From Ruegeria arenilitoris (lineage in GTDB: Bacteria > Pseudomonadota > Alphaproteobacteria > Rhodobacterales > Rhodobacteraceae), in NCBI RefSeq assembly GCF_013030985.1, contig NZ_WPYP01000012.1, positions 62,001 to 126,000 of the forward strand: 64,000 nt of DNA. The letters are read 5' to 3'. The position numbers and the translations under genes were made by a program. The notes beneath the pieces are model-generated. The model made no database searches. It saw only the letters and a list, made by a program, of their open reading frames with translations, and was not told the DNA's origin. Positions 1 to 64,000 of this stretch are shown here, piece after piece (the first letter of the stretch is position 1; the number at the start of each line of letters is the position of its first letter).

Positions 1-880
1 TCAAGCGCGCCAACGCACCATCTTTATCGCGGAACGGTCGATGTTGCAGGAAATAGGAATAGTCTCGGTCGGAAGTGCTCGGCCCAAGCCGAAGGATTTC
101 GCCCTTCGCAAGCGCTTGATCGACAAGACCATGCCAGCCCAAGCCCACCCCTTCTCCGCGCCGGACGGATTGCAGCAGAAAAGGATAGGCGTCGAATTCG
201 GGGCCCCGGTCAAAGGGCGGCACCTGCAGGCCCATACGTTCGAACCATCCCTGCCAGGTCAGAAAGCCGGACTCTCTGACATCGAAATGCAGGAAAAGTG
301 ATGGAGGCAGCTGAGAGATATTGTCCTTTGCTTCCGGGTGTGCGGCCAGAAAATCGGGGCTGCAGATGGGGAACACTTCGGATTTGATCAACGGAATGAA
401 GGGCCGGTCCCGCAATCCAGCGGTGTCCCAAACCACGGCGGCGTCCAACCGGCTCAGGTCGATGTCACCCAGCTGGTCGGTGGTGACGACCCGCACTTTC
501 GATCCGCCCAGATGCTCGCGAAGGTCCGAGAATCGTGGCATCAGCCATTGGTCAGCAAAACCGAACGAGCAGGCCAGCGTCACCTCCTGCCGGTCAGTGG
601 GCGCCGAAATTTCAGCCCAGACCTGATCCAGATGGCCAAATCCCAATGCCACGGCATCGGCCAGCCGCACAGCGGCGGCAGAGGGTACGATCTGGTTGTT
701 GTTGCGTTCGAACAGCACCTGCCCCAACCGACTTTCAAGTGTTGAAATATGCCGCGAAACAGCAGGTTGGCTCAGCCCCAGTTCCTCGGCGGCGCGGGAC
801 AGGCTGGCGCGGCGCACCGCGACCTCAAGAACCAGCAAGGCGTTCAGTGAACCAGAGATGGGACGTATCACTCTCTCCAT
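1..880 (-). CDS. LysR-family transcriptional regulator, C-terminus cut by window edge
   Basis: The reading frame starts at the ATG at 878-880 and stays open to base 1, so about 293 residues are visible and the true end lies outside the window. The N-terminus has the LysR winged helix-turn-helix: an ASLSRAAEELGLSQPAVSRH stretch near residues 25-45 followed by a linker helix. The rest looks like a LysR substrate-binding domain (for example DLSRLDAAVVWDTAG). The gene is divergent from the CoA-transferase gene, the usual LysR arrangement, so that gene is the likely target. A perfect 7-bp palindrome overlaps the start codon, which suggests autoregulation. The inducer is unknown. The family call is firm; the target is inferred from position. 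Confidence 0.9.
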   Translation of the reverse strand, partial: MERVIRPISGSLNALLVLEVAVRRASLSRAAEELGLSQPAVSRHISTLESRLGQVLFERNNNQIVPSAAAVRLADAVALGFGHLDQVWAEISAPTDRQEVTLACSFGFADQWLMPRFSDLREHLGGSKVRVVTTDQLGDIDLSRLDAAVVWDTAGLRDRPFIPLIKSEVFPICSPDFLAAHPEAKDNISQLPPSLFLHFDVRESGFLTWQGWFERMGLQVPPFDRGPEFDAYPFLLQSVRRGEGVGLGWHGLVDQALAKGEILRLGPSTSDRDYSYFLQHRPFRDKDGALARL

Positions 881-893
881 AACAATTTGTTAT
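879..893. promoter_or_regulatory. Palindrome in LysR/CoA-transferase divergent region
   Basis: ATAACAA-T-TTGTTAT is a perfect 7-bp inverted repeat around one base and contains the T-N11-A pattern of LysR boxes. It overlaps the ATG of the LysR gene and lies about 100 bp before the CoA-transferase start. It is a good candidate for the autoregulatory site of this LysR protein. Confidence 0.55.
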
Positions 894-991
894 ACGCTGC
901 ATCATGTTTTGACCAGTGTACTTTCGGCAGGTTTGCCTTTCATCTGTCCGTGAATCGCAAGCCCCTAACGAAAAGTCTGTGTGAAACTCTC

Positions 992-3457
992 ATGACCCAT
1001 CGCCCACTGTCCCACATTCGAGTCCTAGATTTCGGGCAATACCTTGCGGCCCCACTTGTTGGCATGATGCTTGCCGACATGGGGGCCGAGGTCATTCGGA
1101 TTGACCCGCCAAACGGCCCTGCCTTTGACGATCCCGCGTTTCGGATGATCTCGCGCGGGAAGAAAACCGTGACACTGGATCTGAAATCGGACCAGGGGCG
1201 CGAGACCGCGATCGAATTGGCCAAACGCGCCGACGTTGTGATCGAGAATTTCCGGCCTGGGGTGATGGATCGCCTTGGGCTGGGGCCGGATGTCCTTCGG
1301 GCGGCGAATGACCAACTGGTCTACCTCTCCATGCCCGGCTTTGCGTCGACCGATACCGAACTGGCCGCGCTGCCCGCATGGGAGGCCGTGATCGCCGCTT
1401 ATACCGGGCAGTTCACGGATATGGGCCTGAACCGGCGGCTGATGGGCATCAACCCATCCTTCACGCCGCTGACGCTGGCCTCGGCCTATGGCGCAAGCTT
1501 CGGGGCCATGGCGGTTCTGTTTGCCCTGAATGCGCGCGAGCGCAATGGCGGGGATCATATCGAGGTCCCTCTGGCCGCCGCGCTGTTGGAAGGCCTGATC
1601 TACAATTGCGAACAGATCGAGGACTACCCAGAGCGCTACAAGTCCCCGCGCGAAGTTGAACTGGACCGGCGCGCCGCCGAAGGCCTGCCGATGAACCTAA
1701 AGTTCGAGGAACTGTCCGAATTCCTCGACCCGTTCTATCGCACATATACCTGTGCCGACGGGCGGGGGTTTTATGTCGTTTCGGGGTCAGTCGCCACGCA
1801 TCCCCGCCGCGTGTTGGAGACGCTGGGTCTCAAGGATCTGGCGGATGAGCTGCCCGATTTCTCGGCCTATCTGGACACCAAGGACTGGCCTGCGGAATGG
1901 TCGATGCGCAACTACCCGGTCGGGGCCTCTGATCGGGCGCGGGTATCCTCGGCGATGAAAGAAGCGTTCCTGACCCGCCCCGCGCATGAATGGGAAGAGC
2001 TGTTCGGCACCGCCAAAGCCCCGGCCACCGCGCAACGGTTCAGCAAGGAATGGTTGGCTGACCCCCATGCTCTGGCCTCGGGTCTGGTCCTGCGGGTCGA
2101 AGATGCCTGCCACGGCGAGATGCGTCAGATGGGCAACGTGGCCTGGTTGTCCGGAGATGAGGCGGCAGCAGGCAAGACCGGTCCGACGGCTGCTGATTTG
2201 GGCGTTTTGCTGGCCGAAGCCCCGCGTGCCAGCGGCACCACAGATAGCGGTGGCGGTTGGCTGGATGGCCTGAAGGTATTGGACCTGACCAATGTCATCG
2301 CGGGGCCGACCATCGGATCAACTTTGGCACGCTTCGGGGCCGAGGTGACGCTGGTGCAGCCGGTTGAGCCCTCGGTCGATCCCTGGAACACGGTCGTTTT
2401 CGGCATTCACGCCCAACGGGGCAAGGAAAGCATCCTGCTGAACCTGCGCAGTGACGAGGGGCAGGAAGTTCTGGCCAAGCTCATTGCCGAAGCCGACGTG
2501 ATCACGATGAACGGCACGGATGAGCAGCGCGATAAGCTGGGACTTACACCGAAACGCCTTAACGAGATCAACCCGCGCCTCATCCTGGTTCAACTGGACG
2601 CGTTCGGCGGGCCGATGCGGGGGCCGAAATCCGACCATCTGGGCTATGATGATCTGGCGCAGGCGGCGACCGGTGTCATGGTGCGTTTTGGTGGCGGCAT
2701 GGACACCCCCGAGGAACACGCGCATTTCGGAACCATCGACGTTCTGACCGGTTTCTGCGCCTGTGTGGCGCTGGGTGGCGCGTTGCTAAGACTGCGGGAG
2801 ACCGGGAAAGGCGGCATTGCACGTGCGTCTCTGGCGGCGGCGGGCAACCTCATTCAGGCGCAGTTCATGTATGACTATGACGGTCGCGAGCCCTTTGACG
2901 AACCTGCGGGCCGCGAGGCACTGGGATGGGGCCCGTTCTACCATTGCTATGAAGCGGCGGATCAGTGGATGTTCTTCGCTGCCCCGACCGAGCAGCACAC
3001 CGCGCTGGCCCGTGTCCCCGATCTTGCCGATCTCGCAGTGGTGCCGCCGGATTGTTTGCATGACGCATTGGCAGAGCGGTTCAGAACACAACCCCTCTCA
3101 TACTGGCAACAGGCGTTCTCCGAGGGTCAGAGCACGGTTGTCCCGCTGGCCTCCCTACATGAAACACGCGACAAGGCGCTGCAGCTTGAAAGCGCGGGTG
3201 ACATCGATCTGTCCGATGCGACCTTCCGCGTTATACGCCACGATCAGCACCCGATGGGGCGCTGGTGCGATCTGGTCGCCCCGAACGCGGTGCGGCCAAA
3301 ATCCGGACAGATCAGCATTCCGGGATCCATGCCAAAATATGGGCAACACACGCGGACCATTCTGGCACGGCTGGGCTATGAGGGCCCGCAGATCGACGAC
3401 CTGCTCGCTGCTGGCGCCGCTGGCACAAGCTGGTCGGAAAAATACCTGCCCGAATAG
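992..3457 (+). CDS. Two-domain class III (CaiB/BaiF) CoA-transferase
   Basis: About 821 residues, roughly twice a single CaiB/BaiF protein, because two CoA-transferase domains are fused. The first opens HIRVLDFGQYLAAPLVGMML; the second begins near residue 425 with DGLKVLDLTNVIAGPTIGS. Family III enzymes move CoA between acids using a catalytic Asp. In the second half that Asp is present (GYDDLAQAATG). At the matching place in the first half there is Glu (AWEAVIAAYTG), so only the second site looks classical. The ATG at 992 was chosen because conserved sequence begins a few residues later; the frame is open further upstream. It is divergent from a LysR gene and ends at a strong hairpin. The CoA donor and acceptor are not evident. 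Confidence 0.88.
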   Translation: MTHRPLSHIRVLDFGQYLAAPLVGMMLADMGAEVIRIDPPNGPAFDDPAFRMISRGKKTVTLDLKSDQGRETAIELAKRADVVIENFRPGVMDRLGLGPDVLRAANDQLVYLSMPGFASTDTELAALPAWEAVIAAYTGQFTDMGLNRRLMGINPSFTPLTLASAYGASFGAMAVLFALNARERNGGDHIEVPLAAALLEGLIYNCEQIEDYPERYKSPREVELDRRAAEGLPMNLKFEELSEFLDPFYRTYTCADGRGFYVVSGSVATHPRRVLETLGLKDLADELPDFSAYLDTKDWPAEWSMRNYPVGASDRARVSSAMKEAFLTRPAHEWEELFGTAKAPATAQRFSKEWLADPHALASGLVLRVEDACHGEMRQMGNVAWLSGDEAAAGKTGPTAADLGVLLAEAPRASGTTDSGGGWLDGLKVLDLTNVIAGPTIGSTLARFGAEVTLVQPVEPSVDPWNTVVFGIHAQRGKESILLNLRSDEGQEVLAKLIAEADVITMNGTDEQRDKLGLTPKRLNEINPRLILVQLDAFGGPMRGPKSDHLGYDDLAQAATGVMVRFGGGMDTPEEHAHFGTIDVLTGFCACVALGGALLRLRETGKGGIARASLAAAGNLIQAQFMYDYDGREPFDEPAGREALGWGPFYHCYEAADQWMFFAAPTEQHTALARVPDLADLAVVPPDCLHDALAERFRTQPLSYWQQAFSEGQSTVVPLASLHETRDKALQLESAGDIDLSDATFRVIRHDQHPMGRWCDLVAPNAVRPKSGQISIPGSMPKYGQHTRTILARLGYEGPQIDDLLAAGAAGTSWSEKYLPE

Positions 3458-3471
3458 TCGGGCTTGAAGCG

Positions 3472-3491
3472 GCGGGTCCATCTGGACCCGC
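3472..3491. terminator. Hairpin between convergent genes
   Basis: GCGGGTCC-ATCT-GGACCCGC is a perfect 8-bp stem with a 4-nt loop. It lies 14 bp after the CoA-transferase stop and 32 bp before the GMC oxidoreductase stop on the other strand. There is no strong T-tract, so it could serve both genes as a bidirectional or Rho-assisted terminator. Confidence 0.55.
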
Positions 3492-3523
3492 TTGCCGATC
3501 AGAAGGCAATACCCGGCAATCGG

Positions 3524-5260
3524 TTATTGGTACGTTGTGCCACCCACAAGGCTGCGTTCTTCGGCAAACAGCGCGCCGGTGTCCCTGCCACTCAAGTCCA
3601 TATCAATTTCCCCCGACCGCTGACGGCTCTGCCAGTCTGCATCCACCATCACCGGCGCCGGATCGGCGGCGGGCAAGCTGGTGCCTTTGATCAGATCAGC
3701 GGCACGTTCCGCCAGCATCAGCGTCGGCACGTTGAGGTCTCCGGCCGTGGCTTGCGGCATGACCGAGGCGTCCACAACGCGCAATCCCTCCATACCATGA
3801 ACACGCATCGTTTGGGGGTCGATGACAGAGTGCGGATCCTCACCCATCCGGCAGGTACCGCAGGGATGATAAGCACTTTCGACCTTGTCCTTGATGAACT
3901 GATCAATCAGCGCGTCGCTGCTGCAATCCGGCCCCGGAGCAAGCTCTTGCCCGGTAAAAGAGGCCAGGGCGGGTTGCTGAAAAATCTCGCGCGTCAGGCG
4001 GACGCAGGCGCGCATCTCATGCCAGTCGTCTTCGTGGCTCATATAATTGAACCGGACGCGGGGCGCGCCCAACGAGTCCGATGCGTTCAGCCGCACCCTG
4101 CCCCGGCTTTTCGACCGTTTCGTACCGACATGCACCTGAAACCCGTGGCCTTTGGCCAGCGATTTCCCGTCATAGGAAATAGCAAGCGGCAGGAAGTGAA
4201 ACTGAATGTCCGGGTAAAGGACTCCGGCGCGGCTACGGATATGGGCACCGGCCTCGAAATGATTGGTGGCCCCCAGACCGTCGCGGCGCAGCAGCCAGCG
4301 CAATCCGATCCGAGCTTTGCCCAAAAGACTCATATGCGGGTAGAGCGATACCGGCTGCGAGCATTCCTGCTGCACGTACAGCTCCAGATGATCCATCAGA
4401 TTGCCGCCAACTTCGGGCAAATCATGGACAACATCGATCCCGGCCTGTTGCAGTTCTCCCCCCGGCCCGATACCCGACCGTTGCAGGATGACGGGGGACA
4501 TGATCGAGCCTGCAGACAAGATCACCTCTGAGGCCCGCGCCTGAACCCGGTGTCCCTTGTGGTCGTATTCAACGCCGACCGCCTTGCGCCCCTCTGTCAG
4601 GATGCGCGTTGTATGGGCGTGGGTCACGACCCGGACGTTACCCCGCGCCATGGCCGGACGCAGATAGGCGACGGCGGCGCTGCATCGCTCACCCCCGCCC
4701 ACATTCATTTCCATCGGGCCAAAGCCTTCGTGCTGAAGGTCGTTCATGTTGGCGCTGCGGGCATATCCGGCCTGAACGCCCGCCTCGATGAACGCCTGAT
4801 ACAGCGGGTTGGTTTCCGACCCCCGGGTCACCTTGGTCGGGCCGCTGCGCCCCCTGTACGCCCCCGCGTCCGAGGCGCTTTCGAGCCGCTTGAAATAGGG
4901 CAACACATTGGCCCAGTTCCATCCCGTGGCCCCGTGATCCGCCCAAAGCTCATAGTCCATCGGGTTGCCGCGTACGTAGCACATGCCATTGATCGAGCTT
5001 GATCCCCCCAGCCCCTTGCCGCGCGGCAAGTTCATGACACGCCCGTCCAGATGCGGCTCGGGTTCGGTCACGAACCCCCAGTTGAACCGTTTGGTGTTCA
5101 TCGGGATCGACAGGGTTGAAGGCATCCGCACGATCATGGCCTTGTCGCTGCCTCCGGCCTCGATCACCAGAATGCGCTTGCGTGTATCTTCGCCCAAGCG
5201 GTTCGCCAGAACGCAACCCGCAGAGCCTGCGCCCACAATGATATAGTCGTAGTGCTCCAT
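3524..5260 (-). CDS. GMC-family FAD oxidoreductase (choline dehydrogenase-like)
   Basis: About 578 residues. The N-terminal FAD-binding motif is DYIIVGAGSAGCVLANRL; the GMC signature PRGKGLGGSSSINGMCYVRG is near residue 80. The C-terminal active-site block has YHPCGTCRMG and GDLNVPTLMLAERAADLI, supplying the catalytic His and the downstream His/Asn-type position. These enzymes oxidise alcohols, classically choline to betaine aldehyde. The ATG at 5260 places the FAD motif at residue 6. It lies 5 bp after the cupin gene, so the two are co-transcribed. The divergent BetI-like regulator suggests a choline-like alcohol, but there is no betaine-aldehyde dehydrogenase or betT here, so calling it betA would be an over-reading. 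Confidence 0.88.
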   Translation of the reverse strand: MEHYDYIIVGAGSAGCVLANRLGEDTRKRILVIEAGGSDKAMIVRMPSTLSIPMNTKRFNWGFVTEPEPHLDGRVMNLPRGKGLGGSSSINGMCYVRGNPMDYELWADHGATGWNWANVLPYFKRLESASDAGAYRGRSGPTKVTRGSETNPLYQAFIEAGVQAGYARSANMNDLQHEGFGPMEMNVGGGERCSAAVAYLRPAMARGNVRVVTHAHTTRILTEGRKAVGVEYDHKGHRVQARASEVILSAGSIMSPVILQRSGIGPGGELQQAGIDVVHDLPEVGGNLMDHLELYVQQECSQPVSLYPHMSLLGKARIGLRWLLRRDGLGATNHFEAGAHIRSRAGVLYPDIQFHFLPLAISYDGKSLAKGHGFQVHVGTKRSKSRGRVRLNASDSLGAPRVRFNYMSHEDDWHEMRACVRLTREIFQQPALASFTGQELAPGPDCSSDALIDQFIKDKVESAYHPCGTCRMGEDPHSVIDPQTMRVHGMEGLRVVDASVMPQATAGDLNVPTLMLAERAADLIKGTSLPAADPAPVMVDADWQSRQRSGEIDMDLSGRDTGALFAEERSLVGGTTYQ

Positions 5261-5265
5261 CCGGT

Positions 5266-5625
5266 TCAGCGGATCATCGCCATGAATTTGACAACAGTTT
5301 CGGGCTGTTTCCACGTACCCGTGAACCCCTTGGGCAGCAGGAACGCTTGGCCGGGCCCGAACCGGTCAGAGCTGCCATCGGGGTAAATCAACTCGACCGT
5401 TCCTGAGATCATGTACATGAACTCGTCATAGGCATAGTCAACAATCTCATCCGTGTAGGGCTCGCATTTCCAGGTGCCGACGCGCACCTCATCCGAGGCG
5501 CGATCGATCACGAGGTTTTCCCATTCCTGCGGCGAGGCCACCTCTGGCGAGCTCATGACCATCTGGCGAGGATCAGCCATCAGGGCATGTGTCCCGGCAT
5601 CGGTCAGGTTGATGGCGCGGATCAT
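5266..5625 (-). CDS. Small cupin-domain protein
   Basis: 119 residues forming a single cupin barrel. The core runs from EFMYMISGTVELIYPDGSS through FGPGQAFLLPKGFTGTW, the order of the two cupin motifs in the ethanolamine/ureidoglycine type of small cupins (DUF861-like). It probably binds a small molecule or metal; no reaction can be assigned. It is the first gene of a two-gene operon with the GMC oxidoreductase, starting about 40 bp from the first TTGAAC palindrome, so it should be directly controlled by the neighbouring TetR/BetI-like protein. The fold call is firm; the role is unknown. Confidence 0.82.
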   Translation of the reverse strand: MIRAINLTDAGTHALMADPRQMVMSSPEVASPQEWENLVIDRASDEVRVGTWKCEPYTDEIVDYAYDEFMYMISGTVELIYPDGSSDRFGPGQAFLLPKGFTGTWKQPETVVKFMAMIR

Positions 5626-5665
5626 TTGGACCTCCGGAATTGTGTTTCGGAACGGCTAACATTGA

Positions 5666-5704
5666 TTGAACAGTGGTTCAACGAAATATTGAACGGCGGT
5701 TCAA
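5666..5704. promoter_or_regulatory. Two tandem TTGAAC-N4-GTTCAA operators
   Basis: Two identical-arm palindromes, TTGAAC-AGTG-GTTCAA at 5666-5681 and TTGAAC-GGCG-GTTCAA at 5689-5704, are 23 bp apart centre to centre. They lie between the divergent cupin-GMC operon and the BetI-like gene. BetI proteins are known to bind TTGA...TTCAA-type palindromes, so this is very likely the operator of the adjacent regulator. Confidence 0.8.
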
Positions 5705-5768
5705 CGATGTCTCTGGCCTTTGCCCCATGCCCCGTCTACTACTGCCTGTAGTCAGGAGATCTCAGCCC

Positions 5769-6365
5769 GTGTCCCGTTTGTCAGACATTGAAATCCGCAA
5801 ACTTCAGATCATTGAAGCCACCATGGACGTTCTGAATGATCAGGGGTTCTGTGCGCTGAAGATCAGGGATGTGGCGAGTCAGGCGGGTGTTTCTGCCGGG
5901 CTGGTCTGCCACTATTACGACACCAAACAGGGGCTGCTGCTGGCGGCAATCCGCCATGCGGTGACGTGCTACGGGGAGCAACTGGACCTGATCGCGGAAC
6001 AGGACATCCCGCCGCGGGACAAGGTGCTGGCGCTGGTGCGCATGGCGCTGGCGCCCGAGCAATCGAACAAACGGCTGTCGTCAGTGTGGCTGACGCTCTA
6101 TTGCCTAGCCGGGTCGGACGCCGAGTATCATCAGGAACTGCTGCGCTATCAGCAGCAGAACCTTGACGTTGTTCGCGCGGCAATCGCGCCGCTTTATTCT
6201 GGTGAAGAGGCCGCGCACATTGCGCGCATGATCGTTGCGCTGATTGACGGAGTATGGCTGCAACATGCAACCCGCGTCGAGCCCGTCGACCTGAAAGCGG
6301 CCCAGAATCTGGTGGCCACCCTGACAGAACAGGCGCTTTCAGCGCACCGCTCAGACGGACCGTAG
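5769..6365 (+). CDS. TetR-family repressor, BetI-like
   Basis: About 198 residues from the GTG at 5769, which is preceded by AGGAG ten bases upstream; this matches the usual BetI length better than the longer upstream frame. The N-terminal helix-turn-helix is ALKIRDVASQAGVSAGLVCH followed by YYDTKQGLL, close to the BetI pattern. The C-terminal half resembles the BetI ligand domain (NKRLSSVWLTLYCLAGSDAEYHQEL). It should repress the divergent cupin-GMC operon through the twin palindromes and probably its own gene. The ligand may be choline-like. It is called BetI-like and not betI because the usual bet genes are absent. Confidence 0.85.
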   Translation: MSRLSDIEIRKLQIIEATMDVLNDQGFCALKIRDVASQAGVSAGLVCHYYDTKQGLLLAAIRHAVTCYGEQLDLIAEQDIPPRDKVLALVRMALAPEQSNKRLSSVWLTLYCLAGSDAEYHQELLRYQQQNLDVVRAAIAPLYSGEEAAHIARMIVALIDGVWLQHATRVEPVDLKAAQNLVATLTEQALSAHRSDGP

Positions 6366-6404
6366 ACTGCCCGCGCGACGCGATCGAAGAACCCGGGCCG
6401 GGAC

Positions 6405-8165
6405 CTACCCGCTAACCGAGGACAACCTCGTCGCGCTACCAACGCTGAGGTCGCTTTGGGCAAGACTTGTCCAAGCATCGTATTGCGACAGGAACACCCG
6501 GCCGTTCAGAACCTCGGGAAAATGTGTGCGGTTCAGCCTGTCCATGACCGGTCCCTTGACCTCGGACAGATGCAGACCAACCCCCATATCGGTCAGCCGG
6601 TGATTTATCGCCTCAAGGCTTTCGAGGGCTGAGAAATCGACCTCGTTCACCGCAGAGAACATCAACACCACGTTTCGAACCGCGCTGCCTTCGGTCACGC
6701 GGCTTTGGATCAATGTCTCCAGAAAACGCGCGTTCACGAAATACAGGCTTTCGTCTACCCGCAGCGTTACCAGTGAAGGCACGGTCTCGACCTCATGGCG
6801 CAGGATGTTCCGGAAGTGCTGGGTTCCGGGGACAAGGCCCACCTCGGCCACATGCGGGCGTGAGGTCTTGTAGAGGTGCAGCAGAACCGAGATCGCCACA
6901 CCGGACGCCACCCCAACCTCGACCCCCAGCCCCAGAGTCAGCAGAATGGTCGCGGTCACGGCGGTAAAATCGGCGCGGGAGTAACCCCAGGTTTTCTTCA
7001 GAATGGACAGGTCCACAAGGCTGAGCACTGCAACGATGATGGTCGCCGCCAGCGTGGCCTTGGGCAGGTAGAAGACCAAAGGCGTCAACGCGACCGCGGC
7101 GATGGCCAGACCGATGGCGGTAAAAGCACCCGCCGCTGGCGTTTCCGCCCCGGCGTCGAAATTGACGACCGAGCGGGCAAACCCGCCGGTGACCGGATAT
7201 CCTCCGGTAAAGGCGGCACCCAGATTTGCGGCCCCAAGACCGATCAATTCCTGATCCGGATCGATGCGCTGGCGTTTCTTGGCGGCCAGAGTTTGCGCGA
7301 CCGAGACGCTTTCGACAAAACCAATGATCGAAATCAGGATTGCCGGAACCGCAAGCGCGCTGATCAGATCCGGGGAAAACCCCGGCAGGGTCAGGGGTGG
7401 CAAGCTTTGGGGGACGCTCCCGACGATCTGCACGCCCTCTGCAGCCAGATCGAGTTGCCAGACGGCAACGGTTGTGGCGACCACCGCTGCGACAGGACCG
7501 GCCTTGGTCAGAATATCGGCCAACACCGGCGGCACCCCCAACCGGTTCAGAAACGGTCTGAGGTTTTTTCGCACCCAGAACAGAAACCCGGTCGCCAGAG
7601 TTCCGATTGCCAGGGTCACCCAATTGACCTCGGGCAGGTGCCGATATACCGAGCCAAGCATTTCCGGCAACGTGTGCCCATGCGCGCTGATCCCCAGAAT
7701 GTGTTTGACCTGGCTGGTCGCGATCAGGATGCCCGAGGCCGTTATGAACCCGGCAATTACCGGATGGCTGAGGAAATTGGCCAGAAACCCTAGGCGCAGA
7801 ACGCCCATGAGTACAAGAAACCCGCCAGACAGGAAAGCCAGCGTCAGCGCCGCAACCGCATAGCCCGCTGTGCCTTGCTCGGCCACCTGCCCAATGGCCG
7901 TTGCCGTCAGAAGTGAAACCACCGCCACGGGCCCAACCGCCAACGCCCGGCTGGTGCCGAAGACTGAATACAGCACGATGGGCACGATGGAAGCGTAAAT
8001 CCCTGCCTCGGGGGGCAAGCCAGCCAGCAAGGCATAGGCCAGCGATTGCGGAATCAGCATGATCGTCACGATTAGTGCCGCAACAAGGTCGTTGGAAAAG
8101 GCGCCGCGCGTATAGGTTCTGCCCCAGTCCAGAACAGGGACGTATTGGCGGAGGTGTTCGATCAT
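6405..8165 (-). CDS. SulP-family anion transporter with STAS domain
   Basis: 586 residues. Residues 1 to about 420 are a SulP membrane domain with many hydrophobic helices; the SulP hallmark VTIMLIPQSLAYALLAGLPP is near residue 35. A cytosolic STAS domain follows from about residue 435 (SLVTLRVDESLYFVNARFLE, then VVLMFSAVNEVDFSALESLE). SulP proteins move sulfate, bicarbonate or other anions, often with Na+ or H+. Placed last in the sulfide-oxidation run, 85 bp after the SQR fusion, it may export sulfate or sulfite or take up a sulfur anion; direction and substrate cannot be read from sequence. Confidence 0.9.
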   Translation of the reverse strand: MIEHLRQYVPVLDWGRTYTRGAFSNDLVAALIVTIMLIPQSLAYALLAGLPPEAGIYASIVPIVLYSVFGTSRALAVGPVAVVSLLTATAIGQVAEQGTAGYAVAALTLAFLSGGFLVLMGVLRLGFLANFLSHPVIAGFITASGILIATSQVKHILGISAHGHTLPEMLGSVYRHLPEVNWVTLAIGTLATGFLFWVRKNLRPFLNRLGVPPVLADILTKAGPVAAVVATTVAVWQLDLAAEGVQIVGSVPQSLPPLTLPGFSPDLISALAVPAILISIIGFVESVSVAQTLAAKKRQRIDPDQELIGLGAANLGAAFTGGYPVTGGFARSVVNFDAGAETPAAGAFTAIGLAIAAVALTPLVFYLPKATLAATIIVAVLSLVDLSILKKTWGYSRADFTAVTATILLTLGLGVEVGVASGVAISVLLHLYKTSRPHVAEVGLVPGTQHFRNILRHEVETVPSLVTLRVDESLYFVNARFLETLIQSRVTEGSAVRNVVLMFSAVNEVDFSALESLEAINHRLTDMGVGLHLSEVKGPVMDRLNRTHFPEVLNGRVFLSQYDAWTSLAQSDLSVGSATRLSSVSG

Positions 8166-8250
8166 CTAGACTTTCCAGCGTTCAGAGCGGGCGGTGCTGT
8201 CGGCACCACCCGCATGTCGTTGCGCACAAAATCGCAGGCAGACCTAATTT

Positions 8251-9930
8251 TCACTCTGGTGCAACATTCAGCTTCTCGGGCCGCGCCATCCATTCCTTGC
8301 CGCGCAACATGGCCTTCCAGTAGATCGGCGGCAGCAGGCTTTCCTTCAGGAACCATGCCATGCGGCTTGGTTTTGTTCCGTCGATCAGGAAACGCGGGAA
8401 ACTGGGTTTCAGCGCACCGCCATAGCCGAATTCGGCCAGAACGATCTTGCCGCGCTCGACCGTCAGCGGGCAGGAACCATACCCGTCATATTGCGCCACA
8501 GCCGAACGCCCTGCGATGTCGGCCACGATGTTGCCCGCCACGGTTGGCGCTTGTTTCCTGGCCGCGGCGGCAGTTTTCGCATTGGGCGCATTCATCACGT
8601 CACCAAGCGACCAGATATTGTCGTAGGTTTTGTGACGCAGTGTCGATTGATCCACGTCGACCCAGCCCGCCGCATCGGCCAGCGGTGAGACACGCACGAA
8701 ATCAGGTGCAGTCTGGGGCGGGCACACATGGATCATGTCAAACTCGACCTCGACTGTATCCGGGTCACAATCCCCTTTGACCACTTCGAACACCGCCCTT
8801 TTGGCTGGCCCGTCGATTGACACGAGATTGTGGAAGAAGTTCAGCGTGGCACCGTATTTCTCGATATATCGCTCCAGCGCCGGAACATAATCCTTGACCC
8901 CGAACAACACGCCGCCCGCGTTCATGAACTGGATGTCGATATCCTTCAACGCGCCGCTTCGAAACCAGGCATCGCCCGAGAGGTACATGGCCTTTTGCGG
9001 CGCCCCGGCGCATTTGATCGGCATCGGCGGCTGGGTAAACAGCGCCTTGCCTTCTTTCATCTCCTGCACCAGTTGCCAGGTGTAGGGTGCAAGGTCATAG
9101 CGGTAGTTCGACGTCACACCATTGCGGCCCAAGGTCTCTTCCAGCCCCTCGACCTTGCCCCAATCCAGTTTCAGACCGGGGCACACGACAAGGCGGTCGT
9201 ATTTCACCACCCGGCACCCGTCCAGAACGACGGCGTTGTTCTGCGGCTCGAACGCCGCGACCGCGGCCTTGATCCAGTGTACACCCTTCGGGATCAGGCT
9301 ACCCATGGTTTTCGCTGTTGTCTGGGCGTCAAAGATGCCGCCGCCCACCATGGTCCAGCCGGGCTGATAATAGTGAATATCAGCCGGATCGATCACCGCG
9401 ATGTCCAAATCAGGTTGCCGCGACTTCAGGCTGGCAGCGACTGACATGCCACCTGCGCCCGCGCCGACAATTACAACCTGAAAATGCGCGTCGCCCGTGT
9501 CGGTCGGGGTTTTCCCGCCATTGGCAATGCGGCGGGCAACGCCGTTCATGTCATAGCCCGCAGCCTTGGTGGCCATCAGGATCTCGGACATGGGGCGCTT
9601 CTTGGCCTCGTGAAATGACCACAGCGTGGCCGAGCGTGTCCCGGTCCGGCAATAGGCCAGCACCGGGCGCTGGACGTCCTCCAACGCCTCACCAAACGCT
9701 GCAACATCCTGATCTTTCACCATGCCGGACTGCACCGGGACATAGCGCGCCTCGATCCCTGCGGCCTCGGCGGCGGCGGCGATCTCCTTGAACGACGGCT
9801 GGTCGGCGCCCTCACCATCCGGCCGGTTGCAGATGATCGAGCGGTATCCCTGTGCCGAGATGGTCCGAACGTCATCAACCGTGATCTGCGGGCTGACCGT
9901 GAACTTGGGCGATATGATACGAAGTTCCAT
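8251..9930 (-). CDS. DUF442 phosphatase-like domain fused to sulfide:quinone oxidoreductase
   Basis: 559 residues. Residues 1 to about 110 form a DUF442 (Blh N-terminal, tyrosine-phosphatase-fold) domain with the active-site-like YCRTGTRS near residue 95. From about residue 150 a FAD-dependent SQR follows (QVVIVGAGAGGMSVAASL). Two cysteines sit in blocks known from type II SQRs, KCAGAPQKAMYLS and YGSCPLTVERGK. These match the redox cysteines that oxidise sulfide to a persulfide while electrons pass to quinone. The C-terminal SLLPPIYWKAMLRGKEW is typical membrane-associated SQR sequence. It lies 21 bp after the MBL-fold gene, so the product persulfide would feed that enzyme. The role of the DUF442 domain is not established. 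Confidence 0.9.
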   Translation of the reverse strand: MELRIISPKFTVSPQITVDDVRTISAQGYRSIICNRPDGEGADQPSFKEIAAAAEAAGIEARYVPVQSGMVKDQDVAAFGEALEDVQRPVLAYCRTGTRSATLWSFHEAKKRPMSEILMATKAAGYDMNGVARRIANGGKTPTDTGDAHFQVVIVGAGAGGMSVAASLKSRQPDLDIAVIDPADIHYYQPGWTMVGGGIFDAQTTAKTMGSLIPKGVHWIKAAVAAFEPQNNAVVLDGCRVVKYDRLVVCPGLKLDWGKVEGLEETLGRNGVTSNYRYDLAPYTWQLVQEMKEGKALFTQPPMPIKCAGAPQKAMYLSGDAWFRSGALKDIDIQFMNAGGVLFGVKDYVPALERYIEKYGATLNFFHNLVSIDGPAKRAVFEVVKGDCDPDTVEVEFDMIHVCPPQTAPDFVRVSPLADAAGWVDVDQSTLRHKTYDNIWSLGDVMNAPNAKTAAAARKQAPTVAGNIVADIAGRSAVAQYDGYGSCPLTVERGKIVLAEFGYGGALKPSFPRFLIDGTKPSRMAWFLKESLLPPIYWKAMLRGKEWMARPEKLNVAPE

Positions 9931-9951
9931 GGCTCTCCTCCCATTTGCTAT

Positions 9952-10836
9952 TTACAGGCCGTTGACCGGCACCTTGAGCATCGGGTTGCCATCGGTGTCT
10001 GTGGGAACCTCTCCGGCCCGCATGTTGACCTGCAGAGAGGGGATGATGAGGTTGGGCATGGCAAGCGTGGCATCCCGTTCGGTGCGGAACCTGACGAATT
10101 CCTCTTTCGTCTTGCCGCCGCCGACATGGATGTTGTGGGCCTTTTCCTCGGCCACGCTGGTTTCCCAGGCGATATCGCGCCCGTTCGGCCCATAGTCATG
10201 ACACATGAACAGCCGGGTTTCATCTGGCAGGGCCAGAACCCTCTGGATCGAGTCATACAGAACACCTGCATCCCCGCCCGGAAAATCGGCACGGGCCGAG
10301 CCGCCGTCGGGCATGAACAAGGTGTCGCCGACAAAGGCCGCGTCGCCGATCACATGTACCATGCAGGCCGGCGTGTGACCGGGCGTATACATGGCAAAGG
10401 CCTGCATGGAGCCGATCATGTAGGTGTCGCCATCCTCGAACAGTGCATCGAATTGCGACCCGTCGCGCTGAAACTCGGTGCCTTCGTTGAAGACTTTCCC
10501 GAACGTATCCTGCACAACGGTGATCTTCGATCCGACCCCGATTTTACCGCCCAGTTTCTCCTGAATATACGGCGCCGCCGAAAGGTGATCGGCGTGGACA
10601 TGGGTTTCGATAATCCACTCCAGCTTCAGCCCTTTTTCCGTAATCACGCGGATCAGTTCATCAGCATGATCAAAGGTGATGCGACCCGCCGCGTAATCGA
10701 TATCCATAACGCTGTCGACGATGGCGCAGGCATTCGAACCCGGGTCCTTGACGATATAGCTGATGGTATTTGTGGCCTCGTCGAAAAACGCGAAAACATC
10801 GGGTTTAACGGCCATGTTTACGGGGTAGGTCGTCAT
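9952..10836 (-). CDS. MBL-fold persulfide dioxygenase-like hydrolase (Blh/ETHE1 type)
   Basis: 294 residues with a complete metallo-beta-lactamase fold: THVHADH near residue 75, YTPGHTPACM, and GDTLFMPDGGSARADFPGG. The GG-rich third block is typical of the ETHE1/Blh branch, which oxidises glutathione persulfide to sulfite with mononuclear iron. Next to an SQR this is the expected second step of sulfide oxidation. It is preceded 46 bp upstream by the DUF2892 gene and shares its promoter. The family call is strong; the precise substrate (glutathione or another thiol) is inferred. Confidence 0.88.
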   Translation of the reverse strand: MTTYPVNMAVKPDVFAFFDEATNTISYIVKDPGSNACAIVDSVMDIDYAAGRITFDHADELIRVITEKGLKLEWIIETHVHADHLSAAPYIQEKLGGKIGVGSKITVVQDTFGKVFNEGTEFQRDGSQFDALFEDGDTYMIGSMQAFAMYTPGHTPACMVHVIGDAAFVGDTLFMPDGGSARADFPGGDAGVLYDSIQRVLALPDETRLFMCHDYGPNGRDIAWETSVAEEKAHNIHVGGGKTKEEFVRFRTERDATLAMPNLIIPSLQVNMRAGEVPTDTDGNPMLKVPVNGL

Positions 10837-10882
10837 GTGTTGTCTCCTCTGGGTCGTATTCAGGGTGTGGCAACCGTTTCGG

Positions 10883-11095
10883 TCAGCCGCAGTCGCTGCA
10901 GGTTTTCAGGCCGATGATGCGGTACAGCGGGCAGTTCCCCACAAAGGCCGTCAGTGTGAAGACCGCCGCGACAATCAACGCCAGCCAGAACAAAGCACCG
11001 CTGCCAAGCACGGTTGTTCCAAAGGCGGCATAAGCCAGGGCTGCGGCAATCACGATGCGCAGGGTGCGGTCAATTTTTCCCATATTTGTGGTCAT
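10883..11095 (-). CDS. DUF2892 (YgaP-like) small membrane protein
   Basis: 70 residues: a short N-terminus with the family motif GKIDRTLRIVIA, two hydrophobic helices, and a C-terminal tail with GNCPLYRIIGLKTCSDCG. This is the DUF2892 inner-membrane module, often found alone or fused to rhodanese domains in sulfide/persulfide operons. The three tail cysteines could handle sulfane sulfur at the membrane, which is inference. It is the first gene of the detoxification operon, with a near-perfect palindrome about 55 bp upstream. Confidence 0.85.
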   Translation of the reverse strand: MTTNMGKIDRTLRIVIAAALAYAAFGTTVLGSGALFWLALIVAAVFTLTAFVGNCPLYRIIGLKTCSDCG

Positions 11096-11148
11096 GTCTC
11101 ACTCCATCGAGAATCGATGGACATTCAATCGCACACCCGGGACCCTAG

Positions 11149-11171
11149 CTTTGGTGACTTGGTCACCAAAG
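11149..11171. promoter_or_regulatory. Operator-like palindrome before persulfide operon
   Basis: CTTTGGTGAC-TTG-GTCACCAAAG is a perfect inverted repeat with 10-bp arms and a 3-bp centre. It lies 54 bp upstream of the DUF2892 gene, in the 103-bp gap to the Crp/Fnr gene. The TGAC...GTCA core resembles Crp/Fnr sites, but the centre is odd-numbered, unlike the classic even spacer. A second smaller repeat, CCATCGA-GAA-TCGATGG, sits at 11104-11120 in the presumed leader. Confidence 0.65.
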
Positions 11172-11198
11172 CCGCAAAATTTTGTAATCCGGAAGGGG

Positions 11199-11870
11199 TC
11201 AGGCGGCGCTGGCGGCCTTTACCATATGCTCCAGCCCTTCGCGCGCGGTCAGGCGGACCTCACCCCGGGCCTGCTCAACCCACCCACGGCGTTGGAACTC
11301 GGAAAGAGTACGCGAGACCACCTCGCGCGCGGTCCCCAACTCGGTTCCCAGAATGGCATGTGTTGCGTGTACGACGTTGTCTTCGTCCGCAAGCTCCAGC
11401 AATCGCGCGGCCAGACGGACGTCCATGCGTTGAAAGACGATGTCGTCGATCAGTGTGAACAGATCAGTGATCCGCCGGGAATACGCGGTGAACACAAACT
11501 CGCGGAACACTGTCGATTTCGCCACCAGATCGTCAAAGGTATTTCGGGGGATAGCGACCGCCGTGATATCCGTCTCGGCGATCCCGTCGGCCGAATAATC
11601 CTCGAACGCCAACATGCAGGCGGTCGTCAGGACGCAGCTTTCACCTGCATGAACCCGGTACAGAAAGACCTCTCGACCGGTATCCGATTTCTGCTGCACC
11701 CGAACGGTCCCGTCCAGCAACAACAAAAGATTGTCCGCCGTTTGTCCAGGCGCAAAGACCTGAGTGCCGGCGGGCAGGGAAATGACCTGACTGCCTGCAA
11801 CAAGCTCTGCCCGAATATCTTCGGGAAGACGACTCAGACCTTTGAATTTTTCGATCCACGTATGGTTCAT
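11199..11870 (-). CDS. Crp/Fnr-family regulator with a C-X5-C pair
   Basis: About 223 residues from the ATG at 11870, which has AGGA just upstream; a TTG start 33 bp earlier is possible. It has an N-terminal cyclic-nucleotide-fold domain (SLPAGTQVFAPGQTADNLLL) and a C-terminal helix-turn-helix (GTELGTAREVVSRTLSEF). The four Fe-S cysteines of FNR are absent. The only two cysteines are C79 and C85 in GESCVLTTACML, a C-X5-C pair in the sensor domain. With a persulfide-detoxification operon next door on the same strand, a thiol or persulfide switch is a reasonable inference. The palindrome at 11149-11171 is its likely target. Confidence 0.88.
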   Translation of the reverse strand: MNHTWIEKFKGLSRLPEDIRAELVAGSQVISLPAGTQVFAPGQTADNLLLLLDGTVRVQQKSDTGREVFLYRVHAGESCVLTTACMLAFEDYSADGIAETDITAVAIPRNTFDDLVAKSTVFREFVFTAYSRRITDLFTLIDDIVFQRMDVRLAARLLELADEDNVVHATHAILGTELGTAREVVSRTLSEFQRRGWVEQARGEVRLTAREGLEHMVKAASAA

Positions 11871-11905
11871 GTTGTCCTGCTCAGCCAAGGCGGGTCGTTT
11901 CAAAT

Positions 11906-11937
11906 AACGTATTCGCTAACTTGAAAACGTATCCGCT
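11906..11937. promoter_or_regulatory. Direct repeat upstream of Crp/Fnr gene
   Basis: AACGTATTCGCT at 11906-11917 recurs as AACGTATCCGCT at 11926-11937, one mismatch, exactly 20 bp apart (about two helical turns). It lies 36-67 bp before the start of the Crp/Fnr gene, in the promoter region. It may be a binding site for a regulator acting on this gene; which one is unknown. Confidence 0.35.
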
Positions 11938-11989
11938 GCCTGTTGTAAACCGTTCAGACAGAATTTAGGGGCAACGAGACCAGGGGACC

Positions 11990-12760
11990 TGATCCTGCGG
12001 ATCAGCGTGCTGCTTCATGTATGTGACGAAGACTCGCGGCCATGGTTTCGGGGTAACCACCGAATTAGTTGTACCCGTCGAACCGCACCGTCGTACCTTT
12101 GATCCGGACGAGTTTCTTGTCCTCTTCCGGTAATGTCAGACGGTTGTTAGTACCCTGCACGTCTTCGGGGCGGGTTCAGATGTCATCACGGGCCTGAATG
12201 ATTTAGGTCGGCACTTTCACATTGGCAGCGTAGTGATGCGGCGCCAATTCTCCATCGGGAAAGTGCCAAGATGCTGCTGTTCCTGATCGAGGAAATCGAT
12301 GAAATCCTCGATGCCCTGCAGCATGCCAATCTTTTCAGCTGCGGTACGTGATGAACAGGGTTGCGGGCAGACAAACGCCTCGACGTCTTCGAACAGTTTG
12401 GGGCGTTAGGTCATGGCGACCATTGCAAATTTGCCGCCGTTGCACGGGTTGAACAGGCCCACGGTCATGTGATTCAGCGTATCGTGGTTCTGCACATAAA
12501 CCTGAGCATCGCGCCATTCGGCGGGCGTTTTGTCCTCCTATTTGTGGGGGGCACGGTAGAAGGGCTTCTGATCCTAGTAGCCCAGAAGATAGACGATTTT
12601 GGTGATGTCGAACTCGGGTTCGGACAGGTATTCACAGGTCAGCCTGTTGCGTGGGCCAGCGCGCGCCGCAATGCAAAAGGCTGCGCCGTCGACAGGTGCT
12701 CGGCGGGATGCCAGAACGCATCCGGGGTTTTTATGCGTTCGGGGGCGTCATGAAGTTCTT
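11990..12760 (-). pseudogene. Decayed alpha/beta-hydrolase-like gene
   Basis: Read on the minus strand, this stretch gives recognisable protein broken by several stops and frameshifts. Pieces in order include EPEFDITKIVYLLGY, then a stop, ALFNPCNGGKFAMVAMT, then a stop, FEDVEAFVCPQP, GIEDFIDFLDQEQQH, VPT (stop) IIQARDDI, and LPEEDKKLVRIKGTTVRFDGYN. The later blocks resemble the C-terminal half of an alpha/beta hydrolase (the VPTLIIQ-RDD strand and acid region). At least four in-frame stops and at least one frameshift make it non-functional. The family assignment is from recalled similarity only. Confidence 0.55.
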
Positions 12761-13050
12761 CTTTGTCTGCCTGCTGCCAACACAGGGTAGCAAAGGCCGA
12801 ACCGCATTAGCAGCGCCCGCCAATTTTATGGCAAAATGCGCCAATCCCATGCGGTTGACCGATCTTGGCTCTGGCGCGCAGCACCCGACAGAGCCCTTTC
12901 GATCCCCAGACGGAATTGACCGGCTTTTGTCGAACATCCTTGTTGTTTGCAACAACCGGCTGGTCGTTCCTGATCGTTGCATTGGATCAGAAACACTCAG
13001 GCTTTCTTGCGGTGAATGGCTCGAGGGAAACCTGAATGCAGGCTAGAATC
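12761..13050. other. Non-coding stretch without recognisable gene
   Basis: Between the hydrolase remnant and the XRE-cupin promoter no frame gives convincing protein. It may hold further decayed sequence. The last part becomes sharply AT-rich and leads into the palindrome at 13058-13079. Confidence 0.4.
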
Positions 13051-13057
13051 AGTTGAC

Positions 13058-13079
13058 ATAATTTATAATAGTAAATTAT
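13058..13079. promoter_or_regulatory. AT-rich palindrome upstream of XRE-cupin gene
   Basis: ATAATTTA-TAATAG-TAAATTAT is a perfect 8-bp inverted repeat in an AT-rich island, 36 bp before the XRE-cupin start. A TTGACA overlaps its left edge (13053-13058). It is a likely autoregulatory site of the XRE-cupin protein. Confidence 0.6.
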
Positions 13080-13114
13080 TGACGCTTTATTTTTACACTT
13101 GTGAGCCCCCGAGA

Positions 13115-13729
13115 ATGCCCAATCACTACGAAGGAAATGTGATCTCTGCTCCGCTGGACATCGAGACAGTGGAAAGCTCCCGGTTTGATCCGCTATTGGG
13201 CGAAGAGATCAGGGCGCTGCGCAAAGCGAAACGCATGACGCTTGGACAATTGGGTCAGGCGACCGGCCTGTCCAACGGCTTCATCAGCCAAATCGAACGG
13301 GGTCAGAACCGTCCCTCCGTAACTGCACTGTTCAAGATCAGCCGCGCGTTGGGGGTGTCCGTCGGGTGGTTCTTCTCGACCTCGGATGCCGATAGAAACG
13401 CCCATGTCGTGCGCCAACAGGAACGGCGATCGATCGAATATGACGATGGCATTCGTGACGAGCTGCTGACACCGGGGCTGGGCGGAAAGCTCGAGCTTTT
13501 GTCCTGCCGGTTTCCCCCCGGAAGCGGCGTCGAAACCGTGTATTTCCACGAAGGAGAAGAGGCCGGCGTTGTCATCCGCGGCACGTTGGATCTGTGGGTC
13601 GGAGATACGCTTTATCACCTGCAAGAAGGCGACAGCTTTGCCTTCGACAGCACGACGCCGCACCGCTACCGCAATCCCTCAGAGGAAGAAACCATGGTGA
13701 TCTGGGCGATCACCCCGCCGAATTTCTGA
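13115..13729 (+). CDS. XRE-family regulator with C-terminal cupin domain
   Basis: About 204 residues from the ATG at 13115. The N-terminal XRE helix-turn-helix is KRMTLGQLGQATGLSNGFISQ; the C-terminal small-molecule-binding cupin has HEGEEAGVVIRGTLDLWVG and EGDSFAFDSTTPHRYRNP. This PuuR/ClcR-like layout usually marks a local regulator of amine, amino-acid or betaine catabolism. It lies 22 bp upstream of the FMN/FAD enzyme gene on the same strand, so both form an operon that it probably controls. Upstream frames are open but AT-rich and not protein-like. Confidence 0.88.
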   Translation: MPNHYEGNVISAPLDIETVESSRFDPLLGEEIRALRKAKRMTLGQLGQATGLSNGFISQIERGQNRPSVTALFKISRALGVSVGWFFSTSDADRNAHVVRQQERRSIEYDDGIRDELLTPGLGGKLELLSCRFPPGSGVETVYFHEGEEAGVVIRGTLDLWVGDTLYHLQEGDSFAFDSTTPHRYRNPSEEETMVIWAITPPNF

Positions 13730-13751
13730 CAGTGCCAGCAGGAAGCATCTC

Positions 13752-15716
13752 ATGAACCGATCCGGTTTCCCCAACCTGTTTTCACCGATCACCATCGGCA
13801 ACCTGACCTTGCGCAACCGGATTGTGTCCACCGGGCACGAGACCCATCTGAACGACAAGGGCCGTATCGGCGACCGGATGATTGCCTATCACGAGGCCCG
13901 GGCGCGCGGGGGTGCAGGGCTGATCATCACCGAAGTCGCCTTGGTGCATCCCAGCGCGATATTCGTCGCCGACCCGATCCGGGTGGACACGGATGAATGC
14001 ATCCCCGGCTACCGGCAACTGGCAGAGGTCGTTCACAGCCACGGCAGTGGTCTGATTGCACAGCTGTTCCATCCGGGCCGCGAAATGCTGGCCTCCGAGG
14101 ACGGCACGGCGCCAGTGTCCTATTCGGCTTCATCCACTCCGAACGAGCGGTTCCATGTGATGCCCCGACCGATGCCTCTGGAGATGATCTCTGAGGTGAT
14201 TTCATCTTATGGCGACGCGGCGCGCCGGATGCGCAAGGCCGGTCTTGATGGGGTCGAGATCGTGGCGTCACATGGTTATTTGCCGGCGCAATTCCTCAAT
14301 CCGCAGGTCAACCGTCGCGAGGATGCCTATGGCGGGTCATTGGAAAACCGAACACGATTCATCCGGGACACTGCAGCGGATATTCGCTCCAAGGCGGGTG
14401 AGGATTTTGTCATCGGCCTGCGGCTGTCCGGCGATGAACGCAGCCATGAAGGTTTGGAGCAATCCGACGTGCTCGAGGCCTGCGCGATGATCGCAGCAGA
14501 CGGGGTGCTGGATTATTTCAGCGTCGTGGCCGGGTCGTCCGCCACACTGGCCGGATCGGTCCACATTGCCCCGCCGATGTTCGAAGAGGTCGGCTATACC
14601 GCTCCGTTGGGTCAGGCCATTGGCGCGCGCACCGGCCTGACAACCATTGTCACCGGACGGATCAACCAGCCACAGGATGCTGAGAAAATCATCGCCTCGG
14701 GTCAGGCAGATCTGTGCGGAATGACCCGCGCGATGATTTGTGATCCGGACATGGCCAACAAGGCGCAATCGGGGCGGGAGGATGACATCCGCGCCTGTAT
14801 CGGCTGCAACCAAGCCTGTATCGGGCATTTCCACGATGGATACCCGATTTCCTGCATCCAGAACCCGGTCAGCGGGCGCGAGCTGTACTTTGGCACCCCC
14901 GCGCTGGCCACATCGAAACGCAGAGTACTGGTTGCTGGCGGCGGGCCGGGTGGCATGAAGGCCGCCGCGGTGGCAGCCGAACGCGGCCACGAGGTCGCCC
15001 TGTTTGAACGGAGTGCCCAACTTGGCGGTCAGACCCGGCTGGCGCAACTCTTGCCGCATCGGGCCGAGTTTGGCGGCATCATCACCAACCTGACGCGCGA
15101 GATGGAACTGGCCGGGGTCAACATCCGAAAGGGCGTCGAAGTTACCGAAGCTTCGATCACCGACTATGCCCCCGACACCGTCCTTGTCGCAACTGGCGCC
15201 ACCCCGCGCTGGCCGGAGTTCGAAGGGCGCGATGACGCGCATGTCGTGGATGCATGGCAAGTCCTGCAGGGGGGCGTCAATGTTGGAAAATCGGTCGTCG
15301 TCGCAGATTGGCGGGCCGACTGGATCGGTATCGGCATCGCCGAGCTTTTGGCGCAGAACGGCCACTCGGTCCGGCTGGCAGTCAACGGCTACATGGCGGG
15401 ACAGTCCATCCAGATGTATGTCCGCGATGCCAGTATCGGACGCTTGCACGGTCTCGGCGTGGAAACCCTGCCCTTCATGCGCCTGTTCGGCGCCGATGAG
15501 GACAGCGTCTATCTTCAGCACATCATGAACAACGAGGCGGTGATCTGTGACGGCGTCGACACGCTGGTTTTGTGTCAGGGCCACACCCCTCTTAACACTG
15601 TCGAGGACCTGGTCCGCAAACTTGGACTGGAACACCACCTGATCGGGGACTGCGTCGCCCCGCGCACCGCCGAAGAGGCTGTGCTGGAAGGGTTGCGGGC
15701 CGGGCTGGCTGTCTAA
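13752..15716 (+). CDS. FMN/4Fe-4S/FAD oxidoreductase (2,4-dienoyl-CoA reductase / amine-demethylase family)
   Basis: 654 residues with three parts. Residues 1 to about 335 are an old-yellow-enzyme FMN barrel (PNLFSPITIGNLTLRNRIV; ASHGYLPAQFLNPQVNRR). A cysteine cluster C-X2-C-X3-C-X11-C near residues 348-368 binds 4Fe-4S. An FAD/NAD(P) module follows (RRVLVAGGGPGGMKAA; LVATGATPR). This is the architecture of 2,4-dienoyl-CoA reductase, trimethylamine dehydrogenase and the N-methylproline/stachydrine or dimethylglycine demethylases of marine and rhizobial Alphaproteobacteria. The XRE-cupin partner favours an N-methylated amine substrate, but dienoyl-CoA reductase cannot be excluded. Confidence 0.85.
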   Translation: MNRSGFPNLFSPITIGNLTLRNRIVSTGHETHLNDKGRIGDRMIAYHEARARGGAGLIITEVALVHPSAIFVADPIRVDTDECIPGYRQLAEVVHSHGSGLIAQLFHPGREMLASEDGTAPVSYSASSTPNERFHVMPRPMPLEMISEVISSYGDAARRMRKAGLDGVEIVASHGYLPAQFLNPQVNRREDAYGGSLENRTRFIRDTAADIRSKAGEDFVIGLRLSGDERSHEGLEQSDVLEACAMIAADGVLDYFSVVAGSSATLAGSVHIAPPMFEEVGYTAPLGQAIGARTGLTTIVTGRINQPQDAEKIIASGQADLCGMTRAMICDPDMANKAQSGREDDIRACIGCNQACIGHFHDGYPISCIQNPVSGRELYFGTPALATSKRRVLVAGGGPGGMKAAAVAAERGHEVALFERSAQLGGQTRLAQLLPHRAEFGGIITNLTREMELAGVNIRKGVEVTEASITDYAPDTVLVATGATPRWPEFEGRDDAHVVDAWQVLQGGVNVGKSVVVADWRADWIGIGIAELLAQNGHSVRLAVNGYMAGQSIQMYVRDASIGRLHGLGVETLPFMRLFGADEDSVYLQHIMNNEAVICDGVDTLVLCQGHTPLNTVEDLVRKLGLEHHLIGDCVAPRTAEEAVLEGLRAGLAV

Positions 15717-15881
15717 CCGAAAAAACGGTGCCAACCAGACCTCCGAAGCTGCGTCGAGTCTGATGAATAACTGATATGAAAAAGCAAAAGGGTCTGCGAT
15801 CATTCAGTTGACCCAGTCAGACATGGCTCGAATCTGATCTGCCAGCTTGGCGATATTATACAATCATACCGGGATGGTTTG

Positions 15882-16860
15882 ATGCGCTTTTCAGGATTGC
15901 TCCTTCCGGTCATTGGTGCCGTGATCGCAAATATTGCGGCAACCCGACCGGCTAAAGCCTGTGCCGTGTGCACTGAGATGCCTGATACATCCCTTGCGGA
16001 TCGCCTGCTATCTGCGGATGCCATTGTGCTGGCCGGGCCAGGACCGGGCAATCCGTTCATGCTTGTTCCAAAGGAAATTCTGAAAGGCACGACGCAGGAC
16101 CTCGCAAGGCTGCCCAAGATTCCCTTTCTTGTCGGCAGCACAACACGGGCCGCCTTTCGGGCTGACCCGCAAAAGGCCGTTCTTTTGACCTACGGGGCCA
16201 CCGACAAAGATGCTGCGGGGCGCAGCCTGTCGCGCAAATGGCGCAGGGTTTTCATGCTCACTCCGGAAAGAGCACGTTTTATGAAAGCGCTGAATTCCGC
16301 AGAGAAAACCTGGCAGCCCGGCGATATCGTCTCAGCTGACCGTATTGCGCTTTTTGCCGCGTAAATATCGCACCAAGACAGGGCTTTGCGCGATACCGCG
16401 CTGATTGAAATCGATCGCGCGCCGTATGACCTTGTTCGATCGTTGCGAATAAACGTTCCCTCAGATCAGCTGCTGCGAGAGTTCCGTGATAAAAATCGTA
16501 CCGGTCTTTTCCCTGTTTCCATCCGCCTGCTGGGCCTGCAAACAGACGATGCCGAGGCCGTCTAGATTGTCCGGTCACGGTATCGGCGCACATCGCGCTT
16601 AGGCAGCAGCCACCTATACCAATGGGCTTTGGCCGGGATCGAAGTGGATGGATCAAATGCGGTCGCTGCCGTCGATGACGCGCTTGGTACGGGCAGCCGA
16701 AAACTGGAAGACCGGCGCGCTCAGGTTCGTGCTTTGGCTGAAGGCGGTACAGTCTCACCAATGCTCCGAGAACAGAGCATCCAGATTTTCTCGCGGGTTT
16801 TGAACCACGATAGCGCGTTGGCGTTGGCAAACGGGTTTCCACATCCTGACGCTTTCCTCA
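15882..16860 (+). pseudogene. Broken gene for exported repeat-rich protein
   Basis: An intact 160-codon frame (15882-16364) begins with a signal peptide (LLLPVIGAVIANIAATRPAKA, then CAVC) and ends at IALFAA. Immediately downstream, in another frame, protein-like sequence resumes: ALRDTALIEIDRAPYDLVRSL, DQLLREFRDKNRTGLFPVSI and RLLGLQTDDAEAV up to a stop at about 16562. Further on, near 16650-16800, comes DALGTGSRKLEDRRAQVRALAE. The pieces read like helical HEAT-like repeats of one longer protein broken by at least one frameshift and one stop. It is possible that the first 160 residues are still made as a stand-alone secreted protein. Function unknown. Confidence 0.5.
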
Positions 16861-16891
16861 CTCCTGCCCGAGGCCCATGCGGGGGAAGGGG

Positions 16892-17758
16892 TTAGAATGC
16901 TCGCGTGAATCCGACACCATAGACGAGCTGGTTGCGGTCACCTCGCTCCGAGACGATGGGGCTGTCCGCGGCATCACCCAGCAGGCGGCTATACAAAAAA
17001 CCGGTGCCGACTTGCCATTCCCGGCTCAGAGGTTGGATGAACACGGCACCGAAACGCAGATCACGCACACCCGAACCCGCGTCGAAGACGGGCAGCCCAC
17101 TGGCCGCAGCGCCCGCAGGGGTGACCGAGAAATAGGTGCTCATGAACTCCGAGGACCCAAAGGACGCCGCCGCGTACAGACCCAACGCCGCATAGCGTCC
17201 GGCCGGGAGCCACCTGTTGAAATTGACCGAGATTGTATAGCCGTCATTGTCGCCCCAAACACCATGCAAGAAGCTGGCGCCGACTGCCCACCTGTTCCGG
17301 GGATCTTTGCCCACATCTTCATAGGCCCCGAAAACACCCAGTTCGAGCGACCCGTCAACGTCCGGGAGCTTGGCGACGACATCGTCTTTCACATCGCTCC
17401 GGCCAAAACGGTACATGCCTGCAGGTCCGAACCGCCAATTGCGATTTTCCAGCAGGTTTATCCTTGCATAGCTGACTTCAAGAGCAACGTAGCGCTGTTC
17501 GCCAAATGTATGGCGCGCGATTGGAGCGGCTCCGACAACGGTTTCATCGGCCCCGATATTTTCCGGGTATGGCCCGATACCGAGCCCGACATAGGACGGC
17601 AGGTAGGTTGGAGCCAGGGAAAGAAACTCAGAATCCGCGGCCACGGCACTGGCAGAAAGACAGAGGCAAAGCAGGCTGCGGCTTAGTAACGGCGTTGGCA
17701 AGGGGGCCTTCTTGAAATGTGTTTGGGTCCAATAGTGTGCCCGGTGTGGTTGACGCAT
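16892..17758 (-). CDS. MipA/OmpV-family outer-membrane protein
   Basis: Up to 288 residues. A signal peptide is visible (LLSRSLLCLCLSASAVAADS), followed by a predicted beta-barrel whose opening resembles MipA/OmpV (APTYLPSYVGLGIGPYPENIG) and ending in aromatic GVGFTRAF. It probably forms an outer-membrane channel or scaffold protein. The exact start is uncertain because the frame extends about 20 residues before the signal peptide. It stands alone, convergent with the broken gene at 15.9-16.9 kb, and its relation to the zinc genes downstream is unclear. Confidence 0.82.
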   Translation of the reverse strand: MRQPHRAHYWTQTHFKKAPLPTPLLSRSLLCLCLSASAVAADSEFLSLAPTYLPSYVGLGIGPYPENIGADETVVGAAPIARHTFGEQRYVALEVSYARINLLENRNWRFGPAGMYRFGRSDVKDDVVAKLPDVDGSLELGVFGAYEDVGKDPRNRWAVGASFLHGVWGDNDGYTISVNFNRWLPAGRYAALGLYAAASFGSSEFMSTYFSVTPAGAAASGLPVFDAGSGVRDLRFGAVFIQPLSREWQVGTGFLYSRLLGDAADSPIVSERGDRNQLVYGVGFTRAF

Positions 17759-17923
17759 TGAAAAGTGTCAACATCTGCAGCCACGACTTAGTTGCTGAAC
17801 CCCGACCTCAGCCCAAGGATTGAACAGTGGCGCGGCGACCACTGCAGCGTTCCCACAGCTTCATCCGACGCGTTCTTCTACGCCGAAGAGCGGACTATGC
17901 GAGTGCACTCCGGCTCAGGTGAC

Positions 17924-18721
17924 CTAAGTCTGGTGCCGTGTCTGCCAACCAACCAGGCTGAAGCACGCAAACAGGATTGCAGCGACGCAGACAATCGAAG
18001 GGCCTGCAGGTGTGTCGAACACGTAAGCGGCCCTCAACCCGGCGATGGCGGAAACCGCACCGATCACGGCAGCGATCAAAGCCATCGTTTCCGGGGACTT
18101 TGCCAGGCTGCGCGCGGCAGCAGCCGGAATGATCAACATGGCCGCGATCAGCAGAACGCCCACCACCTTGATCGCCACTGCCACGGTAACGGCAAGCGAA
18201 AGCGTCAGGATCAACTGCTCGCGCTTGGGGTCAAAGCCGCTGGCATAGGCCAGTTCCTCGTTCAATGTCGCGGTCAGCAGTTGGGACCACCGCCATACAA
18301 TCAACGCCACGACAAGGGCAGCCCCGCCCCAGATCACCAGCAGATCAGAGCGCGAAACTGCAAGAATATCGCCAAAGAGATACGCCATCAGGTCAATGCG
18401 AACGCCCGACAGAAACGAAACCGCGACGAGGCCGAACGCAAGTGCGGAATGGGCCATGACGCCCAGAAGCGTATCCATGGCGTAGCCACGACCGGCCAAC
18501 AGGGTCACGGTCAGCGCCATGGTCAACGCGACAACCAATGCGCCCGGGAAAATGGACATTTGCAGCGCCAGTGAAAGCGCAACGCCAAGGATGGCCGCAT
18601 GTGCTGTTGCATCACCGAAATACGCCATCCGGCGCCAGACGACGAAACACCCGAGGGGGGCGGCGGCAAAGGCCACGCCAACACCCGCAAGCGTGGCACG
18701 GGTCATGAAATCATCAAGCAT
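17924..18721 (-). CDS. znuB: Zinc ABC transporter permease ZnuB
   Basis: 265 residues with about eight hydrophobic helices in the ABC-3 (metal) permease pattern, including CFVVWRRMAYFGDATAHAAI near residue 25 and IKVVGVLLIAAMLIIPAAAA near residue 185. It forms the inner-membrane channel of the high-affinity Zn2+ uptake system with ZnuC and the periplasmic ZnuA. Its ATG overlaps the znuC stop codon (TAATG), so translation is coupled. The gene order zur-znuC-znuB divergent from znuA is common in Rhodobacterales and supports zinc over manganese. Confidence 0.93.
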   Translation of the reverse strand: MLDDFMTRATLAGVGVAFAAAPLGCFVVWRRMAYFGDATAHAAILGVALSLALQMSIFPGALVVALTMALTVTLLAGRGYAMDTLLGVMAHSALAFGLVAVSFLSGVRIDLMAYLFGDILAVSRSDLLVIWGGAALVVALIVWRWSQLLTATLNEELAYASGFDPKREQLILTLSLAVTVAVAIKVVGVLLIAAMLIIPAAAARSLAKSPETMALIAAVIGAVSAIAGLRAAYVFDTPAGPSIVCVAAILFACFSLVGWQTRHQT

Positions 18722-19461
18722 TATTCTGCGGCTTCCTGAGAGTGATCACAGTGATCGTGATCGTGGTCATGATCATGACGGTAAAGCGCCAGCGCGCCGC
18801 CCGTCCCGGTTCCGAACAGCGCACGGTATTCCGGGGCCGAGGCCACGACGGCGGGCGACCCTTCGCAGCACACGTGGCCGTTCAGGCAGATCACCCGGTC
18901 CGAAGCACTCATGACCACATGCAATTCGTGGCTGATCATCAGAATGGCACATCCGGTTTCGCGGCGCACATCTTCGATCTGGCGATAAAACGCTGCCGAT
19001 CCCGGTTGATCCAGACCCTGGGTCGCCTCGTCCAATAACAGGACCTCAGGCCGATTGATCAGAGCGCGCGCCAATAGCACCCTCTGAAACTGCCCGCCGG
19101 ACAATTGTGACATCTGGCGCTGCAAAAGATCAGGCACGCCCGCCGTTTCAAGCGCCTGTGCGCAGCTTTTGCGTGAAACACGGTGAGTCAAACCCATGAA
19201 GCGCTCGACCGAAATTGGCAGGGTCGGGTCGATATGCAGTTTTTGCGGAACATATCCGATCTTCAGACCAGGCTTGAGGGACACTTTCCCGACGGATGGC
19301 TTGGTCGCACCGATGATCGCCCGTAACAGGCTGGTCTTGCCGGACCCGTTTGGGCCGACAATCGTCACGATCTCTCCGGGCTCAATTGCCATGTCCACAT
19401 GACGCAGAACGGTATTTGCGCCGTAGCGCACGCTGAGGTTCTCAACGGTGATCAGGGTCAT
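18721..19461 (-). CDS. znuC: Zinc ABC transporter ATPase ZnuC
   Basis: 246 residues from the ATG at 19461; the open frame extends further but the ABC domain starts directly at TLITVENLSVRYG. Walker A is GPNGSGKTS, the signature is LSGGQFQRVLLARAL, and Walker B is EVLLLDEATQGLD. The C-terminus carries a His/Asp tail (HDHDHDHDHCDH) that probably binds metal and is often seen in ZnuC. It starts 2 bp after the zur stop codon, forming one operon zur-znuC-znuB. It powers zinc import through ZnuB. Confidence 0.94.
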   Translation of the reverse strand: MTLITVENLSVRYGANTVLRHVDMAIEPGEIVTIVGPNGSGKTSLLRAIIGATKPSVGKVSLKPGLKIGYVPQKLHIDPTLPISVERFMGLTHRVSRKSCAQALETAGVPDLLQRQMSQLSGGQFQRVLLARALINRPEVLLLDEATQGLDQPGSAAFYRQIEDVRRETGCAILMISHELHVVMSASDRVICLNGHVCCEGSPAVVASAPEYRALFGTGTGGALALYRHDHDHDHDHCDHSQEAAE

Positions 19462-19463
19462 CT

Positions 19464-19976
19464 CTACGCCTTTTTGGTGCAGTCGGGGCAGATTCCCTCG
19501 GCTTCTACAACCGTTCGCTCGATCTCGAAACCCGCCGCACGCGCCGCCGCGCCAAGGACGCCCTTGGCCGGAGCGGACTGAGCCTCGGCCACCGCATCGC
19601 ATTTTCTGCAGATCATAAAGGCCGGGGAATGCGCAGCACCGGGATGCGAGCAGGCGACAAACGCGTTCAAACGTTCGATCTTGTGCACGAACCCGTTCTG
19701 GACAAGGAAATCAAGCGCGCGATAGGCGACTGGCGGTTGGGACCCAAACCCTTCATCCCGCAAACGATCAAGGATGGCATAGGCGCCTAGCGCCCGATGC
19801 TCCTGCAGCAACATCTCCAGAACCTTGCGTCGAACCGGGGTCAGACGCAGCCCTTCCTCTTTGCACCGAGCTCCCGCCGTGGCCAGCGCAGTTTGGACGC
19901 AATGTTCGTGATCATGTTTCTGGAACCCAACCGGGGCCGTATCGTCGACCGGAATGGGGTGCGTGTCACTTGTCAT
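19464..19976 (-). CDS. zur: Zinc uptake regulator Zur (Fur family)
   Basis: About 170 residues from the ATG at 19976. The winged-helix region contains LRLTPVRRKVLEMLLQEHRALGAY (spanning residues near 40-60), followed by the dimerisation/metal region. C-X2-C pairs (ICRKCDA and GICPDCTKK) form the structural zinc site seen in Zur proteins. Its place as first gene of the znuCB operon, divergent from znuA, identifies it as Zur over Fur or PerR. It should repress znuA, its own operon and the COG0523 operon when zinc is sufficient. Confidence 0.92.
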   Translation of the reverse strand: MTSDTHPIPVDDTAPVGFQKHDHEHCVQTALATAGARCKEEGLRLTPVRRKVLEMLLQEHRALGAYAILDRLRDEGFGSQPPVAYRALDFLVQNGFVHKIERLNAFVACSHPGAAHSPAFMICRKCDAVAEAQSAPAKGVLGAAARAAGFEIERTVVEAEGICPDCTKKA

Positions 19977-19991
19977 GTTATTCCATATCAT
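19975..19991. promoter_or_regulatory. Zur box between zur and znuA
   Basis: ATGTTAT-TCC-ATATCAT matches the alphaproteobacterial Zur palindrome ATGTTAT-N3-ATAACAT with one mismatch. It lies in the 56-bp gap between the divergent zur and znuA starts, overlapping the zur start codon. A TAACGTTA palindrome lies just downstream (about 20007-20014). Confidence 0.7.
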
Positions 19992-20032
19992 GTATGCGGC
20001 TCGTAACGTTATAAAATCACACAGAGGGTCTG

Positions 20033-21103
20033 ATGTCCAGAAAGCTTCTCCCAGTATCGATTTCGGCTGCACTTATGGGTGGAACGGCCATGGCGGATGT
20101 TCCGAACGTCGCAGTCGATATCGCGCCGGTTCATTCGCTGGTGACCCGGGTCATGGAGGGTGTTGGGTCACCGAATCTGATTGTTCCGCCCGGTGCCTCG
20201 CCGCATGAATACAACCTGCGCCCCTCGGAAGCTGCTGCATTGCAAGAGGCCGATCTGGTGTTCTGGATCGGTGAAGACCTGACGCCGTGGATGGAAGGTG
20301 CAATGGAAACGCTGGCCGGTGGCGCAACCGTCACGTCATTGCTGGAATCGGACGGAACAGTTCGTCTGGATTTCCGTGAAAATGCCCTGTTCGAGGCGCA
20401 TGAACATGGGGACGAAGACGACCATGGGCATGAGGAACATGCTGAAGGTGAGGACCATGACGACCACGATCATGAGGAGCATGCCGAAGACAAGGATCAT
20501 GACGAAGAGCACACGCATGAAGACGAGGATCACGAAAAGCATGACGATCATGGCCACGAAGATCACGCCGACCACGAAGAGCATGAACATGGCGACCATG
20601 ATCCCCACGCCTGGCTGTCTCCGGCAAATGCAGAAACCTGGCTGAACCTGATCGCGGCGCAACTATCGGCCGCCGACCCAGACAACGCGGGCGCGTATTT
20701 TGCAAACGCTGCCGCCGCGCGTGATGAGATGGCAACGCTGTCGGCCGAGGTTGCCGAGACATTGGAGCCTGTTCGCGGTGGCAGCTTCATCGTGTTTCAC
20801 GACGCCTACCAGTATTTCGAGAACGCGTTTGATTTCCCGGCATCGGGCGCAATATCGATCAGTGACGCAGCCGACCCAAGCCCGGCGCGCATTGCCGAGA
20901 TTCAGGCGCGCATCCGCGAAGAGGGCGTCGATTGCGTGTTGGCAGAACCGCAGTTCAACGCTGGAATTGTGGACACCGTGCTGGACGGGACCGAAGCCAA
21001 AACCGGCGTGATAGATCCGCTCGGGTCCGATCTTGAACCCGGCGCGGCGCTGTACCCGCAAGTCATCCGCAACATGGCCAAGACACTGGCCGATTGCCTG
21101 TAA
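20033..21103 (+). CDS. znuA: Zinc-binding periplasmic protein ZnuA
   Basis: 356 residues: signal peptide ending near TAMA, then a cluster A-I metal-binding protein. His in APVHSLVTRV and the GASPHEYNLRPSEA block, plus FIVFHDAYQYFE, supply the site. Between residues about 120 and 195 is a very long His/Asp/Glu-rich loop ending HGDHDPHAW. Such loops are typical of ZnuA and thought to gather or buffer zinc; this one, some 70 residues, is long. It is divergent from zur-znuCB across a Zur box and is followed by a terminator-like hairpin. Confidence 0.94.
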   Translation: MSRKLLPVSISAALMGGTAMADVPNVAVDIAPVHSLVTRVMEGVGSPNLIVPPGASPHEYNLRPSEAAALQEADLVFWIGEDLTPWMEGAMETLAGGATVTSLLESDGTVRLDFRENALFEAHEHGDEDDHGHEEHAEGEDHDDHDHEEHAEDKDHDEEHTHEDEDHEKHDDHGHEDHADHEEHEHGDHDPHAWLSPANAETWLNLIAAQLSAADPDNAGAYFANAAAARDEMATLSAEVAETLEPVRGGSFIVFHDAYQYFENAFDFPASGAISISDAADPSPARIAEIQARIREEGVDCVLAEPQFNAGIVDTVLDGTEAKTGVIDPLGSDLEPGAALYPQVIRNMAKTLADCL

Positions 21104-21116
21104 TCCTTGCGAACGG

Positions 21117-21144
21117 CCCGGTCGAAATTGAAGCATCGACCGGG
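21117..21144 (+). terminator. Hairpin after znuA
   Basis: CCCGGTCGA, a 10-nt loop, then TCGACCGGG: a perfect 9-bp stem starting 13 bp after the znuA stop. The following sequence is only modestly T-rich, so termination may be partial and transcription may continue into the COG0523 genes. Confidence 0.6.
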
Positions 21145-21286
21145 TCAATCACTGTTTGAGACGTTAGCGTCTCTGGTCAGCTCAACTCCGACAACTTTCC
21201 GAACAGGCCATGGTCATGATGTGGGTAGCTTGTGTTTTTCTTTCCCTTATTGTTACGTTATCACATTATACTCAAAGGAGTGTGTA

Positions 21287-22405
21287 GTGATTTCTCACGC
21301 GGCTTACGGCACCGACCCCACCAATGACCGACGCGTACCGGTCACTGTTCTGACCGGCTTTCTCGGCGCCGGTAAAACGACGCTTCTGAACGCAGTTCTC
21401 TCAGGGACTTCTGCGGGCAAAATCGCAGTCATCGTGAATGAATTTGGCGAAGCCGGGCTGGATCACGATCTGATCGAGGCAGTCGAGGATGAGATCGTCC
21501 TGATGCAATCCGGCTGCCTTTGCTGCTCCATCCGGGGCGACTTGGCAGGGACGATTGCAGATCTGATCGAACGGCGGGACGATGGGCTTCTGCAATTTGA
21601 GCGGATCGTCATCGAAACAACCGGGCTTGCGGACCCTGCCCCCATTCTGCAGACGTTACTTGTCGACCCCGAATTGGCGCGCAATACCCGCTTGGATGGC
21701 CTGGTCACACTCGTCGATGCGGTCAACGGAGCTTGGACCCTGGACACCCAGTTCGAAGCCGTCTCGCAGGTCGCGATGGCGGACCTGATCCTTCTCAGCA
21801 AAACTGATCTGGTTTCCAGGTCAGAGGCAGACGCCCTCTCGCAACGGCTGAGTGGCCTGAATCCCACCGCCCGGATCGAGCGGCCCTTGGCCGGGCAATT
21901 TGATCCGGACAAGCTCTGGGGTTTGAGCGGCCTGCGCAAGGACGTAGACCAAAGGGATGCCATTACCTGGACCACCCATGCCTTGCCCGAAGAAGACCCG
22001 TTGGCCAACCTTTCCGGGTTTTCCAAGCCAAAGGCCGCGCCTTTTGCGGGGTCACCCCATGACACGCGGATCAGTTCCGAGTCGATTGTGCTGGACGCGC
22101 CCATCAGGGATTCCACCTTTGACTACTGGCTGGACTCACTGATCGCGCTCAAAGGCCCGGACATTTTGCGCGTCAAAGGCATCGTCTTTCTTCAGGGCAT
22201 CGATGTGCCCTTCGTATTTCACGGTGTGCAGCACGTTTTCGACCCGCCCGTGCCGTTGAATAACTGGATCGGGGATGACCGCCGCTCGCGCATTGTGGTC
22301 ATCGCCCGTGATCTCAGCCGTCCCGAATTGCAGCGCAGCCTCGACATGCTGCGTGCGCATCAACCCAAATCCGCCATGAAAGAAGAGTTTCAGAGCCATG
22401 ACTGA
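21287..22405 (+). CDS. COG0523 (CobW-like) GTPase, zinc metallochaperone type
   Basis: About 372 residues from the GTG at 21287, which has AGGAG six bases upstream; the frame is open much earlier but not protein-like. Walker A is [10 protein letters not shown], the metal motif is GCLCC (C-X-C-C), and the G-domain has ETTGLADP and LSKTD. The C-terminal CobW_C domain follows. COG0523 proteins bind zinc through CXCC and deliver it to clients using GTP hydrolysis. It sits downstream of znuA and overlaps the next paralogue by 8 bp. A loosely conserved Zur-like repeat lies at about 21255-21271. Confidence 0.9.
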
Positions 22406-23612
22406 TACCCGTCTTCCCGTCACCGTCCTGTCCGGCTTTCTCGGGGCTGGCAAAACCACCCTTCTGAACCGGGTTCTGAACAATCGCGAAGGTCGGCGTG
22501 TTGCCGTCATCGTCAACGACATGTCCGAAGTGAATATCGATGCCGATCTGGTGCGCGCCGAAACCGAGCTGAGCCGCACCGACGAGACGCTGGTTGAGAT
22601 GTCGAACGGCTGCATCTGCTGCACACTGCGCGACGACCTGCTGGACGAAGTGCGGCGGCTGGCGGCAGAAGGCCGGTTCGACTATCTGCTGATCGAGTCC
22701 ACGGGCATCTCGGAACCCCTTCCCGTCGCGGCAACCTTCGACTTTCGAGACGAAGATGGGCAGAGCCTGTCGGACGTTGCCCGCCTTGATACGATGGTTA
22801 CGGTCGTCGATGCCGTGAACTTGCTAAAGGACTTCTCAAGCCATGACTTCCTGCACGATCGCGGCGAGACGATCGGAGAAGGCGATGAGCGGACGCTGGT
22901 TCATCTGCTGACGGACCAGATCGAGTTCGCCGACGTCGTCATTCTGAACAAGATTGACGATGCGGGACCGGACCGAACCGATGCTGCGCGAAAAATCATC
23001 CGCAGCCTGAACGCGGACGCCAAGATCATCGAAACAAACCACTCCGATGTTGACGCCGACGCTATTCTGAACACCGGGTTGTTCGATTTCGAAGCCGCCC
23101 ATCAGCATCCGATGTGGGCGAAAGAGCTGTATGGCTTTGCCGATCATGTGCCGGAAACCGAGGAATACGGCGTTGCGTCTTTTGTTTACCGCGCCCGCCG
23201 GCCGTTTGAGCCCGAAAAGATTCTGGCCCTGCTGAACGGCGACTTGCCCGGTGTAATCCGGGCAAAGGGGCATTTCTGGATTGCAACGCGGCCCCAATGG
23301 GTCGCGGAGTTCTCATTGGCCGGTGCGCTGTCGAGCATTCAGCCAATCGGGACATGGTGGGCCTCCGTGCCCGAAACCCGGTGGCCTGAACACCCCTCGG
23401 TCCTTGACTACATCAAACAGCACTGGGCAGAGCCATGGGGCGACCGGCGGCAAGTGATTGTCTTTATCGGCGCGGGCATTGATTGGCCTGTTCTCAAATC
23501 GCGGCTCGATGCCTGCTTGCTGCCCGAGACCGTCGCGCCCAGCCCAGACGCTCTACCCACGGACCTGCCGGACCCGTTCCCGATCTGGCGCAGGGTGGAG
23601 GACGCCGCGTGA
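22398..23612 (+). CDS. COG0523 GTPase, second copy (ZigA-like)
   Basis: 404 residues. Walker A is [10 protein letters not shown], the metal motif GCICC, and the switch/G motifs STGISEP and LNKIDD. A C-terminal CobW_C domain ([30 protein letters not shown]) is present. Length and sequence style are like the Zur-regulated ZigA/YciC branch that supports zinc-dependent proteins in zinc starvation. It overlaps its upstream paralogue and the next gene overlaps its stop, so all four genes are translated together. The two paralogues differ enough to serve different clients. Confidence 0.9.
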
Positions 23613-24244
23613 GCTTGGTTCGGGCAGAATTGAAGAGCGCAGCGGTGGGTGTCGGTGTTGCCGACACATTGAACGGGTTGGCAAAGATTGAAATGCCGGG
23701 ATGCGCGGCAACGATCTGGCGGCGCCAGCTGAGTTCAGAGTTTCAGGCATGGATCGACGCGCTTGATCCATCGCAGTTGCCAACCGCACGGCTTGTTCTG
23801 CGCCCCGGGGCCATCCCAAGTGCCATGCAGCATCTGTGCGACATTGCAGGCATGGAAGACACGGCAGAACGCAGCTGGTTCGAAAACGATATCTCCGATT
23901 TGGCAGCGCGGTTCGCCAAGATGATGCGCGTGCCATTTCTGCGCCTTCGGCTGGACGCGATCAACACCAACGCTTGTCGGAAATTCCACATTGATGCCAT
24001 CTATGCACGCCTGATCTGCACCTATCGGGGCACTGGCACGCAATACGGGATTTCGACTGATGGCGAAGACCCAAAGCGAATTTTCACCGTCCCGACCGGC
24101 GCACCGATGGTCATGCGCGGCACGCTTTGGCCGCAGGACCCGCCAGCGGGCTTGGTACACCGCTCACCACCGATCGCGGGCACGGGAGAAACGCGCCTGG
24201 TTCTTGTTCTGGATCCAATTTTTGACATCGAAGAGGGCGACTGA
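23609..24244 (+). CDS. DUF1826 protein in zinc operon
   Basis: About 211 residues from the GTG at 23609, which overlaps the preceding TGA (GTGA). The sequence contains the DUF1826 core: [40 protein letters not shown] and [20 protein letters not shown]. Conserved His and Cys residues ([17 protein letters not shown]) could form a metal site, and the pattern recalls a cupin or 2OG-oxygenase-like fold, but no activity is known. Its repeated association with COG0523 genes points to a zinc-starvation role. No signal peptide, so likely cytosolic. Confidence 0.82.
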
Positions 24245-24498
24245 TGGGCCGCAATCTTGGTCAGACAAATCTGCGGAAACGGCGCCGCCGAGAAGATCCG
24301 ATGCGCGAGTTCGACCGCCTTCCCCCAGTTTTGCGCGCATGGGTGGCGCAGGCCGCCCTGCCCTGGCGTCCACGCTCGGTTCTGCGCGCCTATAACAATG
24401 CGCTGGCCCGAACGGGCGACCAAAGGCACGCGCTGGATGAACTCAGACGCCTCGAGTCTTTGCAATTGGCGAAAGACGCCAGAGCAGCAGTCATGTGA
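24244..24498 (+). CDS. DUF6525-like small protein
   Basis: 84 residues, very basic N-terminus (GRNLGQTNLRKRRRREDPM) followed by a short helical core (REFDRLPPVLRAWVAQAALPW). It resembles a small alphaproteobacterial family of unknown function (DUF6525, from memory). Its ATG overlaps the DUF1826 stop (TGATG), so it is the last gene of the zinc operon. The arginine-rich start may bind RNA or a ribosomal surface; Zur regulons often contain ribosomal-protein paralogues, but this is speculation. Confidence 0.7.
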   Translation: MGRNLGQTNLRKRRRREDPMREFDRLPPVLRAWVAQAALPWRPRSVLRAYNNALARTGDQRHALDELRRLESLQLAKDARAAVM

Positions 24499-24560
24499 TC
24501 TCGGTCGGTAAGTTGTGCCAAGCTGACTTTCAAAACCGTCCTTGGTGAATCTCTGCGTTG

Positions 24561-24863
24561 CTACCTGTACAATTGCCGCGATTCGATGAATGCATCGATC
24601 TGGGGCAGCACGCCGAGCACCTTTTCTACCACCCGCCGGACCGAGGTCAGATCGGCCAGGTCCATCAGGATGGACCGGACATCCGCATCGGCGCCTTCGT
24701 CCTTTTTCAGCTGTGCGAAGGTGGTCTCGGATTTGGGCGCGATGCGGTTCAGCATCACAACGGCCGCGCCTTTGGACAGAAGGATTTTGGTCTCTTTATA
24801 ACCAGCGCCGGCATTGGCACCGGTGCTCACATTAGTTTTGCCGGTCAGGTCTCCTACACGCAC
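24561..24863 (-). pseudogene. N-terminal fragment of a short-chain dehydrogenase
   Basis: A 100-codon frame reads DLTGKTNVSTGANAGAGYKE, KGAAVVMLNR and DVRSILMDLADLTSVRR. This is the first third of an SDR (TGxxxGxG cofactor motif, then the DLAD block), ending just where the NNAG block should come. The rest of the fold, including the YxxxK motif, is missing. The glycine motif also looks eroded (GAGY for GIGY). It is a truncated remnant. Confidence 0.7.
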
Positions 24864-25435
24864 AGGGGTCCAGCCTTTTGGGGCCGAAAGGAATTGTCTT
24901 CGCTATTGTCATGATCATTCGACTTCCGGTGGCGCTGGCAAGTCCGCCTACCAAAGCGTTTCAGTTACGCGATTGCGGTACGGTGCTTATTGAAGAAGGC
25001 ATCCACGATCTCGACCATTTAGGCGATGTACTCGGGAATGTCGTAGAGGCTCACAAGGCTTGCACCGGCAACCTCGTGGAACTGATGCTCCGAGGTTACA
25101 CAGTCATAATACGCCTTGGTACAGATTGCCGCTTCGAGACCAGTTTATCGCGGCGCGGCATGATTTCACGGATGACGACTACATGGGCCTGAACCGGATC
25201 GTGATGACCGAATACCTGCGCGACGTTGAATTGGCCCGGCGCGTGTTTACGCGAGCGGAAATGAGCAAAAACCCTGTGTGAAGCATCCTTTCCGGCGCTA
25301 TCTAAACCGGGCCTCTTCGGAAGGTTGACCGAATATGCAACCGCTTTGCCGACCGCAGGCGCAAAGGTGTTTTTCTTCTGGCCAAAGCTCCTTGTTGGGT
25401 AGGACAGCCCAAGGGACACGTCAAATGTGCTGAGA
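24864..25435. other. Gene remnants between zinc operon and desaturase
   Basis: On the minus strand near 24960-25110 a fragment reads YYDCVTSEHQFHEVAG, ASLVSLYDIPEYIA, a stop, MVEIVDAFFNKHR, which looks like the C-terminal end of an alpha/beta hydrolase. On the plus strand near 25150-25281 a fragment reads FTDDDYMGLNRIVMTEYLRD, VELARRVFTRAEMSKNPV, of unknown origin. No intact gene is visible. Confidence 0.45.
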
Positions 25436-26446
25436 TTACAGCTCGCGTGATCGCGGTGAAGTGGCCCAACCCGAACGGATATCATTATGGAAGGAGTGTG
25501 GGAACGGGATCATTCTGTTCGCCTCTTCATCCCAAAGCCGCCACCGCAAACATTCAACGGACTCTCTGAGCCCGATGGCCGCGCTGTTCCAATTCTGGGC
25601 GATTGCCGCATTGCATTCCTTCAGGCGATAGCACGGGATTTTCGCGTTGTAGTGGTGCAGATCATGAAACCCAAAATTCAAGAGCACAAAGTCGACGAGA
25701 ACCCCCAACCGCAACGAGCTTGCACCGTTCAATGCCGCAGCATGAGCGTTTTTTTCGCCCGTGTCCCGCCAATAGGTTTCCTCGAAATTGTGGCCGACAT
25801 AGACGACAAAAATGCCAAAGCTACCGGCAAAAACACTTCCGAGGATCAGGGTAAAAAACGCCCACCACCCCAGGAATTTGACCACCAGAAACCAGAAGCC
25901 AAACATAGCAATGTTCTGCAACAGCACGTCCCGGACACCGACTTTCAGCGTGTTTCTGGGCCAGCGGTACTGCACAAAATAAACCAGCAACGGCCCTAGA
26001 AGGAACAACGTGACCGGATGCCTGTAGATGCGATAGATCAGCTTCTTGGAAATGGGCGCGGCTTCGTATTCGCGCCGTGTCATCACATAAACCTCGTGGA
26101 CATCCCGGTGCTTTAAGTCTCCGAGATGCTGATGGTGCAGATTGTGATTGTACCTCAGAACGCTGTGCGCAATGCCCGAGAAAATCGAAAGGCAGTTGCC
26201 CAGAAGATCGTTCAGCTTTCGGCTGGAGAAATAGCTGTAATGCCCACAATCGTGTTGGATAGAATAAAGCCTCAGAATTCCTGCGCCAAAAAGCAATGCA
26301 CCACCAAACAGCGCCAGCCAGGAACCGGGAAAGGCGGCGGGAACGCCCAGCCCAAGCGCAACGATGACCACACTGATCGCAAGGGCTTTGCAGGCCGACC
26401 AATCGTCTGCTCGTGCAAATTCACGCGGAACTTTGATCGAGTTCAT
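25436..26446 (-). CDS. Membrane fatty-acid desaturase
   Basis: 336 residues with several hydrophobic helices and the three histidine boxes of the di-iron membrane desaturase family: HDCGH near residue 65, HNLHH near residue 101, and HDLHH near residue 260. Most of the protein between boxes 2 and 3 is membrane spanning. The family introduces double bonds or hydroxyls into acyl lipids, using electrons from a ferredoxin or cytochrome b5 type donor. It is transcribed in the same direction as the upstream methyltransferase (139-bp gap). The acyl position it acts on cannot be read. Confidence 0.88.
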   Translation of the reverse strand: MNSIKVPREFARADDWSACKALAISVVIVALGLGVPAAFPGSWLALFGGALLFGAGILRLYSIQHDCGHYSYFSSRKLNDLLGNCLSIFSGIAHSVLRYNHNLHHQHLGDLKHRDVHEVYVMTRREYEAAPISKKLIYRIYRHPVTLFLLGPLLVYFVQYRWPRNTLKVGVRDVLLQNIAMFGFWFLVVKFLGWWAFFTLILGSVFAGSFGIFVVYVGHNFEETYWRDTGEKNAHAAALNGASSLRLGVLVDFVLLNFGFHDLHHYNAKIPCYRLKECNAAIAQNWNSAAIGLRESVECLRWRLWDEEANRMIPFPHSFHNDIRSGWATSPRSREL

Positions 26447-26585
26447 TCTTAATCGCTTGTCAAAACCTGCTAATTTGAAGGCACTTTGTCACCAACGGCC
26501 TGACCTTAGCAAGGGTCAGTCAGCTTATGGTCGTCTGGAAATACACCCGCCTTGGCACAATGACCGCCCGAACCATCCCCAATTG

Positions 26586-27440
26586 TCACTCGGACACGCG
26601 GGAAAACTCCAAGAACATGTAGGGCTGAAGGTTCTCGCAAGGCCCAAGGCGAAACACCTGCGTAAGACCAAGAGCCTTTGCCGCGCGCCCGACCTTGTTG
26701 AACACTCCGATATGCTTCTGGAACACGGGATCGGTGTTGAACCGGTCGATCATCCGGTCCGTTATCTCGTGCCGCACACGCAATTTCAGCTGAGACCCCG
26801 CCAGATGGCGCTTGATCTGGGACAGCTGGACAAAGTTCAGACTATTCCAAAGGCCATGCACCTCATAGGTGTTCTCGACCCAGTCAATGCGCCGCCTGAA
26901 CATTCTGCCGGTCGTTGCCTTAGAACCGACAACGGGGATGTTGAAATGGGGCTCATAGGGAAAGCCATAATTGGGGCACAGCACCAGACACCGTCCTTGT
27001 GGTGTCAGGAACCGAGGAAGCGTGTCCAGAAAGTGCCGCCAATCCGGCAGATGCTCCAGCACATTGACCAGATAGACCAGGTCATAAGCCTTTGAGGGGT
27101 CATAATCTTCGTAGGCCGACCGATGAATTCGTGCCCCCAGCCCCTGGGCATGTTGCAGGACGCCTTCCATCGTCTCGAACCCTTCGGCAAAGGGTTCGAT
27201 CCCTTCCATGTAGATGTTTGGGCTCTGTTGCCCCAGCAATGTCAGCAGGATTCCAGCGCCGCAGCCGATTTCAAGCGCGCGGGCACCCGATGGCAATGCC
27301 GAAATCTCGGGGGCCAGATTGTGATAATGGAACCGTGCAGCGCTGAGCCAGATGTCTTTCAGTGGGAAGTCGAACCTTGCGAAATCGTCCAGAACCTCAT
27401 CGATTAAAAAAGGCCTTTCTCGGCGGTTCAACGAATGCAT
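26586..27440 (-). CDS. Class I SAM-dependent methyltransferase
   Basis: About 284 residues from the ATG at 27440 (upstream codons are not conserved-looking). The AdoMet-binding motif I is ALEIGCGAGILLTLLG near residue 55; motif II/III is YDLVYLVNVLEHLPDWRHFL, typical of Methyltransf_11/UbiE-like enzymes. The C-terminal 110 residues are a distinct cap with several aromatic residues. Substrate unknown; lying between a desaturase and a DUF5765 membrane protein, a lipid-linked substrate is possible but not shown. Confidence 0.82.
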   Translation of the reverse strand: MHSLNRRERPFLIDEVLDDFARFDFPLKDIWLSAARFHYHNLAPEISALPSGARALEIGCGAGILLTLLGQQSPNIYMEGIEPFAEGFETMEGVLQHAQGLGARIHRSAYEDYDPSKAYDLVYLVNVLEHLPDWRHFLDTLPRFLTPQGRCLVLCPNYGFPYEPHFNIPVVGSKATTGRMFRRRIDWVENTYEVHGLWNSLNFVQLSQIKRHLAGSQLKLRVRHEITDRMIDRFNTDPVFQKHIGVFNKVGRAAKALGLTQVFRLGPCENLQPYMFLEFSRVSE

Positions 27441-27480
27441 ACTGATCCCGACATGATTAGTTTCGGAAATTGATAGAACA

Positions 27481-28248
27481 ATGTGTTGGAGTGGACCAGC
27501 TTCATATACGATAGCAGCCATTGGGGTCGTCGCCACCGTAAAAGCAATACGTCAGGGCGACAGCGCCTTGCTCTGGTCCCCGCTGGTGTATTTCACGGCC
27601 ATCGAAGTGCTGCAGGGATACTCCTACTCGGTCGAAGGCCAGTGTGCCCTGCCCCAGAACCAGGTCGCAGCCCTGCTGGCCTATGTGCACATCGCGTTCC
27701 AGCCATTGTTCACCTGTATCCTGGCGCTGTACTTCATCCCAAGCGACATGCGCCGGATGATCATGCCGATCGTGCTGGGCATCGGGGCACTGACCGGAGC
27801 GTATCTGTTGATACAAATCTATCCCTTCGAATGGGCCGGCGCGTGCAGGCCCGGGCGGCTGTTGTGCAGCGACCATCTTTGCGTGAAGAAGGAAAGCTGG
27901 CATATCGGCTGGCACTTACCCTTGAATGATCTGGGAGAGCGGCTGCCCGCCACGATATTCGGGCAACAATACGATTTGAATTTTCCGGTTTATTTCACCG
28001 TGATGTTCATACTTCCGGCCCTGTTCGGCGCCTGGAAAGTGGCTGGTTTTCAACTGTTGGTCGGACCGACACTGGCTTGGGCCACGGCATCCAGCCCCAC
28101 GGAAATGCCCGCCATATGGTGTCTTTTCTCGCTGGGGATCGTCGTGACTATTGTCTTCACGCCACTACGGGAATTTCTGTTCGTGAAGACCTGGCCCTTA
28201 TGGGATGTGCTGCGCAAGGTGAACGGTAGATATAAAAGAACACTCTAG
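27481..28248 (+). CDS. DUF5765-like multi-pass membrane protein
   Basis: 255 residues beginning MCWSGPASY, the N-terminus I associate with DUF5765. About seven hydrophobic helices are visible. Notable polar motifs are EVLQGYSYSVEGQCALPQNQ near residue 42 and CRPGRLLCSDHLCVKKESWH near residue 120, containing cysteines and histidines that could bind metal or haem. Function unknown. It is divergent from the methyltransferase gene by 40 bp, so the two probably share a control region. Confidence 0.75.
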   Translation: MCWSGPASYTIAAIGVVATVKAIRQGDSALLWSPLVYFTAIEVLQGYSYSVEGQCALPQNQVAALLAYVHIAFQPLFTCILALYFIPSDMRRMIMPIVLGIGALTGAYLLIQIYPFEWAGACRPGRLLCSDHLCVKKESWHIGWHLPLNDLGERLPATIFGQQYDLNFPVYFTVMFILPALFGAWKVAGFQLLVGPTLAWATASSPTEMPAIWCLFSLGIVVTIVFTPLREFLFVKTWPLWDVLRKVNGRYKRTL

Positions 28249-28381
28249 AAACCGTACAAGCCGTTCACCCTACGCATCACCATTTCTCCTCTCATCACGC
28301 TTGCGATCTGAATGTGTTCAACTTTGGACACCAAGACCCCCCTCGAGCATTTGAAAGGCGAAAATCCAAACCGACACGGCC

Positions 28382-29110
28382 CTAGGCCGTGTCTTTTTCA
28401 GCCAGTTGGTAAAGAACCCACTCTTCTGACAGCCCCTTCAATGTCTTTGGCCCCACCTTGGAGAATTCCAGACCTGACCCAAGAACCAGGTCGCGGACGG
28501 TGCTGGACACCCAGACATGCCCGCCCGGTGTGAGGCTGAGAACACGGGCCGCAATTGCAATCGCGATCCCGGTCACGTCGTTCACGGTGCGCAAACACTC
28601 GCCCGCATGAATCCCGGTGCGGATCTTGAGGCCGGATTTACTTGCTTCGGCCTGAAACTCCCGGGCACATGCGATTGCGGCACTGGGTCTTGGGAACGCT
28701 GCCAGCAATCCATCACCCATCAACTTGATAAGTGAGCCGTCGTGCCGAGCAACCGTCTTGATCGCGGCCGCATCAAGACAATCCATGACATCCCGCCATT
28801 TCGCGTCGCCAAGGCGTGCGATGATTTCGGTCGAATTCACCACGTCGGTCATCATGATCGTGATCAGGAGACTGTCGTTTTCATTGTCGCCTGCGTTAAG
28901 CGAAATGTTCTCTTGAAAAGTCTGGTCGATCAGGTTGCCCTGATCCGACTGGGCCTTGCCGGGCCGGGTCGGGAATCTTTTAACAATCGCCGGATCGTCT
29001 CTGGTCATGTCGAGAACACCCAAAGAACCAAGGTTCTTCCAGGGGCTCAGCGGTTCAAGCATTTCGGGATAATCAACAGGCTCAATAATTGAAAACGATG
29101 TGTTCAGCAT
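28382..29110 (-). CDS. Class III adenylate/guanylate cyclase-domain protein
   Basis: 242 residues. The first 80 or so have no recognised domain. From about residue 80 a class III cyclase catalytic domain follows: MMTDVVNSTEIIARLGDAKW (first metal Asp in TDVVNST), SLIKLMGDGLLAAFPRPSAA (GDG metal motif) and the helical GIHAGECLRTVNDVTGIAIA. It should make cAMP or, less likely, cGMP. It has no membrane segment or obvious sensor domain. It is a single gene divergent from the response-regulator/kinase pair 220 bp away. Confidence 0.86.
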   Translation of the reverse strand: MLNTSFSIIEPVDYPEMLEPLSPWKNLGSLGVLDMTRDDPAIVKRFPTRPGKAQSDQGNLIDQTFQENISLNAGDNENDSLLITIMMTDVVNSTEIIARLGDAKWRDVMDCLDAAAIKTVARHDGSLIKLMGDGLLAAFPRPSAAIACAREFQAEASKSGLKIRTGIHAGECLRTVNDVTGIAIAIAARVLSLTPGGHVWVSSTVRDLVLGSGLEFSKVGPKTLKGLSEEWVLYQLAEKDTA

Positions 29111-29329
29111 TTGTGCACCACCAAATAAGGTATTTGCACTGCAGGCTACTTGCTTATTGTCAACAAGCCGCGACGCAAATGTTAATGAGATATTAACGGC
29201 GGCTGGTTTAGCGCACGCTAGGCTTGTGCCTTACGGGGTACATATTCCAAAAAGGAGTTAGAGCACAGCGGACCGCGACATCCACCCACGTGAAATCGCG
29301 TATCGAAACATGGTGTTGAGGACGGACCC

Positions 29330-30037
29330 TTGAAGAAGCTGAATGTACTGTTGGTAGAAGATGATCCGTCACTGCTTGCTTTGACGTCCGCGCTTCTCAG
29401 ACCTCATTTCAGTGTTCTGCAGGCCTCTAATGTTGCAGAGGCCCGCGCGGTCCTTGCCTCAAAACCTGTCGATATTGCGCTGCTCGATCTGGGCCTGCCG
29501 GACGAGGACGGACTGGTTCTGGCCCGTTCGATGCGGGCGAAATCGGCCCATCCCCCCATCATCTTCGTGTCCTCCAGGGACAGTGCCAGTGACAAGATCA
29601 ACGGGCTGGACATTGGGGGTGACGACTACTTGACCAAACCCTTTGATCCCGATGAGCTTTTGTCGCGCATAAACGCGGTTCTGCGGCGAACGAACGCCCA
29701 TGCGTCGGCCCCGCGCAGGGAGACCCGGGTGCGCCTTGGTGAAGTGGAAATAGACCTCGACACAAGGCAAGTGTGGAACGAGCGGCTGGAAACCACCCCC
29801 TTCACCCGCGCCGAATTCGATGTGTTGATGGCGATCGTCAATGCAAACGGGCGGGTGTTGTCCCGCGCGGTTCTGCTGGACGCCGTTGCCCTGTCGCCGG
29901 ATCATGATGCCGGCGAACGCACAATCGACGCATTGGTCGCGAAAATCCGCAAAAAGCTGTCCAACGGACAAGATGGACCCAAAATAATCTCAACTGTCCA
30001 TGGCGTCGGCTACCGGCTGGGGCTGGTGCGCAGTTGA
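29330..30037 (+). CDS. OmpR-family response regulator
   Basis: 235 residues from a TTG start (GAGGA about 8 bases upstream). The receiver has acidic EDD at residues 9-11, phospho-acceptor D53 in LLDLGLPDEDG, and K in TKPFDPDELL. The C-terminal winged helix (TPFTRAEFDVLMAIVNANGR; ISTVHGVGYRL) is the OmpR/PhoB DNA-binding type. Its stop overlaps the start of the hybrid kinase gene (TTGA), showing a co-translated pair. Target genes are not evident; the divergent cyclase gene is one possibility. Confidence 0.92.
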   Translation: MKKLNVLLVEDDPSLLALTSALLRPHFSVLQASNVAEARAVLASKPVDIALLDLGLPDEDGLVLARSMRAKSAHPPIIFVSSRDSASDKINGLDIGGDDYLTKPFDPDELLSRINAVLRRTNAHASAPRRETRVRLGEVEIDLDTRQVWNERLETTPFTRAEFDVLMAIVNANGRVLSRAVLLDAVALSPDHDAGERTIDALVAKIRKKLSNGQDGPKIISTVHGVGYRLGLVRS

Positions 30038-32172
30038 AAGCCCGAGCCTACATATATGACGAGCCTATCAATGCGGTTACCCAAAACTTCGTTGATAAGA
30101 CAGTCGAGGGCAAATACCGCGAGTGGTATTTCGAATCCACGCGCGGCCAATTCCGGACCGCCTTGTTGTTCGGGGCGTCGTTCTACGTCGTTTACGCCTT
30201 TCTTGAAGTCTTTGTGCTGAATGGGCGGTCATTCTCGGGACAGGACTTGGCAGTCTGGGGGGCCAGACTATTCATCATCTCGTTTATCTTTGGACTTTTC
30301 TTTTTCTCTCACAAGCTTCCCGCGCGCACGCTGCCCATCATCATTTCGGTTGGCTGGACCGCGATGTACCTTGCGATCTGGGCTGCGTTTGCGTTTTCGG
30401 GCGATCATGCCTCCAAAGACTTCCTGTACCGCTTTGCTTTGATCAGTTTGGCGGGAACAGTTTTTCTGCCCTTTGTCTTTTCTCACTCGGCAGCGCTGCA
30501 ACTTATGCTTTTCATCCCGGTCTCCTATTTTCTGGTGTTTGATAACTCCGGCAGCGGCATCGATACCTGGATCGGGCCTTCCTTTGTTCTGTGCTCGACC
30601 GTTCTGATTGGCCTTTATGCCAAGTTTTTCTCGGAAAGGACGTTGCGGGCAAACTTTGTGCAAAGTGTCTATCTTGAAAAAGCGCGTAATGACGCGGAGA
30701 AGGCGAATGAAGCAAAGTCGCAGTTTCTGGCAACCGCCAGCCATGAGCTCCGCACACCCCTGAACGGCATCGTCGGGAATATCCGGCTGATCAAACTGAT
30801 GCCCCAGGACCGCGCGTCGCTGGATCAGCGGCTGGACGAAATCGAACGCTCGAGCCTGGCGATGAGAAACCTCATCGACGACGTTCTGAACATCGCAAGG
30901 CTGGAAGAAAAAGCCGAAGATCACGAGTTTCAGACTTTCAACCTGTCTGAAATCCTTCAGGATCTTGAGGCCGTTCTGCGCCCGCTGGCCCGTTCCAAAA
31001 ATCTGCAGCTGATCATCCCTCAATTCGACGATGGCGTTTACCTCAGCGGCAATAGCGGACACCTGAGGCACATCCTGCTGAACCTTCTGGGCAATGCAGT
31101 GAAATTCACCCATGAGGGCTCGGTGACCTTGTCGTTCGAGCAATCGAAACAGTCCGTGGCCTTCACGGTCAGCGACACCGGGATCGGTGTACCCGAGGAT
31201 CAGGTTGCCAGCATTTTTGAACCCTTCACGCAGGCATCGAACATTGACTCCCGCAAAATAGGGGGAACCGGGCTGGGGCTTTCGATCGTGCGCGGGCTTG
31301 TGACCTCGCTGGAAGGGCAGGTGTCCGTGAAAAGCAGCCTGGGTGAAGGCACGGTTTTCCGGGTCGAAGTCCCGTTTCAGGCCGCCCCGGCACCGTCGCC
31401 CCAATCCGAGGCCGCAGGGCTGGCTGTTACTGTGGGCAAGCAGCAGAACGTTCTGATTGTCGAAGACGATCCCACCAGCATGGAAATCCTCAAAAGCCTG
31501 TTGGAGCGAGATGGCCATGAAGTCACCGCCGCAGCAAACGGCCGCGATGCAAAAGAGCTGTTCCGGCCAGACGACGTTGATTGCATTCTGACTGATATCC
31601 GCCTTCCCGATACGACGGGCGTTCAACTGGCACGCGACCTCAAGGGAATTGCCAGGGCCAAGCGGCCTGAAAAGACGATCGCGACCATCGCCGTGACAGC
31701 AAACGTGATGCCCGAAGACCTTGATGAGTATACGGCAGCAGGGTTCGACGCAGTCGTCTCCAAGCCGCTGGACGAACGTGTTCTGTACGGAGCGATCCGA
31801 GCGTCGATAGATAAACACCCATCAGACAAGCCATACGTGTCCAAAGGGTCAGAAGCCACCAAGGCGCGCCTGAGCAAGTTCCTGAGCGGTGAAGAAATGG
31901 AACAAGTCTTTCTGGCTTTCAGAGACTCACTGGAAGATTGCCACACGCAGCTGAAGAAAGCGCAAAAGCAGGGAGATCGGGATCGGATAGAGTTCCTGGT
32001 ACATCGAGTATCCGGCAGCGTTTCGAGCTTTGGCGAAACTGAACTTGCCAACATGGCAAAATCTGTCGAAGCACTCTTGAAGTCCGGCACTGAAAACTAT
32101 GGCGCCGAGTTGAAAGAACTGATTGATTCCTGTGGGACCGTATTGAAGAGCCTCAAAAAACGAACGGCTTGA
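30034..32172 (+). CDS. Hybrid sensor histidine kinase with receiver and HPt domains
   Basis: 712 residues from a TTG overlapping the upstream stop. Residues about 40-200 are six or so hydrophobic helices forming a membrane sensor with no large periplasmic loop. HisKA has H237 in ASHELRTPLNGIVG; the ATPase has NLLGNAVKFTHEG and GGTGLGLSIV. A receiver follows with D521 in ILTDIRLPD, then an HPt domain with H657 in LVHRVSGSVSSFG. The full His-Asp-His chain could pass phosphate to the adjacent OmpR-type regulator. The signal is unknown. Confidence 0.92.
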   Translation: MKARAYIYDEPINAVTQNFVDKTVEGKYREWYFESTRGQFRTALLFGASFYVVYAFLEVFVLNGRSFSGQDLAVWGARLFIISFIFGLFFFSHKLPARTLPIIISVGWTAMYLAIWAAFAFSGDHASKDFLYRFALISLAGTVFLPFVFSHSAALQLMLFIPVSYFLVFDNSGSGIDTWIGPSFVLCSTVLIGLYAKFFSERTLRANFVQSVYLEKARNDAEKANEAKSQFLATASHELRTPLNGIVGNIRLIKLMPQDRASLDQRLDEIERSSLAMRNLIDDVLNIARLEEKAEDHEFQTFNLSEILQDLEAVLRPLARSKNLQLIIPQFDDGVYLSGNSGHLRHILLNLLGNAVKFTHEGSVTLSFEQSKQSVAFTVSDTGIGVPEDQVASIFEPFTQASNIDSRKIGGTGLGLSIVRGLVTSLEGQVSVKSSLGEGTVFRVEVPFQAAPAPSPQSEAAGLAVTVGKQQNVLIVEDDPTSMEILKSLLERDGHEVTAAANGRDAKELFRPDDVDCILTDIRLPDTTGVQLARDLKGIARAKRPEKTIATIAVTANVMPEDLDEYTAAGFDAVVSKPLDERVLYGAIRASIDKHPSDKPYVSKGSEATKARLSKFLSGEEMEQVFLAFRDSLEDCHTQLKKAQKQGDRDRIEFLVHRVSGSVSSFGETELANMAKSVEALLKSGTENYGAELKELIDSCGTVLKSLKKRTA

Positions 32173-32516
32173 CAGGCCGGGCTCCGACAGTCGCCCCTTC
32201 TGTCCGGAAATAGAACATAACAAGGCACGTTCAGGCTTTTTCTCACAATCTTGGGTGTTGCATACTAACGCGTACTGTAATTACGCGCGCTTCCCCTCGA
32301 CAATAATAATCCTCAAGGTCCGTTAGTTGTTTTATATTTTATTGGCATTCTTAGGCCCCTTTTTGTGCCCTCAGGGCCATAACAGGAAACAGGGCACAAG
32401 AAATAAGATGAACTGAATTCATCTCATCTCGAAATTTTGAAATATTGAAAAAGGTCCGACCCCTGTCAGTTTGCGCGTGCAATCAGGCCTCTCTCAGGAT
32501 GGAAAAGAGAACCCCT
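32173..32516. promoter_or_regulatory. AT-rich intergenic region with inverted repeat
   Basis: This 344-bp gap holds no gene. It contains an inverted repeat CGCGTA-N7-TACGCG at 32269-32287 and a very AT-rich stretch (about 32300-32350) that could hold the promoter of the 2OG oxygenase gene downstream. No binding protein can be named. Confidence 0.4.
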
Positions 32517-33521
32517 ATGGCACAAGATCTCGTTGCTCAACTGGATGACAAGCTGCGTGCAAAGCGTGAATCCTTCGACAAACCCCCTGTGATCGACATC
32601 GCTCCGTTGCTGGACGGCAGTGACAAGCAGAAAGTGGCAAAGGAAATTCGGTGGGCACTTTCGAACGCCGGTTTCATGTATGTGAAGAATCACGGCATCG
32701 CGCAGGATTTCGTCGATCAGGTCTTCGACGTCACCCGCCGCTTTTTCGGCCTGCCGATGGAAGACAAGATGAAGCTGCATGTCAGCAACTCGGACGTGGC
32801 ACTTCGCGGCTATATCGAGCCCTACGGAGAAAACACCGACCCGACCAAGACCAAGGACCTGAAAGAGTGTTTCGACATCGGGCCCGAGCGCGACGCATTG
32901 GAGGGACCGTTCTTCGGCCCCAATCAATGGACGGACGCACTGCCCGAATTCCAGGACCTGGTCTATGGCTACCACCAGAAAATGGTCACGCTGTCCAAAC
33001 AGTTGCTGGGCGGTATCGCTTTGAGCCTGGACCTGTCTGAAACCCACTTCGAAAGCCAGATGCAAAACCCGATCAGCATCCAACGTTTGCTGCACTACCC
33101 ACCGCAAAACGGCATGATTGACGAAAAGATTATCGGTATCGGCGCACATACCGATTATGGAAACCTGACCATTCTGGCTCAGGACGATGTCGGTGGTCTT
33201 CAGGTGATGAACCGCGAAGGCAATTGGGTCGAGGGGTCTCCGATCCCGGGGACGTTCGTGATCAATATCGGGGACCTGATCCAGCGCCTGACCAATGATG
33301 TCTATCTGGCTAACATGCATCGTGTCATCAACACATCGGGTCGCGAACGCTATTCAATCCCGTTCTTCATTGATGCTGACTATGATGCGGTGTTCACGCC
33401 TTTGGACACGTGCATCTCGGACGAAAATCCGCGCCGCTATGAAGGCGTCACATGCGGAGCACATAAGTTCGGACGCTTCGCCGCCAGCTACGCCCATCTG
33501 AAAGTGAGCCTCCGCAACTGA
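32517..33521 (+). CDS. 2-oxoglutarate/Fe(II) oxygenase, isopenicillin-N-synthase-like
   Basis: About 334 residues from the ATG at 32517 (an ATG at 32499 is also possible). The N-terminal DIOX_N region has DIAPLLDGSD and NAGFMYVKNHGI. The iron-binding triad is H211 and D213 in HTDYGNLTIL and H268 in LANMHRVIN, and the 2OG-binding Arg lies in RERYSIPFF. These enzymes hydroxylate, demethylate or cyclise small molecules. Bacterial members act on varied substrates including hydroxamates, uric acid and ethylene-forming reactions; no specific role can be assigned here. It is a single gene, with a strong hairpin after the stop. Confidence 0.88.
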   Translation: MAQDLVAQLDDKLRAKRESFDKPPVIDIAPLLDGSDKQKVAKEIRWALSNAGFMYVKNHGIAQDFVDQVFDVTRRFFGLPMEDKMKLHVSNSDVALRGYIEPYGENTDPTKTKDLKECFDIGPERDALEGPFFGPNQWTDALPEFQDLVYGYHQKMVTLSKQLLGGIALSLDLSETHFESQMQNPISIQRLLHYPPQNGMIDEKIIGIGAHTDYGNLTILAQDDVGGLQVMNREGNWVEGSPIPGTFVINIGDLIQRLTNDVYLANMHRVINTSGRERYSIPFFIDADYDAVFTPLDTCISDENPRRYEGVTCGAHKFGRFAASYAHLKVSLRN

Positions 33522-33613
33522 CCAGGTTGTCAGAGTTCAAAGAGGCATCGTCGCAGTCTCTGTCATGAGCGGTTTTTGAGTGTGCTCTTCGCCAGGGCTG
33601 AGCTGAAAACACA

Positions 33614-33641
33614 CAATCGACGCCATTTGAGGCGTCGATTG
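33614..33641. terminator. Strong bidirectional terminator hairpin
   Basis: CAATCGACGCC, loop ATTTGA, GGCGTCGATTG: a perfect 11-bp stem between the convergent oxygenase and tcuB-like genes. In the minus direction it is followed by a TGTGTTTTC tract, so it mainly terminates the tcuAB-like operon. Confidence 0.72.
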
Positions 33642-33669
33642 CAAGCCACTCAATGGGGCCGCAACGAAC

Positions 33670-34737
33670 CTAAGCGCCCCGCCCCCTTTGAGCATCCCGG
33701 ACAAGAGCGGCCATACGGTAAAACCCATGCGCCATTTTGGTATACGGCATCAGCAGAAAGAAGGTCAGAACCGATCCAAGGTGGATGGCAAGAAGCGCAG
33801 GCATCAGAGACGTTGAGCCAAGGGCATAGAGAACCAGCCCGCTAAACCCCACAAACCCGAGCAACATGATGAATCCGATATCGCCGCCCCATGCCAACGG
33901 GTCGCCGAGGTCGCGGTCTGACTTTTGCTTCAGCAGTGCCATGGCACCGCAGCCTACTGTCAGCAGGATGCCACCGGAAATCCCGAATAGCTTGGGCAAC
34001 GACCAGAACCCGTAAGGCGCGTGCATCCCGAAGCCATAATGCATGATCGTCGCTACCGATGTAGACGCAAAGCACAGCAGGAACCCATACATGATGGCGT
34101 GGTGAATGTGACGTCGACCCTGACTGAACCGGTCTTCATCCTCAAAATTACAGCCCTCGCCGTGGCCTGCGGAGAGATCCTGCATCCTGCCGGCGCGCTT
34201 GAAGGCCGTCATCAAATCAGTCTTTTGGATGGGTTTGCCGCCGACCGCAGTCCAATAGCGCCTCAGGCTGAAGGCGATGCTAAAGAGCGGCAGCAAAAAT
34301 GCCGGAGCAAAGATCGCGACCATCGCATTGTGCGACAGAACGGCGTAAAACCCCTCCCCTCCGCCGGAGCCGATGGCGCGTATAGCCCAGAACAGCAGGG
34401 CAAATCCGATCACAAGCGCCAGCGCTATTGCCCCGCCTTGAGTGTGGAACCGGCGCGCCAGAGGCTGCGGCCATGCGAAGCTTTCCCAACTGTCTCGCCG
34501 CACCTCGGCCAGAGCTTTCGGAAAGTTGAGGTCAAACTCGTGCGGAGCCGTATACTGACAGGCGTAGTAGCAACCCCGGCAATTGTGGCACAGATTAGCC
34601 AGTTGCGTGATGTCTCCATCGGAAAACGCGCGTTCCGCATGTAAGGATGGAAAGACCGAGCAATAGCCCTCGCAATATCGGCAGGCGTTGCAGATCTCTG
34701 CCTGACGGCGGGCTTCCTGAATAAGATCAGTTTGCAT
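33670..34737 (-). CDS. tcuB: TcuB/CitB-like Fe-S membrane oxidoreductase
   Basis: About 355 residues from the ATG at 34737, overlapping the upstream tcuA-like gene by 11 bp. The N-terminal cytosolic part has two 4Fe-4S clusters (CNACRYCEGYCSVFP and CHNCRGCYYACQYTAPHEF). Six or so membrane helices follow with histidines suited to haem b (HHAIMYGF, MHYGFGMHA). TcuB passes electrons from reduced TcuA flavin into the quinone pool during tricarballylate oxidation to cis-aconitate. The ATG was chosen over an earlier start because it fits the family length. Confidence 0.88.
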   Translation of the reverse strand: MQTDLIQEARRQAEICNACRYCEGYCSVFPSLHAERAFSDGDITQLANLCHNCRGCYYACQYTAPHEFDLNFPKALAEVRRDSWESFAWPQPLARRFHTQGGAIALALVIGFALLFWAIRAIGSGGGEGFYAVLSHNAMVAIFAPAFLLPLFSIAFSLRRYWTAVGGKPIQKTDLMTAFKRAGRMQDLSAGHGEGCNFEDEDRFSQGRRHIHHAIMYGFLLCFASTSVATIMHYGFGMHAPYGFWSLPKLFGISGGILLTVGCGAMALLKQKSDRDLGDPLAWGGDIGFIMLLGFVGFSGLVLYALGSTSLMPALLAIHLGSVLTFFLLMPYTKMAHGFYRMAALVRDAQRGRGA

Positions 34738-36121
34738 ATGCTGCGGCCTCACGTCCTGCGATGCGTCCAAAAACGGTTCCGATGGTCATGCCGAACCCGG
34801 CCAGGTAGCCTTGCCCCAAGATCGACCCGGCCATGGTTTCGCCAGCCGCCCAAAGGTTCTTGATCTTGCCGTTAGGGGTCGAGCACTGCGCTGCGTCGTC
34901 AACTTTCAGCCCGAGATAGGTGAAGGTCACGCCGGTGCGCAGCGAGTAACCATAGAATGGCGGCTCGGTGATTGGACGAGCCCAGTTGGTCTTGGGTGGC
35001 GTCAAACCCGAGGTGGCGACCCCGTCCAGTTCGGTCGGATGAAACCTGCTGGTGTCGCCGCAGGCGGCGTTGAACTCGGCCACCGTTGCATTCAGTTTGT
35101 CCGCAGGCAGGCCCATCATCGCGGCCAGTTCGTCCAGCGTATCCGCCTTCAACGGCGGAAACACCGAGGGCATGAACAGATTCAGTGACTTGGCGTCGAT
35201 GATCACATAGCCCACCTGATCCGGCTGCGCCGCCACCAGACGGCCCCAGATCGCGTAGCGCTTGGGCCATACATCCTCGCCTTCGTCATAGAACCGCTGG
35301 GCGTCTTTGTTCACGACAATTGAAAACGGCACACAGTCCAGTCGGGTGACGATACCGCCGTCGAATTTCGGCGCGCGCCCGTCGATGGCGACCGCGTGGC
35401 ATTGGGTCGGGTCGCCGACGCTTTCGACGCCTTGATCCAGAAGATCAGCCAGAACCACACCTCGGTTATACGGCGTACCCCGGATCAGAAAGTTCTTGGC
35501 AGGCTCACCCCATGCGCGGGTCAGCCAATCCGTGTCGGCCTGAAACCCGCCCGAGGCGACAATGACCGCTTTCGGAGTGATGCGATGAGACTGGCCTTCA
35601 AAGGTGTAATCAACCCACTCGATCCGGTCACTGTTCAGCTCCAGATGCGTAACCGCGGCCTCATACAACACATCAACGCCGAGACCGGCTGCAGTTCTGT
35701 AATATGCGTTCACCAACGACTTACCGCCTCCCATGAAAAAGGCATTGGTCCGCGCCAGCGATAGTGTCCCTGAAAGCGATGGTTGGAACCGAACCCCGTG
35801 CTCTTCCATCCACGGCAGGCATTCCTCTGACGTGCGGATCGCGAGGCGCGCCAAATGCTCGTCGGTTTTGCCGCCGGTGACCTTGAGCAGATCCGAGAGG
35901 TATTCGTCTTCGCTATACTCCTCAATCAACGGACCCAGAGGAGATTTGTGCATGCACCGAAAGTTACGCGTGTGGCGCGAGTTCCCACCACGATAGGGTT
36001 TCGGAGCCGTTTCGAGGATCAGAACGCGGGCACCTGCCTCGGCGGCGGTCATCGCGGCACAGAGCGCAGCGTTGCCGCCGCCAATCACAACGATATCGTA
36101 AGCTTCCTTTTGGGTGGCCAT
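34727..36121 (-). CDS. tcuA: TcuA-like FAD-dependent dehydrogenase
   Basis: 464 residues of the flavoprotein-succinate-dehydrogenase/fumarate-reductase family. FAD binding is DIVVIGGGNAALCAAMTAAE near residue 8, and the C-terminal AGETMAGSILGQGYLAGFG closes the FAD site. Family length and partner gene fit tricarballylate dehydrogenase TcuA, which oxidises tricarballylate to cis-aconitate. Coupled to TcuB-like and regulated with the GntR gene 11 bp upstream. Because the transporter here is not TcuC, a related tricarboxylate or other organic acid is possible. Confidence 0.85.
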   Translation of the reverse strand: MATQKEAYDIVVIGGGNAALCAAMTAAEAGARVLILETAPKPYRGGNSRHTRNFRCMHKSPLGPLIEEYSEDEYLSDLLKVTGGKTDEHLARLAIRTSEECLPWMEEHGVRFQPSLSGTLSLARTNAFFMGGGKSLVNAYYRTAAGLGVDVLYEAAVTHLELNSDRIEWVDYTFEGQSHRITPKAVIVASGGFQADTDWLTRAWGEPAKNFLIRGTPYNRGVVLADLLDQGVESVGDPTQCHAVAIDGRAPKFDGGIVTRLDCVPFSIVVNKDAQRFYDEGEDVWPKRYAIWGRLVAAQPDQVGYVIIDAKSLNLFMPSVFPPLKADTLDELAAMMGLPADKLNATVAEFNAACGDTSRFHPTELDGVATSGLTPPKTNWARPITEPPFYGYSLRTGVTFTYLGLKVDDAAQCSTPNGKIKNLWAAGETMAGSILGQGYLAGFGMTIGTVFGRIAGREAAAYAN

Positions 36122-36132
36122 ATCCTGTCCAC

Positions 36133-36813
36133 CTATTGATTTTCGTCGATTGAGCGGTCGCGTTCCTGCAAGGCGCGAATTCGCATCCTTTGTGCGGCTT
36201 GAATATGCGCGCGCATCTCCGTCTCGGCCGCAGAACCGTCCCGGGCCTTCAAAGCTGCCATGATGCGCCGATGCTCTGCCACTGCCGCCTCGGATCGCTC
36301 GCTGTCCAGCAATTGCGAAGGCCCAAGAATCAACAGCGCCTTTTGCAAGGACAACATGGATTTGGACAAAAACCGGTTCTTGGCGGCATCCAGAAGCGTT
36401 GCATGAAAGATCCTGTTGATCTGAGTCGCGCCCGAGCCGGTACCAGCCTCGGCCAGCCGGTCATTCAATATGTCCAGCTCATCCAACTCGACATCCGACG
36501 CCGCACGCGCCGCCAGCCGCGCGGCCGTCCCCTCAAGGACAGCGCGCATCTCATACAGCTCCATTACCTCGGCATAATCCAGACTGCGTACGGTCGCGCC
36601 CTGCCGCGGAACATGGGTGACCAAGCCATCTGCCTCCAACTGCCGTATCGCCTCGCGGATAGGAGTCCGGCTGACACAGAGCCGCTCGGAGAGCTCAGTC
36701 TCGCGCAGGCGCTCACCAGGCAGAAGGGTACCTTCGCGAATCTCGTCCAACAGGCGTTGATACACAGAATTGCCTTGCGGGCCGGGCTGTAAGGGGTCGT
36801 CCTGAACCGTCAT
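36133..36813 (-). CDS. GntR-family regulator (FCD subfamily)
   Basis: About 226 residues from the ATG at 36813 (a second ATG lies 39 bp upstream in the repeat region). The N-terminal winged helix is GERLRETELSERLCVSRTPI REAIRQLEADGLV (two adjacent segments); the C-terminal FCD ligand domain has ELYEMRAVLEGTAARLAARA. FCD regulators usually sense small organic acids, consistent with a tricarboxylate operon. It is upstream of tcuAB on the same strand and divergent from the AbrB-type permease, so it likely controls both through the repeats at 36834-36863. Confidence 0.88.
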   Translation of the reverse strand: MTVQDDPLQPGPQGNSVYQRLLDEIREGTLLPGERLRETELSERLCVSRTPIREAIRQLEADGLVTHVPRQGATVRSLDYAEVMELYEMRAVLEGTAARLAARAASDVELDELDILNDRLAEAGTGSGATQINRIFHATLLDAAKNRFLSKSMLSLQKALLILGPSQLLDSERSEAAVAEHRRIMAALKARDGSAAETEMRAHIQAAQRMRIRALQERDRSIDENQ

Positions 36814-36833
36814 CACACACTCGCTTGTCTTCT

Positions 36834-36863
36834 TGCATCCATTTGCATACATTTGGATACACT
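36834..36863. promoter_or_regulatory. Three 10-bp direct repeats in GntR/permease divergent region
   Basis: TGCATCCATT, TGCATACATT and TGGATACACT follow one another without gaps, one per helical turn, between the GntR gene and the permease gene. Within them TGCATACATT/TGGATAC forms an imperfect palindrome (ATCCA...TGGAT). FCD-type GntR proteins bind TGTAT/ATACA-like half-sites, so this is a likely operator. Confidence 0.6.
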
Positions 36864-36891
36864 ACGAGTCAACAACGCTGGAATACGTGCC

Positions 36892-37956
36892 TTGCCCACC
36901 CGGACCAACACGCTTTCTCCTCTGACCAAGCGGGCCGCTACACTGGGCCTCGCACTTCTGGGCACCGGGGTGTTCTGGGCATTGGGTCTGCCGCTACCCT
37001 TTCTGTTCGGCCCCATGAGCGCTTGTCTGATTGCAGCCTTAGCTCATGCTCCTATGGAGGGGTTTGGGCAGGTCTCGGTTGCGGCTCGTACCATACTGGG
37101 CGTGGCCGTAGGGGCGTCGATCACCCCGGCCCTGTTTGGTGAACTTCCAAAAATGGCAGCGTCGATTGCGCTGATCCCGTTCTTCATTCTGCTGATCGCG
37201 CTGGTCGGAGTGCCATTCTTCCGCAAGGTCTGGGGATTTGACACCACAACGGCCTTCTACGCAGCAATGCCCGGCGGATTGCAGGACATGATCATCTTCG
37301 GCACTGAGGCTGGTGCCAATCCGCGGACCTTGTCCCTGATCCACGGCACGCGCGTTCTGATCATCGTGACGCTGGCCCCGCTGTTTCTGACCGTGTTTTA
37401 CGACGCCCAACTCACCAACCCGATCGGAGAACCCGCGCGAGACCTACCAGTACATGAATTGGCGCTGATGGTTCTGGCTGCCTTTATCGGCTGGAAAGGC
37501 GGTGAGCGGATCGGCTTATTCGGGGCATCGATCCTCGGCCCGATGGTCCTGACGGCGGCGCTGTCACTGGGCGATTTCATTCACACCCGCCCACCGCGCG
37601 AAGCAATATTGGCCGCGCAGTTTTTCATTGGCTGCGAAATCGGGGTGAAATTTGTTGGCGTCACCTGGGTCGAATTGCGCCGGGTTGTAGCTGCGGGCTT
37701 CGCCTACGTCATTGTCCTCGCCCTACTGGCAGCCGCTTTCACCGCCGTTGTCACTACATTGGGCTTTGGTCAACCGATCGAGGCTTTCCTTGCTTTCGCC
37801 CCCGGCGGACAGGCCGAGATGACGGTTCTGGCCATTGTTTCAGGCGCAGATCTTGGCTTTGTGATAACCCACCACCTGACACGGATCGTTCTGGTAATCA
37901 TCGGCGCGCCCATCGTTGCCAGCCTTATTGTCAGGTGGTCTAGATCTCAGGACTGA
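36892..37956 (+). CDS. AbrB-family (PF05145) membrane transporter
   Basis: About 354 residues. Two similar five-helix halves are seen, each with a GP/G-rich conserved block: FLFGPMSACLIAALA near residue 35 and GASILGPMVLTAAL near residue 220; AFYAAMPGGLQDMIIFGTEA and FLAFAPGGQAEMTVLAIVSG are the paired AMPGG/APGG motifs of the family. The start is uncertain: a TTG at 36892 fits the spacing from the repeats, but the frame opens at 36853. AbrB-type permeases are annotated as putative organic-acid or ammonia-linked transporters. Divergence from a GntR-tcuAB operon suggests it carries the operon's substrate. Confidence 0.82.
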   Translation: MPTRTNTLSPLTKRAATLGLALLGTGVFWALGLPLPFLFGPMSACLIAALAHAPMEGFGQVSVAARTILGVAVGASITPALFGELPKMAASIALIPFFILLIALVGVPFFRKVWGFDTTTAFYAAMPGGLQDMIIFGTEAGANPRTLSLIHGTRVLIIVTLAPLFLTVFYDAQLTNPIGEPARDLPVHELALMVLAAFIGWKGGERIGLFGASILGPMVLTAALSLGDFIHTRPPREAILAAQFFIGCEIGVKFVGVTWVELRRVVAAGFAYVIVLALLAAAFTAVVTTLGFGQPIEAFLAFAPGGQAEMTVLAIVSGADLGFVITHHLTRIVLVIIGAPIVASLIVRWSRSQD

Positions 37957-38358
37957 TCATGTGGTTCAGCCACTTTTTTGCAATGAGGATCGTGCAAAAG
38001 GGCGGACACAAGACCTTCGCTGCGCATGAAGTTAATGTCCGCTTTGACGGTAAGGCGTCTCGATCTTGAACCGCCGAAGATCCAACGCCGAGCCTGTGTT
38101 AAATCCTTACACGCGGCACATCGTTGGGATCGAGGTGGCAGCGATGGCCTGTTCCTGATCATCTGCGTATTTCACCGAAATGCCTTTCCCGCCAAGCGAC
38201 GCACCGAACCCGGCAAAAGACGGTCAGTCAATCATCGACAAACCGGGAACCATTTTTCGGTCAGGGAACTGGATATGTTCCGCGCCATAAGAGGCCGCCA
38301 ATCCGGAACCAATGCTCGCGACACACCTTCTGGCGGACATTCGCCAGGGCATCCGGCG
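37957..38358. other. Remnant-containing region without intact gene
   Basis: No intact gene. On the minus strand near 38150-38230 a fragment reads FAGFGASLGGKGISVKYADD followed by QEQAIAATS, which resembles the C-terminal domain of a thiamine-diphosphate enzyme (the GAKGIRV-type block). It may be part of a second, older copy of the enzyme remnant next to it. Confidence 0.4.
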
Positions 38359-39378
38359 TCAGACCAATTCCGCATCGGTCATGAATTCGACCAGTGCTGG
38401 CCCCTCAATCTCTAGCGCCGCGCTGATTGCGGCATCGATCTCTTTGGCATTGGCGATCTTTTCGGCATGACCACCTCACAGTTGGGCAAAGGCCGCAAAG
38501 GACGGATTCACCAGACTGGCCTCCCGGACGGGCCATTCACCCGCCCGCTGTTCTTTCGAAATCTTGCCCAGCTCGCCGTTGTGCAAAAGGATATGGGTAA
38601 TATCCATGCCGTATTTGACGGCCGTGGTGAAATCCATCGGGTTGTGGCCAAGCTACTGTCACCGGACACCGAAATCACCTCGCGCCCCCTGAGGGCGTCA
38701 ATATCCCGAGTCGCGGCCCAGGCCCCCATCGCAGCCGGAAAACCGAACCCGATCGACCCCGGATAAACTGACATCAGAACACCCGCGGCGTCGGGGTGGT
38801 CGTCCGGCCCGCAGGCTGATCCGACGGCTTGGTTTGCACGTCGTCAGGGAACATCAGGTGTGCGACATCCTGTTCGACAATCGCGTTCTTACAGGCCAGC
38901 GCAGCCAACACTGCATGGTTCGAACTGCCCAGAACCGGTTGCGAGAAACGGGCAACTGCCTGAAACGCCGACCGCAGGTCGATATCCTGAAACGCACCGG
39001 GACCCATGACCTGAGTCTGGACCTGCCCCGTCAGGGCCAATACCGGAGCTCGACAAAAATCTCGCCGTTCCACAGCTCGACCGGAAACGTCTTTTGCCCG
39101 GAATCTTCGTGGCCGCCGGGTGGAGCACCGGTCAGCGGATCGAAATCCCACCCATGCCAGGGGCAGCGAAACCAACACTTACCGTCCACACCCTTTTCGA
39201 TTGACCCTTCACCCAGCGGCCCGTTCTGATGCGGGCAACAGTTGTCCATCGCGGTCCACTGACCATCGAAATGGGCAAGGCAGATCGACGTGGTGCGCGC
39301 GGTAACGGTCTTGACCCGCCCTTCCGGCAGATCGTTTGTATGACCCAACGATGTCCAGTCCAGCTCTTGATCGGGCAT
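38359..39378 (-). pseudogene. Rieske ferredoxin fused to a thiamine-diphosphate enzyme, heavily deleted
   Basis: An ATG at 39378 with a good AGGAG site starts a Rieske [2Fe-2S] domain: CCPHQNGPLGEGS and CWFRCPWHGWDFDP, intact. At about 39050 the frame breaks and, in another frame, a TPP-enzyme resumes at APVLALTGQVQTQVMGPGAF, skipping roughly the first 80 residues of that domain. After FPDDVQTK it stops; a third frame restarts at YPGSIGFGFPAAMGAW, the C-terminal cofactor domain, missing about 250 residues. This then runs to MTDAELV with one further stop. So at least two internal deletions and two frameshifts are visible. The Rieske part may still be translated alone (about 115 residues). Confidence 0.78.
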
Positions 39379-39431
39379 CGTTTTCTCCTCGTCGGTTTTC
39401 CTGGCGCGCAACGGTTGGCTCACGCATGATG

Positions 39432-40063
39432 TCAGTCGGTTTTGCCTTTCACCCGGTCGTGGATTTTCTGCAGCCCGGTGAGGATCAAAAAGCCCGCCAA
39501 TACCCAGATCATCAGCTCGAACGGAGCGATGTCCGTTCCCCGTGGCCAGCGCGCCAGAAGGCTACCCTGCGGGCGAAGCTCCGGTATTCCCAACAGGCCA
39601 TCCAGAAGGTCCGGCGCATCCTTTCACCACCTCGGTCGTGCCGGCATCAATCCTGAGCACCAGAAGATCGCCATGGCGAACCACCTCACCCTCAAGCGAA
39701 ATGTACCGGGTGAAATAGTCATACGCCGTGCCTGGTAACGGCCCTCCATCCTGATCGACAACCATCAGGAATTCACTGCCGTCCACCGGCTTGGTCGAAA
39801 CGAAAACCGGCGGGATATCCCCTATCAGGCGCAGGTTGGCGCAGGCCTTGTGCGCGATGCCCCGACCCGGCCGCATTGCGCTGGCCAAACATTTGCCATC
39901 GCAGATTTCGCCGGCCAGACGCCAGCAGCGGGCGAAACACGTAGGCTCCTCGTGCATCGTCGTCTATTCGGTCGATCCCAACCGTCAGGAATACCGCAGC
40001 GACCACGCCCCCGGCGATGAGCCACCATCACACAGCCGTAACGATGACATTCGCGGCGGTCAC
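39432..40063 (-). pseudogene. Frameshifted membrane-protein gene in the same cluster
   Basis: The frame starts at a GTG overlapping the stop of the glutamate-synthase-like gene and reads WWLIAGGVVAAVFLTVGIDR after an early in-frame stop. A frameshift follows near VFRPLL, then CWRLAGEICDGKCLASAMRP, LIGDIPPVFVST, and YISLEGEVVRHGDLLVLRID. One extra base near 39626 breaks the frame again; the corrected reading is DAPDLLDGLLGIPELRPQGS and then the C-terminal membrane helix IAPFELMIWVLAGFLILTGL. The gene is dead or nearly so. Its position suggests it belonged to one operon with its neighbours. Confidence 0.65.
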
Positions 40064-41670
40064 TTCATCCCTCCGAATGTCACGCCCGACAGGTCAGCCA
40101 TGTCGCGCTTCCAGGTGGTCAGATCGTCGATGTTGAAACCCGACAGGTGATCGTGGCCACAGGCACGGGCCATCACCTGCATCAGCTCGACCGAGGCTTC
40201 GAAAAAGTTCGCCAGTTGTCTGGCCGACTTCTCTGCCACCAGCCGGCTGACAAGGTGTGGCTTCTGGGTGGCGATGCCGACTGGGCAATTGTTGGTATGG
40301 CAGGCGCGCATGGCAATGCAGCCAATAGATTGCATGGCCGCGTTGGATACGGCAATCGCATCAGCCCCCAGCGCCAAGGCCTTGATGAAATCCGCCGGTT
40401 TCCGCAGCCCCCCGGTGATGACAAGCGTCACGTCGCGACGGTCCAGCCAGTCCAGATGCGCCCGCGCCCGGGCCAGCGCCGGGATGGTAGGGACCGAGAT
40501 ATTGTCGCGGAAGATGATCGGTGCCGCCCCGGTGCCGCCACCCCGGCCATCGAGGATGATATAGTCGACGCCCACCTCCAGCGCGGCCTCGATGTCCTTT
40601 TCAATATGCTGGGCCGACAGCTTGTAGCCAATCGGAATGCCGCCGGTGCGGTCGCGCACCTCATCTGCGAACTCCCGGATCTGGGCCGGTTTCGTCCATT
40701 CGGGGAAGCGCGGCGGCGATATTGCACTCTGACCGGGTTCAAGGCCGCGCACTTCGGCGATCTTTCCTTTTACCTTGTTGCCGGGAAGATGGCCGCCGGT
40801 GCCGGTCTTGGCCCCCTGCCCGCCTTTGAAATGGAACGCCTGCACATTTGCCAGTTTGTCCCAGGAAAACCCGAACCGGGCCGAGGCAAGCTCGTAGAAA
40901 TAGCGGCTGTTGGCAGCCTGCTCGTCGGGCAACATGCCGCCTTCGCCCGAACAGATCCCCGTTCCCGCCATTTCCGCCCCCATGGCCAGCGAGACCTTGG
41001 CAGTTTCCGACAACGCGCCAAAGCTCATATCCGAAACGAAAAGCGGAATATTCAACCGCAGCGGTTTTCGCGCATTGGGGCCGATCACCACGTCGGTGCC
41101 GATCGGATCGTCGTCCAGTAACGGCGCCTTGTGCAGCTGTGCGGTCAGGATCTGGATATCGTCCCAGTCAGGCAGTTGTGCGCGCGGCACCCCCATGGAT
41201 TCCACGGCACCGTGATGGCCGGTCTTGGTGAGCCCCTGTTTGGCATATTGCTGGATCAGCCCGTTATAGGGCTCTTCCTCGGTGCCGTGGCTGGTATCGG
41301 CATAAAGGCCCAGATACTGATCCCGCTTGAAAGGCTGCGGGTTTTTTAACGCCCAGGCGTTGATTTCATCCTCATCAACCCAGACCTCACAGTTTTCAAC
41401 CCAGGATTGGAACTTTGGCAATGCCTCGTCATTGGCATATTCCGACACCCCGCTGTCGACCCTGTAGTCCCAGTAGTGAACGCCGCAGATCAGGTTGTTG
41501 CCACGCACGAACCCGTCCGCCATCAACGCGCCGCGATGCAGGCAGCGCCCGTAGAACACCGACACCTCCTCGTCAAAGCGGACGACAACCAGGTCGACCT
41601 CGCCCACCAGGGCGTATTTCGGCTTTCGATCCGGCAGGTCGTCCAGTTTGGCGACAGATACTTTTTTCAT
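40060..41670 (-). CDS. Rieske-domain/FMN glutamate-synthase-like enzyme
   Basis: 536 residues. Residues 1 to about 100 are a Rieske [2Fe-2S] domain (RCLHRGALMADG and LICGVHYWDY giving the Cys/His ligands). From about residue 150 a GltB-like FMN barrel follows: PLFVSDMSFGALSETAKVSL, TGTGICSGEGG, and GGRGGGTGAAP-type phosphate-binding sequence. The C-terminal SIGCIAMRACHTNNCPVGIA holds the cysteines of the 3Fe-4S cluster. Standard glutamate synthase also has a glutaminase domain, absent here, so ammonia-dependent amino transfer to 2-oxoglutarate or another FMN reaction is likely. Its former operon partners downstream are pseudogenes. Confidence 0.85.
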   Translation of the reverse strand: MKKVSVAKLDDLPDRKPKYALVGEVDLVVVRFDEEVSVFYGRCLHRGALMADGFVRGNNLICGVHYWDYRVDSGVSEYANDEALPKFQSWVENCEVWVDEDEINAWALKNPQPFKRDQYLGLYADTSHGTEEEPYNGLIQQYAKQGLTKTGHHGAVESMGVPRAQLPDWDDIQILTAQLHKAPLLDDDPIGTDVVIGPNARKPLRLNIPLFVSDMSFGALSETAKVSLAMGAEMAGTGICSGEGGMLPDEQAANSRYFYELASARFGFSWDKLANVQAFHFKGGQGAKTGTGGHLPGNKVKGKIAEVRGLEPGQSAISPPRFPEWTKPAQIREFADEVRDRTGGIPIGYKLSAQHIEKDIEAALEVGVDYIILDGRGGGTGAAPIIFRDNISVPTIPALARARAHLDWLDRRDVTLVITGGLRKPADFIKALALGADAIAVSNAAMQSIGCIAMRACHTNNCPVGIATQKPHLVSRLVAEKSARQLANFFEASVELMQVMARACGHDHLSGFNIDDLTTWKRDMADLSGVTFGGMK

Positions 41671-41718
41671 GAGAGACTCCCTGTACTTGCTGTTTGGCTG
41701 GCGTTGGGTGAGTGGTGT

Positions 41719-42987
41719 TCAGGTTCCGTTTTCAATCGGTTTTCCGGCTTCGGGCTGGTTTTCCGGGCAAGCACCCCGTCTCGCAATCATCCGACCGTAC
41801 CAGCGTGCAGCCGGGGCCGCCGTAACCCCATGCAACACGGCGCTGATCCAGACCGTATTGATCGCCAGATGCAGAATATGGTCTTCGAATTCATGCGGCA
41901 GAGTATCCAGCACCAGCAGCGCAAACAGCGCAGTCGCCAGTCCCCGCGGCCCGAACCATCCAAAAAACACACGCGTGAGGTGGGATGCGTCGGTGCCAGC
42001 CAATGACAGCCAGATGGCCAGCGGCCGCACAAGAAAAAGGCTGGCAAGGATCAGCCACAGCATGGGCCAGGTCAAATGTGCCAGCGCCTCGGGCACCAGC
42101 CCCGCTCCGATCAGCAGGAAAGCAGCCCAAGCCAGAATTTGCCCTTCACCTTCGGTGAATTCGTAAACAAACCGGCATTGGCCTTTGACGACATTGCCAA
42201 AGCAAAGCCCGGCAACAAAAGCCGAAATAAACCCGTTGCCGCCCACGATGCCCGCCAAAAGATAGGCCCCGCCCGCCATGGCGACCGCGCCGATCCCCTC
42301 GTAAGCGTCCGAGGTGGAAGCCAGGCTTTTTGCCCGCAAAAGCGCCCAGCCACCGGCAAAACCCACAAGCGCCCCGGCAAGCGGACCCAGCACAACCTGT
42401 TTCAGGCCGAACAAAAGCCAGTCGGTCGAACTGTTGGACATGTCCTGCGCCACCAATGCCGCCAGCAGCAGGATCGCGGGCAGCGCCAGCCCGTCATTCA
42501 ACCCGCTTTCCACGATCAGAGCCCGGCGCGGGCGCAGCGGAACATCCGGGTTCGTGACCACCGGCTGCCCCAGTGCTGCATCTGTCGGAACCAAAATCGA
42601 AGCTGCCAGAGCTGCGGTCAAAAGCGACCATTCCGGCACTAGGGCCCATCCCGCAAAGGTCCCGAAAAGGATCGCCAGCGGAAGCCCCACAAGCAGCATC
42701 CGTTGCGGCCAGATATGGCGGCGTTTCAGAGAATTCAGATCGGTCTGTGCTGCATCCAGAAACAACAGGATGACCAGGGCAACTTCGGCAACCGGATGCA
42801 GCAGGTCCTCGATCCCTTGCGCCGACAGCAGCCCGGTTTCCGACAGACCCACACCCAGCGCCAGAAACAGCATCGGTGCCGTCAGGATCGTGCGCGACAG
42901 GCGGACAGCCAGCAGACAATAGGCCGCGGTGACGAAGCTGACGATGATCAATCCTGACAAGCCTTGCCCCTCCCACGGTATCGGCAC
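41719..42987 (-). CDS. CPA1-type Na+(K+)/H+ antiporter
   Basis: 422 residues, about 12 hydrophobic helices. The core carries the CPA1 hallmarks: SILVPTDAALGQPVVTNPDV (the TDA/SDP-type unwound helix) and RRALIVESGLNDGLALPAIL, whose ND is the ion-binding pair. A short polar tail follows. It should exchange Na+ or K+ for protons at the inner membrane. It stands 48 bp upstream of the Rieske/FMN gene on the same strand; a functional link is not evident. Confidence 0.88.
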   Translation of the reverse strand: MPIPWEGQGLSGLIIVSFVTAAYCLLAVRLSRTILTAPMLFLALGVGLSETGLLSAQGIEDLLHPVAEVALVILLFLDAAQTDLNSLKRRHIWPQRMLLVGLPLAILFGTFAGWALVPEWSLLTAALAASILVPTDAALGQPVVTNPDVPLRPRRALIVESGLNDGLALPAILLLAALVAQDMSNSSTDWLLFGLKQVVLGPLAGALVGFAGGWALLRAKSLASTSDAYEGIGAVAMAGGAYLLAGIVGGNGFISAFVAGLCFGNVVKGQCRFVYEFTEGEGQILAWAAFLLIGAGLVPEALAHLTWPMLWLILASLFLVRPLAIWLSLAGTDASHLTRVFFGWFGPRGLATALFALLVLDTLPHEFEDHILHLAINTVWISAVLHGVTAAPAARWYGRMIARRGACPENQPEAGKPIENGT

Positions 42988-43043
42988 CGGAGTTTCAAAC
43001 CTGCACCCGGTTGCCGTCTTTGATGCCGCTGCACTCTGCGACG

Positions 43044-43753
43044 TTACAACAGTCGGATCATTTTCTGCCCAGCCCCATGCCTTGAGGCTCCGGTAACAAT
43101 CAACAGGGCAATATCCGACGGGACCGCAGGGTTGTCGCGATTATAGGTGTGCCCGAACAGATCCGAAGCCCCTTTTACATCGATGAAATGCACATTGCGC
43201 ACGTTGGCGAACATCTCGCTTTCCGTCTGGCCGACTTCTTCACCTTCCAGGCGTCCGAACCGGACACCGGCCATGGGGCTCTGCGACAGGCCAAGCGCAC
43301 GGTCGCGCCGGTTTGTATAGATGGTTATGGCCCTGATGGCGGGGCCGAACTGTTCCGTGATCAGGCGCTGACTGACCACTCCGAAATCCAGATCCGGGGC
43401 TGCGAGTACCAGGTTTTCAACCCTGAAAACCTTACGTGGGTCGCGACCCGACGGCCAGCTCCAGACGGATTGATTTCGCGCGGTCTTGCGTGCTGCTGGC
43501 GGCTGCAAGGCTTTCCCAGCTTGTGCGGTCGCCGAGCCCGATCCGATCAGTAAGTCACGTCATCGGCGCGGAACCGGTCGGTCACGTAAAGCAAATCGAC
43601 CGCGGGCCTTCGGTTTACGTCGGGAACGCCGTTTGCCGGATAGGATGCCGGTTCGGTGTAAATATTTGGTGTCTCAACCAGCGTATGGGCCCGGCACAGG
43701 CCTTTTCCACTCTCGGCCCACAGTTCCGCATCTAATCCCCTGTCCTTCTGCAC
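43044..43753 (-). pseudogene. Broken DUF900-type alpha/beta hydrolase
   Basis: The N-terminal piece (to about 43547) reads RRPAVDLLYVTDRFRADDVT then a stop; the C-terminal piece reads VFRVENLVLAAPDLDFGVVS, ITIYTNRRDRALGLSQSPMA and NVHFIDVKGASDLFGHTYNR. These are the start and end of a DUF900 (esterase-like) hydrolase; the centre with the GxSxG nucleophile elbow is missing. An internal deletion and frameshift inactivated it. Confidence 0.68.
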
Positions 43754-43807
43754 ATTTGCATAGAATTAGATATCGATAGCAGCCGAAGCGTTACACACGT
43801 CTGAAGG

Positions 43808-44110
43808 TCAACTGTCCTTTGCCGCCAGTATCGCGGCAATCAGGTCTTCGGGAACCGACGCTTCAAGCTCGTCATATTCTTTCCGCGAGGCCTTTGCCGC
43901 GGCCAGCGCGCGTTTATAGGCAGCAAGATAGAGCCGACAGGACCGGCAGACCCGCAGATGCAGTTCGAAGACGCGTTTTCGCGCCGGTGGCAACTCGTCA
44001 TCGAGATAGGCGAGGATGAAGTCCTCGAACTCGTTGCAGGTGATCATGCCGGGGAACCTGAACATCACACCGTGCATCCGGCGTTTCAGCGTTTGCGCGG
44101 TTTTTTTCAT
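43808..44110 (-). CDS. Zinc-finger anti-sigma factor
   Basis: 100 residues with a ZAS-type motif: ITCNEFEDFILAYLDDELPP followed by FELHLRVCRSCRLYL, giving H-x3-C-x2-C plus an upstream Cys. No membrane helix, so it is a soluble anti-sigma. It overlaps the ECF sigma gene by 4 bp, the normal pairing, and would hold the sigma factor until a signal (often oxidative or envelope stress) releases it. Confidence 0.85.
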   Translation of the reverse strand: MKKTAQTLKRRMHGVMFRFPGMITCNEFEDFILAYLDDELPPARKRVFELHLRVCRSCRLYLAAYKRALAAAKASRKEYDELEASVPEDLIAAILAAKDS

Positions 44111-44685
44111 AGCGCACCTCCTCGCATCATCGGCTCCAGGAGTTTTTTCAGTGCCGCCCGTGCACGATGCAGTCGCACTTTGACATTCGCCTCGCTCAAC
44201 CCGAGCGCCTCTGCAACTTCAATTGTCGACATTTCTTCGATGTCCCGAAGGACAAGAACGATGCGGTATTGATCGGGCAGTTCGTCGATTTTCTCTTTCA
44301 TGATATCCCGCACCTGACGCGAGTGCAGGTGATCCTCGGACGTTCCTGACAAGGCGAAGGGATCGTCTACCCGGCACCCGTTGCGATCGAATTCGGGCAG
44401 CAGTGGATCTAACGGCTGCTCGTTGACGCGCTTTTGCTTTCGTAGCAGCATCAGCGCCTCGTTCACCACAAACCGGTGCATCCATGTCCTGAGGCTGGAT
44501 CTGCCCTCAAACCCGTCCAGACTTCGGTAGATCTTGGAAAACGCCACCTGAACCGCGTCTTCGGACAAGGCCCTGTCTTTCAGAATCCGCTGGGCGACGG
44601 CAACCATCCAGGCGGTGTTGCACCGAACGATTTCTTCAAAATCCAAATCGGAATCTGTGTCCGAACGAGAATGCGGTTCGATCAT
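44107..44685 (-). CDS. ECF sigma factor
   Basis: 192 residues with sigma region 2 (ALSEDAVQVAFSKIYRSLDG; LRTWMHRFVVNEALMLLRKQ) and region 4 (LPDQYRIVLVLRDIEEMSTI; SEANVKVRLHRARAALKKLL). The linker between regions 2 and 4 is rather long and acidic. Its paired anti-sigma is encoded directly downstream. Upstream sequence (44686-44939, 254 bp) holds no gene. The regulon cannot be inferred. Confidence 0.92.
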   Translation of the reverse strand: MIEPHSRSDTDSDLDFEEIVRCNTAWMVAVAQRILKDRALSEDAVQVAFSKIYRSLDGFEGRSSLRTWMHRFVVNEALMLLRKQKRVNEQPLDPLLPEFDRNGCRVDDPFALSGTSEDHLHSRQVRDIMKEKIDELPDQYRIVLVLRDIEEMSTIEVAEALGLSEANVKVRLHRARAALKKLLEPMMRGGAL

Positions 44686-44939
44686 GCACTGGTACTTTTC
44701 GAACTATAAGCTGCTGGGCCGCTTTGGGTTTTCCCACACAGAACCCTGCCCACCAACTTATGGAAATCCTGACACTGTGACAATCGGTGCCCTTTGGCTT
44801 TGGTCGGAGCTGGTTTTCGCATCGTGTTTCCGAAGTCAGGGTTTCGGAGATTGTGACACGCCGGTGAAAAGCCAGCATCGGCGCAACGCGTTAGGCCTCG
44901 GATCTGGAAAAATGAGGAAACCCGATTTGGTCAATCGCT

Positions 44940-45812
44940 TCAGATCAGTTTTCTACTCAGGATAAAGGCGCTGCACTCGTCCGTCAGTTCCTGGAACCGG
45001 GGTTTTTCCTTAACGTACAAATAGACCTGCCGTTTGTCGGGCAAGTCCGGCAGCGCGCGAAAAGCGGTGGATTCGGGAATAAAACGCGCGACGGTCTGGG
45101 GGAGCACGGTCACCCACTTCCCGGTTCTGACCATTGTAATAAGCGAATGCGTGTTGTGAATGGTGACGTCGGCATCCGTGATCGCATCAATAAATTTCGG
45201 CGTCTGGATAAGATCGCACAGGGCATTCCGAACAAACGCAGCCGCCATCACATCATCCAGGGTCGGCGGCGTAGGGCTAGTGATAAGCGGATGGTCAGAC
45301 GCACATACAAGCCCGAATTGATCCTCGAACAGGGGAATGGCCTTGATGCCTTTCAACGGATGAAAACCCGAGGCAATTCCGATGTCTGCCTTGCCGTCCA
45401 CAAGCGAATCCAGCACCTGCTGCGTATCCGTATCGCGCAGTTCGACCTTCAGCCCGGGAAAGCGGTGGGTCATATGTTCAAGAACCGAAGGAAAGACCAA
45501 GGCGGCGACCGATGGAACCGACACGATGCGCATCAGGCCGTGAGTGGCATCCGCAGCTGCCTCGATCGACTGCACCGTCTGGTCAAACTGGCGAACCTGT
45601 TTCAAGGACAATTCGAACACCTGCTCTCCCAGTACGGAGAGATGAGTCTTACGTTCTCCCTCAAACAGTTTTTTACCCAAATGGCTCTCGAACTGCTTGA
45701 GTGTCATCGAAACGGCCGATTGGGTGCGCCCCAGGCGGTCGGCTGCCTCGGTCAGGTTGCCCGTTTGCGCGACTGTACAAAAGCAGCGCAGCATTTCGAT
45801 CTTGATGGCCAT
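44940..45812 (-). CDS. LysR regulator of the aldehyde-dehydrogenase operon
   Basis: 290 residues. N-terminal helix-turn-helix: NLTEAADRLGRTQSAVSMTL followed by KQFESHLGKKLFE. The C-terminal effector domain (LMRIVSVPSVAALVFPSVLE; KADIGIASGF) is of the LysR type. It is divergent from the operon starting at 45900, with two palindromes of LysR-box form in the 87-bp gap, so it very likely controls that operon. The inducer should be the operon's substrate or an intermediate. Confidence 0.9.
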   Translation of the reverse strand: MAIKIEMLRCFCTVAQTGNLTEAADRLGRTQSAVSMTLKQFESHLGKKLFEGERKTHLSVLGEQVFELSLKQVRQFDQTVQSIEAAADATHGLMRIVSVPSVAALVFPSVLEHMTHRFPGLKVELRDTDTQQVLDSLVDGKADIGIASGFHPLKGIKAIPLFEDQFGLVCASDHPLITSPTPPTLDDVMAAAFVRNALCDLIQTPKFIDAITDADVTIHNTHSLITMVRTGKWVTVLPQTVARFIPESTAFRALPDLPDKRQVYLYVKEKPRFQELTDECSAFILSRKLI

Positions 45813-45849
45813 ACTTCAATTTTCCTGAAGTTTTTTTCAATTGTTTGAA
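45813..45849. promoter_or_regulatory. Two LysR-box palindromes before the 45.9-kb operon
   Basis: ACTTCA-N7-TGAAGT at 45813-45831 contains a T-N11-A core (TCA...TGA), and TTCAA-TTGT-TTGAA lies at 45836-45849. Both are in the gap between the divergent LysR and aldehyde-dehydrogenase genes, immediately before the LysR start. Confidence 0.6.
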
Positions 45850-45899
45850 TTTGACTGATATCGATTGCAAAGTCCATTCTCTGCCAGAAAAATTTTGAC

Positions 45900-47357
45900 A
45901 TGGGGCCCGTTGTGACCAACCTGAACCTGATTGCCGGCGAATGGCTGGCTGGCGAAGCCGAAATCGAAAACCGCAATCCGTCTGATCTGAGCGACCTGAT
46001 CGGTCATTTCGCTCAGGCCAGTGCGGATCAGCTTGAGGCGACTTTGGATCAGGCCCGTGTCGCACAGGCCGAGTGGGCCGCTTATGGGCTTGAGCGCAAA
46101 CAGGCGGTGCTGATGAATATCGGCACCGAACTGATGGCCCGCGCCGAGGAACTTGGCACCCTGCTCAGCCGTGAAGAGGGCAAACCGCTGGCCGAAGGCA
46201 AAGGCGAAGTTTACCGCGCCGGACAGTTCTTCACCTACTACGCTGCCGAGTGCCTGCGCCAGATCGGTGAGAATGCAGATTCCGTGCGCCCCGATATCGA
46301 GATCGACGTGCGCCGTGAGGCGGTCGGCGTAGTTGCCGTCATCAGCCCGTGGAATTTTCCAACCGCCACGGCGTCCTGGAAGATTGCCCCGGCGCTGTGC
46401 TACGGCAATGCGGTGGTCTGGAAACCCGCCAACATCACGCCGGCTTCGGCCGTCGCCCTGACCGAGATCATCAGCCGACAGGACATCCCCAAAGGCCTGT
46501 TCAGCCTTGTCATGGGATCAGGCCGCTCCATCGGACAGCGGCTGGTGGAAAGCCCCAAGGTCAACGCCATCTCGTTCACCGGGTCCGTCCCGGTCGGCAA
46601 GGGCATTGCTGCGGCTGCCATTCAGAACCTGACCAAGGTGCAGATGGAGATGGGGTCGAAAAACGCGCTGGCCGTTATGGACGACGCCGATCTCGACCTT
46701 GCTGTCTCGCTGGCGCTGGGGGGTGCGTTCGGGGGGACCGGTCAGAAATGTACCGCGTCATCACGGCTGGTGGTTCATGCCGCCGTTCACGACGCTTTTG
46801 TCGAAAAACTGGTGGCCGGTGCGCAGGCGATGAAAGTCGGCCACGCGCTGGCCGAGGGCACCCAGATGGGACCGGTAGTCAGCGCACAGCAGCTGGCCGA
46901 AAACCTGGCTTATGCCGATCTGGGCAAGTCCGAAGGTGCCGAACTGGCCTGCGGCGGCCAGCGATTGGAGATGCCTCAGGATGGCTATTACATGAGCCCC
47001 GGCGTATTCCTGAACACTACCAACGACATGCGCATCAACCGCGAAGAGATGTTCGCGCCGCTGACCTCGGTGATCAAGGTCGGCAGCTATGACGAGGCGC
47101 TGGCCACCGTCAACGACACCAATTTCGGCCTGACCTCGGGCATCGTCACACAGAGCCTGGCCCGTGCCACGCATTTCCGCCGCAACGCGCGCACCGGTGT
47201 CGTGACCGTGAACCTGCCCACTGCTGGGACAGACTATCACGTGCCCTTTGGCGGACGCGGCGACAGCTCTTACGGCCCGCGTGAACAGGGTAAGGCCGCG
47301 GCCGAGTTCTACACGACGGTCAAAACCGCCTATATCAGCGCTGGAAAGCCGATGTGA
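45900..47357 (+). CDS. Aldehyde dehydrogenase family protein
   Basis: 485 residues with the whole ALDH fold. The NAD-binding region has AVISPWNFPTATASWKIAPA; the catalytic Glu is E250 in QMEMGSKNAL and the catalytic Cys is C284 in GTGQKCTASSR. The overall style is close to alpha-ketoglutarate-semialdehyde (2,5-dioxovalerate) dehydrogenases of sugar-acid and hydroxyproline pathways. It begins a five-gene operon with stop/start overlaps, so its aldehyde should arise from the action of the downstream enzymes. The start is either the ATG at 45900 or the GTG four codons later. Confidence 0.9.
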   Translation: MGPVVTNLNLIAGEWLAGEAEIENRNPSDLSDLIGHFAQASADQLEATLDQARVAQAEWAAYGLERKQAVLMNIGTELMARAEELGTLLSREEGKPLAEGKGEVYRAGQFFTYYAAECLRQIGENADSVRPDIEIDVRREAVGVVAVISPWNFPTATASWKIAPALCYGNAVVWKPANITPASAVALTEIISRQDIPKGLFSLVMGSGRSIGQRLVESPKVNAISFTGSVPVGKGIAAAAIQNLTKVQMEMGSKNALAVMDDADLDLAVSLALGGAFGGTGQKCTASSRLVVHAAVHDAFVEKLVAGAQAMKVGHALAEGTQMGPVVSAQQLAENLAYADLGKSEGAELACGGQRLEMPQDGYYMSPGVFLNTTNDMRINREEMFAPLTSVIKVGSYDEALATVNDTNFGLTSGIVTQSLARATHFRRNARTGVVTVNLPTAGTDYHVPFGGRGDSSYGPREQGKAAAEFYTTVKTAYISAGKPM

Positions 47358-48331
47358 TGCGGATCGACGGGCTGCAATACACCAATTGGTCCGAGAAGAT
47401 CTTTCGGCAATTGCGCGAAGGCGGCGTGGACGCAATCCACGTCACCATCGCCTATCACGAAAACTTCCGTGAAACGGTTCTGAACTTTGAAAAGTGGAAC
47501 CGCTGGTTCGAGCAATACCCCGATCTGATCATGAAAGGGTTGTGGGCCAGCGACATCGACAAAGCACGCGAAACCGGGCGCACGGCTGTATTCTTTGGCT
47601 TTCAGAACCCCTCACCCATCGAAGACGATATCGGGTTGGTCGAAATCGTGCATACACTGGGCGCGCGGTTCATGCAGCTGACTTATAACAACCAGTCCCT
47701 GCTGGCCACGGGCTGCTATGAGGCCGAAGATACCGGCATCACCCGCATGGGCCGTCAGGTGATCAAGGAAATGAACCGTGTTGGTCTGGTCGTTGACATG
47801 AGCCATTCGGCCGACCGGTCCACCATTGAAGCCGCCGAGCTGTCCGAACGCCCCATCGCCATCACCCACGCAAACCCGCACGAATGGTCACCCGCCCTGC
47901 GCAACAAGCGCGATGCGGTGATCCGGGCGGTAACCGAAAATGGTGGGATGTTGGGCTTTTCGGTCTATCCTCATCACCTGAAAGACAAGTCGGACTGCAC
48001 GTTGGACAGCTTTTGCGAGATGGTCGCCCGAACGGCCGAAAAATACGGCGCAGAGCACCTCGGGATCGGCACGGATTTGTGTCAGGATCAGCCCGACAGC
48101 GTTGTTGAATGGATGCGGGTCGGGCGCTGGTCCAAACAGATCGACTATGGCGAGGGGTCGGCCAGCAACCCGGGCTTCCCGCCGATGCCGTCCTGGTTCC
48201 GGGACAACCGCGACTTTGGAAATATCGAACAAGGGTTGCGTGCTACCGGCCTGAACGATGACGAAGTGGCCGGGATCATGGGGGGAAACTGGTACAAGTT
48301 CTTTGCCGAGAACTTCGTTGCCCGGGGGTAG
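47357..48331 (+). CDS. Dipeptidase-family (renal dipeptidase-like) protein with altered metal site
   Basis: 324 residues; ATG overlaps the ALDH stop (TGATG). The fold is that of the membrane/renal dipeptidase family: VDMSHSADRST, ITHANPHEW and HLGIGTDLCQD retain the two His and the Asp of the second half. The N-terminal HxD metal pair is replaced (IDGLQYTNWS where DGHND is usual), and the bridging Glu (usually GxEG) reads GFQNP. So two metal ligands appear lost or changed. It is probably not a normal dipeptidase; perhaps an amide or cyclic-substrate hydrolase with one metal. Signal peptide absent, so cytosolic. Confidence 0.82.
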   Translation: MRIDGLQYTNWSEKIFRQLREGGVDAIHVTIAYHENFRETVLNFEKWNRWFEQYPDLIMKGLWASDIDKARETGRTAVFFGFQNPSPIEDDIGLVEIVHTLGARFMQLTYNNQSLLATGCYEAEDTGITRMGRQVIKEMNRVGLVVDMSHSADRSTIEAAELSERPIAITHANPHEWSPALRNKRDAVIRAVTENGGMLGFSVYPHHLKDKSDCTLDSFCEMVARTAEKYGAEHLGIGTDLCQDQPDSVVEWMRVGRWSKQIDYGEGSASNPGFPPMPSWFRDNRDFGNIEQGLRATGLNDDEVAGIMGGNWYKFFAENFVARG

Positions 48332-48335
48332 CCGT

Positions 48336-50024
48336 ATGGAAACAGAGGCGCAAACTTGCATCGACCGACGAGACCCCGCCACCGTCATGCGGCTGTCGCG
48401 GCTGGGCTCTTTGCACCAGTGTCGGCTAAGCTTCATGCGACAGTTGACCCGCCGCATGGCGCGGGAAAACTGGTCATTTTCGCGCCCCGTTTTCGACATT
48501 GATGCCAAAGGCGTCGGGACAGCAGTCTATACCGCCCACGGGCCGGACAGGGCGTATTCGCTGGTTGCCTTCGCGCATGACCTGCCACCCGAAAAACGCT
48601 CGGACCGGGTGATTGCCGATGCCTGGGACGCCACCTTTGCCTTGTTTGATGGCATCCCGACCCAGGCGGATATCGAGCGTCTTTCGAAAAACGTCCCCCT
48701 GCAGGAAGCCGGGCGCGTCAGTGAAACCGAGCTGTCCTTGTCCCGTGCCAACCGCTCGGTCCGGCTGTGGGAACATGTCGTTGATGCTCTGGCCGCAGGG
48801 CGTCAACCGGATCTGCAACAAATCTATCAGGTCGGCTATCTGATGCGCACGACGGCCGTTTATGGTTCGGGCAAATTTGGGGCGGCGGATCGCGAGAACA
48901 TCGCCAACCGCCCGGAAACCAGCGCGCCCTTTCAGGCCGAAATGCTGTCGGTGTTTCTGACCCGAACCTTCGTGCGGGATCTGGTGCAACACATGGCCAA
49001 CGCCAAAGGTGGCAACCAAGCCGCAAAACTGGACCCGGACATCGCGCATTGGTTGGGCATCGGCAATTCCACCGGCCTTGGCATGGCACCGTTCATTGTC
49101 AACCATCCCATTCTGTTCAACAACTGGGTCATGGCGCGGGAAGAGGCGATCGCGCGTGTCCGATCAGTGGAAGCCGCATCTCCGGCCGAGGTCGATCACT
49201 TCCGCCGGATATTCGAACGCAGCCAACTGTCGATGACATGGTGGCGGTCTGAGCATCCCGTGCAAATCGAAAAACTGGCAGCGTTGAACGCTGACCTGCA
49301 GGCCATCTCGGAGTACCTGGACCAGGACGGTTTGGCCGGTGGCCACCCCTGGAACCGGTTGGTGATCTGGTCTCAAACCGCGCTCAGCGAAGAAGGGCAG
49401 GAATATCTCGCCTCGCTGATCCTTGAACCCTACGCAGATCTCGTGGACGGGCTGGCCTCGTGCATGGCCGATGGCAATGCCGAGGCGTTTGTAATCGACG
49501 GGTCGATGCCGATCAGCGAGGTCCGTGATCTGATCCGGGGCGCCTTTGGCTGGGCGCTGGATCTGGATTGGACCTCTCGCGAAAACTGCGCCCGCGCATG
49601 GTACGTGTCCGAGGAAAAACTGGAACCCCGCATGGGTGAACGGTTCGAAGAACCCATCGCGGATTATGAGCAGCCACTGGCCCCGGCGCGGGATGCCGTT
49701 GTAGCCCATGCGATGTTGAGCGAATGGGACGACGCCGAGCCGGTAGCACGTTTCCTGCTGCGACATCCTGAACATCGACACACCGTCCGGCGCGCCCAGA
49801 TGACCCGCTCCGCACCTTATGGCGAAATCCGGGACAATACGATTGGCGCAACGGTTGTGCCTCTCGACATGTTGCGGGCAAAGCTGTCGTTCTTCGGCGC
49901 CACACATTTCGATCCGCGTTCAGATCGCTGGGTCCGCATTTGCATGTATGCCGGTGCGCCTTACCCCGAGGAACTGACATCTGAGAACGCCGATCTTTGG
50001 GTCTATCCAGAGGTGCCAGCATGA
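48336..50024 (+). CDS. Unrecognised 562-residue protein of the operon
   Basis: 562 residues, no membrane segments, no signal peptide, no motif I recognise. It starts 4 bp after the dipeptidase-like gene and its stop overlaps the next start (ATGA). Visible features: an Arg/Asp-rich N-terminus, conserved-looking blocks RLSRLGSLHQCRLSFMRQLT, LGIGNSTGLGMAPFIVNHPI and RAWYVSEEKLEPRMGERFEE. The IGNSTGLGMAPFI block resembles a glycine-rich binding loop. The layout (two or three helical segments with conserved aromatic residues) suggests an enzyme, but I cannot assign a fold. Codon use and GC match its neighbours. Confidence 0.8.
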   Translation: METEAQTCIDRRDPATVMRLSRLGSLHQCRLSFMRQLTRRMARENWSFSRPVFDIDAKGVGTAVYTAHGPDRAYSLVAFAHDLPPEKRSDRVIADAWDATFALFDGIPTQADIERLSKNVPLQEAGRVSETELSLSRANRSVRLWEHVVDALAAGRQPDLQQIYQVGYLMRTTAVYGSGKFGAADRENIANRPETSAPFQAEMLSVFLTRTFVRDLVQHMANAKGGNQAAKLDPDIAHWLGIGNSTGLGMAPFIVNHPILFNNWVMAREEAIARVRSVEAASPAEVDHFRRIFERSQLSMTWWRSEHPVQIEKLAALNADLQAISEYLDQDGLAGGHPWNRLVIWSQTALSEEGQEYLASLILEPYADLVDGLASCMADGNAEAFVIDGSMPISEVRDLIRGAFGWALDLDWTSRENCARAWYVSEEKLEPRMGERFEEPIADYEQPLAPARDAVVAHAMLSEWDDAEPVARFLLRHPEHRHTVRRAQMTRSAPYGEIRDNTIGATVVPLDMLRAKLSFFGATHFDPRSDRWVRICMYAGAPYPEELTSENADLWVYPEVPA

Positions 50025-50650
50025 GTTTCTCACTGAACGAGGTGGAGGCAACCGCCAAACGCGCCACCCGCGGGGCGGGCTATTCCTGGGGACAGGCCGA
50101 GGAAGCGTCAAAAGCGGTGCGCTGGCTGTGTGCGCAAGGTCTGGATGGCGCTGAAGTTCTCGCCCGTTTGCTGACGCTCGGTCTGGCCTCGGAGCTTGCC
50201 GCGCATCGTCCGCGACAGGTTGATGGCCTATGGCAAGGCGATGGCGAGTTGTGCCCGTTGTCGGCAGGCCCTCTCCTGTCCGACAGCGCTTATCTGCTGA
50301 AGGCCGCCCCGGTCGAGATGCGGGACGTTGTTGCACCTGAACTGCTGCTGCCCTTTGCCGCCAATGCGGCGCGTGTTCTGAAATGTTGGGTAAGCGTCGA
50401 AATCGACGGCACGCTGGCAGTCACAGACGGAGATCACCTTGCCGTCCACGGTGTTTTGCCCGCCGCAGCCCGACGGGTCACCGTTTCGCAGGGTGTTGCA
50501 CCTGAGACCCTGCGCAGCCGACACTCGCGCGCGCAGCCCGCGCCGGGTGATTGGGACGTTCTGAACCGTTTTGCCCACCGTACCTACGCTCCCGCAACCG
50601 AGGAATCCCGCCTGCTGGGCGCAGGGGCCGGGCTTTCCGACAACGACTGA
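50021..50650 (+). CDS. DUF3726 protein
   Basis: About 209 residues from the ATG at 50021, overlapping the preceding stop. The N-terminus SFSLNEVEATAKRATRGAGY SWGQAEEA (two adjacent segments) is the DUF3726 signature as I recall it. The middle contains CPLSAGPLLSD and two short beta-rich segments; no catalytic motif is visible. DUF3726 proteins are found beside Ldh_2-type dehydrogenases, as here 12 bp downstream, so a subunit or partner role is plausible. Function unknown. Confidence 0.75.
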   Translation: MSFSLNEVEATAKRATRGAGYSWGQAEEASKAVRWLCAQGLDGAEVLARLLTLGLASELAAHRPRQVDGLWQGDGELCPLSAGPLLSDSAYLLKAAPVEMRDVVAPELLLPFAANAARVLKCWVSVEIDGTLAVTDGDHLAVHGVLPAAARRVTVSQGVAPETLRSRHSRAQPAPGDWDVLNRFAHRTYAPATEESRLLGAGAGLSDND

Positions 50651-50662
50651 AGAGAGACCAAA

Positions 50663-51673
50663 GTGACCGACACACGGACCCTTACCCTCGCCGAAATTGA
50701 AGAGCTGTCCTTCCGAGCGCTGGTCGCAGCGGGCACATCCGCGGACAACGCCCGCCCGTTGGCGCAAGCAACCGCCGCGACCGAGGCAGACGGCGTCGCA
50801 AGCCACGGCTTGGCTTACATCCCGATCTATTGCGAGCATGTGCAGTGCGGTAAGGTCGATGGGATGGCCATGCCTGTCCTGTCGCGCCCCCGACCGGGCG
50901 TCTTGACCGTCGATGCCGCAACGGGCTTTGCCCACTCTGCCATTGATCTGGGTTTTGACGCTCTGATCCCCGCCGCGCGGGAACAAGGCGTTGCGGTTCT
51001 CGCCATCAAGAACAGCTACAATTGCGGCGTTCTTGGCTATCATACCTACCGGCTTGCCCAAGCCGGGCTGGTCGCGCTGGGGTTCACCAATGCACCGGCC
51101 TCGATTGCTCCATCCGGTGGCTCAAGACCTGTCGTGGGAACCAATCCGTTTTCTGTCGCCGTTCCGGGAACCGATGGTCAGCCAGCCTTGTTGATCGACC
51201 AGAGCGCCAGCACGATTGCCAAAAGCGAGGTCATGAAACATGCGCGCGAAGGCAAGCCGATCCCGGTTGGCTGGGCGCTGGATGCAGAAGGCAACCCGAC
51301 CACCGATCCGGAGGTTGGCCTCAAGGGTTCAATGGCGCCTTCGGGCGGCTACAAGGGCGTCGGCGTCGCGCTGCTGGTCGAGGTTTTGGCCGCCGCCCTG
51401 ACCGGGGCCACGTTGGGCATCAACGCCTCACCTTTTTCGGGAACAGCTGGCGGCCCGCCGAAAACCGGCCAGTTCTTCATAGCCATCGATCCGGGCGCAA
51501 CAGCCGAGGGGGCGTTCGCGGCTGGTGTCGCCGAACTGGTCGAGGCCATCCGCCTTCAGGACGGGGCGCATCTGCCCGGTGACGGTCGCCGGGCCAAGCG
51601 TTTGGCAGCCCACGATGAAGGTGTGGCGGTGAACACGGCAACACTCGCCAGGATTGAAGCGCTATTGGGCTAG
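50663..51673 (+). CDS. Ldh_2-family (malate/L-lactate-type) dehydrogenase
   Basis: 336 residues from a GTG with GAGAG upstream. It carries the Ldh_2 features: ATAATEADGVASHGLAYIPI near residue 32, IKNSYNCGVLGYHTYRLAQA near residue 115 (catalytic His) and GSRPVVGTNPFSVAVP. This family reduces keto acids or cyclic imines, including ureidoglycolate and delta1-pyrroline-2-carboxylate/delta1-piperideine-2-carboxylate. In an operon with an ALDH and a hydrolase-like protein, a cyclic-imine or 2-oxo-acid intermediate is likely, but nothing in the sequence fixes it. Confidence 0.86.
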   Translation: MTDTRTLTLAEIEELSFRALVAAGTSADNARPLAQATAATEADGVASHGLAYIPIYCEHVQCGKVDGMAMPVLSRPRPGVLTVDAATGFAHSAIDLGFDALIPAAREQGVAVLAIKNSYNCGVLGYHTYRLAQAGLVALGFTNAPASIAPSGGSRPVVGTNPFSVAVPGTDGQPALLIDQSASTIAKSEVMKHAREGKPIPVGWALDAEGNPTTDPEVGLKGSMAPSGGYKGVGVALLVEVLAAALTGATLGINASPFSGTAGGPPKTGQFFIAIDPGATAEGAFAAGVAELVEAIRLQDGAHLPGDGRRAKRLAAHDEGVAVNTATLARIEALLG

Positions 51674-51712
51674 ATGATCGGTTTGGCAGGGTTTCTCTCG
51701 GCCACCTGGGGT

Positions 51713-52591
51713 TCACCCCTTGGCGGCCGAAGCCCACTTGTCTGACTGATGCAGGATCAAAGAGCCAAGCCCGGAAAACGCGATCAGCACAAGGCCCAAC
51801 AACGAATAGGCATCCGGCCATTCTTTGAAAACAAGAATCCCAAGCACCGTCGCGGAAACCAGTTGGCTGTAGACCAATGGCGCGATGAGGCTGGCCTCGG
51901 CGGATTTGTTTGCGATTACCAACAGGTAGTTGCCCACCGCAGAGGCAAAAGCGCTCAGCAATATCAACGCAGCGACCGACACGTCAGGCGCAGGAAACTC
52001 CGCTGTGAGACCGAGCGGCGTCAGTAGCGCCGAACCAATCAAGAGCTGGGAAATCAGCAGGAACCGGGGTCGGTAAGCACCTGCAAGCGTTCGCGTCATC
52101 ACCAGATACCCACCGTAACATCCACCGGCCGCAAGCGCGAAAATCATGCCGGGGGACACACCAAATCCCGGCTTTACGACCAACATGACCCCGGCGAACC
52201 CAATCGCCAGTAACACGCCGCGACGGCGCGACGGTTTTTCGCCAAGGAACAGGATGGCAAGAACATAGGACACCACCGGCCCAATGAAGAAAGCCCCAAA
52301 GACATTGGCAATCGGTTCCGTTCGCAATGCTGTCAGGATGCAGCAAATCCCCCCGGTGATAAAACACGCCCGCAACAGAACGCGCCAATCTCGGAAATTA
52401 GGCAACTCGCTTGCTGTAAGCCCGCTGAACGGCAGCAGCAGCATTGCGGCCAGAGCGAAGCGCGACCAGGCAACGATGATCGGATCGACACCACCGCCCG
52501 TCAGAAGCTTGCCCGCAGTGTCACCAACCACAACGAAGGTCACTGCGGCAAACACAAGCCCGGCAAGTTGAAAAAGATTGGGCGATGTCAT
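51713..52591 (-). CDS. DMT-superfamily (EamA) transporter
   Basis: 292 residues with about ten hydrophobic helices in two EamA halves; typical LRTEPIANVFGAFFIGPVVS and YSQLVSATVLGILVFKEWPD blocks. EamA transporters move metabolites, often exporting them. The gene is convergent with the five-gene operon; it may or may not belong to its pathway. Its substrate is unknown. Confidence 0.85.
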   Translation of the reverse strand: MTSPNLFQLAGLVFAAVTFVVVGDTAGKLLTGGGVDPIIVAWSRFALAAMLLLPFSGLTASELPNFRDWRVLLRACFITGGICCILTALRTEPIANVFGAFFIGPVVSYVLAILFLGEKPSRRRGVLLAIGFAGVMLVVKPGFGVSPGMIFALAAGGCYGGYLVMTRTLAGAYRPRFLLISQLLIGSALLTPLGLTAEFPAPDVSVAALILLSAFASAVGNYLLVIANKSAEASLIAPLVYSQLVSATVLGILVFKEWPDAYSLLGLVLIAFSGLGSLILHQSDKWASAAKG

Positions 52592-52781
52592 CGTCGATGC
52601 GCCTGTGAAAAGTGCCTGAGCTGTATTGCCGAGAGTTTTCCGGCAAGGGATGGATTTATCTACCGGTTATAGCGCGCTCTGCGTCAATTCGAAGAAGAAC
52701 CTTTTCTGGTGCCAAATACCCATTCCGATCATAACCTTGCAACAGACCTCATATAAGGTGCCAAAAAACCGGAGCTTTACA

Positions 52782-53486
52782 TTGTCTTTGAACATTGAAG
52801 TAGCACCCTTCGCAGCCAGTAGAAATTCGGGCACCCCGCGACGGATTGGCCAGCGATATAACGCTGAAAAATTCCTGCCCGAGGCAGGCAACACCGTTGT
52901 TTGCCATCTTGATTTCAATGCCCCAGCTCACAAGGCGGTGCTGGAGGCGCGCAAGAGAATGATGGCGTTGCCGGAAGCCGGGCGCTTTCTTTTTACCCCT
53001 GCTGAAAGCCTGCACATGACGGTGTTCGAAGGCGTTACCGAAACCCGCCGAACACCGGACACATGGCCCCGCGATCTTGACCGGGATGCCTCTGTAGACA
53101 GCGTTACCGAGGCCATGATCAACCGACTCGCTGATTTTTCCGCTCCCTCTAGTTTTGCTGTACGCGTTTCGGGCTGCGGCCCTACGGGACTTGCGCTCAA
53201 AGGCGCCACCGACGAAGACGAGGTGAAGATGCTGGCCTAGCGTGAGGCGCTGACCGAACCCTTCGCGTATCGGCACGAAAACCATGATGCGTATCAGCAC
53301 CACATGACCTTTGCCTACCCCATCAACTGGCTGCCTGATTCACTGCTGCCGATCTGGGAAGCTGAATTGAGTGTCATCCTTGCAGAACTGGCAGATGCCG
53401 CGCCTGTCATTCCACTCACCTCCCCCGCCTTTTGTCGGTTTGACGACATGACGCGGTTCGAAGAAATCCTTGTCCTGAATAACTGA
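52782..53486 (+). pseudogene. DUF1868 (2H phosphoesterase-like) gene interrupted by an amber codon
   Basis: Reading starts at a TTG at 52782 with GGAG nine bases upstream. One frame runs through RYNAEKFLPEAGNTVVCHLD, LHMTVFEGVTET (first HxT) and KMLA, then a TAG at 53238, and continues without frameshift through REALTEPFAYRHENH, HHMTFAYPINWLP (second HxT) to 53486. The two HxT motifs are those of 2H phosphoesterases, so the stop separates the catalytic halves. The in-frame stop is the only lesion. It is either a recent nonsense mutation or an error; in this genome a suppressor is unlikely. Confidence 0.78.
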
Positions 53487-53535
53487 ACGTCCGGTTCGGC
53501 AGACCGGCTACAAAAGACGACCGTCAACGCCTGCG

Positions 53536-54342
53536 TCAATCAGCTGCCCAAACAGCCAGATGCGCAGGCGCCGGGAACTCCACCGATCCGTCCGAGGCAG
53601 CAAGCTGTCCCAGACGTTTTTCCGCCTCTGCGACCAATGCCTCATACCCGGCATCATCGATCAAATCTGCCAATGTCCAACCGCGAACATCCATTCGAAC
53701 CCATTCGCGGATCGACGCGAATTGCGCGGTGCCGGTGACGGTCGTTACGGCTGCGTTCCGCAATCCCCCTTCCTCGAGCACGCCAACAAGAGACGGCTTG
53801 TGACCCAGGATGAAAGGGGCCCGCAGGGCATTTGCAGCCACCGCTCCGAACAACTCATCTATCAGATCGATCATGCGGGCATATCCGGGAGAGTTGTCGG
53901 CGTCATCCCAGACCGACACCGCAATCCTGCCACCAGACCGTACCACACGCCGCATTTCCTCAAGCGCCCTGCGTCTGTCGTCAAAGAACATCAGCCCGAA
54001 TTGGCAAAGAACAATATCAAAAGAACTGTCCGCGAATGGCAGCGCCTCGGCGCGGCCCTCGGTCCAGTCGATGTCCGGGGCACGCCTGCGCGCCACATCA
54101 AGCATTTCCGGGTTTCGGTCCAGACCAACGATGTGGCCTGCCGGGCCAACCCGTACGAGGGCGTCTCGCGTTGTGGCTCCGGTACCGCAGGCAACATCCA
54201 GCACGGCGTGGCCCGGGCAGATCTTGGCGCGTTCACATAACCGCCCTGCCCATTCACCAAACAGTGCCGGAACAAAGAACTCATCATATATTTGAGCTGC
54301 GGTTTTCGAAACTTGACCCGCAGATGCAGCATCTTTCGACAT
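53536..54342 (-). CDS. UbiE/COQ5-like class I methyltransferase
   Basis: 268 residues with AdoMet motif I AVLDVACGTGATTRDALVRV near residue 46, acidic loop HIVGLDRNPEML, and motif IV FDIVLCQFGLMFFDDRRRAL. It is a Methyltransf_11/25-type small-molecule methyltransferase. It is divergent from the HxlR gene 100 bp away, which suggests regulation by that protein. The substrate is unknown. Confidence 0.85.
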   Translation of the reverse strand: MSKDAASAGQVSKTAAQIYDEFFVPALFGEWAGRLCERAKICPGHAVLDVACGTGATTRDALVRVGPAGHIVGLDRNPEMLDVARRRAPDIDWTEGRAEALPFADSSFDIVLCQFGLMFFDDRRRALEEMRRVVRSGGRIAVSVWDDADNSPGYARMIDLIDELFGAVAANALRAPFILGHKPSLVGVLEEGGLRNAAVTTVTGTAQFASIREWVRMDVRGWTLADLIDDAGYEALVAEAEKRLGQLAASDGSVEFPAPAHLAVWAAD

Positions 54343-54441
54343 GGTTCACCCGCTTTATCCGTTGCGATCGGACCAACAATGACACGCTGCCGTTCTGGGG
54401 GTATAGTTCTAAATCTGTAGCAATGGGACAGGTGGCGCAGG

Positions 54442-55134
54442 ATGAAATCCTATGGCCAATTCTGCCCGGTCGCCAAGGCGGCCGAGCTCTTTTGCGAACG
54501 CTGGAATGCTTTGATCATCCGCGATCTTGCGGCTGGCCCTCGCCGATACTCCGAGTTGAAACGCGGCGTGCCCCTGATGTCGCCGTCGCTTTTGTCTTCC
54601 CGGTTGAAATGGCTCATCGAAGAGGGGGTCGTCGCGCGCCTCGATACCGGCGACAAGCGCCCGGGTTACGTGCTGACCGACGCAGGGCGTGAGTTCGTTC
54701 CGCTGGTCGAGGCTCTTGGCATCTGGGGGCAACGATGGACAAGGCGCCAGCTCAAAGATCATGAGATTGACTTGGGATTGCTGGTCTGGACCCTTGAAAG
54801 CACAACCAATGCCAGTGCTTTCGGTGCAAAACGCTGCCTCATTCGTTTGGAACTGACCGATCAAACCGACGCAAAAAAGTACTGGTGGTTTTTGAACCGC
54901 AATGGCCGGTGTGAGCTGTGCGTCGAGGACCCCGGAGGCGACGTCAATCTGTATCTGGCCTGTACGCTGCCCGACGCCATCTACATCGTCAGGGGCGATA
55001 TCGCCCCATCCAAGGCAATAGACACGCAAAAGCTGGAAGTTCTTGGGGACGCTTGGGCAAAGCGGGCCTTCACCAAATGGCTCAATCTCAGCCCGCTGAC
55101 GACCGTTGAATCGTGCCGTCCGGCCGACTGCTGA
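54442..55134 (+). CDS. HxlR-type winged-helix regulator with extra C-terminal domain
   Basis: 230 residues. The first 95 form an HxlR/MarR-like winged helix (CPVAKAAELFCERWNALIIR; RRYSELKRGVPLMSPSLLSS; PPGYVLTDAGREFVPLVEAL-type wing). Residues about 105-225 form a second, alpha/beta SCP2-like domain seen in some HxlR proteins (LGLLVWTLESTTNAS; WWFLNRNGRCELCVEDPGGD). A C-terminal extension suggests ligand binding. Likely represses the divergent methyltransferase. Confidence 0.82.
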   Translation: MKSYGQFCPVAKAAELFCERWNALIIRDLAAGPRRYSELKRGVPLMSPSLLSSRLKWLIEEGVVARLDTGDKRPGYVLTDAGREFVPLVEALGIWGQRWTRRQLKDHEIDLGLLVWTLESTTNASAFGAKRCLIRLELTDQTDAKKYWWFLNRNGRCELCVEDPGGDVNLYLACTLPDAIYIVRGDIAPSKAIDTQKLEVLGDAWAKRAFTKWLNLSPLTTVESCRPADC

Positions 55135-55182
55135 GTTTCCAAGCTGACGCTGCCGAAACTGTGACAGCTTCAGGGGTTGTGG

Positions 55183-55404
55183 TCAGTCCATGCGCAGATC
55201 CACATATGCGCCGCAATCGCCAACATCGAGCGACATTCGGGCATCAAGTGTCGCAGCCATAGGACGCGTGGCCTCTGCGAACTCGGTCGGAAAGGCCAGG
55301 CGTGTCCGGAACTTGGTGGCCATGTTGTCCGTGACCAGCGGATGAAGCCTGATCGAATACCCGGCGTCACCTTCAGTGTCATGGAAAACAAACGATGCTG
55401 CCAT
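55183..55404 (-). CDS. Possible small conserved protein
   Basis: 73 residues from an ATG at 55404, reading AASFVFHDTEGDAGYSIRLH and LDVGDCGAYVDLRMD. The sequence looks protein-like (acidic, with strands and a helix) but no ribosome-binding site or known motif is seen. It is in the 430-bp gap between the HxlR gene and the queC promoter, on the other strand. It could be real or a remnant. Confidence 0.35.
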   Translation of the reverse strand: MAASFVFHDTEGDAGYSIRLHPLVTDNMATKFRTRLAFPTEFAEATRPMAATLDARMSLDVGDCGAYVDLRMD

Positions 55405-55488
55405 GCTGAAACCGGGGCAAGCGCAAGAAGGCACGCGCCCTGCCCTGTCGTGCGGATGACGTACAGGGCAACATTGCGCAAATGTGAC

Positions 55489-55515
55489 TTGGCACGCCCG
55501 GTTCCCGGGTATAAC
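55489..55515 (+). promoter_or_regulatory. Predicted queC promoter
   Basis: TTGGCA at 55489-55494 and TATAAC at 55510-55515, separated by 15 bp, just upstream of the riboswitch. Transcription would start close to base 55522, at the beginning of the aptamer. Spacing is slightly short, so moderate confidence. Confidence 0.45.
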
Positions 55516-55524
55516 AGGATGCAT

Positions 55525-55560
55525 CCCGGTCGCAGCCTACCCGGGTAACAAAACAAGGGT
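55525..55560 (+). promoter_or_regulatory. preQ1-I riboswitch controlling queC
   Basis: P1 stem CCCGG (55525-55529) pairs with CCGGG (55541-55545). The loop TCGCAGCCTAC carries CCT, which can pair with AGG at 55556-55558 in the A-rich tail (TAACAAAACAAGGG), forming the H-type pseudoknot. That AGGG is also the ribosome-binding site of queC, 8 bases before its ATG, so preQ1 binding should hide it. This matches the preQ1-I class (type 2) layout closely and sits before the queuosine biosynthesis genes. Confidence 0.85.
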
Positions 55561-55567
55561 TCAAAAC

Positions 55568-56269
55568 ATGAAAACGATCGTAATCTGCTCGGGCGGGCTG
55601 GATTCGGTGTCGCTGGCACATATGGTTGCGCGCGATCACCAGCTGACGGGCTTGATTTCCTTTGACTATGGCCAGCGTCATCGCAAAGAGCTGGACTATG
55701 CCGCACTCTGCGCGCAGCGGCTGGGTGTGCCCCATGACATCATCGACCTGCGCTCGGTCGGGGCGGTACTGACCGGATCGGCGCTGACCGACGATGTGGA
55801 CGTGCCCGACGGGCATTATGCCGAGAACAGTATGCGCGTGACCGTGGTGCCCAACCGAAACGCGATCATGCTGACCGTGGCCTTTGGGGCCGCCGCAGCA
55901 CGCGGGGCAGATGCAGTGGCGACGGCGGTGCATGGCGGGGATCACTTTATCTACCCCGACTGCCGCCCAACCTTCACGCAGGCCTTCGAGACGATGCAGA
56001 AACACGCGCTGGACGGCTATGCGGATGTGTCGCTGTTCACGCCGTTTGTCCATCGCAGCAAGGCCGACATCGTGACCGAAGGCGCGCGTGTGGATACAAC
56101 TTTTGCGCAAACCTGGTCCTGCTACAAGGGCGGCGAACTTCACTGCGGGCGCTGCGGTACCTGCGTTGAACGGCGTGAGGCATTCCATCTGGCCGGTGTC
56201 GCAGACCCGACCACCTATGAAGATCCCGATTTCTGGGTCGCAGCGACGGCGCAGAAGGAAACTGCCTGA
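55568..56269 (+). CDS. queC: 7-cyano-7-deazaguanine synthase QueC
   Basis: 233 residues from the ATG at 55568. The PP-loop ATP site is ICSGGLDSVSLAHM near residue 7, and the C-terminal zinc site is formed by cysteines in CYKGGELHCGRCGTCVERRE. QueC turns 7-carboxy-7-deazaguanine and ammonia into preQ0 at the cost of ATP. It starts the queC-queD-queE-queF run, each gene overlapping or nearly touching the next, behind a preQ1 riboswitch. Confidence 0.96.
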   Translation: MKTIVICSGGLDSVSLAHMVARDHQLTGLISFDYGQRHRKELDYAALCAQRLGVPHDIIDLRSVGAVLTGSALTDDVDVPDGHYAENSMRVTVVPNRNAIMLTVAFGAAAARGADAVATAVHGGDHFIYPDCRPTFTQAFETMQKHALDGYADVSLFTPFVHRSKADIVTEGARVDTTFAQTWSCYKGGELHCGRCGTCVERREAFHLAGVADPTTYEDPDFWVAATAQKETA

Positions 56270-56622
56270 TGTACCGGATTACCAAAGAGTTCCATTTCTC
56301 CGCCTCGCACCAATTGACCCATTTGCCCGATGACCACCAATGCGCGCGGATGCACGGGCACAACTATATTGTCGAGGTCGAGCTGGCCGCGCCCGAGCTG
56401 AACGCCGACGGGTTCGTGCGCGACTATGGCGAGTTGAAACCTCTCAAGACTTATATCGACGAAACCTTCGATCATCGCCACCTGAACGACGTGATGAACA
56501 TTCTGACCACGGCCGAGAACATGGCGCGTCATTTCTTTGACTGGTGCGCCGCGCGCTGGCCGGAAACCACCGCCGTAAGGGTCAGCGAAACGCCAAAGAC
56601 ATGGGCCGAGTACCGCCCATGA
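56269..56622 (+). CDS. queD: 6-carboxy-5,6,7,8-tetrahydropterin synthase QueD
   Basis: 117 residues; ATG overlaps the queC stop. The zinc-binding histidines lie in [10 protein letters not shown] and [13 protein letters not shown]; the FDHRHLND block is typical. QueD converts 7,8-dihydroneopterin triphosphate into 6-carboxytetrahydropterin. The short length is normal for this family. Confidence 0.95.
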
Positions 56623-57329
56623 CCCGCCTGCGCATTTCCGAGATTTTCGGCCCCACGATTCAGGGCGAAGGCGCGCTGATCGGAGAGCCGACCGTGTTCG
56701 TGCGCACCGGTGGTTGTGACTATCGTTGCAGCTGGTGCGATAGCCTGCACGCGGTCGACACCGCCTATCGTCACGATTGGGCCGCGATGTCCACGGATGC
56801 GGTCTGGGACCGGGTGCACGCCTTGTCGGGCGGGCGGCCTCTGACCGTGTCGCTGTCCGGGGGCAACCCGGTCATTCAGGACTTTGCCCCGCTGATCGCG
56901 CGTGGCCGGGCCAAAGGGTATCGGTTTGCCTGCGAAACTCAGGGCTCGATCGCAAAGCCATGGTTCGGCGAACTGGACACGCTGGTCCTCAGCCCGAAGC
57001 CGCCGTCGAGCGGTGAAGACGTGGACTGGAACGCCTTCGCGGCCTGTATCGAGGCCGCGCAGGATGGCCCGAAGGTGGTGATGAAAATCGTGATCTTCGA
57101 TGAGGCCGATTATAACTGGGCCCGCGCCGTGGCTGACCGCTATCCGGCGCTGCCGCTTTATCTGCAACCAGGCAATGCCGTGGTCGATCCCGACCTGCCG
57201 GTCGATCCGCAAACCCTGTCGGACCGGTTGCTGTGGCTGGTGGAAAAGGTGACCGCCGATGGCTGGTTCACGCCACGGGTCCTGCCGCAACTGCACGTCC
57301 TGTTATGGGGCAACAAACGCGGGGTCTGA
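56619..57329 (+). CDS. queE: 7-carboxy-7-deazaguanine synthase QueE
   Basis: 236 residues from the ATG at 56619 overlapping the queD stop (ATGA). A radical-SAM Fe-S motif C33-x3-C37-x2-C40 in [14 protein letters not shown] is present, after [20 protein letters not shown]. QueE forms the 7-deazapurine ring from QueD's product using AdoMet radical chemistry. It is followed 15 bp later by queF. Confidence 0.95.
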
Positions 57330-57347
57330 CCCCGAAAGGAGCACATG

Positions 57348-57809
57348 ATGGAAACCATTTACAGCGACCTGACCCAGCTGGGCGGGAAGACCGAACTGCC
57401 GGCCTCGCCCGAGCAGGCAGAGCTTGAGCGGGTGCAGAACCCGCAGGCCGATATCGATTATTGCGTGCGCTTCACCGCGCCCGAGTTCACCTCGCTCTGC
57501 CCGATGACCGGACAGCCGGATTTTGCCCATCTGGTGATCGACTATGTGCCGGGCGATTGGCTGGTGGAATCGAAATCCCTGAAACTGTTTCTGGGATCAT
57601 TCCGCAACCATGGCGCGTTTCATGAGGATTGCACCGTGTCCATCGCCCGCCGTCTGGTCGAGTTCCTGGACCCGCGGTGGCTGCGCATTGGTGGCTACTG
57701 GTATCCGCGCGGTGGTATTCCCATTGATGTCTTCTGGCAAACCGGCGCCACACCCGATCACGTCTGGATTCCCGATCAGGGCGTGCCGCCCTATCGCGGG
57801 CGTGGATAG
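57348..57809 (+). CDS. queF: NADPH-dependent 7-cyano-7-deazaguanine reductase QueF
   Basis: About 153 residues from the second of two adjacent ATGs, the one better spaced from AGGAG. The catalytic cysteine is C51 with D58 ([13 protein letters not shown]); the QueF motif [20 protein letters not shown] follows. It is the short, YkvM-type enzyme that reduces preQ0 to preQ1, the riboswitch ligand, closing the loop. Last gene of the operon. Confidence 0.95.
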
Positions 57810-57823
57810 GTAATTAAAAAACC

Positions 57824-57865
57824 CAGAGCGGAGGTGCGCCCAAGGCGCATCGCCGCACGGCTCTG
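57824..57865 (+). terminator. Nested hairpin after queF
   Basis: CAGAGC ... GCTCTG encloses GTGCGCC-CAA-GGCGCAT, forming a nested stem. It lies 14 bp after queF. There is no following T-tract, so it may act as a transcription-end structure but is not a textbook terminator. Confidence 0.45.
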
Positions 57866-57866
57866 C

Positions 57867-58055
57867 TCAGCCCGATACAGTTTGATCAAACAGCGTGGCG
57901 TTGCGCGGCATCAAAAAACCGATTGTTCCAGTCGCATCTGGCAACCGTTTGTGCCGCCACATCTCTCGATGGTTGTGCATTTGCATCACTGAAAGACGAT
58001 AAGCCGAGGAAGCACTCAAACTGAGATTGACGAAACGGAACAACATATTAGACAT
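57867..58055 (-). CDS. Possible small protein opposite speD
   Basis: 62 residues (SNMLFRFVNLSLSASSAYRL; DATGTIGFLMPRNATLFDQT). An amphipathic helical start followed by a short tail gives a protein-like appearance, resembling small membrane-associated proteins of Rhodobacterales, but I do not recognise it. No confident ribosome-binding site. The gap between queF and speD otherwise holds nothing clear. Confidence 0.35.
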   Translation of the reverse strand: MSNMLFRFVNLSLSASSAYRLSVMQMHNHREMWRHKRLPDATGTIGFLMPRNATLFDQTVSG

Positions 58056-58091
58056 GGCTCAATAGTTTGAGTTTTGGGGCGCTGGTTTTTT

Positions 58092-58481
58092 ATGGACGGT
58101 TCTTCGTCTTCTTTGGGTACACACCTTATAGCAGATTTTTTCGACGCAAGTGCGCTTTATGATCCCGTTCCCGCCGAAGATGCCCTGAGACGTGCCGCGA
58201 TTGCTGCCAAAGCGCATGTTCTGGGTGTGAATACCCATGATTTTGGGCAGCGGGCGGGGTTCACCGGGGTCGCGCTGCTGGCCGAGTCGCATATCTCGGT
58301 CCACACCTGGCCCGAACATGGATATGCCGCCATCGATATCTTCATGTGCGGCGATGCCAAACCACAGCTCAGTCTGGACGTTCTGAAATCCTATTTCCGC
58401 CCGCAACGCGTCAACGTGCAGTCCATACGCCGTGGCCTGATTGGTCACGCGACACCCCGGCTCGCCGTGGCGGGCTTCTGA
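58092..58481 (+). CDS. speD: S-adenosylmethionine decarboxylase SpeD
   Basis: About 129 residues from the ATG at 58092. It is the prokaryotic type-1 pyruvoyl enzyme: the cleavage site is E65-S66 in ESHISVHTWPE, giving a pyruvoyl group on S66, with H71 and C86 (DIFMCGD) at the active-site positions. It makes decarboxylated AdoMet, the aminopropyl donor for spermidine synthases, consistent with the membrane aminopropyltransferase 2 kb downstream. Starts 7 bp before the rhomboid-GNAT gene ends a tight run. Confidence 0.9.
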   Translation: MDGSSSSLGTHLIADFFDASALYDPVPAEDALRRAAIAAKAHVLGVNTHDFGQRAGFTGVALLAESHISVHTWPEHGYAAIDIFMCGDAKPQLSLDVLKSYFRPQRVNVQSIRRGLIGHATPRLAVAGF

Positions 58482-58488
58482 AAGGCGA

Positions 58489-59790
58489 ATGGAAGAGCTG
58501 CGCAGATGCCCGGTTACGATAGGCCTCATACTCAGCGCGATTGCGGGATATGCTTTGCTGGGTCCGGTCCGGTATTCCGGGCCAATCGAAACTTTCCCGG
58601 ATCATCTGCTGTTCACGTTTCGGCACGGCAATCTGAGCCACCTGACCCTCAATTGCCTGCTGATCCTAGTTGGCGGCAGCTTTACCGAACCCGTTCTGGG
58701 CTGGCTCCGCACATTGGGCCTTGTCGCCCTGTTCGCCTTGGCCGGAACAACCGCCGAGTTGGTGCTGGCCGGACCGGGGTTTGTCGGCCTGTCCGGTGTT
58801 GCCTACGGTCTGGTTTCCTATGGCCTGATCGTCGCAAGCCCGCCGGAACGGCGCGGCTGGACGCTGGCCTTGATCTGCATCGTTCTGGGGGCCGAGTGGT
58901 TGTTCCTGCACCCTCAGATCGCCGTTTTCACCCACATCACAAGCGCCTTGATCGGCGGAGGACTGGCCATGTTTAGCGCCCTTTTCGGCTCGAGTGGGCC
59001 AAAGCTCAAACCTATGGAATGGCGGCATGTGTCTCCGGCCATCCAGATCATCGCACAGACCGATGAGGATGACGCGACCGAAGCTGAAAGCAAGTTTCTG
59101 GAAGAGGGAACGGACAACATGTTCGTCCTACAGGAAAAGGGCAACGTGCTTGGGCTGATCGGCTATAGCCTGGACGAAGATGTGCCGGACGTCGCGTGGC
59201 TGTCCTGGACCTATCTGGATCAGGCCCATACCGGCAAGGGTCTGGGCGCGCTGATGCTGAACGACCTGCTGGGAAAGCTGGCGCAGCTGCAAGTGCGCAA
59301 GATTTTCATCGAAACCAGCGACTATGAAGAGTTCGGCAAGAAACTCTACGCCGCCGCACATAAACTCTATGAAGAGTTCGGTGCCTCCGTCGAATTGACC
59401 GTACCCGGGTACCATGGCCCGAACGAAGCCAAGATCGTCTATGGGCTGGAGAACCCCGAGGCATCTGAGACGCCGCGCATAGAGCCGTCTCCGAATACCG
59501 GCCTGTCGATCTTCGAGATCCACAAAGCCCCCGAAACCGACGATGTGGCGGGCCTGCGCTGGCGCGAAACCAACGCCGGGCTCAGCGGGCTGGAGCAACA
59601 GCTGTCGCTGGCGCGCAGTCAGAAATACCGCATGGCCGTTCTGGCCATCCCATCCGACCTGTCCGACGCCAATGCAGCCGACCTGCAAGCGCAGGGCCTG
59701 CAAAAATGCGGTGAACTCAAAGAGTTCTACGGCAAGGACCTGCATCAGGTCTGGTGGAGCAGTGATTCAGGAACAACCAAAAATACATAG
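58489..59790 (+). CDS. Rhomboid protease fused to a GNAT acetyltransferase
   Basis: 433 residues from the ATG at 58489, 7 bp after speD. Residues 1 to about 170 form six hydrophobic helices with a rhomboid active site: FRHGNLSHLTLNCLLILVGG, catalytic S102 in GLSGVAYG and H149 in FTHITSALIGGG. Residues about 190-320 are a GNAT domain: NMFVLQEKGNVLGLIGYSLD and AHTGKGLGALMLNDLLGKLA (acetyl-CoA loop near residue 247). About 100 further residues (SIFEIHKAPETDDVAGLRWR) match no domain I know. Membrane protease and acyl-transfer domains on one chain is a rare arrangement; its place between speD and an aminopropyltransferase suggests acetylation of a polyamine product, which is inference. Confidence 0.8.
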   Translation: MEELRRCPVTIGLILSAIAGYALLGPVRYSGPIETFPDHLLFTFRHGNLSHLTLNCLLILVGGSFTEPVLGWLRTLGLVALFALAGTTAELVLAGPGFVGLSGVAYGLVSYGLIVASPPERRGWTLALICIVLGAEWLFLHPQIAVFTHITSALIGGGLAMFSALFGSSGPKLKPMEWRHVSPAIQIIAQTDEDDATEAESKFLEEGTDNMFVLQEKGNVLGLIGYSLDEDVPDVAWLSWTYLDQAHTGKGLGALMLNDLLGKLAQLQVRKIFIETSDYEEFGKKLYAAAHKLYEEFGASVELTVPGYHGPNEAKIVYGLENPEASETPRIEPSPNTGLSIFEIHKAPETDDVAGLRWRETNAGLSGLEQQLSLARSQKYRMAVLAIPSDLSDANAADLQAQGLQKCGELKEFYGKDLHQVWWSSDSGTTKNT

Positions 59791-59799
59791 GAGCATTCA

Positions 59800-60387
59800 A
59801 TGTTTGGTAATCTGAAAACGATCGTCATTGTCGGCGTTCTGGGCTTTGCGGCCTATTCGATCTTTTTGTCCCCGAAATCGGAACAGACCGCTGATCTCGG
59901 GCAGGTTCTGGACCGCACGGAATTCGCCATCATCCAATACCAAGAGTATCTGGACGCCAACAGCATCGCCGAAGCCTCGGACGAGCAGGTCGATGAATTC
60001 ACGGACTATCTGACGCAGGTAATGAATACGGAACCGCGTTTTTACGACGAGCCTCTGGGTCTGGATATTCTGTCCGACGCCAAATTCTCGGGCTATGCCG
60101 ACCCGAACGCAAACGGTATTCGTGATTCCGGTGAAGGAGAGATATTCACCATCGAGATCGACGAGGCCAACAACCGCCTGATCGCCACCGACACCACCGG
60201 TCAATCCGCTGGACTGCGATTCTCGGGCGCAGGATTCCTGGCCGGCGCGCTGATTGGCAACCTGATCGGCCGCCAGCGTTCGGCCGGCATCTCCGCCGCC
60301 AGCTTCAACAACCGGACCGTGACCCCGCGCACCAGCTATTCGGCCCCGCGCAGCGCCCGCTCGGGCGGATTGCGCACAGGTAAATAA
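59800..60387 (+). CDS. Small membrane-anchored protein of the speD cluster
   Basis: 195 residues, 9 bp after the rhomboid-GNAT gene. An N-terminal hydrophobic anchor (NLKTIVIVGVLGFAAYSIFL) is followed by a soluble, acidic stretch with an EF-hand-like DPNANGIRDSGEGEIFTIEI (calcium-binding pattern), a second glycine-rich hydrophobic segment (AGFLAGALIGNLIGRQRSAG), and an Arg/Ser-rich tail. No domain is recognised. It probably faces the periplasm from the inner membrane, where it could work with the two membrane enzymes around it. Confidence 0.72.
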   Translation: MFGNLKTIVIVGVLGFAAYSIFLSPKSEQTADLGQVLDRTEFAIIQYQEYLDANSIAEASDEQVDEFTDYLTQVMNTEPRFYDEPLGLDILSDAKFSGYADPNANGIRDSGEGEIFTIEIDEANNRLIATDTTGQSAGLRFSGAGFLAGALIGNLIGRQRSAGISAASFNNRTVTPRTSYSAPRSARSGGLRTGK

Positions 60388-60416
60388 GCACCGCGCAGAC
60401 ATCACACCCCAACAGG

Positions 60417-60445
60417 GCCCGGCGCATCAATCGTGCCGGGCTTTC
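60417..60445 (+). terminator. Hairpin before the membrane aminopropyltransferase
   Basis: GCCCGGC, an 11-nt loop, GCCGGGC followed by TTT. It lies 30 bp after the anchored protein and 20 bp before the aminopropyltransferase, so it may separate or attenuate expression of the latter. Confidence 0.5.
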
Positions 60446-60464
60446 CAGTTTCTCGGATATTTGC

Positions 60465-62015
60465 ATGACCGACACCCTGACACCGCGTTACTCGGACCTG
60501 CCCCGCCGGCAGGCAATGGTTCTGCTGGGCGCAATCCTTGTTGTTGCCCTGTGTGGCATTGTCTACGAACTGATCATCGGGACGGTGTCCAGCTACCTTC
60601 TGGGCAACTCGGTCTATCAGTTCTCGCTGACCATCGGGTTCTTCATGTTCGCCATGGGGGTCGGGTCCTACGTATCCCGTTTTTTCCACGGCAATCTGAT
60701 CCAGACATTCATCTGGGTCGAGCTGATCCTGGCCCTGATCGGTGGCCTGTGCAGCGTGTCGCTGTTCATGCTCTTTCCCTATGCGCCGTGGTTTTACACG
60801 GTTGGCATGTTCACCTTCATCTCGTCCATCGGGTTTCTGGTCGGGCTGGAGATTCCCCTGCTGATGCGGGTTCTGTCCGAAAGCAGCACCACGCGGGAAT
60901 CCATCGCCGATGTGCTTTCGCTGGACTATATCGGTGCGCTTGGCGGGTCCGTTCTGTTCCCCATCCTTCTGCTGCCGTCCCTTGGGCTGATCTCATCCTC
61001 GTTCGCCATCGGTCTGACCAACGCCATGGTCGCGTTGCTGAGCGTTCTGTGTCTGCGCGACCAGCTGGACGCGCCAAAAAGGATGCTGGCCTGCGCGATC
61101 GGCACCATTGTTCTGCTATTCGCGCTGACCTTGCTGGCCGGGCGGATTACCGCATTTGCGCAGGACCACCTGTATTTTGACCGTATCGTCTGGCGAAAAC
61201 AGTCGCAATACCAGTCACTTGTGGTCACCAATACCTGGCAAAAGAACGACGTACGCCTCTATATCGATGGCCATCTGCAATTTGCCGAAGCGGACGAGTA
61301 TCGCTATCACGAGGCACTGGTTCACCCGGTTCTGTCCTGGGGCGATAGTGATCCCAAATCCGTATTGGTGCTGGGCGGAGGTGACGGGCTCGCCGTGCGC
61401 GAGATCCTGAAATACCCAAGCGTTTCGCGCATTGATCTGGTCGATCTGGATCCGGCGATGACTGACCTGGGGCGCAATCTGGCCCCGATTGCCCGACTGA
61501 ACGAAAACAGCATGGAGGCGTCGTCGCTGAACGTCCACAACACCGACGCGTTCAACTATGTCAAATCCACCGATCAGACCTATGACCGGATCATCATCGA
61601 CTTCCCCGACCCCCATAACGAGGCGTTATCCAAGCTTTACTCGATCGAGTTCTACGCCATGGTCCAGAGCATCCTGTCCGAGGATGGTGTGTTGGTCACG
61701 CAAAGCAGCTCACCGTTCTTTTCGCCCCATACCTATTGGACTGTTTCCGAGACCTTGTCCGAGATTTTCCCGCAGGTCGTGAATTATCAGATGTCGATCC
61801 CCTCGTTCGGGATTTGGGGATACAACCTTGCGGCCAACGATCCGGCCTCAACGCTGGGCGACCTGCCCGAAGGCCTGAGGTTCGTAACCCCTGAGGTTTT
61901 CGCCGCGGCCCAGGTATTTTCCGAGGACCTGCGGCCCAAGCGTGAACTGGCCGTCAACTCGATCTTTGATCCCGGTATCTACCACGAGTATTCGCGCGAC
62001 GTATCCGGCTATTGA
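60465..62015 (+). CDS. Membrane-embedded polyamine aminopropyltransferase (spermidine synthase)
   Basis: 516 residues. About seven hydrophobic helices occupy residues 15-210 (for example AMVLLGAILVVALCGIVYEL), followed by a full spermidine-synthase-type domain: DGHLQFAEADEYRYHEALVH, dcAdoMet-binding VLVLGGGDGLAVREILKYPS, DLVDLDPAM and YDRIIIDFPDP. The C-terminus closes the fold. Membrane-anchored aminopropyltransferases are known but uncommon, and occur in neighbourhoods with SpeD. It would add an aminopropyl group to a substrate at the inner face of the membrane, using SpeD's product made next door. Confidence 0.9.
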   Translation: MTDTLTPRYSDLPRRQAMVLLGAILVVALCGIVYELIIGTVSSYLLGNSVYQFSLTIGFFMFAMGVGSYVSRFFHGNLIQTFIWVELILALIGGLCSVSLFMLFPYAPWFYTVGMFTFISSIGFLVGLEIPLLMRVLSESSTTRESIADVLSLDYIGALGGSVLFPILLLPSLGLISSSFAIGLTNAMVALLSVLCLRDQLDAPKRMLACAIGTIVLLFALTLLAGRITAFAQDHLYFDRIVWRKQSQYQSLVVTNTWQKNDVRLYIDGHLQFAEADEYRYHEALVHPVLSWGDSDPKSVLVLGGGDGLAVREILKYPSVSRIDLVDLDPAMTDLGRNLAPIARLNENSMEASSLNVHNTDAFNYVKSTDQTYDRIIIDFPDPHNEALSKLYSIEFYAMVQSILSEDGVLVTQSSSPFFSPHTYWTVSETLSEIFPQVVNYQMSIPSFGIWGYNLAANDPASTLGDLPEGLRFVTPEVFAAAQVFSEDLRPKRELAVNSIFDPGIYHEYSRDVSGY

Positions 62016-62033
62016 GGTAAGCTGCTCGACGCA

Positions 62034-62459
62034 TCACGCATTCAAACCAATCGCCCGCACCCCGGCCTCGGCACACAGAATGTCGTCCGGGCCAGCGGCG
62101 CCCGACACTCCGATCGCACCGATAAGTTGACCTTCTTCCAGAATGGGCATCCCGCCATCCCAGGCACATAGGTTGGGGCGATTTGCCAGACCCATCTGCA
62201 ACGCGGGCGCCGACAACATGCGTTCGGCAAAGGCGCGTGTGGTTTTGCCCAAAACAGCAGTTCTGGCCTTGTCCAGCGCGAAATCGGCCACCGCCGCTGC
62301 CGCACCATCCATGCGCCCGGCCGCAACCATGTGACCGCCGGGGTCAACAACAACGACCGCAACCTGCCACCCGTTTTCAGCGGCATGAGCCAGGGCCTCC
62401 TGCACCGCCAGGTTTGCAGCACCTTGCGAGATGAAGCGTTTGGTGAATGAAACAGACAT
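62034..62459 (-). CDS. GlcG/HbpS-like small protein
   Basis: 141 residues with the GlcG/HbpS core: VAVVVVDPGGHMVAAGRMDG, ALDKARTAVLGKTTRAFAER and GQLIGAIGVSGAAGPDDILC. This family binds haem or cobalamin-like ligands or serves in glycolate operons. It is convergent with the aminopropyltransferase gene and followed in its own direction by the MaoC and AKR genes. The function here is unclear. Confidence 0.85.
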   Translation of the reverse strand: MSVSFTKRFISQGAANLAVQEALAHAAENGWQVAVVVVDPGGHMVAAGRMDGAAAAVADFALDKARTAVLGKTTRAFAERMLSAPALQMGLANRPNLCAWDGGMPILEEGQLIGAIGVSGAAGPDDILCAEAGVRAIGLNA

Positions 62460-62494
62460 GTCTTTCCCTTGATCCTAAAGTGTTGCGGCTTTGA

Positions 62495-62950
62495 TCACAG
62501 TTCGAAGATCAACTCATTCGTGCCCTGTTGAACCCGCTGACCCGCCTGATTGAACACATCGAACCTGAAGGCCACGATCCCGCGCCGGCCCGAGGAGGTT
62601 TCGCGTTTTGACACGACATTCAGCTCGGCCCGGATCGTATCCCCGGCAATAACCGGCTGCTCGAACCGCCAGTTCCACCCCAGCGAGGCCAGCCCGTCAG
62701 GCCGTGCATCTGATTGGAACTTCAACCCATCCACCACCGACAGGACAAGCAGCCCATGCGCCACCCGCGCTTTGTAACCAAGCTGTCGGGCCACATCGTC
62801 ATCCAGATGCAGCGGATATTTGTCGCCGGTCAGTTCAGCAAAAGCCGCGATCAGGTCTGCCGTTATCTCGGCAGACCCGGTTTTCATCACATCCCCGACC
62901 TGCAGATCGTGATAGCCATAGACGCCTGCAGTCAGAAGTTCAGCGGTCAT
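62495..62950 (-). CDS. MaoC-like hot-dog-fold hydratase
   Basis: 151 residues with the MaoC motif: FAELTGDKYPLHLDDDVARQ and YKARVAHGLLVLSVVDG carrying the catalytic Asp/His pair. The fold hydrates enoyl-CoA or a related unsaturated substrate. Its stop and the AKR start overlap by 4 bp, indicating one operon. Substrate unknown. Confidence 0.85.
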   Translation of the reverse strand: MTAELLTAGVYGYHDLQVGDVMKTGSAEITADLIAAFAELTGDKYPLHLDDDVARQLGYKARVAHGLLVLSVVDGLKFQSDARPDGLASLGWNWRFEQPVIAGDTIRAELNVVSKRETSSGRRGIVAFRFDVFNQAGQRVQQGTNELIFEL

Positions 62951-63963
62951 TCCGGAACCGGAGCATCTTCGCGCAGCAGACCCTTGGTTTTCAGGTCCGC
63001 CCAGAACTCGGCCGGAATGTCATGGCTGAACCAGTTCAGGTTCTGATCCAACTGCTCGACCGTGCGGGTCCCCGCCATGAAAGTCGGCACCGCCGGATGC
63101 GCGACCACGAACTGTAGCGCGGCGGCGGGCAGCGGCACGTTGTATTCGGCACAGACGGCTTCGATCTTGCTGACCTTGTCCATGATGTCGGTCGGGGCCG
63201 GGGCGTAGTTGTACTTGGCCCCTTCCTTGGCACCCGTCGCCAGAATGCCCGAGTTGAAACCGCCACCGACCACCACTGCAGCACCGCGTTCCTCGCAGAG
63301 CGGCAGGAACTTGTCCAAAGCGTCCTGTTCCAGCAGCGTATAGCGCCCGGCCAGCAGGAAGCAGTCAAAGTCGCGCTGCTCAAGCGCTGCGTGGCACACT
63401 TCCCATTCGTTCACGCCGACGCCGATCGCCTTGACGACACCCTGATCACGCAGGCTTTCCAGCGCTTTCCAGGCCTCATCCATGGCCTGTTTGAACACTT
63501 CGGGCTGCTCGGCGCCACGGGTGAATACGTCGATGTCGTGGATAAAGCAGATATCCATATGCTCCAGCGCCATACGCTGCAGGCTGTCCTCGAACGACCG
63601 CATGATCCCGTCATAGCTATAGTCGAAATGCATCGTGAATGGCGCGGCATTGGTCCAGGGCTCGAAGTTGATGTCCTGACGACGCGCGGGTTTCAGCACC
63701 CGGCCAACCTTGGACGACAGGATGAAATCACCACGGTCCTTCCAACGCAGGCTGTGCCCCGTCCGCATTTCGGACAGGCCGTGCCCGTACATCGGCGCAG
63801 TGTCGAAATACCGAACGCCTTTGTCCCAGGCGTGCTGAATCATCGCGTCAGACGTTTTCTCGTCAATCTCGCGAAAGATGTTGCCAATCGGCGCAGTACC
63901 AAAGCCAAAGGCGGATACGTTCAGATCCACCCGGCCAAACTTGTTCAGTGTGTTCGGATTCAT
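62947..63963 (-). CDS. Aldo/keto reductase
   Basis: 338 residues; catalytic tetrad parts are visible in VRYFDTAPMYGHGLSEMRTG (Asp and Tyr), ILSSKVGRVL (Lys) and ICFIHDIDVFTR (His). The overall resemblance is to D-threo-aldose-1-dehydrogenase and pyridoxal-4-dehydrogenase-type AKRs. It oxidises or reduces a sugar or aromatic aldehyde with NAD(P). First gene of the MaoC operon, beginning 37 bp from the window edge. Confidence 0.88.
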   Translation of the reverse strand: MNPNTLNKFGRVDLNVSAFGFGTAPIGNIFREIDEKTSDAMIQHAWDKGVRYFDTAPMYGHGLSEMRTGHSLRWKDRGDFILSSKVGRVLKPARRQDINFEPWTNAAPFTMHFDYSYDGIMRSFEDSLQRMALEHMDICFIHDIDVFTRGAEQPEVFKQAMDEAWKALESLRDQGVVKAIGVGVNEWEVCHAALEQRDFDCFLLAGRYTLLEQDALDKFLPLCEERGAAVVVGGGFNSGILATGAKEGAKYNYAPAPTDIMDKVSKIEAVCAEYNVPLPAAALQFVVAHPAVPTFMAGTRTVEQLDQNLNWFSHDIPAEFWADLKTKGLLREDAPVPE

Positions 63964-64000
63964 GCAAACCTCCCAAATGCAAACCGGATCGCCGATATTT

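Follow-up and report, generated by a model that had tools for sequence, protein, structure and literature searches.

Four consecutive genes in Ruegeria arenilitoris (speD, a gene for a rhomboid-GNAT fusion, a gene for a small anchored protein, here called P3, and a long speE) raise the question of whether they act as one system and, if so, what that system modifies. All four are intact and lie on the + strand at positions 58092-62015 of the window, by which we mean the whole stretch of 64,000 nucleotides that was analysed.

Twelve loci of this kind (type B) were compared: those of eight Rhodobacteraceae genomes, the source genome included, and four named Ruegeria loci from a separate collection. 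The gene order speD, rhomboid-GNAT, P3, speE was kept in 12/12 loci, which is beyond chance, and the flanking genes, judged by eye, varied between most of them. The four genes are thus a single unit, as the original prediction of one joint cluster had it, and a neighbourhood survey found the fusion tied to speD and the synthase, with no separation in any of the 12 loci. Capsule-export-like genes, named by eye, lie upstream in two loci (L076 and L081) and were excluded from the unit.

The fusion is rare. Ten of 394 Rhodobacteraceae genomes matched it, two of which (L016 and L017) carried plain rhomboids and were dropped, leaving 8/394; among the results that the original prediction had named as counting against it, this rarity is the only one to have occurred. 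A search of the phylum, taking up to four best candidates per genome, gave matches in 59 of 398 genomes; none of these candidates outside the source genome was a full fusion, and the other matches spanned the rhomboid part only (positions up to 189), save one that covered the GNAT only. P3 was found in the source genome only among 289 genomes of the class, and neither the fusion nor P3 had a match in 72,556 plasmid records.

The same long aminopropyltransferase family, likewise with small membrane partner genes, occurs in the SpeE/DUF350/DUF4178 operons, and Li et al. 2019 (Biochem J 476:2579) reportedly also treats such long-SpeE systems. In section 19 of PMC11237479, long (7TM) SpeE/DUF350/DUF4178 envelope operons form the second group, and the 7TM-type spermidine-synthase protein is placed in membrane-linked operons, which supports in kind the earlier suggestion that SpeD and membrane aminopropyltransferases occur together in membrane-linked systems. 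Among the 27 other long-SpeE loci sampled in Rhodobacteraceae (type A), speD lies near eight. Genes for DUF350 and DUF4178b (tblastn, one query each) were present in 27/27 of these loci, whereas 0/12 type-B loci have DUF350 or DUF4178; these carry the rhomboid-GNAT fusion and P3 instead, a pair seen in 0/27 type-A loci and in 0/20 further long-SpeE loci. The type-B synthases also form a separate clade (support 100/100, one outlier, L084, having been left out of the tree), which holds against the 20 further long synthases too.

SpeD (58092..58481, +; 129 aa) is a class 1b AdoMet decarboxylase, which matches PF02675 (E 6.9e-34) and, with 116 bits, clears the TIGR03330 cut-off of 75.65. Residues E65, S66, H67, H71 and C86 are invariant in 12 sequences, and E65-S66 is presumably the self-cleavage site; score and cleavage serine together bear out the identity first assigned to this protein. 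Its substrate could instead be arginine or ornithine, going by PMC10407285.

One account of the locus is an ordinary pathway, in which SpeD and SpeE make spermidine (or norspermidine or thermospermine), a SpeG-like GNAT prevents overload, and the rhomboid and P3 regulate. The cluster speD is the sole TIGR03330 match in each of the eight type-B genomes, and SpeE-profile matches there were long forms only, with no short SpeE among the three or fewer best candidates per genome, a pattern that counts in favour of this pathway. A full-length NspC match, a possible alternative route to spermidine, was found in the source genome (421 bits, over the cut-off) and in three others, which argues against the ordinary pathway in the source genome; the remaining four of the eight have none, so that the long synthase could still make ordinary polyamines there.

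That synthase, SpeE-B (60465..62015, +; 516 aa), matched the long-form profile NF002956/PRK03612 over its full length (592.2 bits against a cut-off of 472; profile positions 12-518 of 522), in agreement with its first description as a 516-residue spermidine synthase with a membrane part. Residues Q250, Y281, H282, GGGDG 304-308, D361, D379 and D382, which we take to be donor-site and catalytic positions, lie in stretches aligned with solved synthases and are invariant in 12 sequences; their integrity favours ordinary polyamine synthesis. The membrane part is nevertheless more constrained than the catalytic part (pairwise identity 0.753 vs 0.691), and membrane-spermidine synthase fusions reportedly fail to complement an Escherichia coli speE mutant (Li et al. 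2019), both of which count against the ordinary pathway. On balance we regard it as unlikely.

A further speD-speE pair, SpeD2-SpeE2 (PA4773-PA4774) of Pseudomonas aeruginosa, is reported to have a role in surface polyamines. Its SpeE2 differs from SpeE-B in having 349 aa and in being described, in PMC11107197, as a thermospermine synthase.

Between P3 and speE lies a gap (60388..60464, +) with a GC-rich hairpin (stem ~60414-60444; folding z -2.61). Such a hairpin occurs in 11/12 loci, with z from -0.71 (L078, weak) to -3.22 in the 10 scored, that of L004 having been folded without shuffles. In L007, which has two P3 copies, both the gap before speE (z -0.33) and that between the copies (z -0.75) are unremarkable; z over the 12 stretches scored runs from -0.33 to -3.22. 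We read the hairpin as a sequence feature, a putative terminator at most.

The fusion protein P0002 (58489..59790, +; 433 aa) comprises a rhomboid domain (residues 1-167; 58489..58989, +), a GNAT domain (residues 168-325; 58990..59463, +) and a second, half-length GNAT-like unit (residues 337-428; 59497..59772, +). Pfam places Rhomboid at residues 43-160 (37.7 bits against a cut-off of 22.6) and Acetyltransf_1 (PF00583) at residues 198-287 (38.7 bits against 20.7). An AlphaFold2 model (mean pLDDT 84.7, pTM 0.59) contains the rhomboid helices and matched GNATs (2r7h, TMt 0.84) and GlpG (2xow, TMt 0.67) in the PDB. Ser102 and His149, together with His51 and Asn55, are invariant in P0002 and 11 relatives (38-96% identity), and the first two align with GlpG residues, namely the GLSG serine and the last-helix histidine; the dyad is intact and conserved among homologues, as was predicted, and the GNAT domain is likewise borne out by score and fold. 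The protein shares its rhomboid core and dyad with GlpG-type rhomboids and differs from them in its added C-terminal GNAT and half-GNAT. The tail of about 100 residues, at first left unassigned, is probably a half-length second GNAT: its modelled fold is beta-beta-alpha-beta-alpha-beta-beta (DSSP; pLDDT mostly 90-94), and hhalign paired it with the first GNAT over 79 columns at a probability of 14.4% (single-pair E 0.0019). By fold and residues, P0002 is a predicted protease and acetyltransferase.

Conservation is uneven along the chain. The GNAT domain is the best conserved part (46/158 columns invariant) and the rhomboid domain, apart from its catalytic residues, the least (14/167). The acetyl-CoA motif of GNATs is R/Q-x-x-G-x-G/A; G249, G251 and G253 are invariant here, and position 248 is R/Q in four of 12 rows and T/A in eight. 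Among the structures that the GNAT matched are enzymes that acetylate small amines, EctA and a SpeG chimera for example, which favours a system for small molecules or lipids: SpeE-B would aminopropylate a lipid or diffusible amine at the membrane, the GNAT would N-acetylate the product, and P3, its level set by the rhomboid, would serve as scaffold or calcium sensor, while proteins themselves would stay chemically unmodified. The lack of P3 in the 27 and 20 other long-SpeE loci points the same way, since it implies that the chemistry of the enzyme family is independent of P3. We consider this possible, if somewhat doubtful, and it does not account for the C-terminal RSGG..GK being the best conserved part of P3.

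P3 (59800..60387, +) consists of an N-terminal anchor, an acidic domain with a D-x-N-type, calcium-loop-like sequence (residues 101-112), a short Gly-rich hydrophobic segment (about residues 136-159, of weak hydropathy) and a cationic tail, which carries 8-10 basic residues and no more than one acidic one and ends RSGG..GK in 13/13 copies. Conservation, calculated on 12 of the 13 rows with the incomplete L010 copy left out, is highest in the C-terminal 11 residues and lowest in the anchor (1-27). The anchor and loop originally described are both present; that the anchor is the only one is uncertain, because of the second hydrophobic segment. P3 passed no Pfam cut-off and had no NCBIfam match or PDB sequence match at E<=1. 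A fold search of the PDB gave nothing at E<=0.001; at E<=10 it gave 535 matches, the best 50 of which were listed.

DUF1190 proteins (YgiB/YjfM) of ATP-grasp/SpeD systems resemble P3 in being anchored, with a short hydrophobic Gly-containing stretch and a Ser/Arg/Gly-rich C-terminus, one ending RSGGWGG. Profile comparison with four of them nonetheless found no homology to P3 (hhalign: 21 columns, probability 1.7%), and DUF1190 was absent from the Pfam matches of the 13 copies at E<=0.1. Kinship with DUF4178 (0.2% and 0.6% for DUF4178a and b) or DUF350 (0.35%) was rejected along with DUF1190, on profiles that are themselves shallow.

Rhombosortase/GlyGly-CTERM systems (TIGR03902/TIGR03501) also set a rhomboid beside a single candidate target, and P3 shows their order of glycine-rich motif, short hydrophobic helix and basic residues. 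A sorting scheme can be framed accordingly, in which the rhomboid would cut P3 at SGxG before the Gly-rich helix and join or release it, SpeD, SpeE-B and the GNAT preparing a group for the new C-terminus. The top-scoring NCBIfam family for P0002 is rhombosortase, which is also one of two that all 12 members match (best E 4.3e-9), and the genes for protease and candidate target adjoin, an arrangement that PMC3237569 describes for most one-target genomes. Yet P0002 falls far short of the rhombosortase cut-off (32.2 bits, where 84 is required), and GlpG scores nearly as well; the P3 element is internal, some 35 residues from the C-terminus; the fused GNAT and polyamine-type partners are foreign to those systems; and cleavage would throw away the best conserved tail. 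TIGR03501 matched 0/8 type-B genomes, but also 0/14 control genomes. We judge the scheme improbable.

The data show the unit itself: which genes it holds, their fixed order and conservation, the integrity of their catalytic residues and the absence of DUF350 and DUF4178. Its chemistry is inferred, and so are the topology of P3, the SpeE-B acceptor, the substrates of rhomboid and GNAT and the regulation. Our best explanation, held tentatively and at less than even confidence, is a variant of the SpeD/7TM-aminopropyltransferase envelope module with P3 as dedicated client of the rhomboid-GNAT protein. SpeD would produce decarboxylated AdoMet, and SpeE-B, anchored in the inner membrane, would aminopropylate an acceptor, probably not free putrescine, at the cytoplasmic face. 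P3 is predicted to span the membrane twice, its acidic calcium-loop domain being periplasmic and its Gly-rich helix leading into the cationic cytoplasmic tail. The rhomboid would cleave P3, a substrate oriented N-out/C-in, within the Gly-rich segment or next to it, and the GNAT, facing the cytoplasm, would acetylate the tail or the aminopropylated product; the envelope state sensed by P3 may thereby gate the modification. An AlphaFold2 model of P3 (13 sequences, no membrane; pTM 0.75, pLDDT 88-92 at residues 151-180), as we read its scores, suggests instead that the Gly-rich helix, only 12 residues long, packs on the domain and does not span the membrane, which would leave the tail periplasmic and beyond reach of SpeE-B and the GNAT. 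In favour of the client model we count the fixed gene order, the restriction of P3 and fusion to type-B loci, the separate SpeE-B clade, the invariant rhomboid dyad and SpeD site, the GNAT fold, the sole speD and long-only SpeE matches of the eight genomes, the NspC match in four of them, the better conserved membrane part of SpeE-B and the conserved cationic tail of P3. Against it we count this packing, the short, weakly hydrophobic helix, the rhomboid domain poorly conserved outside its catalytic residues, the four genomes lacking a full-length NspC match and the minority of rows with R/Q in the acetyl-CoA motif. A hypusine-like protein modification from decarboxylated AdoMet, coupled to intramembrane proteolysis, seems to us a long shot.

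Long membrane aminopropyltransferases recur in the phylum (the type-B synthase profile matched 39/398 genomes), and to our knowledge none has a known target. From their sequences, the four genes appear to be a variant of this known, still unexplained system, one in which a protease, an acetyltransferase and a single small protein whose tail is invariant take the place of the usual partners. Among intramembrane proteases, the fusion of rhomboid and acetyltransferase would, as far as we searched, be a new arrangement of domains. A concrete candidate client, together with mutable catalytic residues, makes the target of aminopropylation testable in marine Ruegeria.

The module comprises speD (58092-58481), the rhomboid–GNAT fusion gene (58489-59790), P3 (59800-60387) and speE (60465-62015), all on the forward strand, with gaps of 7, 9 and 77 bases from speD to speE. 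Family searches bore out the SpeD, the rhomboid and GNAT domains and the long synthase of the original prediction, the last as a long polyamine aminopropyltransferase (NF002956). P3 has neither a Pfam nor an NCBIfam assignment, falling below every Pfam cut-off and giving no NCBIfam match at E ≤ 1. Upstream, the module adjoins a queuosine gene set at 55484-57809, whose ORFs were named by eye as QueC, QueD, QueE and QueF-like.

A gene-neighbourhood survey, proposed with the original prediction, supported it in part: speD, the fusion, P3 and speE occurred together, in that order, in 12/12 loci (here termed type B), but the fusion is rare. Of 394 Rhodobacteraceae genomes, representing 393 genera, it was detected in eight; the other four loci are named Ruegeria loci. 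Two further matches in the family were plain rhomboids and were left out of the eight. Among the candidates scored—at most four per genome for the fusion in family and in phylum, and 11 for P3 in the class—the genome carrying the window was the only one of 398 phylum genomes with the fusion and the only one of 289 class genomes with P3; neither had a match in 72,556 plasmid records. In 11/12 type-B loci a GC-rich hairpin of differing sequence, in many cases with a short U run after it, lies between P3 and speE (60388-60464 and counterparts) and may have a role in setting the P3 to SpeE ratio. Flanking genes were, by eye, mostly unlike between loci. Capsule-export-like genes (named by eye) stand directly upstream of the module in two of the 12, KpsE-like in both L076 (700-1929) and L081 (5703-8476), with an ABC ATPase also in L081.

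A long synthase exceeded the cut-off in 31/394 Rhodobacteraceae genomes, and the chance of all eight fusion genomes falling among these is 6e-10, assuming independent genomes, which they are not. The loci retrieved from these 31 genomes comprise 27 of type A and eight of type B. Neighbours were counted by tblastn (one query each, E ≤ 1e-3), and three example proteins served to check the domain names. By this measure the 27 type A loci carried DUF4178b (27/27), DUF350 (27/27) and DUF4178a (26/27), had speD nearby in 8/27 and yielded neither fusion nor P3 (0/27 each), while DUF350 and DUF4178 were found in 0/12 type-B loci. Four genomes, including that of the window, hold both types. The second long-speE locus of the latter (L049, G000:C23:340000-357000), of the DUF4178/DUF350 type, is the sole type A locus lacking DUF4178a; at 6336-8403 a transposase-like ORF (named by eye) adjoins a DUF4178b ORF of 328 aa, against 423 aa or more at the other 26, and on these grounds this copy may be damaged.

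Operons have been described in which a protein with fused spermidine-synthase and 7TM domains is encoded alongside DUF350, DUF4178, a lipoprotein and PspA, as have DUF1190/ATP-grasp operons, some variants of which contain AdoMet decarboxylase (PMC11237479, section 19); the word ‘rhomboid’ is absent from the main text of that paper. Neither ‘acetyltransferase’ nor ‘GNAT’ occurs in the main text of a rhomboid review (PMC12615303), and titles and abstract openings of the papers listed, in a search with subscription journals largely outside it, gave no description of a rhomboid–GNAT fusion or its link to speD/speE.

The type-B synthase profile (E ≤ 1e-60) matched 39/398 phylum genomes, six of them the window's own genome and family members. 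After that genome, the top scorers came from outside Rhodobacteraceae (526.5 bits), above the family's type A synthases (at most 451.6 bits). Across 20 long-synthase regions, all from outside the family, single-query tblastn, which misses diverged copies, detected the fusion and P3 in 0/20 each, speD in 11/20, DUF350 in 7/20, DUF4178a in 10/20 and DUF4178b in 12/20. Two examined in detail (L132, L134) carry DUF4178 and a DUF350-like ORF; both also have a flavin amine-oxidase-like ORF 3′ of speE (named by eye), and no such ORF came to notice by eye at the type-B loci. Maximum-likelihood analysis of 59 synthases placed all 12 type-B rows in a single clade (100/100, branch 1.21); the 27 type A rows formed a separate one (100/100). 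A first, 40-row tree also recovered the type-B clade (branch 3.22); we prefer the larger tree because the smaller included one very distant row.

Across 12 aligned fusion sequences (P0002, the window's protein, and 11 relatives at 38-96% identity, the closest named relative found being Ruegeria arenilitoris at 96%), Ser102, His149, His51 and Asn55 are invariant and align onto GlpG motifs, confirming the predicted Ser102/His149 dyad. In the AlphaFold2 model (mean pLDDT 84.7, pTM 0.59) the rhomboid helices fall within residues 8-165, residues 172-321 adopt a GNAT fold and residues 338-426 form a beta-beta-alpha-beta-alpha-beta-beta unit; Foldseek matched GNATs (2r7h, TMt 0.84) and GlpG (2xow, TMt 0.67). 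The tail, previously called unassigned, is likely a half-length second GNAT, given this secondary structure and a profile alignment to the first GNAT that stays in register over 79 columns, with a single-pair E of 0.0019 but a probability of only 14.4%. Both ends of the GlpG rhomboid are cytoplasmic, and by analogy the GNAT units would be too.

The predicted P3 structure (mean pLDDT 78.9) had no fold match in the PDB at E ≤ 0.001; ten-residue blocks from 31 to 180 reached 86-94, except 141-150 (69), and residues 1-28 and 186-195 fell under 50. Loop residues D101, N103, D109 and E112 are invariant, compatible with, though not proof of, a calcium site. In 11/12 full-length copies the domain (114-115 residues) has 21-25 acidic residues against 5-8 basic ones. 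The tail has 8-10 basic residues and no more than one acidic residue. Over 12 rows, the anchor (1-27) has no invariant column (identity 0.40), the Gly-rich segment (142-160) has 7/19 (0.74) and the last 11 residues have 6/11 (0.82, the protein's maximum); RSGG..GK is invariant in 13/13 copies. Ruegeria sp. HKCCD8929 (L007) has two tandem copies 5′ of speE (9323-9910 and 10016-10642), the second with a diverged anchor, 25 acidic and 15 basic domain residues, and RSGGLRAGK kept. In L010 (G310) a stop codon interrupts the anchor region at about 2794-2815, the remaining frame being open; assembly error and decay are candidate readings.

Our tentative preference is that P3 would be the client of the rhomboid–GNAT protein, that the type-B synthase (SpeE-B) would act on an acceptor at the membrane face and that the GNAT substrate would be the P3 tail or the aminopropylated product. 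The main weakness of this mechanism is P3 topology: the positive-inside rule would place the tail in the cytoplasm, whereas in the monomer model the Gly-rich helix would rather pack on the domain. A possible if doubtful alternative is that the product is a lipid or small amine and P3 acts as a sensor; ordinary polyamine synthesis strikes us as unlikely, and rhombosortase-like sorting as improbable.

SpeE-B keeps its donor-site and catalytic positions, and its pairwise identity is higher in the membrane part (0.753) than in the catalytic part (0.691), against 0.663 and 0.647 in type A. A full-length match to NspC (carboxynorspermidine decarboxylase) occurs in 4/8 type-B genomes, exceeding the cut-off in three, the window's own included; the other four gave weak matches or none. 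The cluster's SpeD is a putative AdoMet decarboxylase, a family assignment to be read knowing that homologues can decarboxylate arginine or ornithine, according to PMC10407285. Its gene is the only TIGR03330 match in each of the eight type-B genomes, where, with scoring limited to three candidates or fewer in each genome, SpeE-profile matches at E ≤ 1e-20 were all long forms; with a single speD and only long SpeE forms found, dcAdoMet in these genomes appears to serve membrane synthases.
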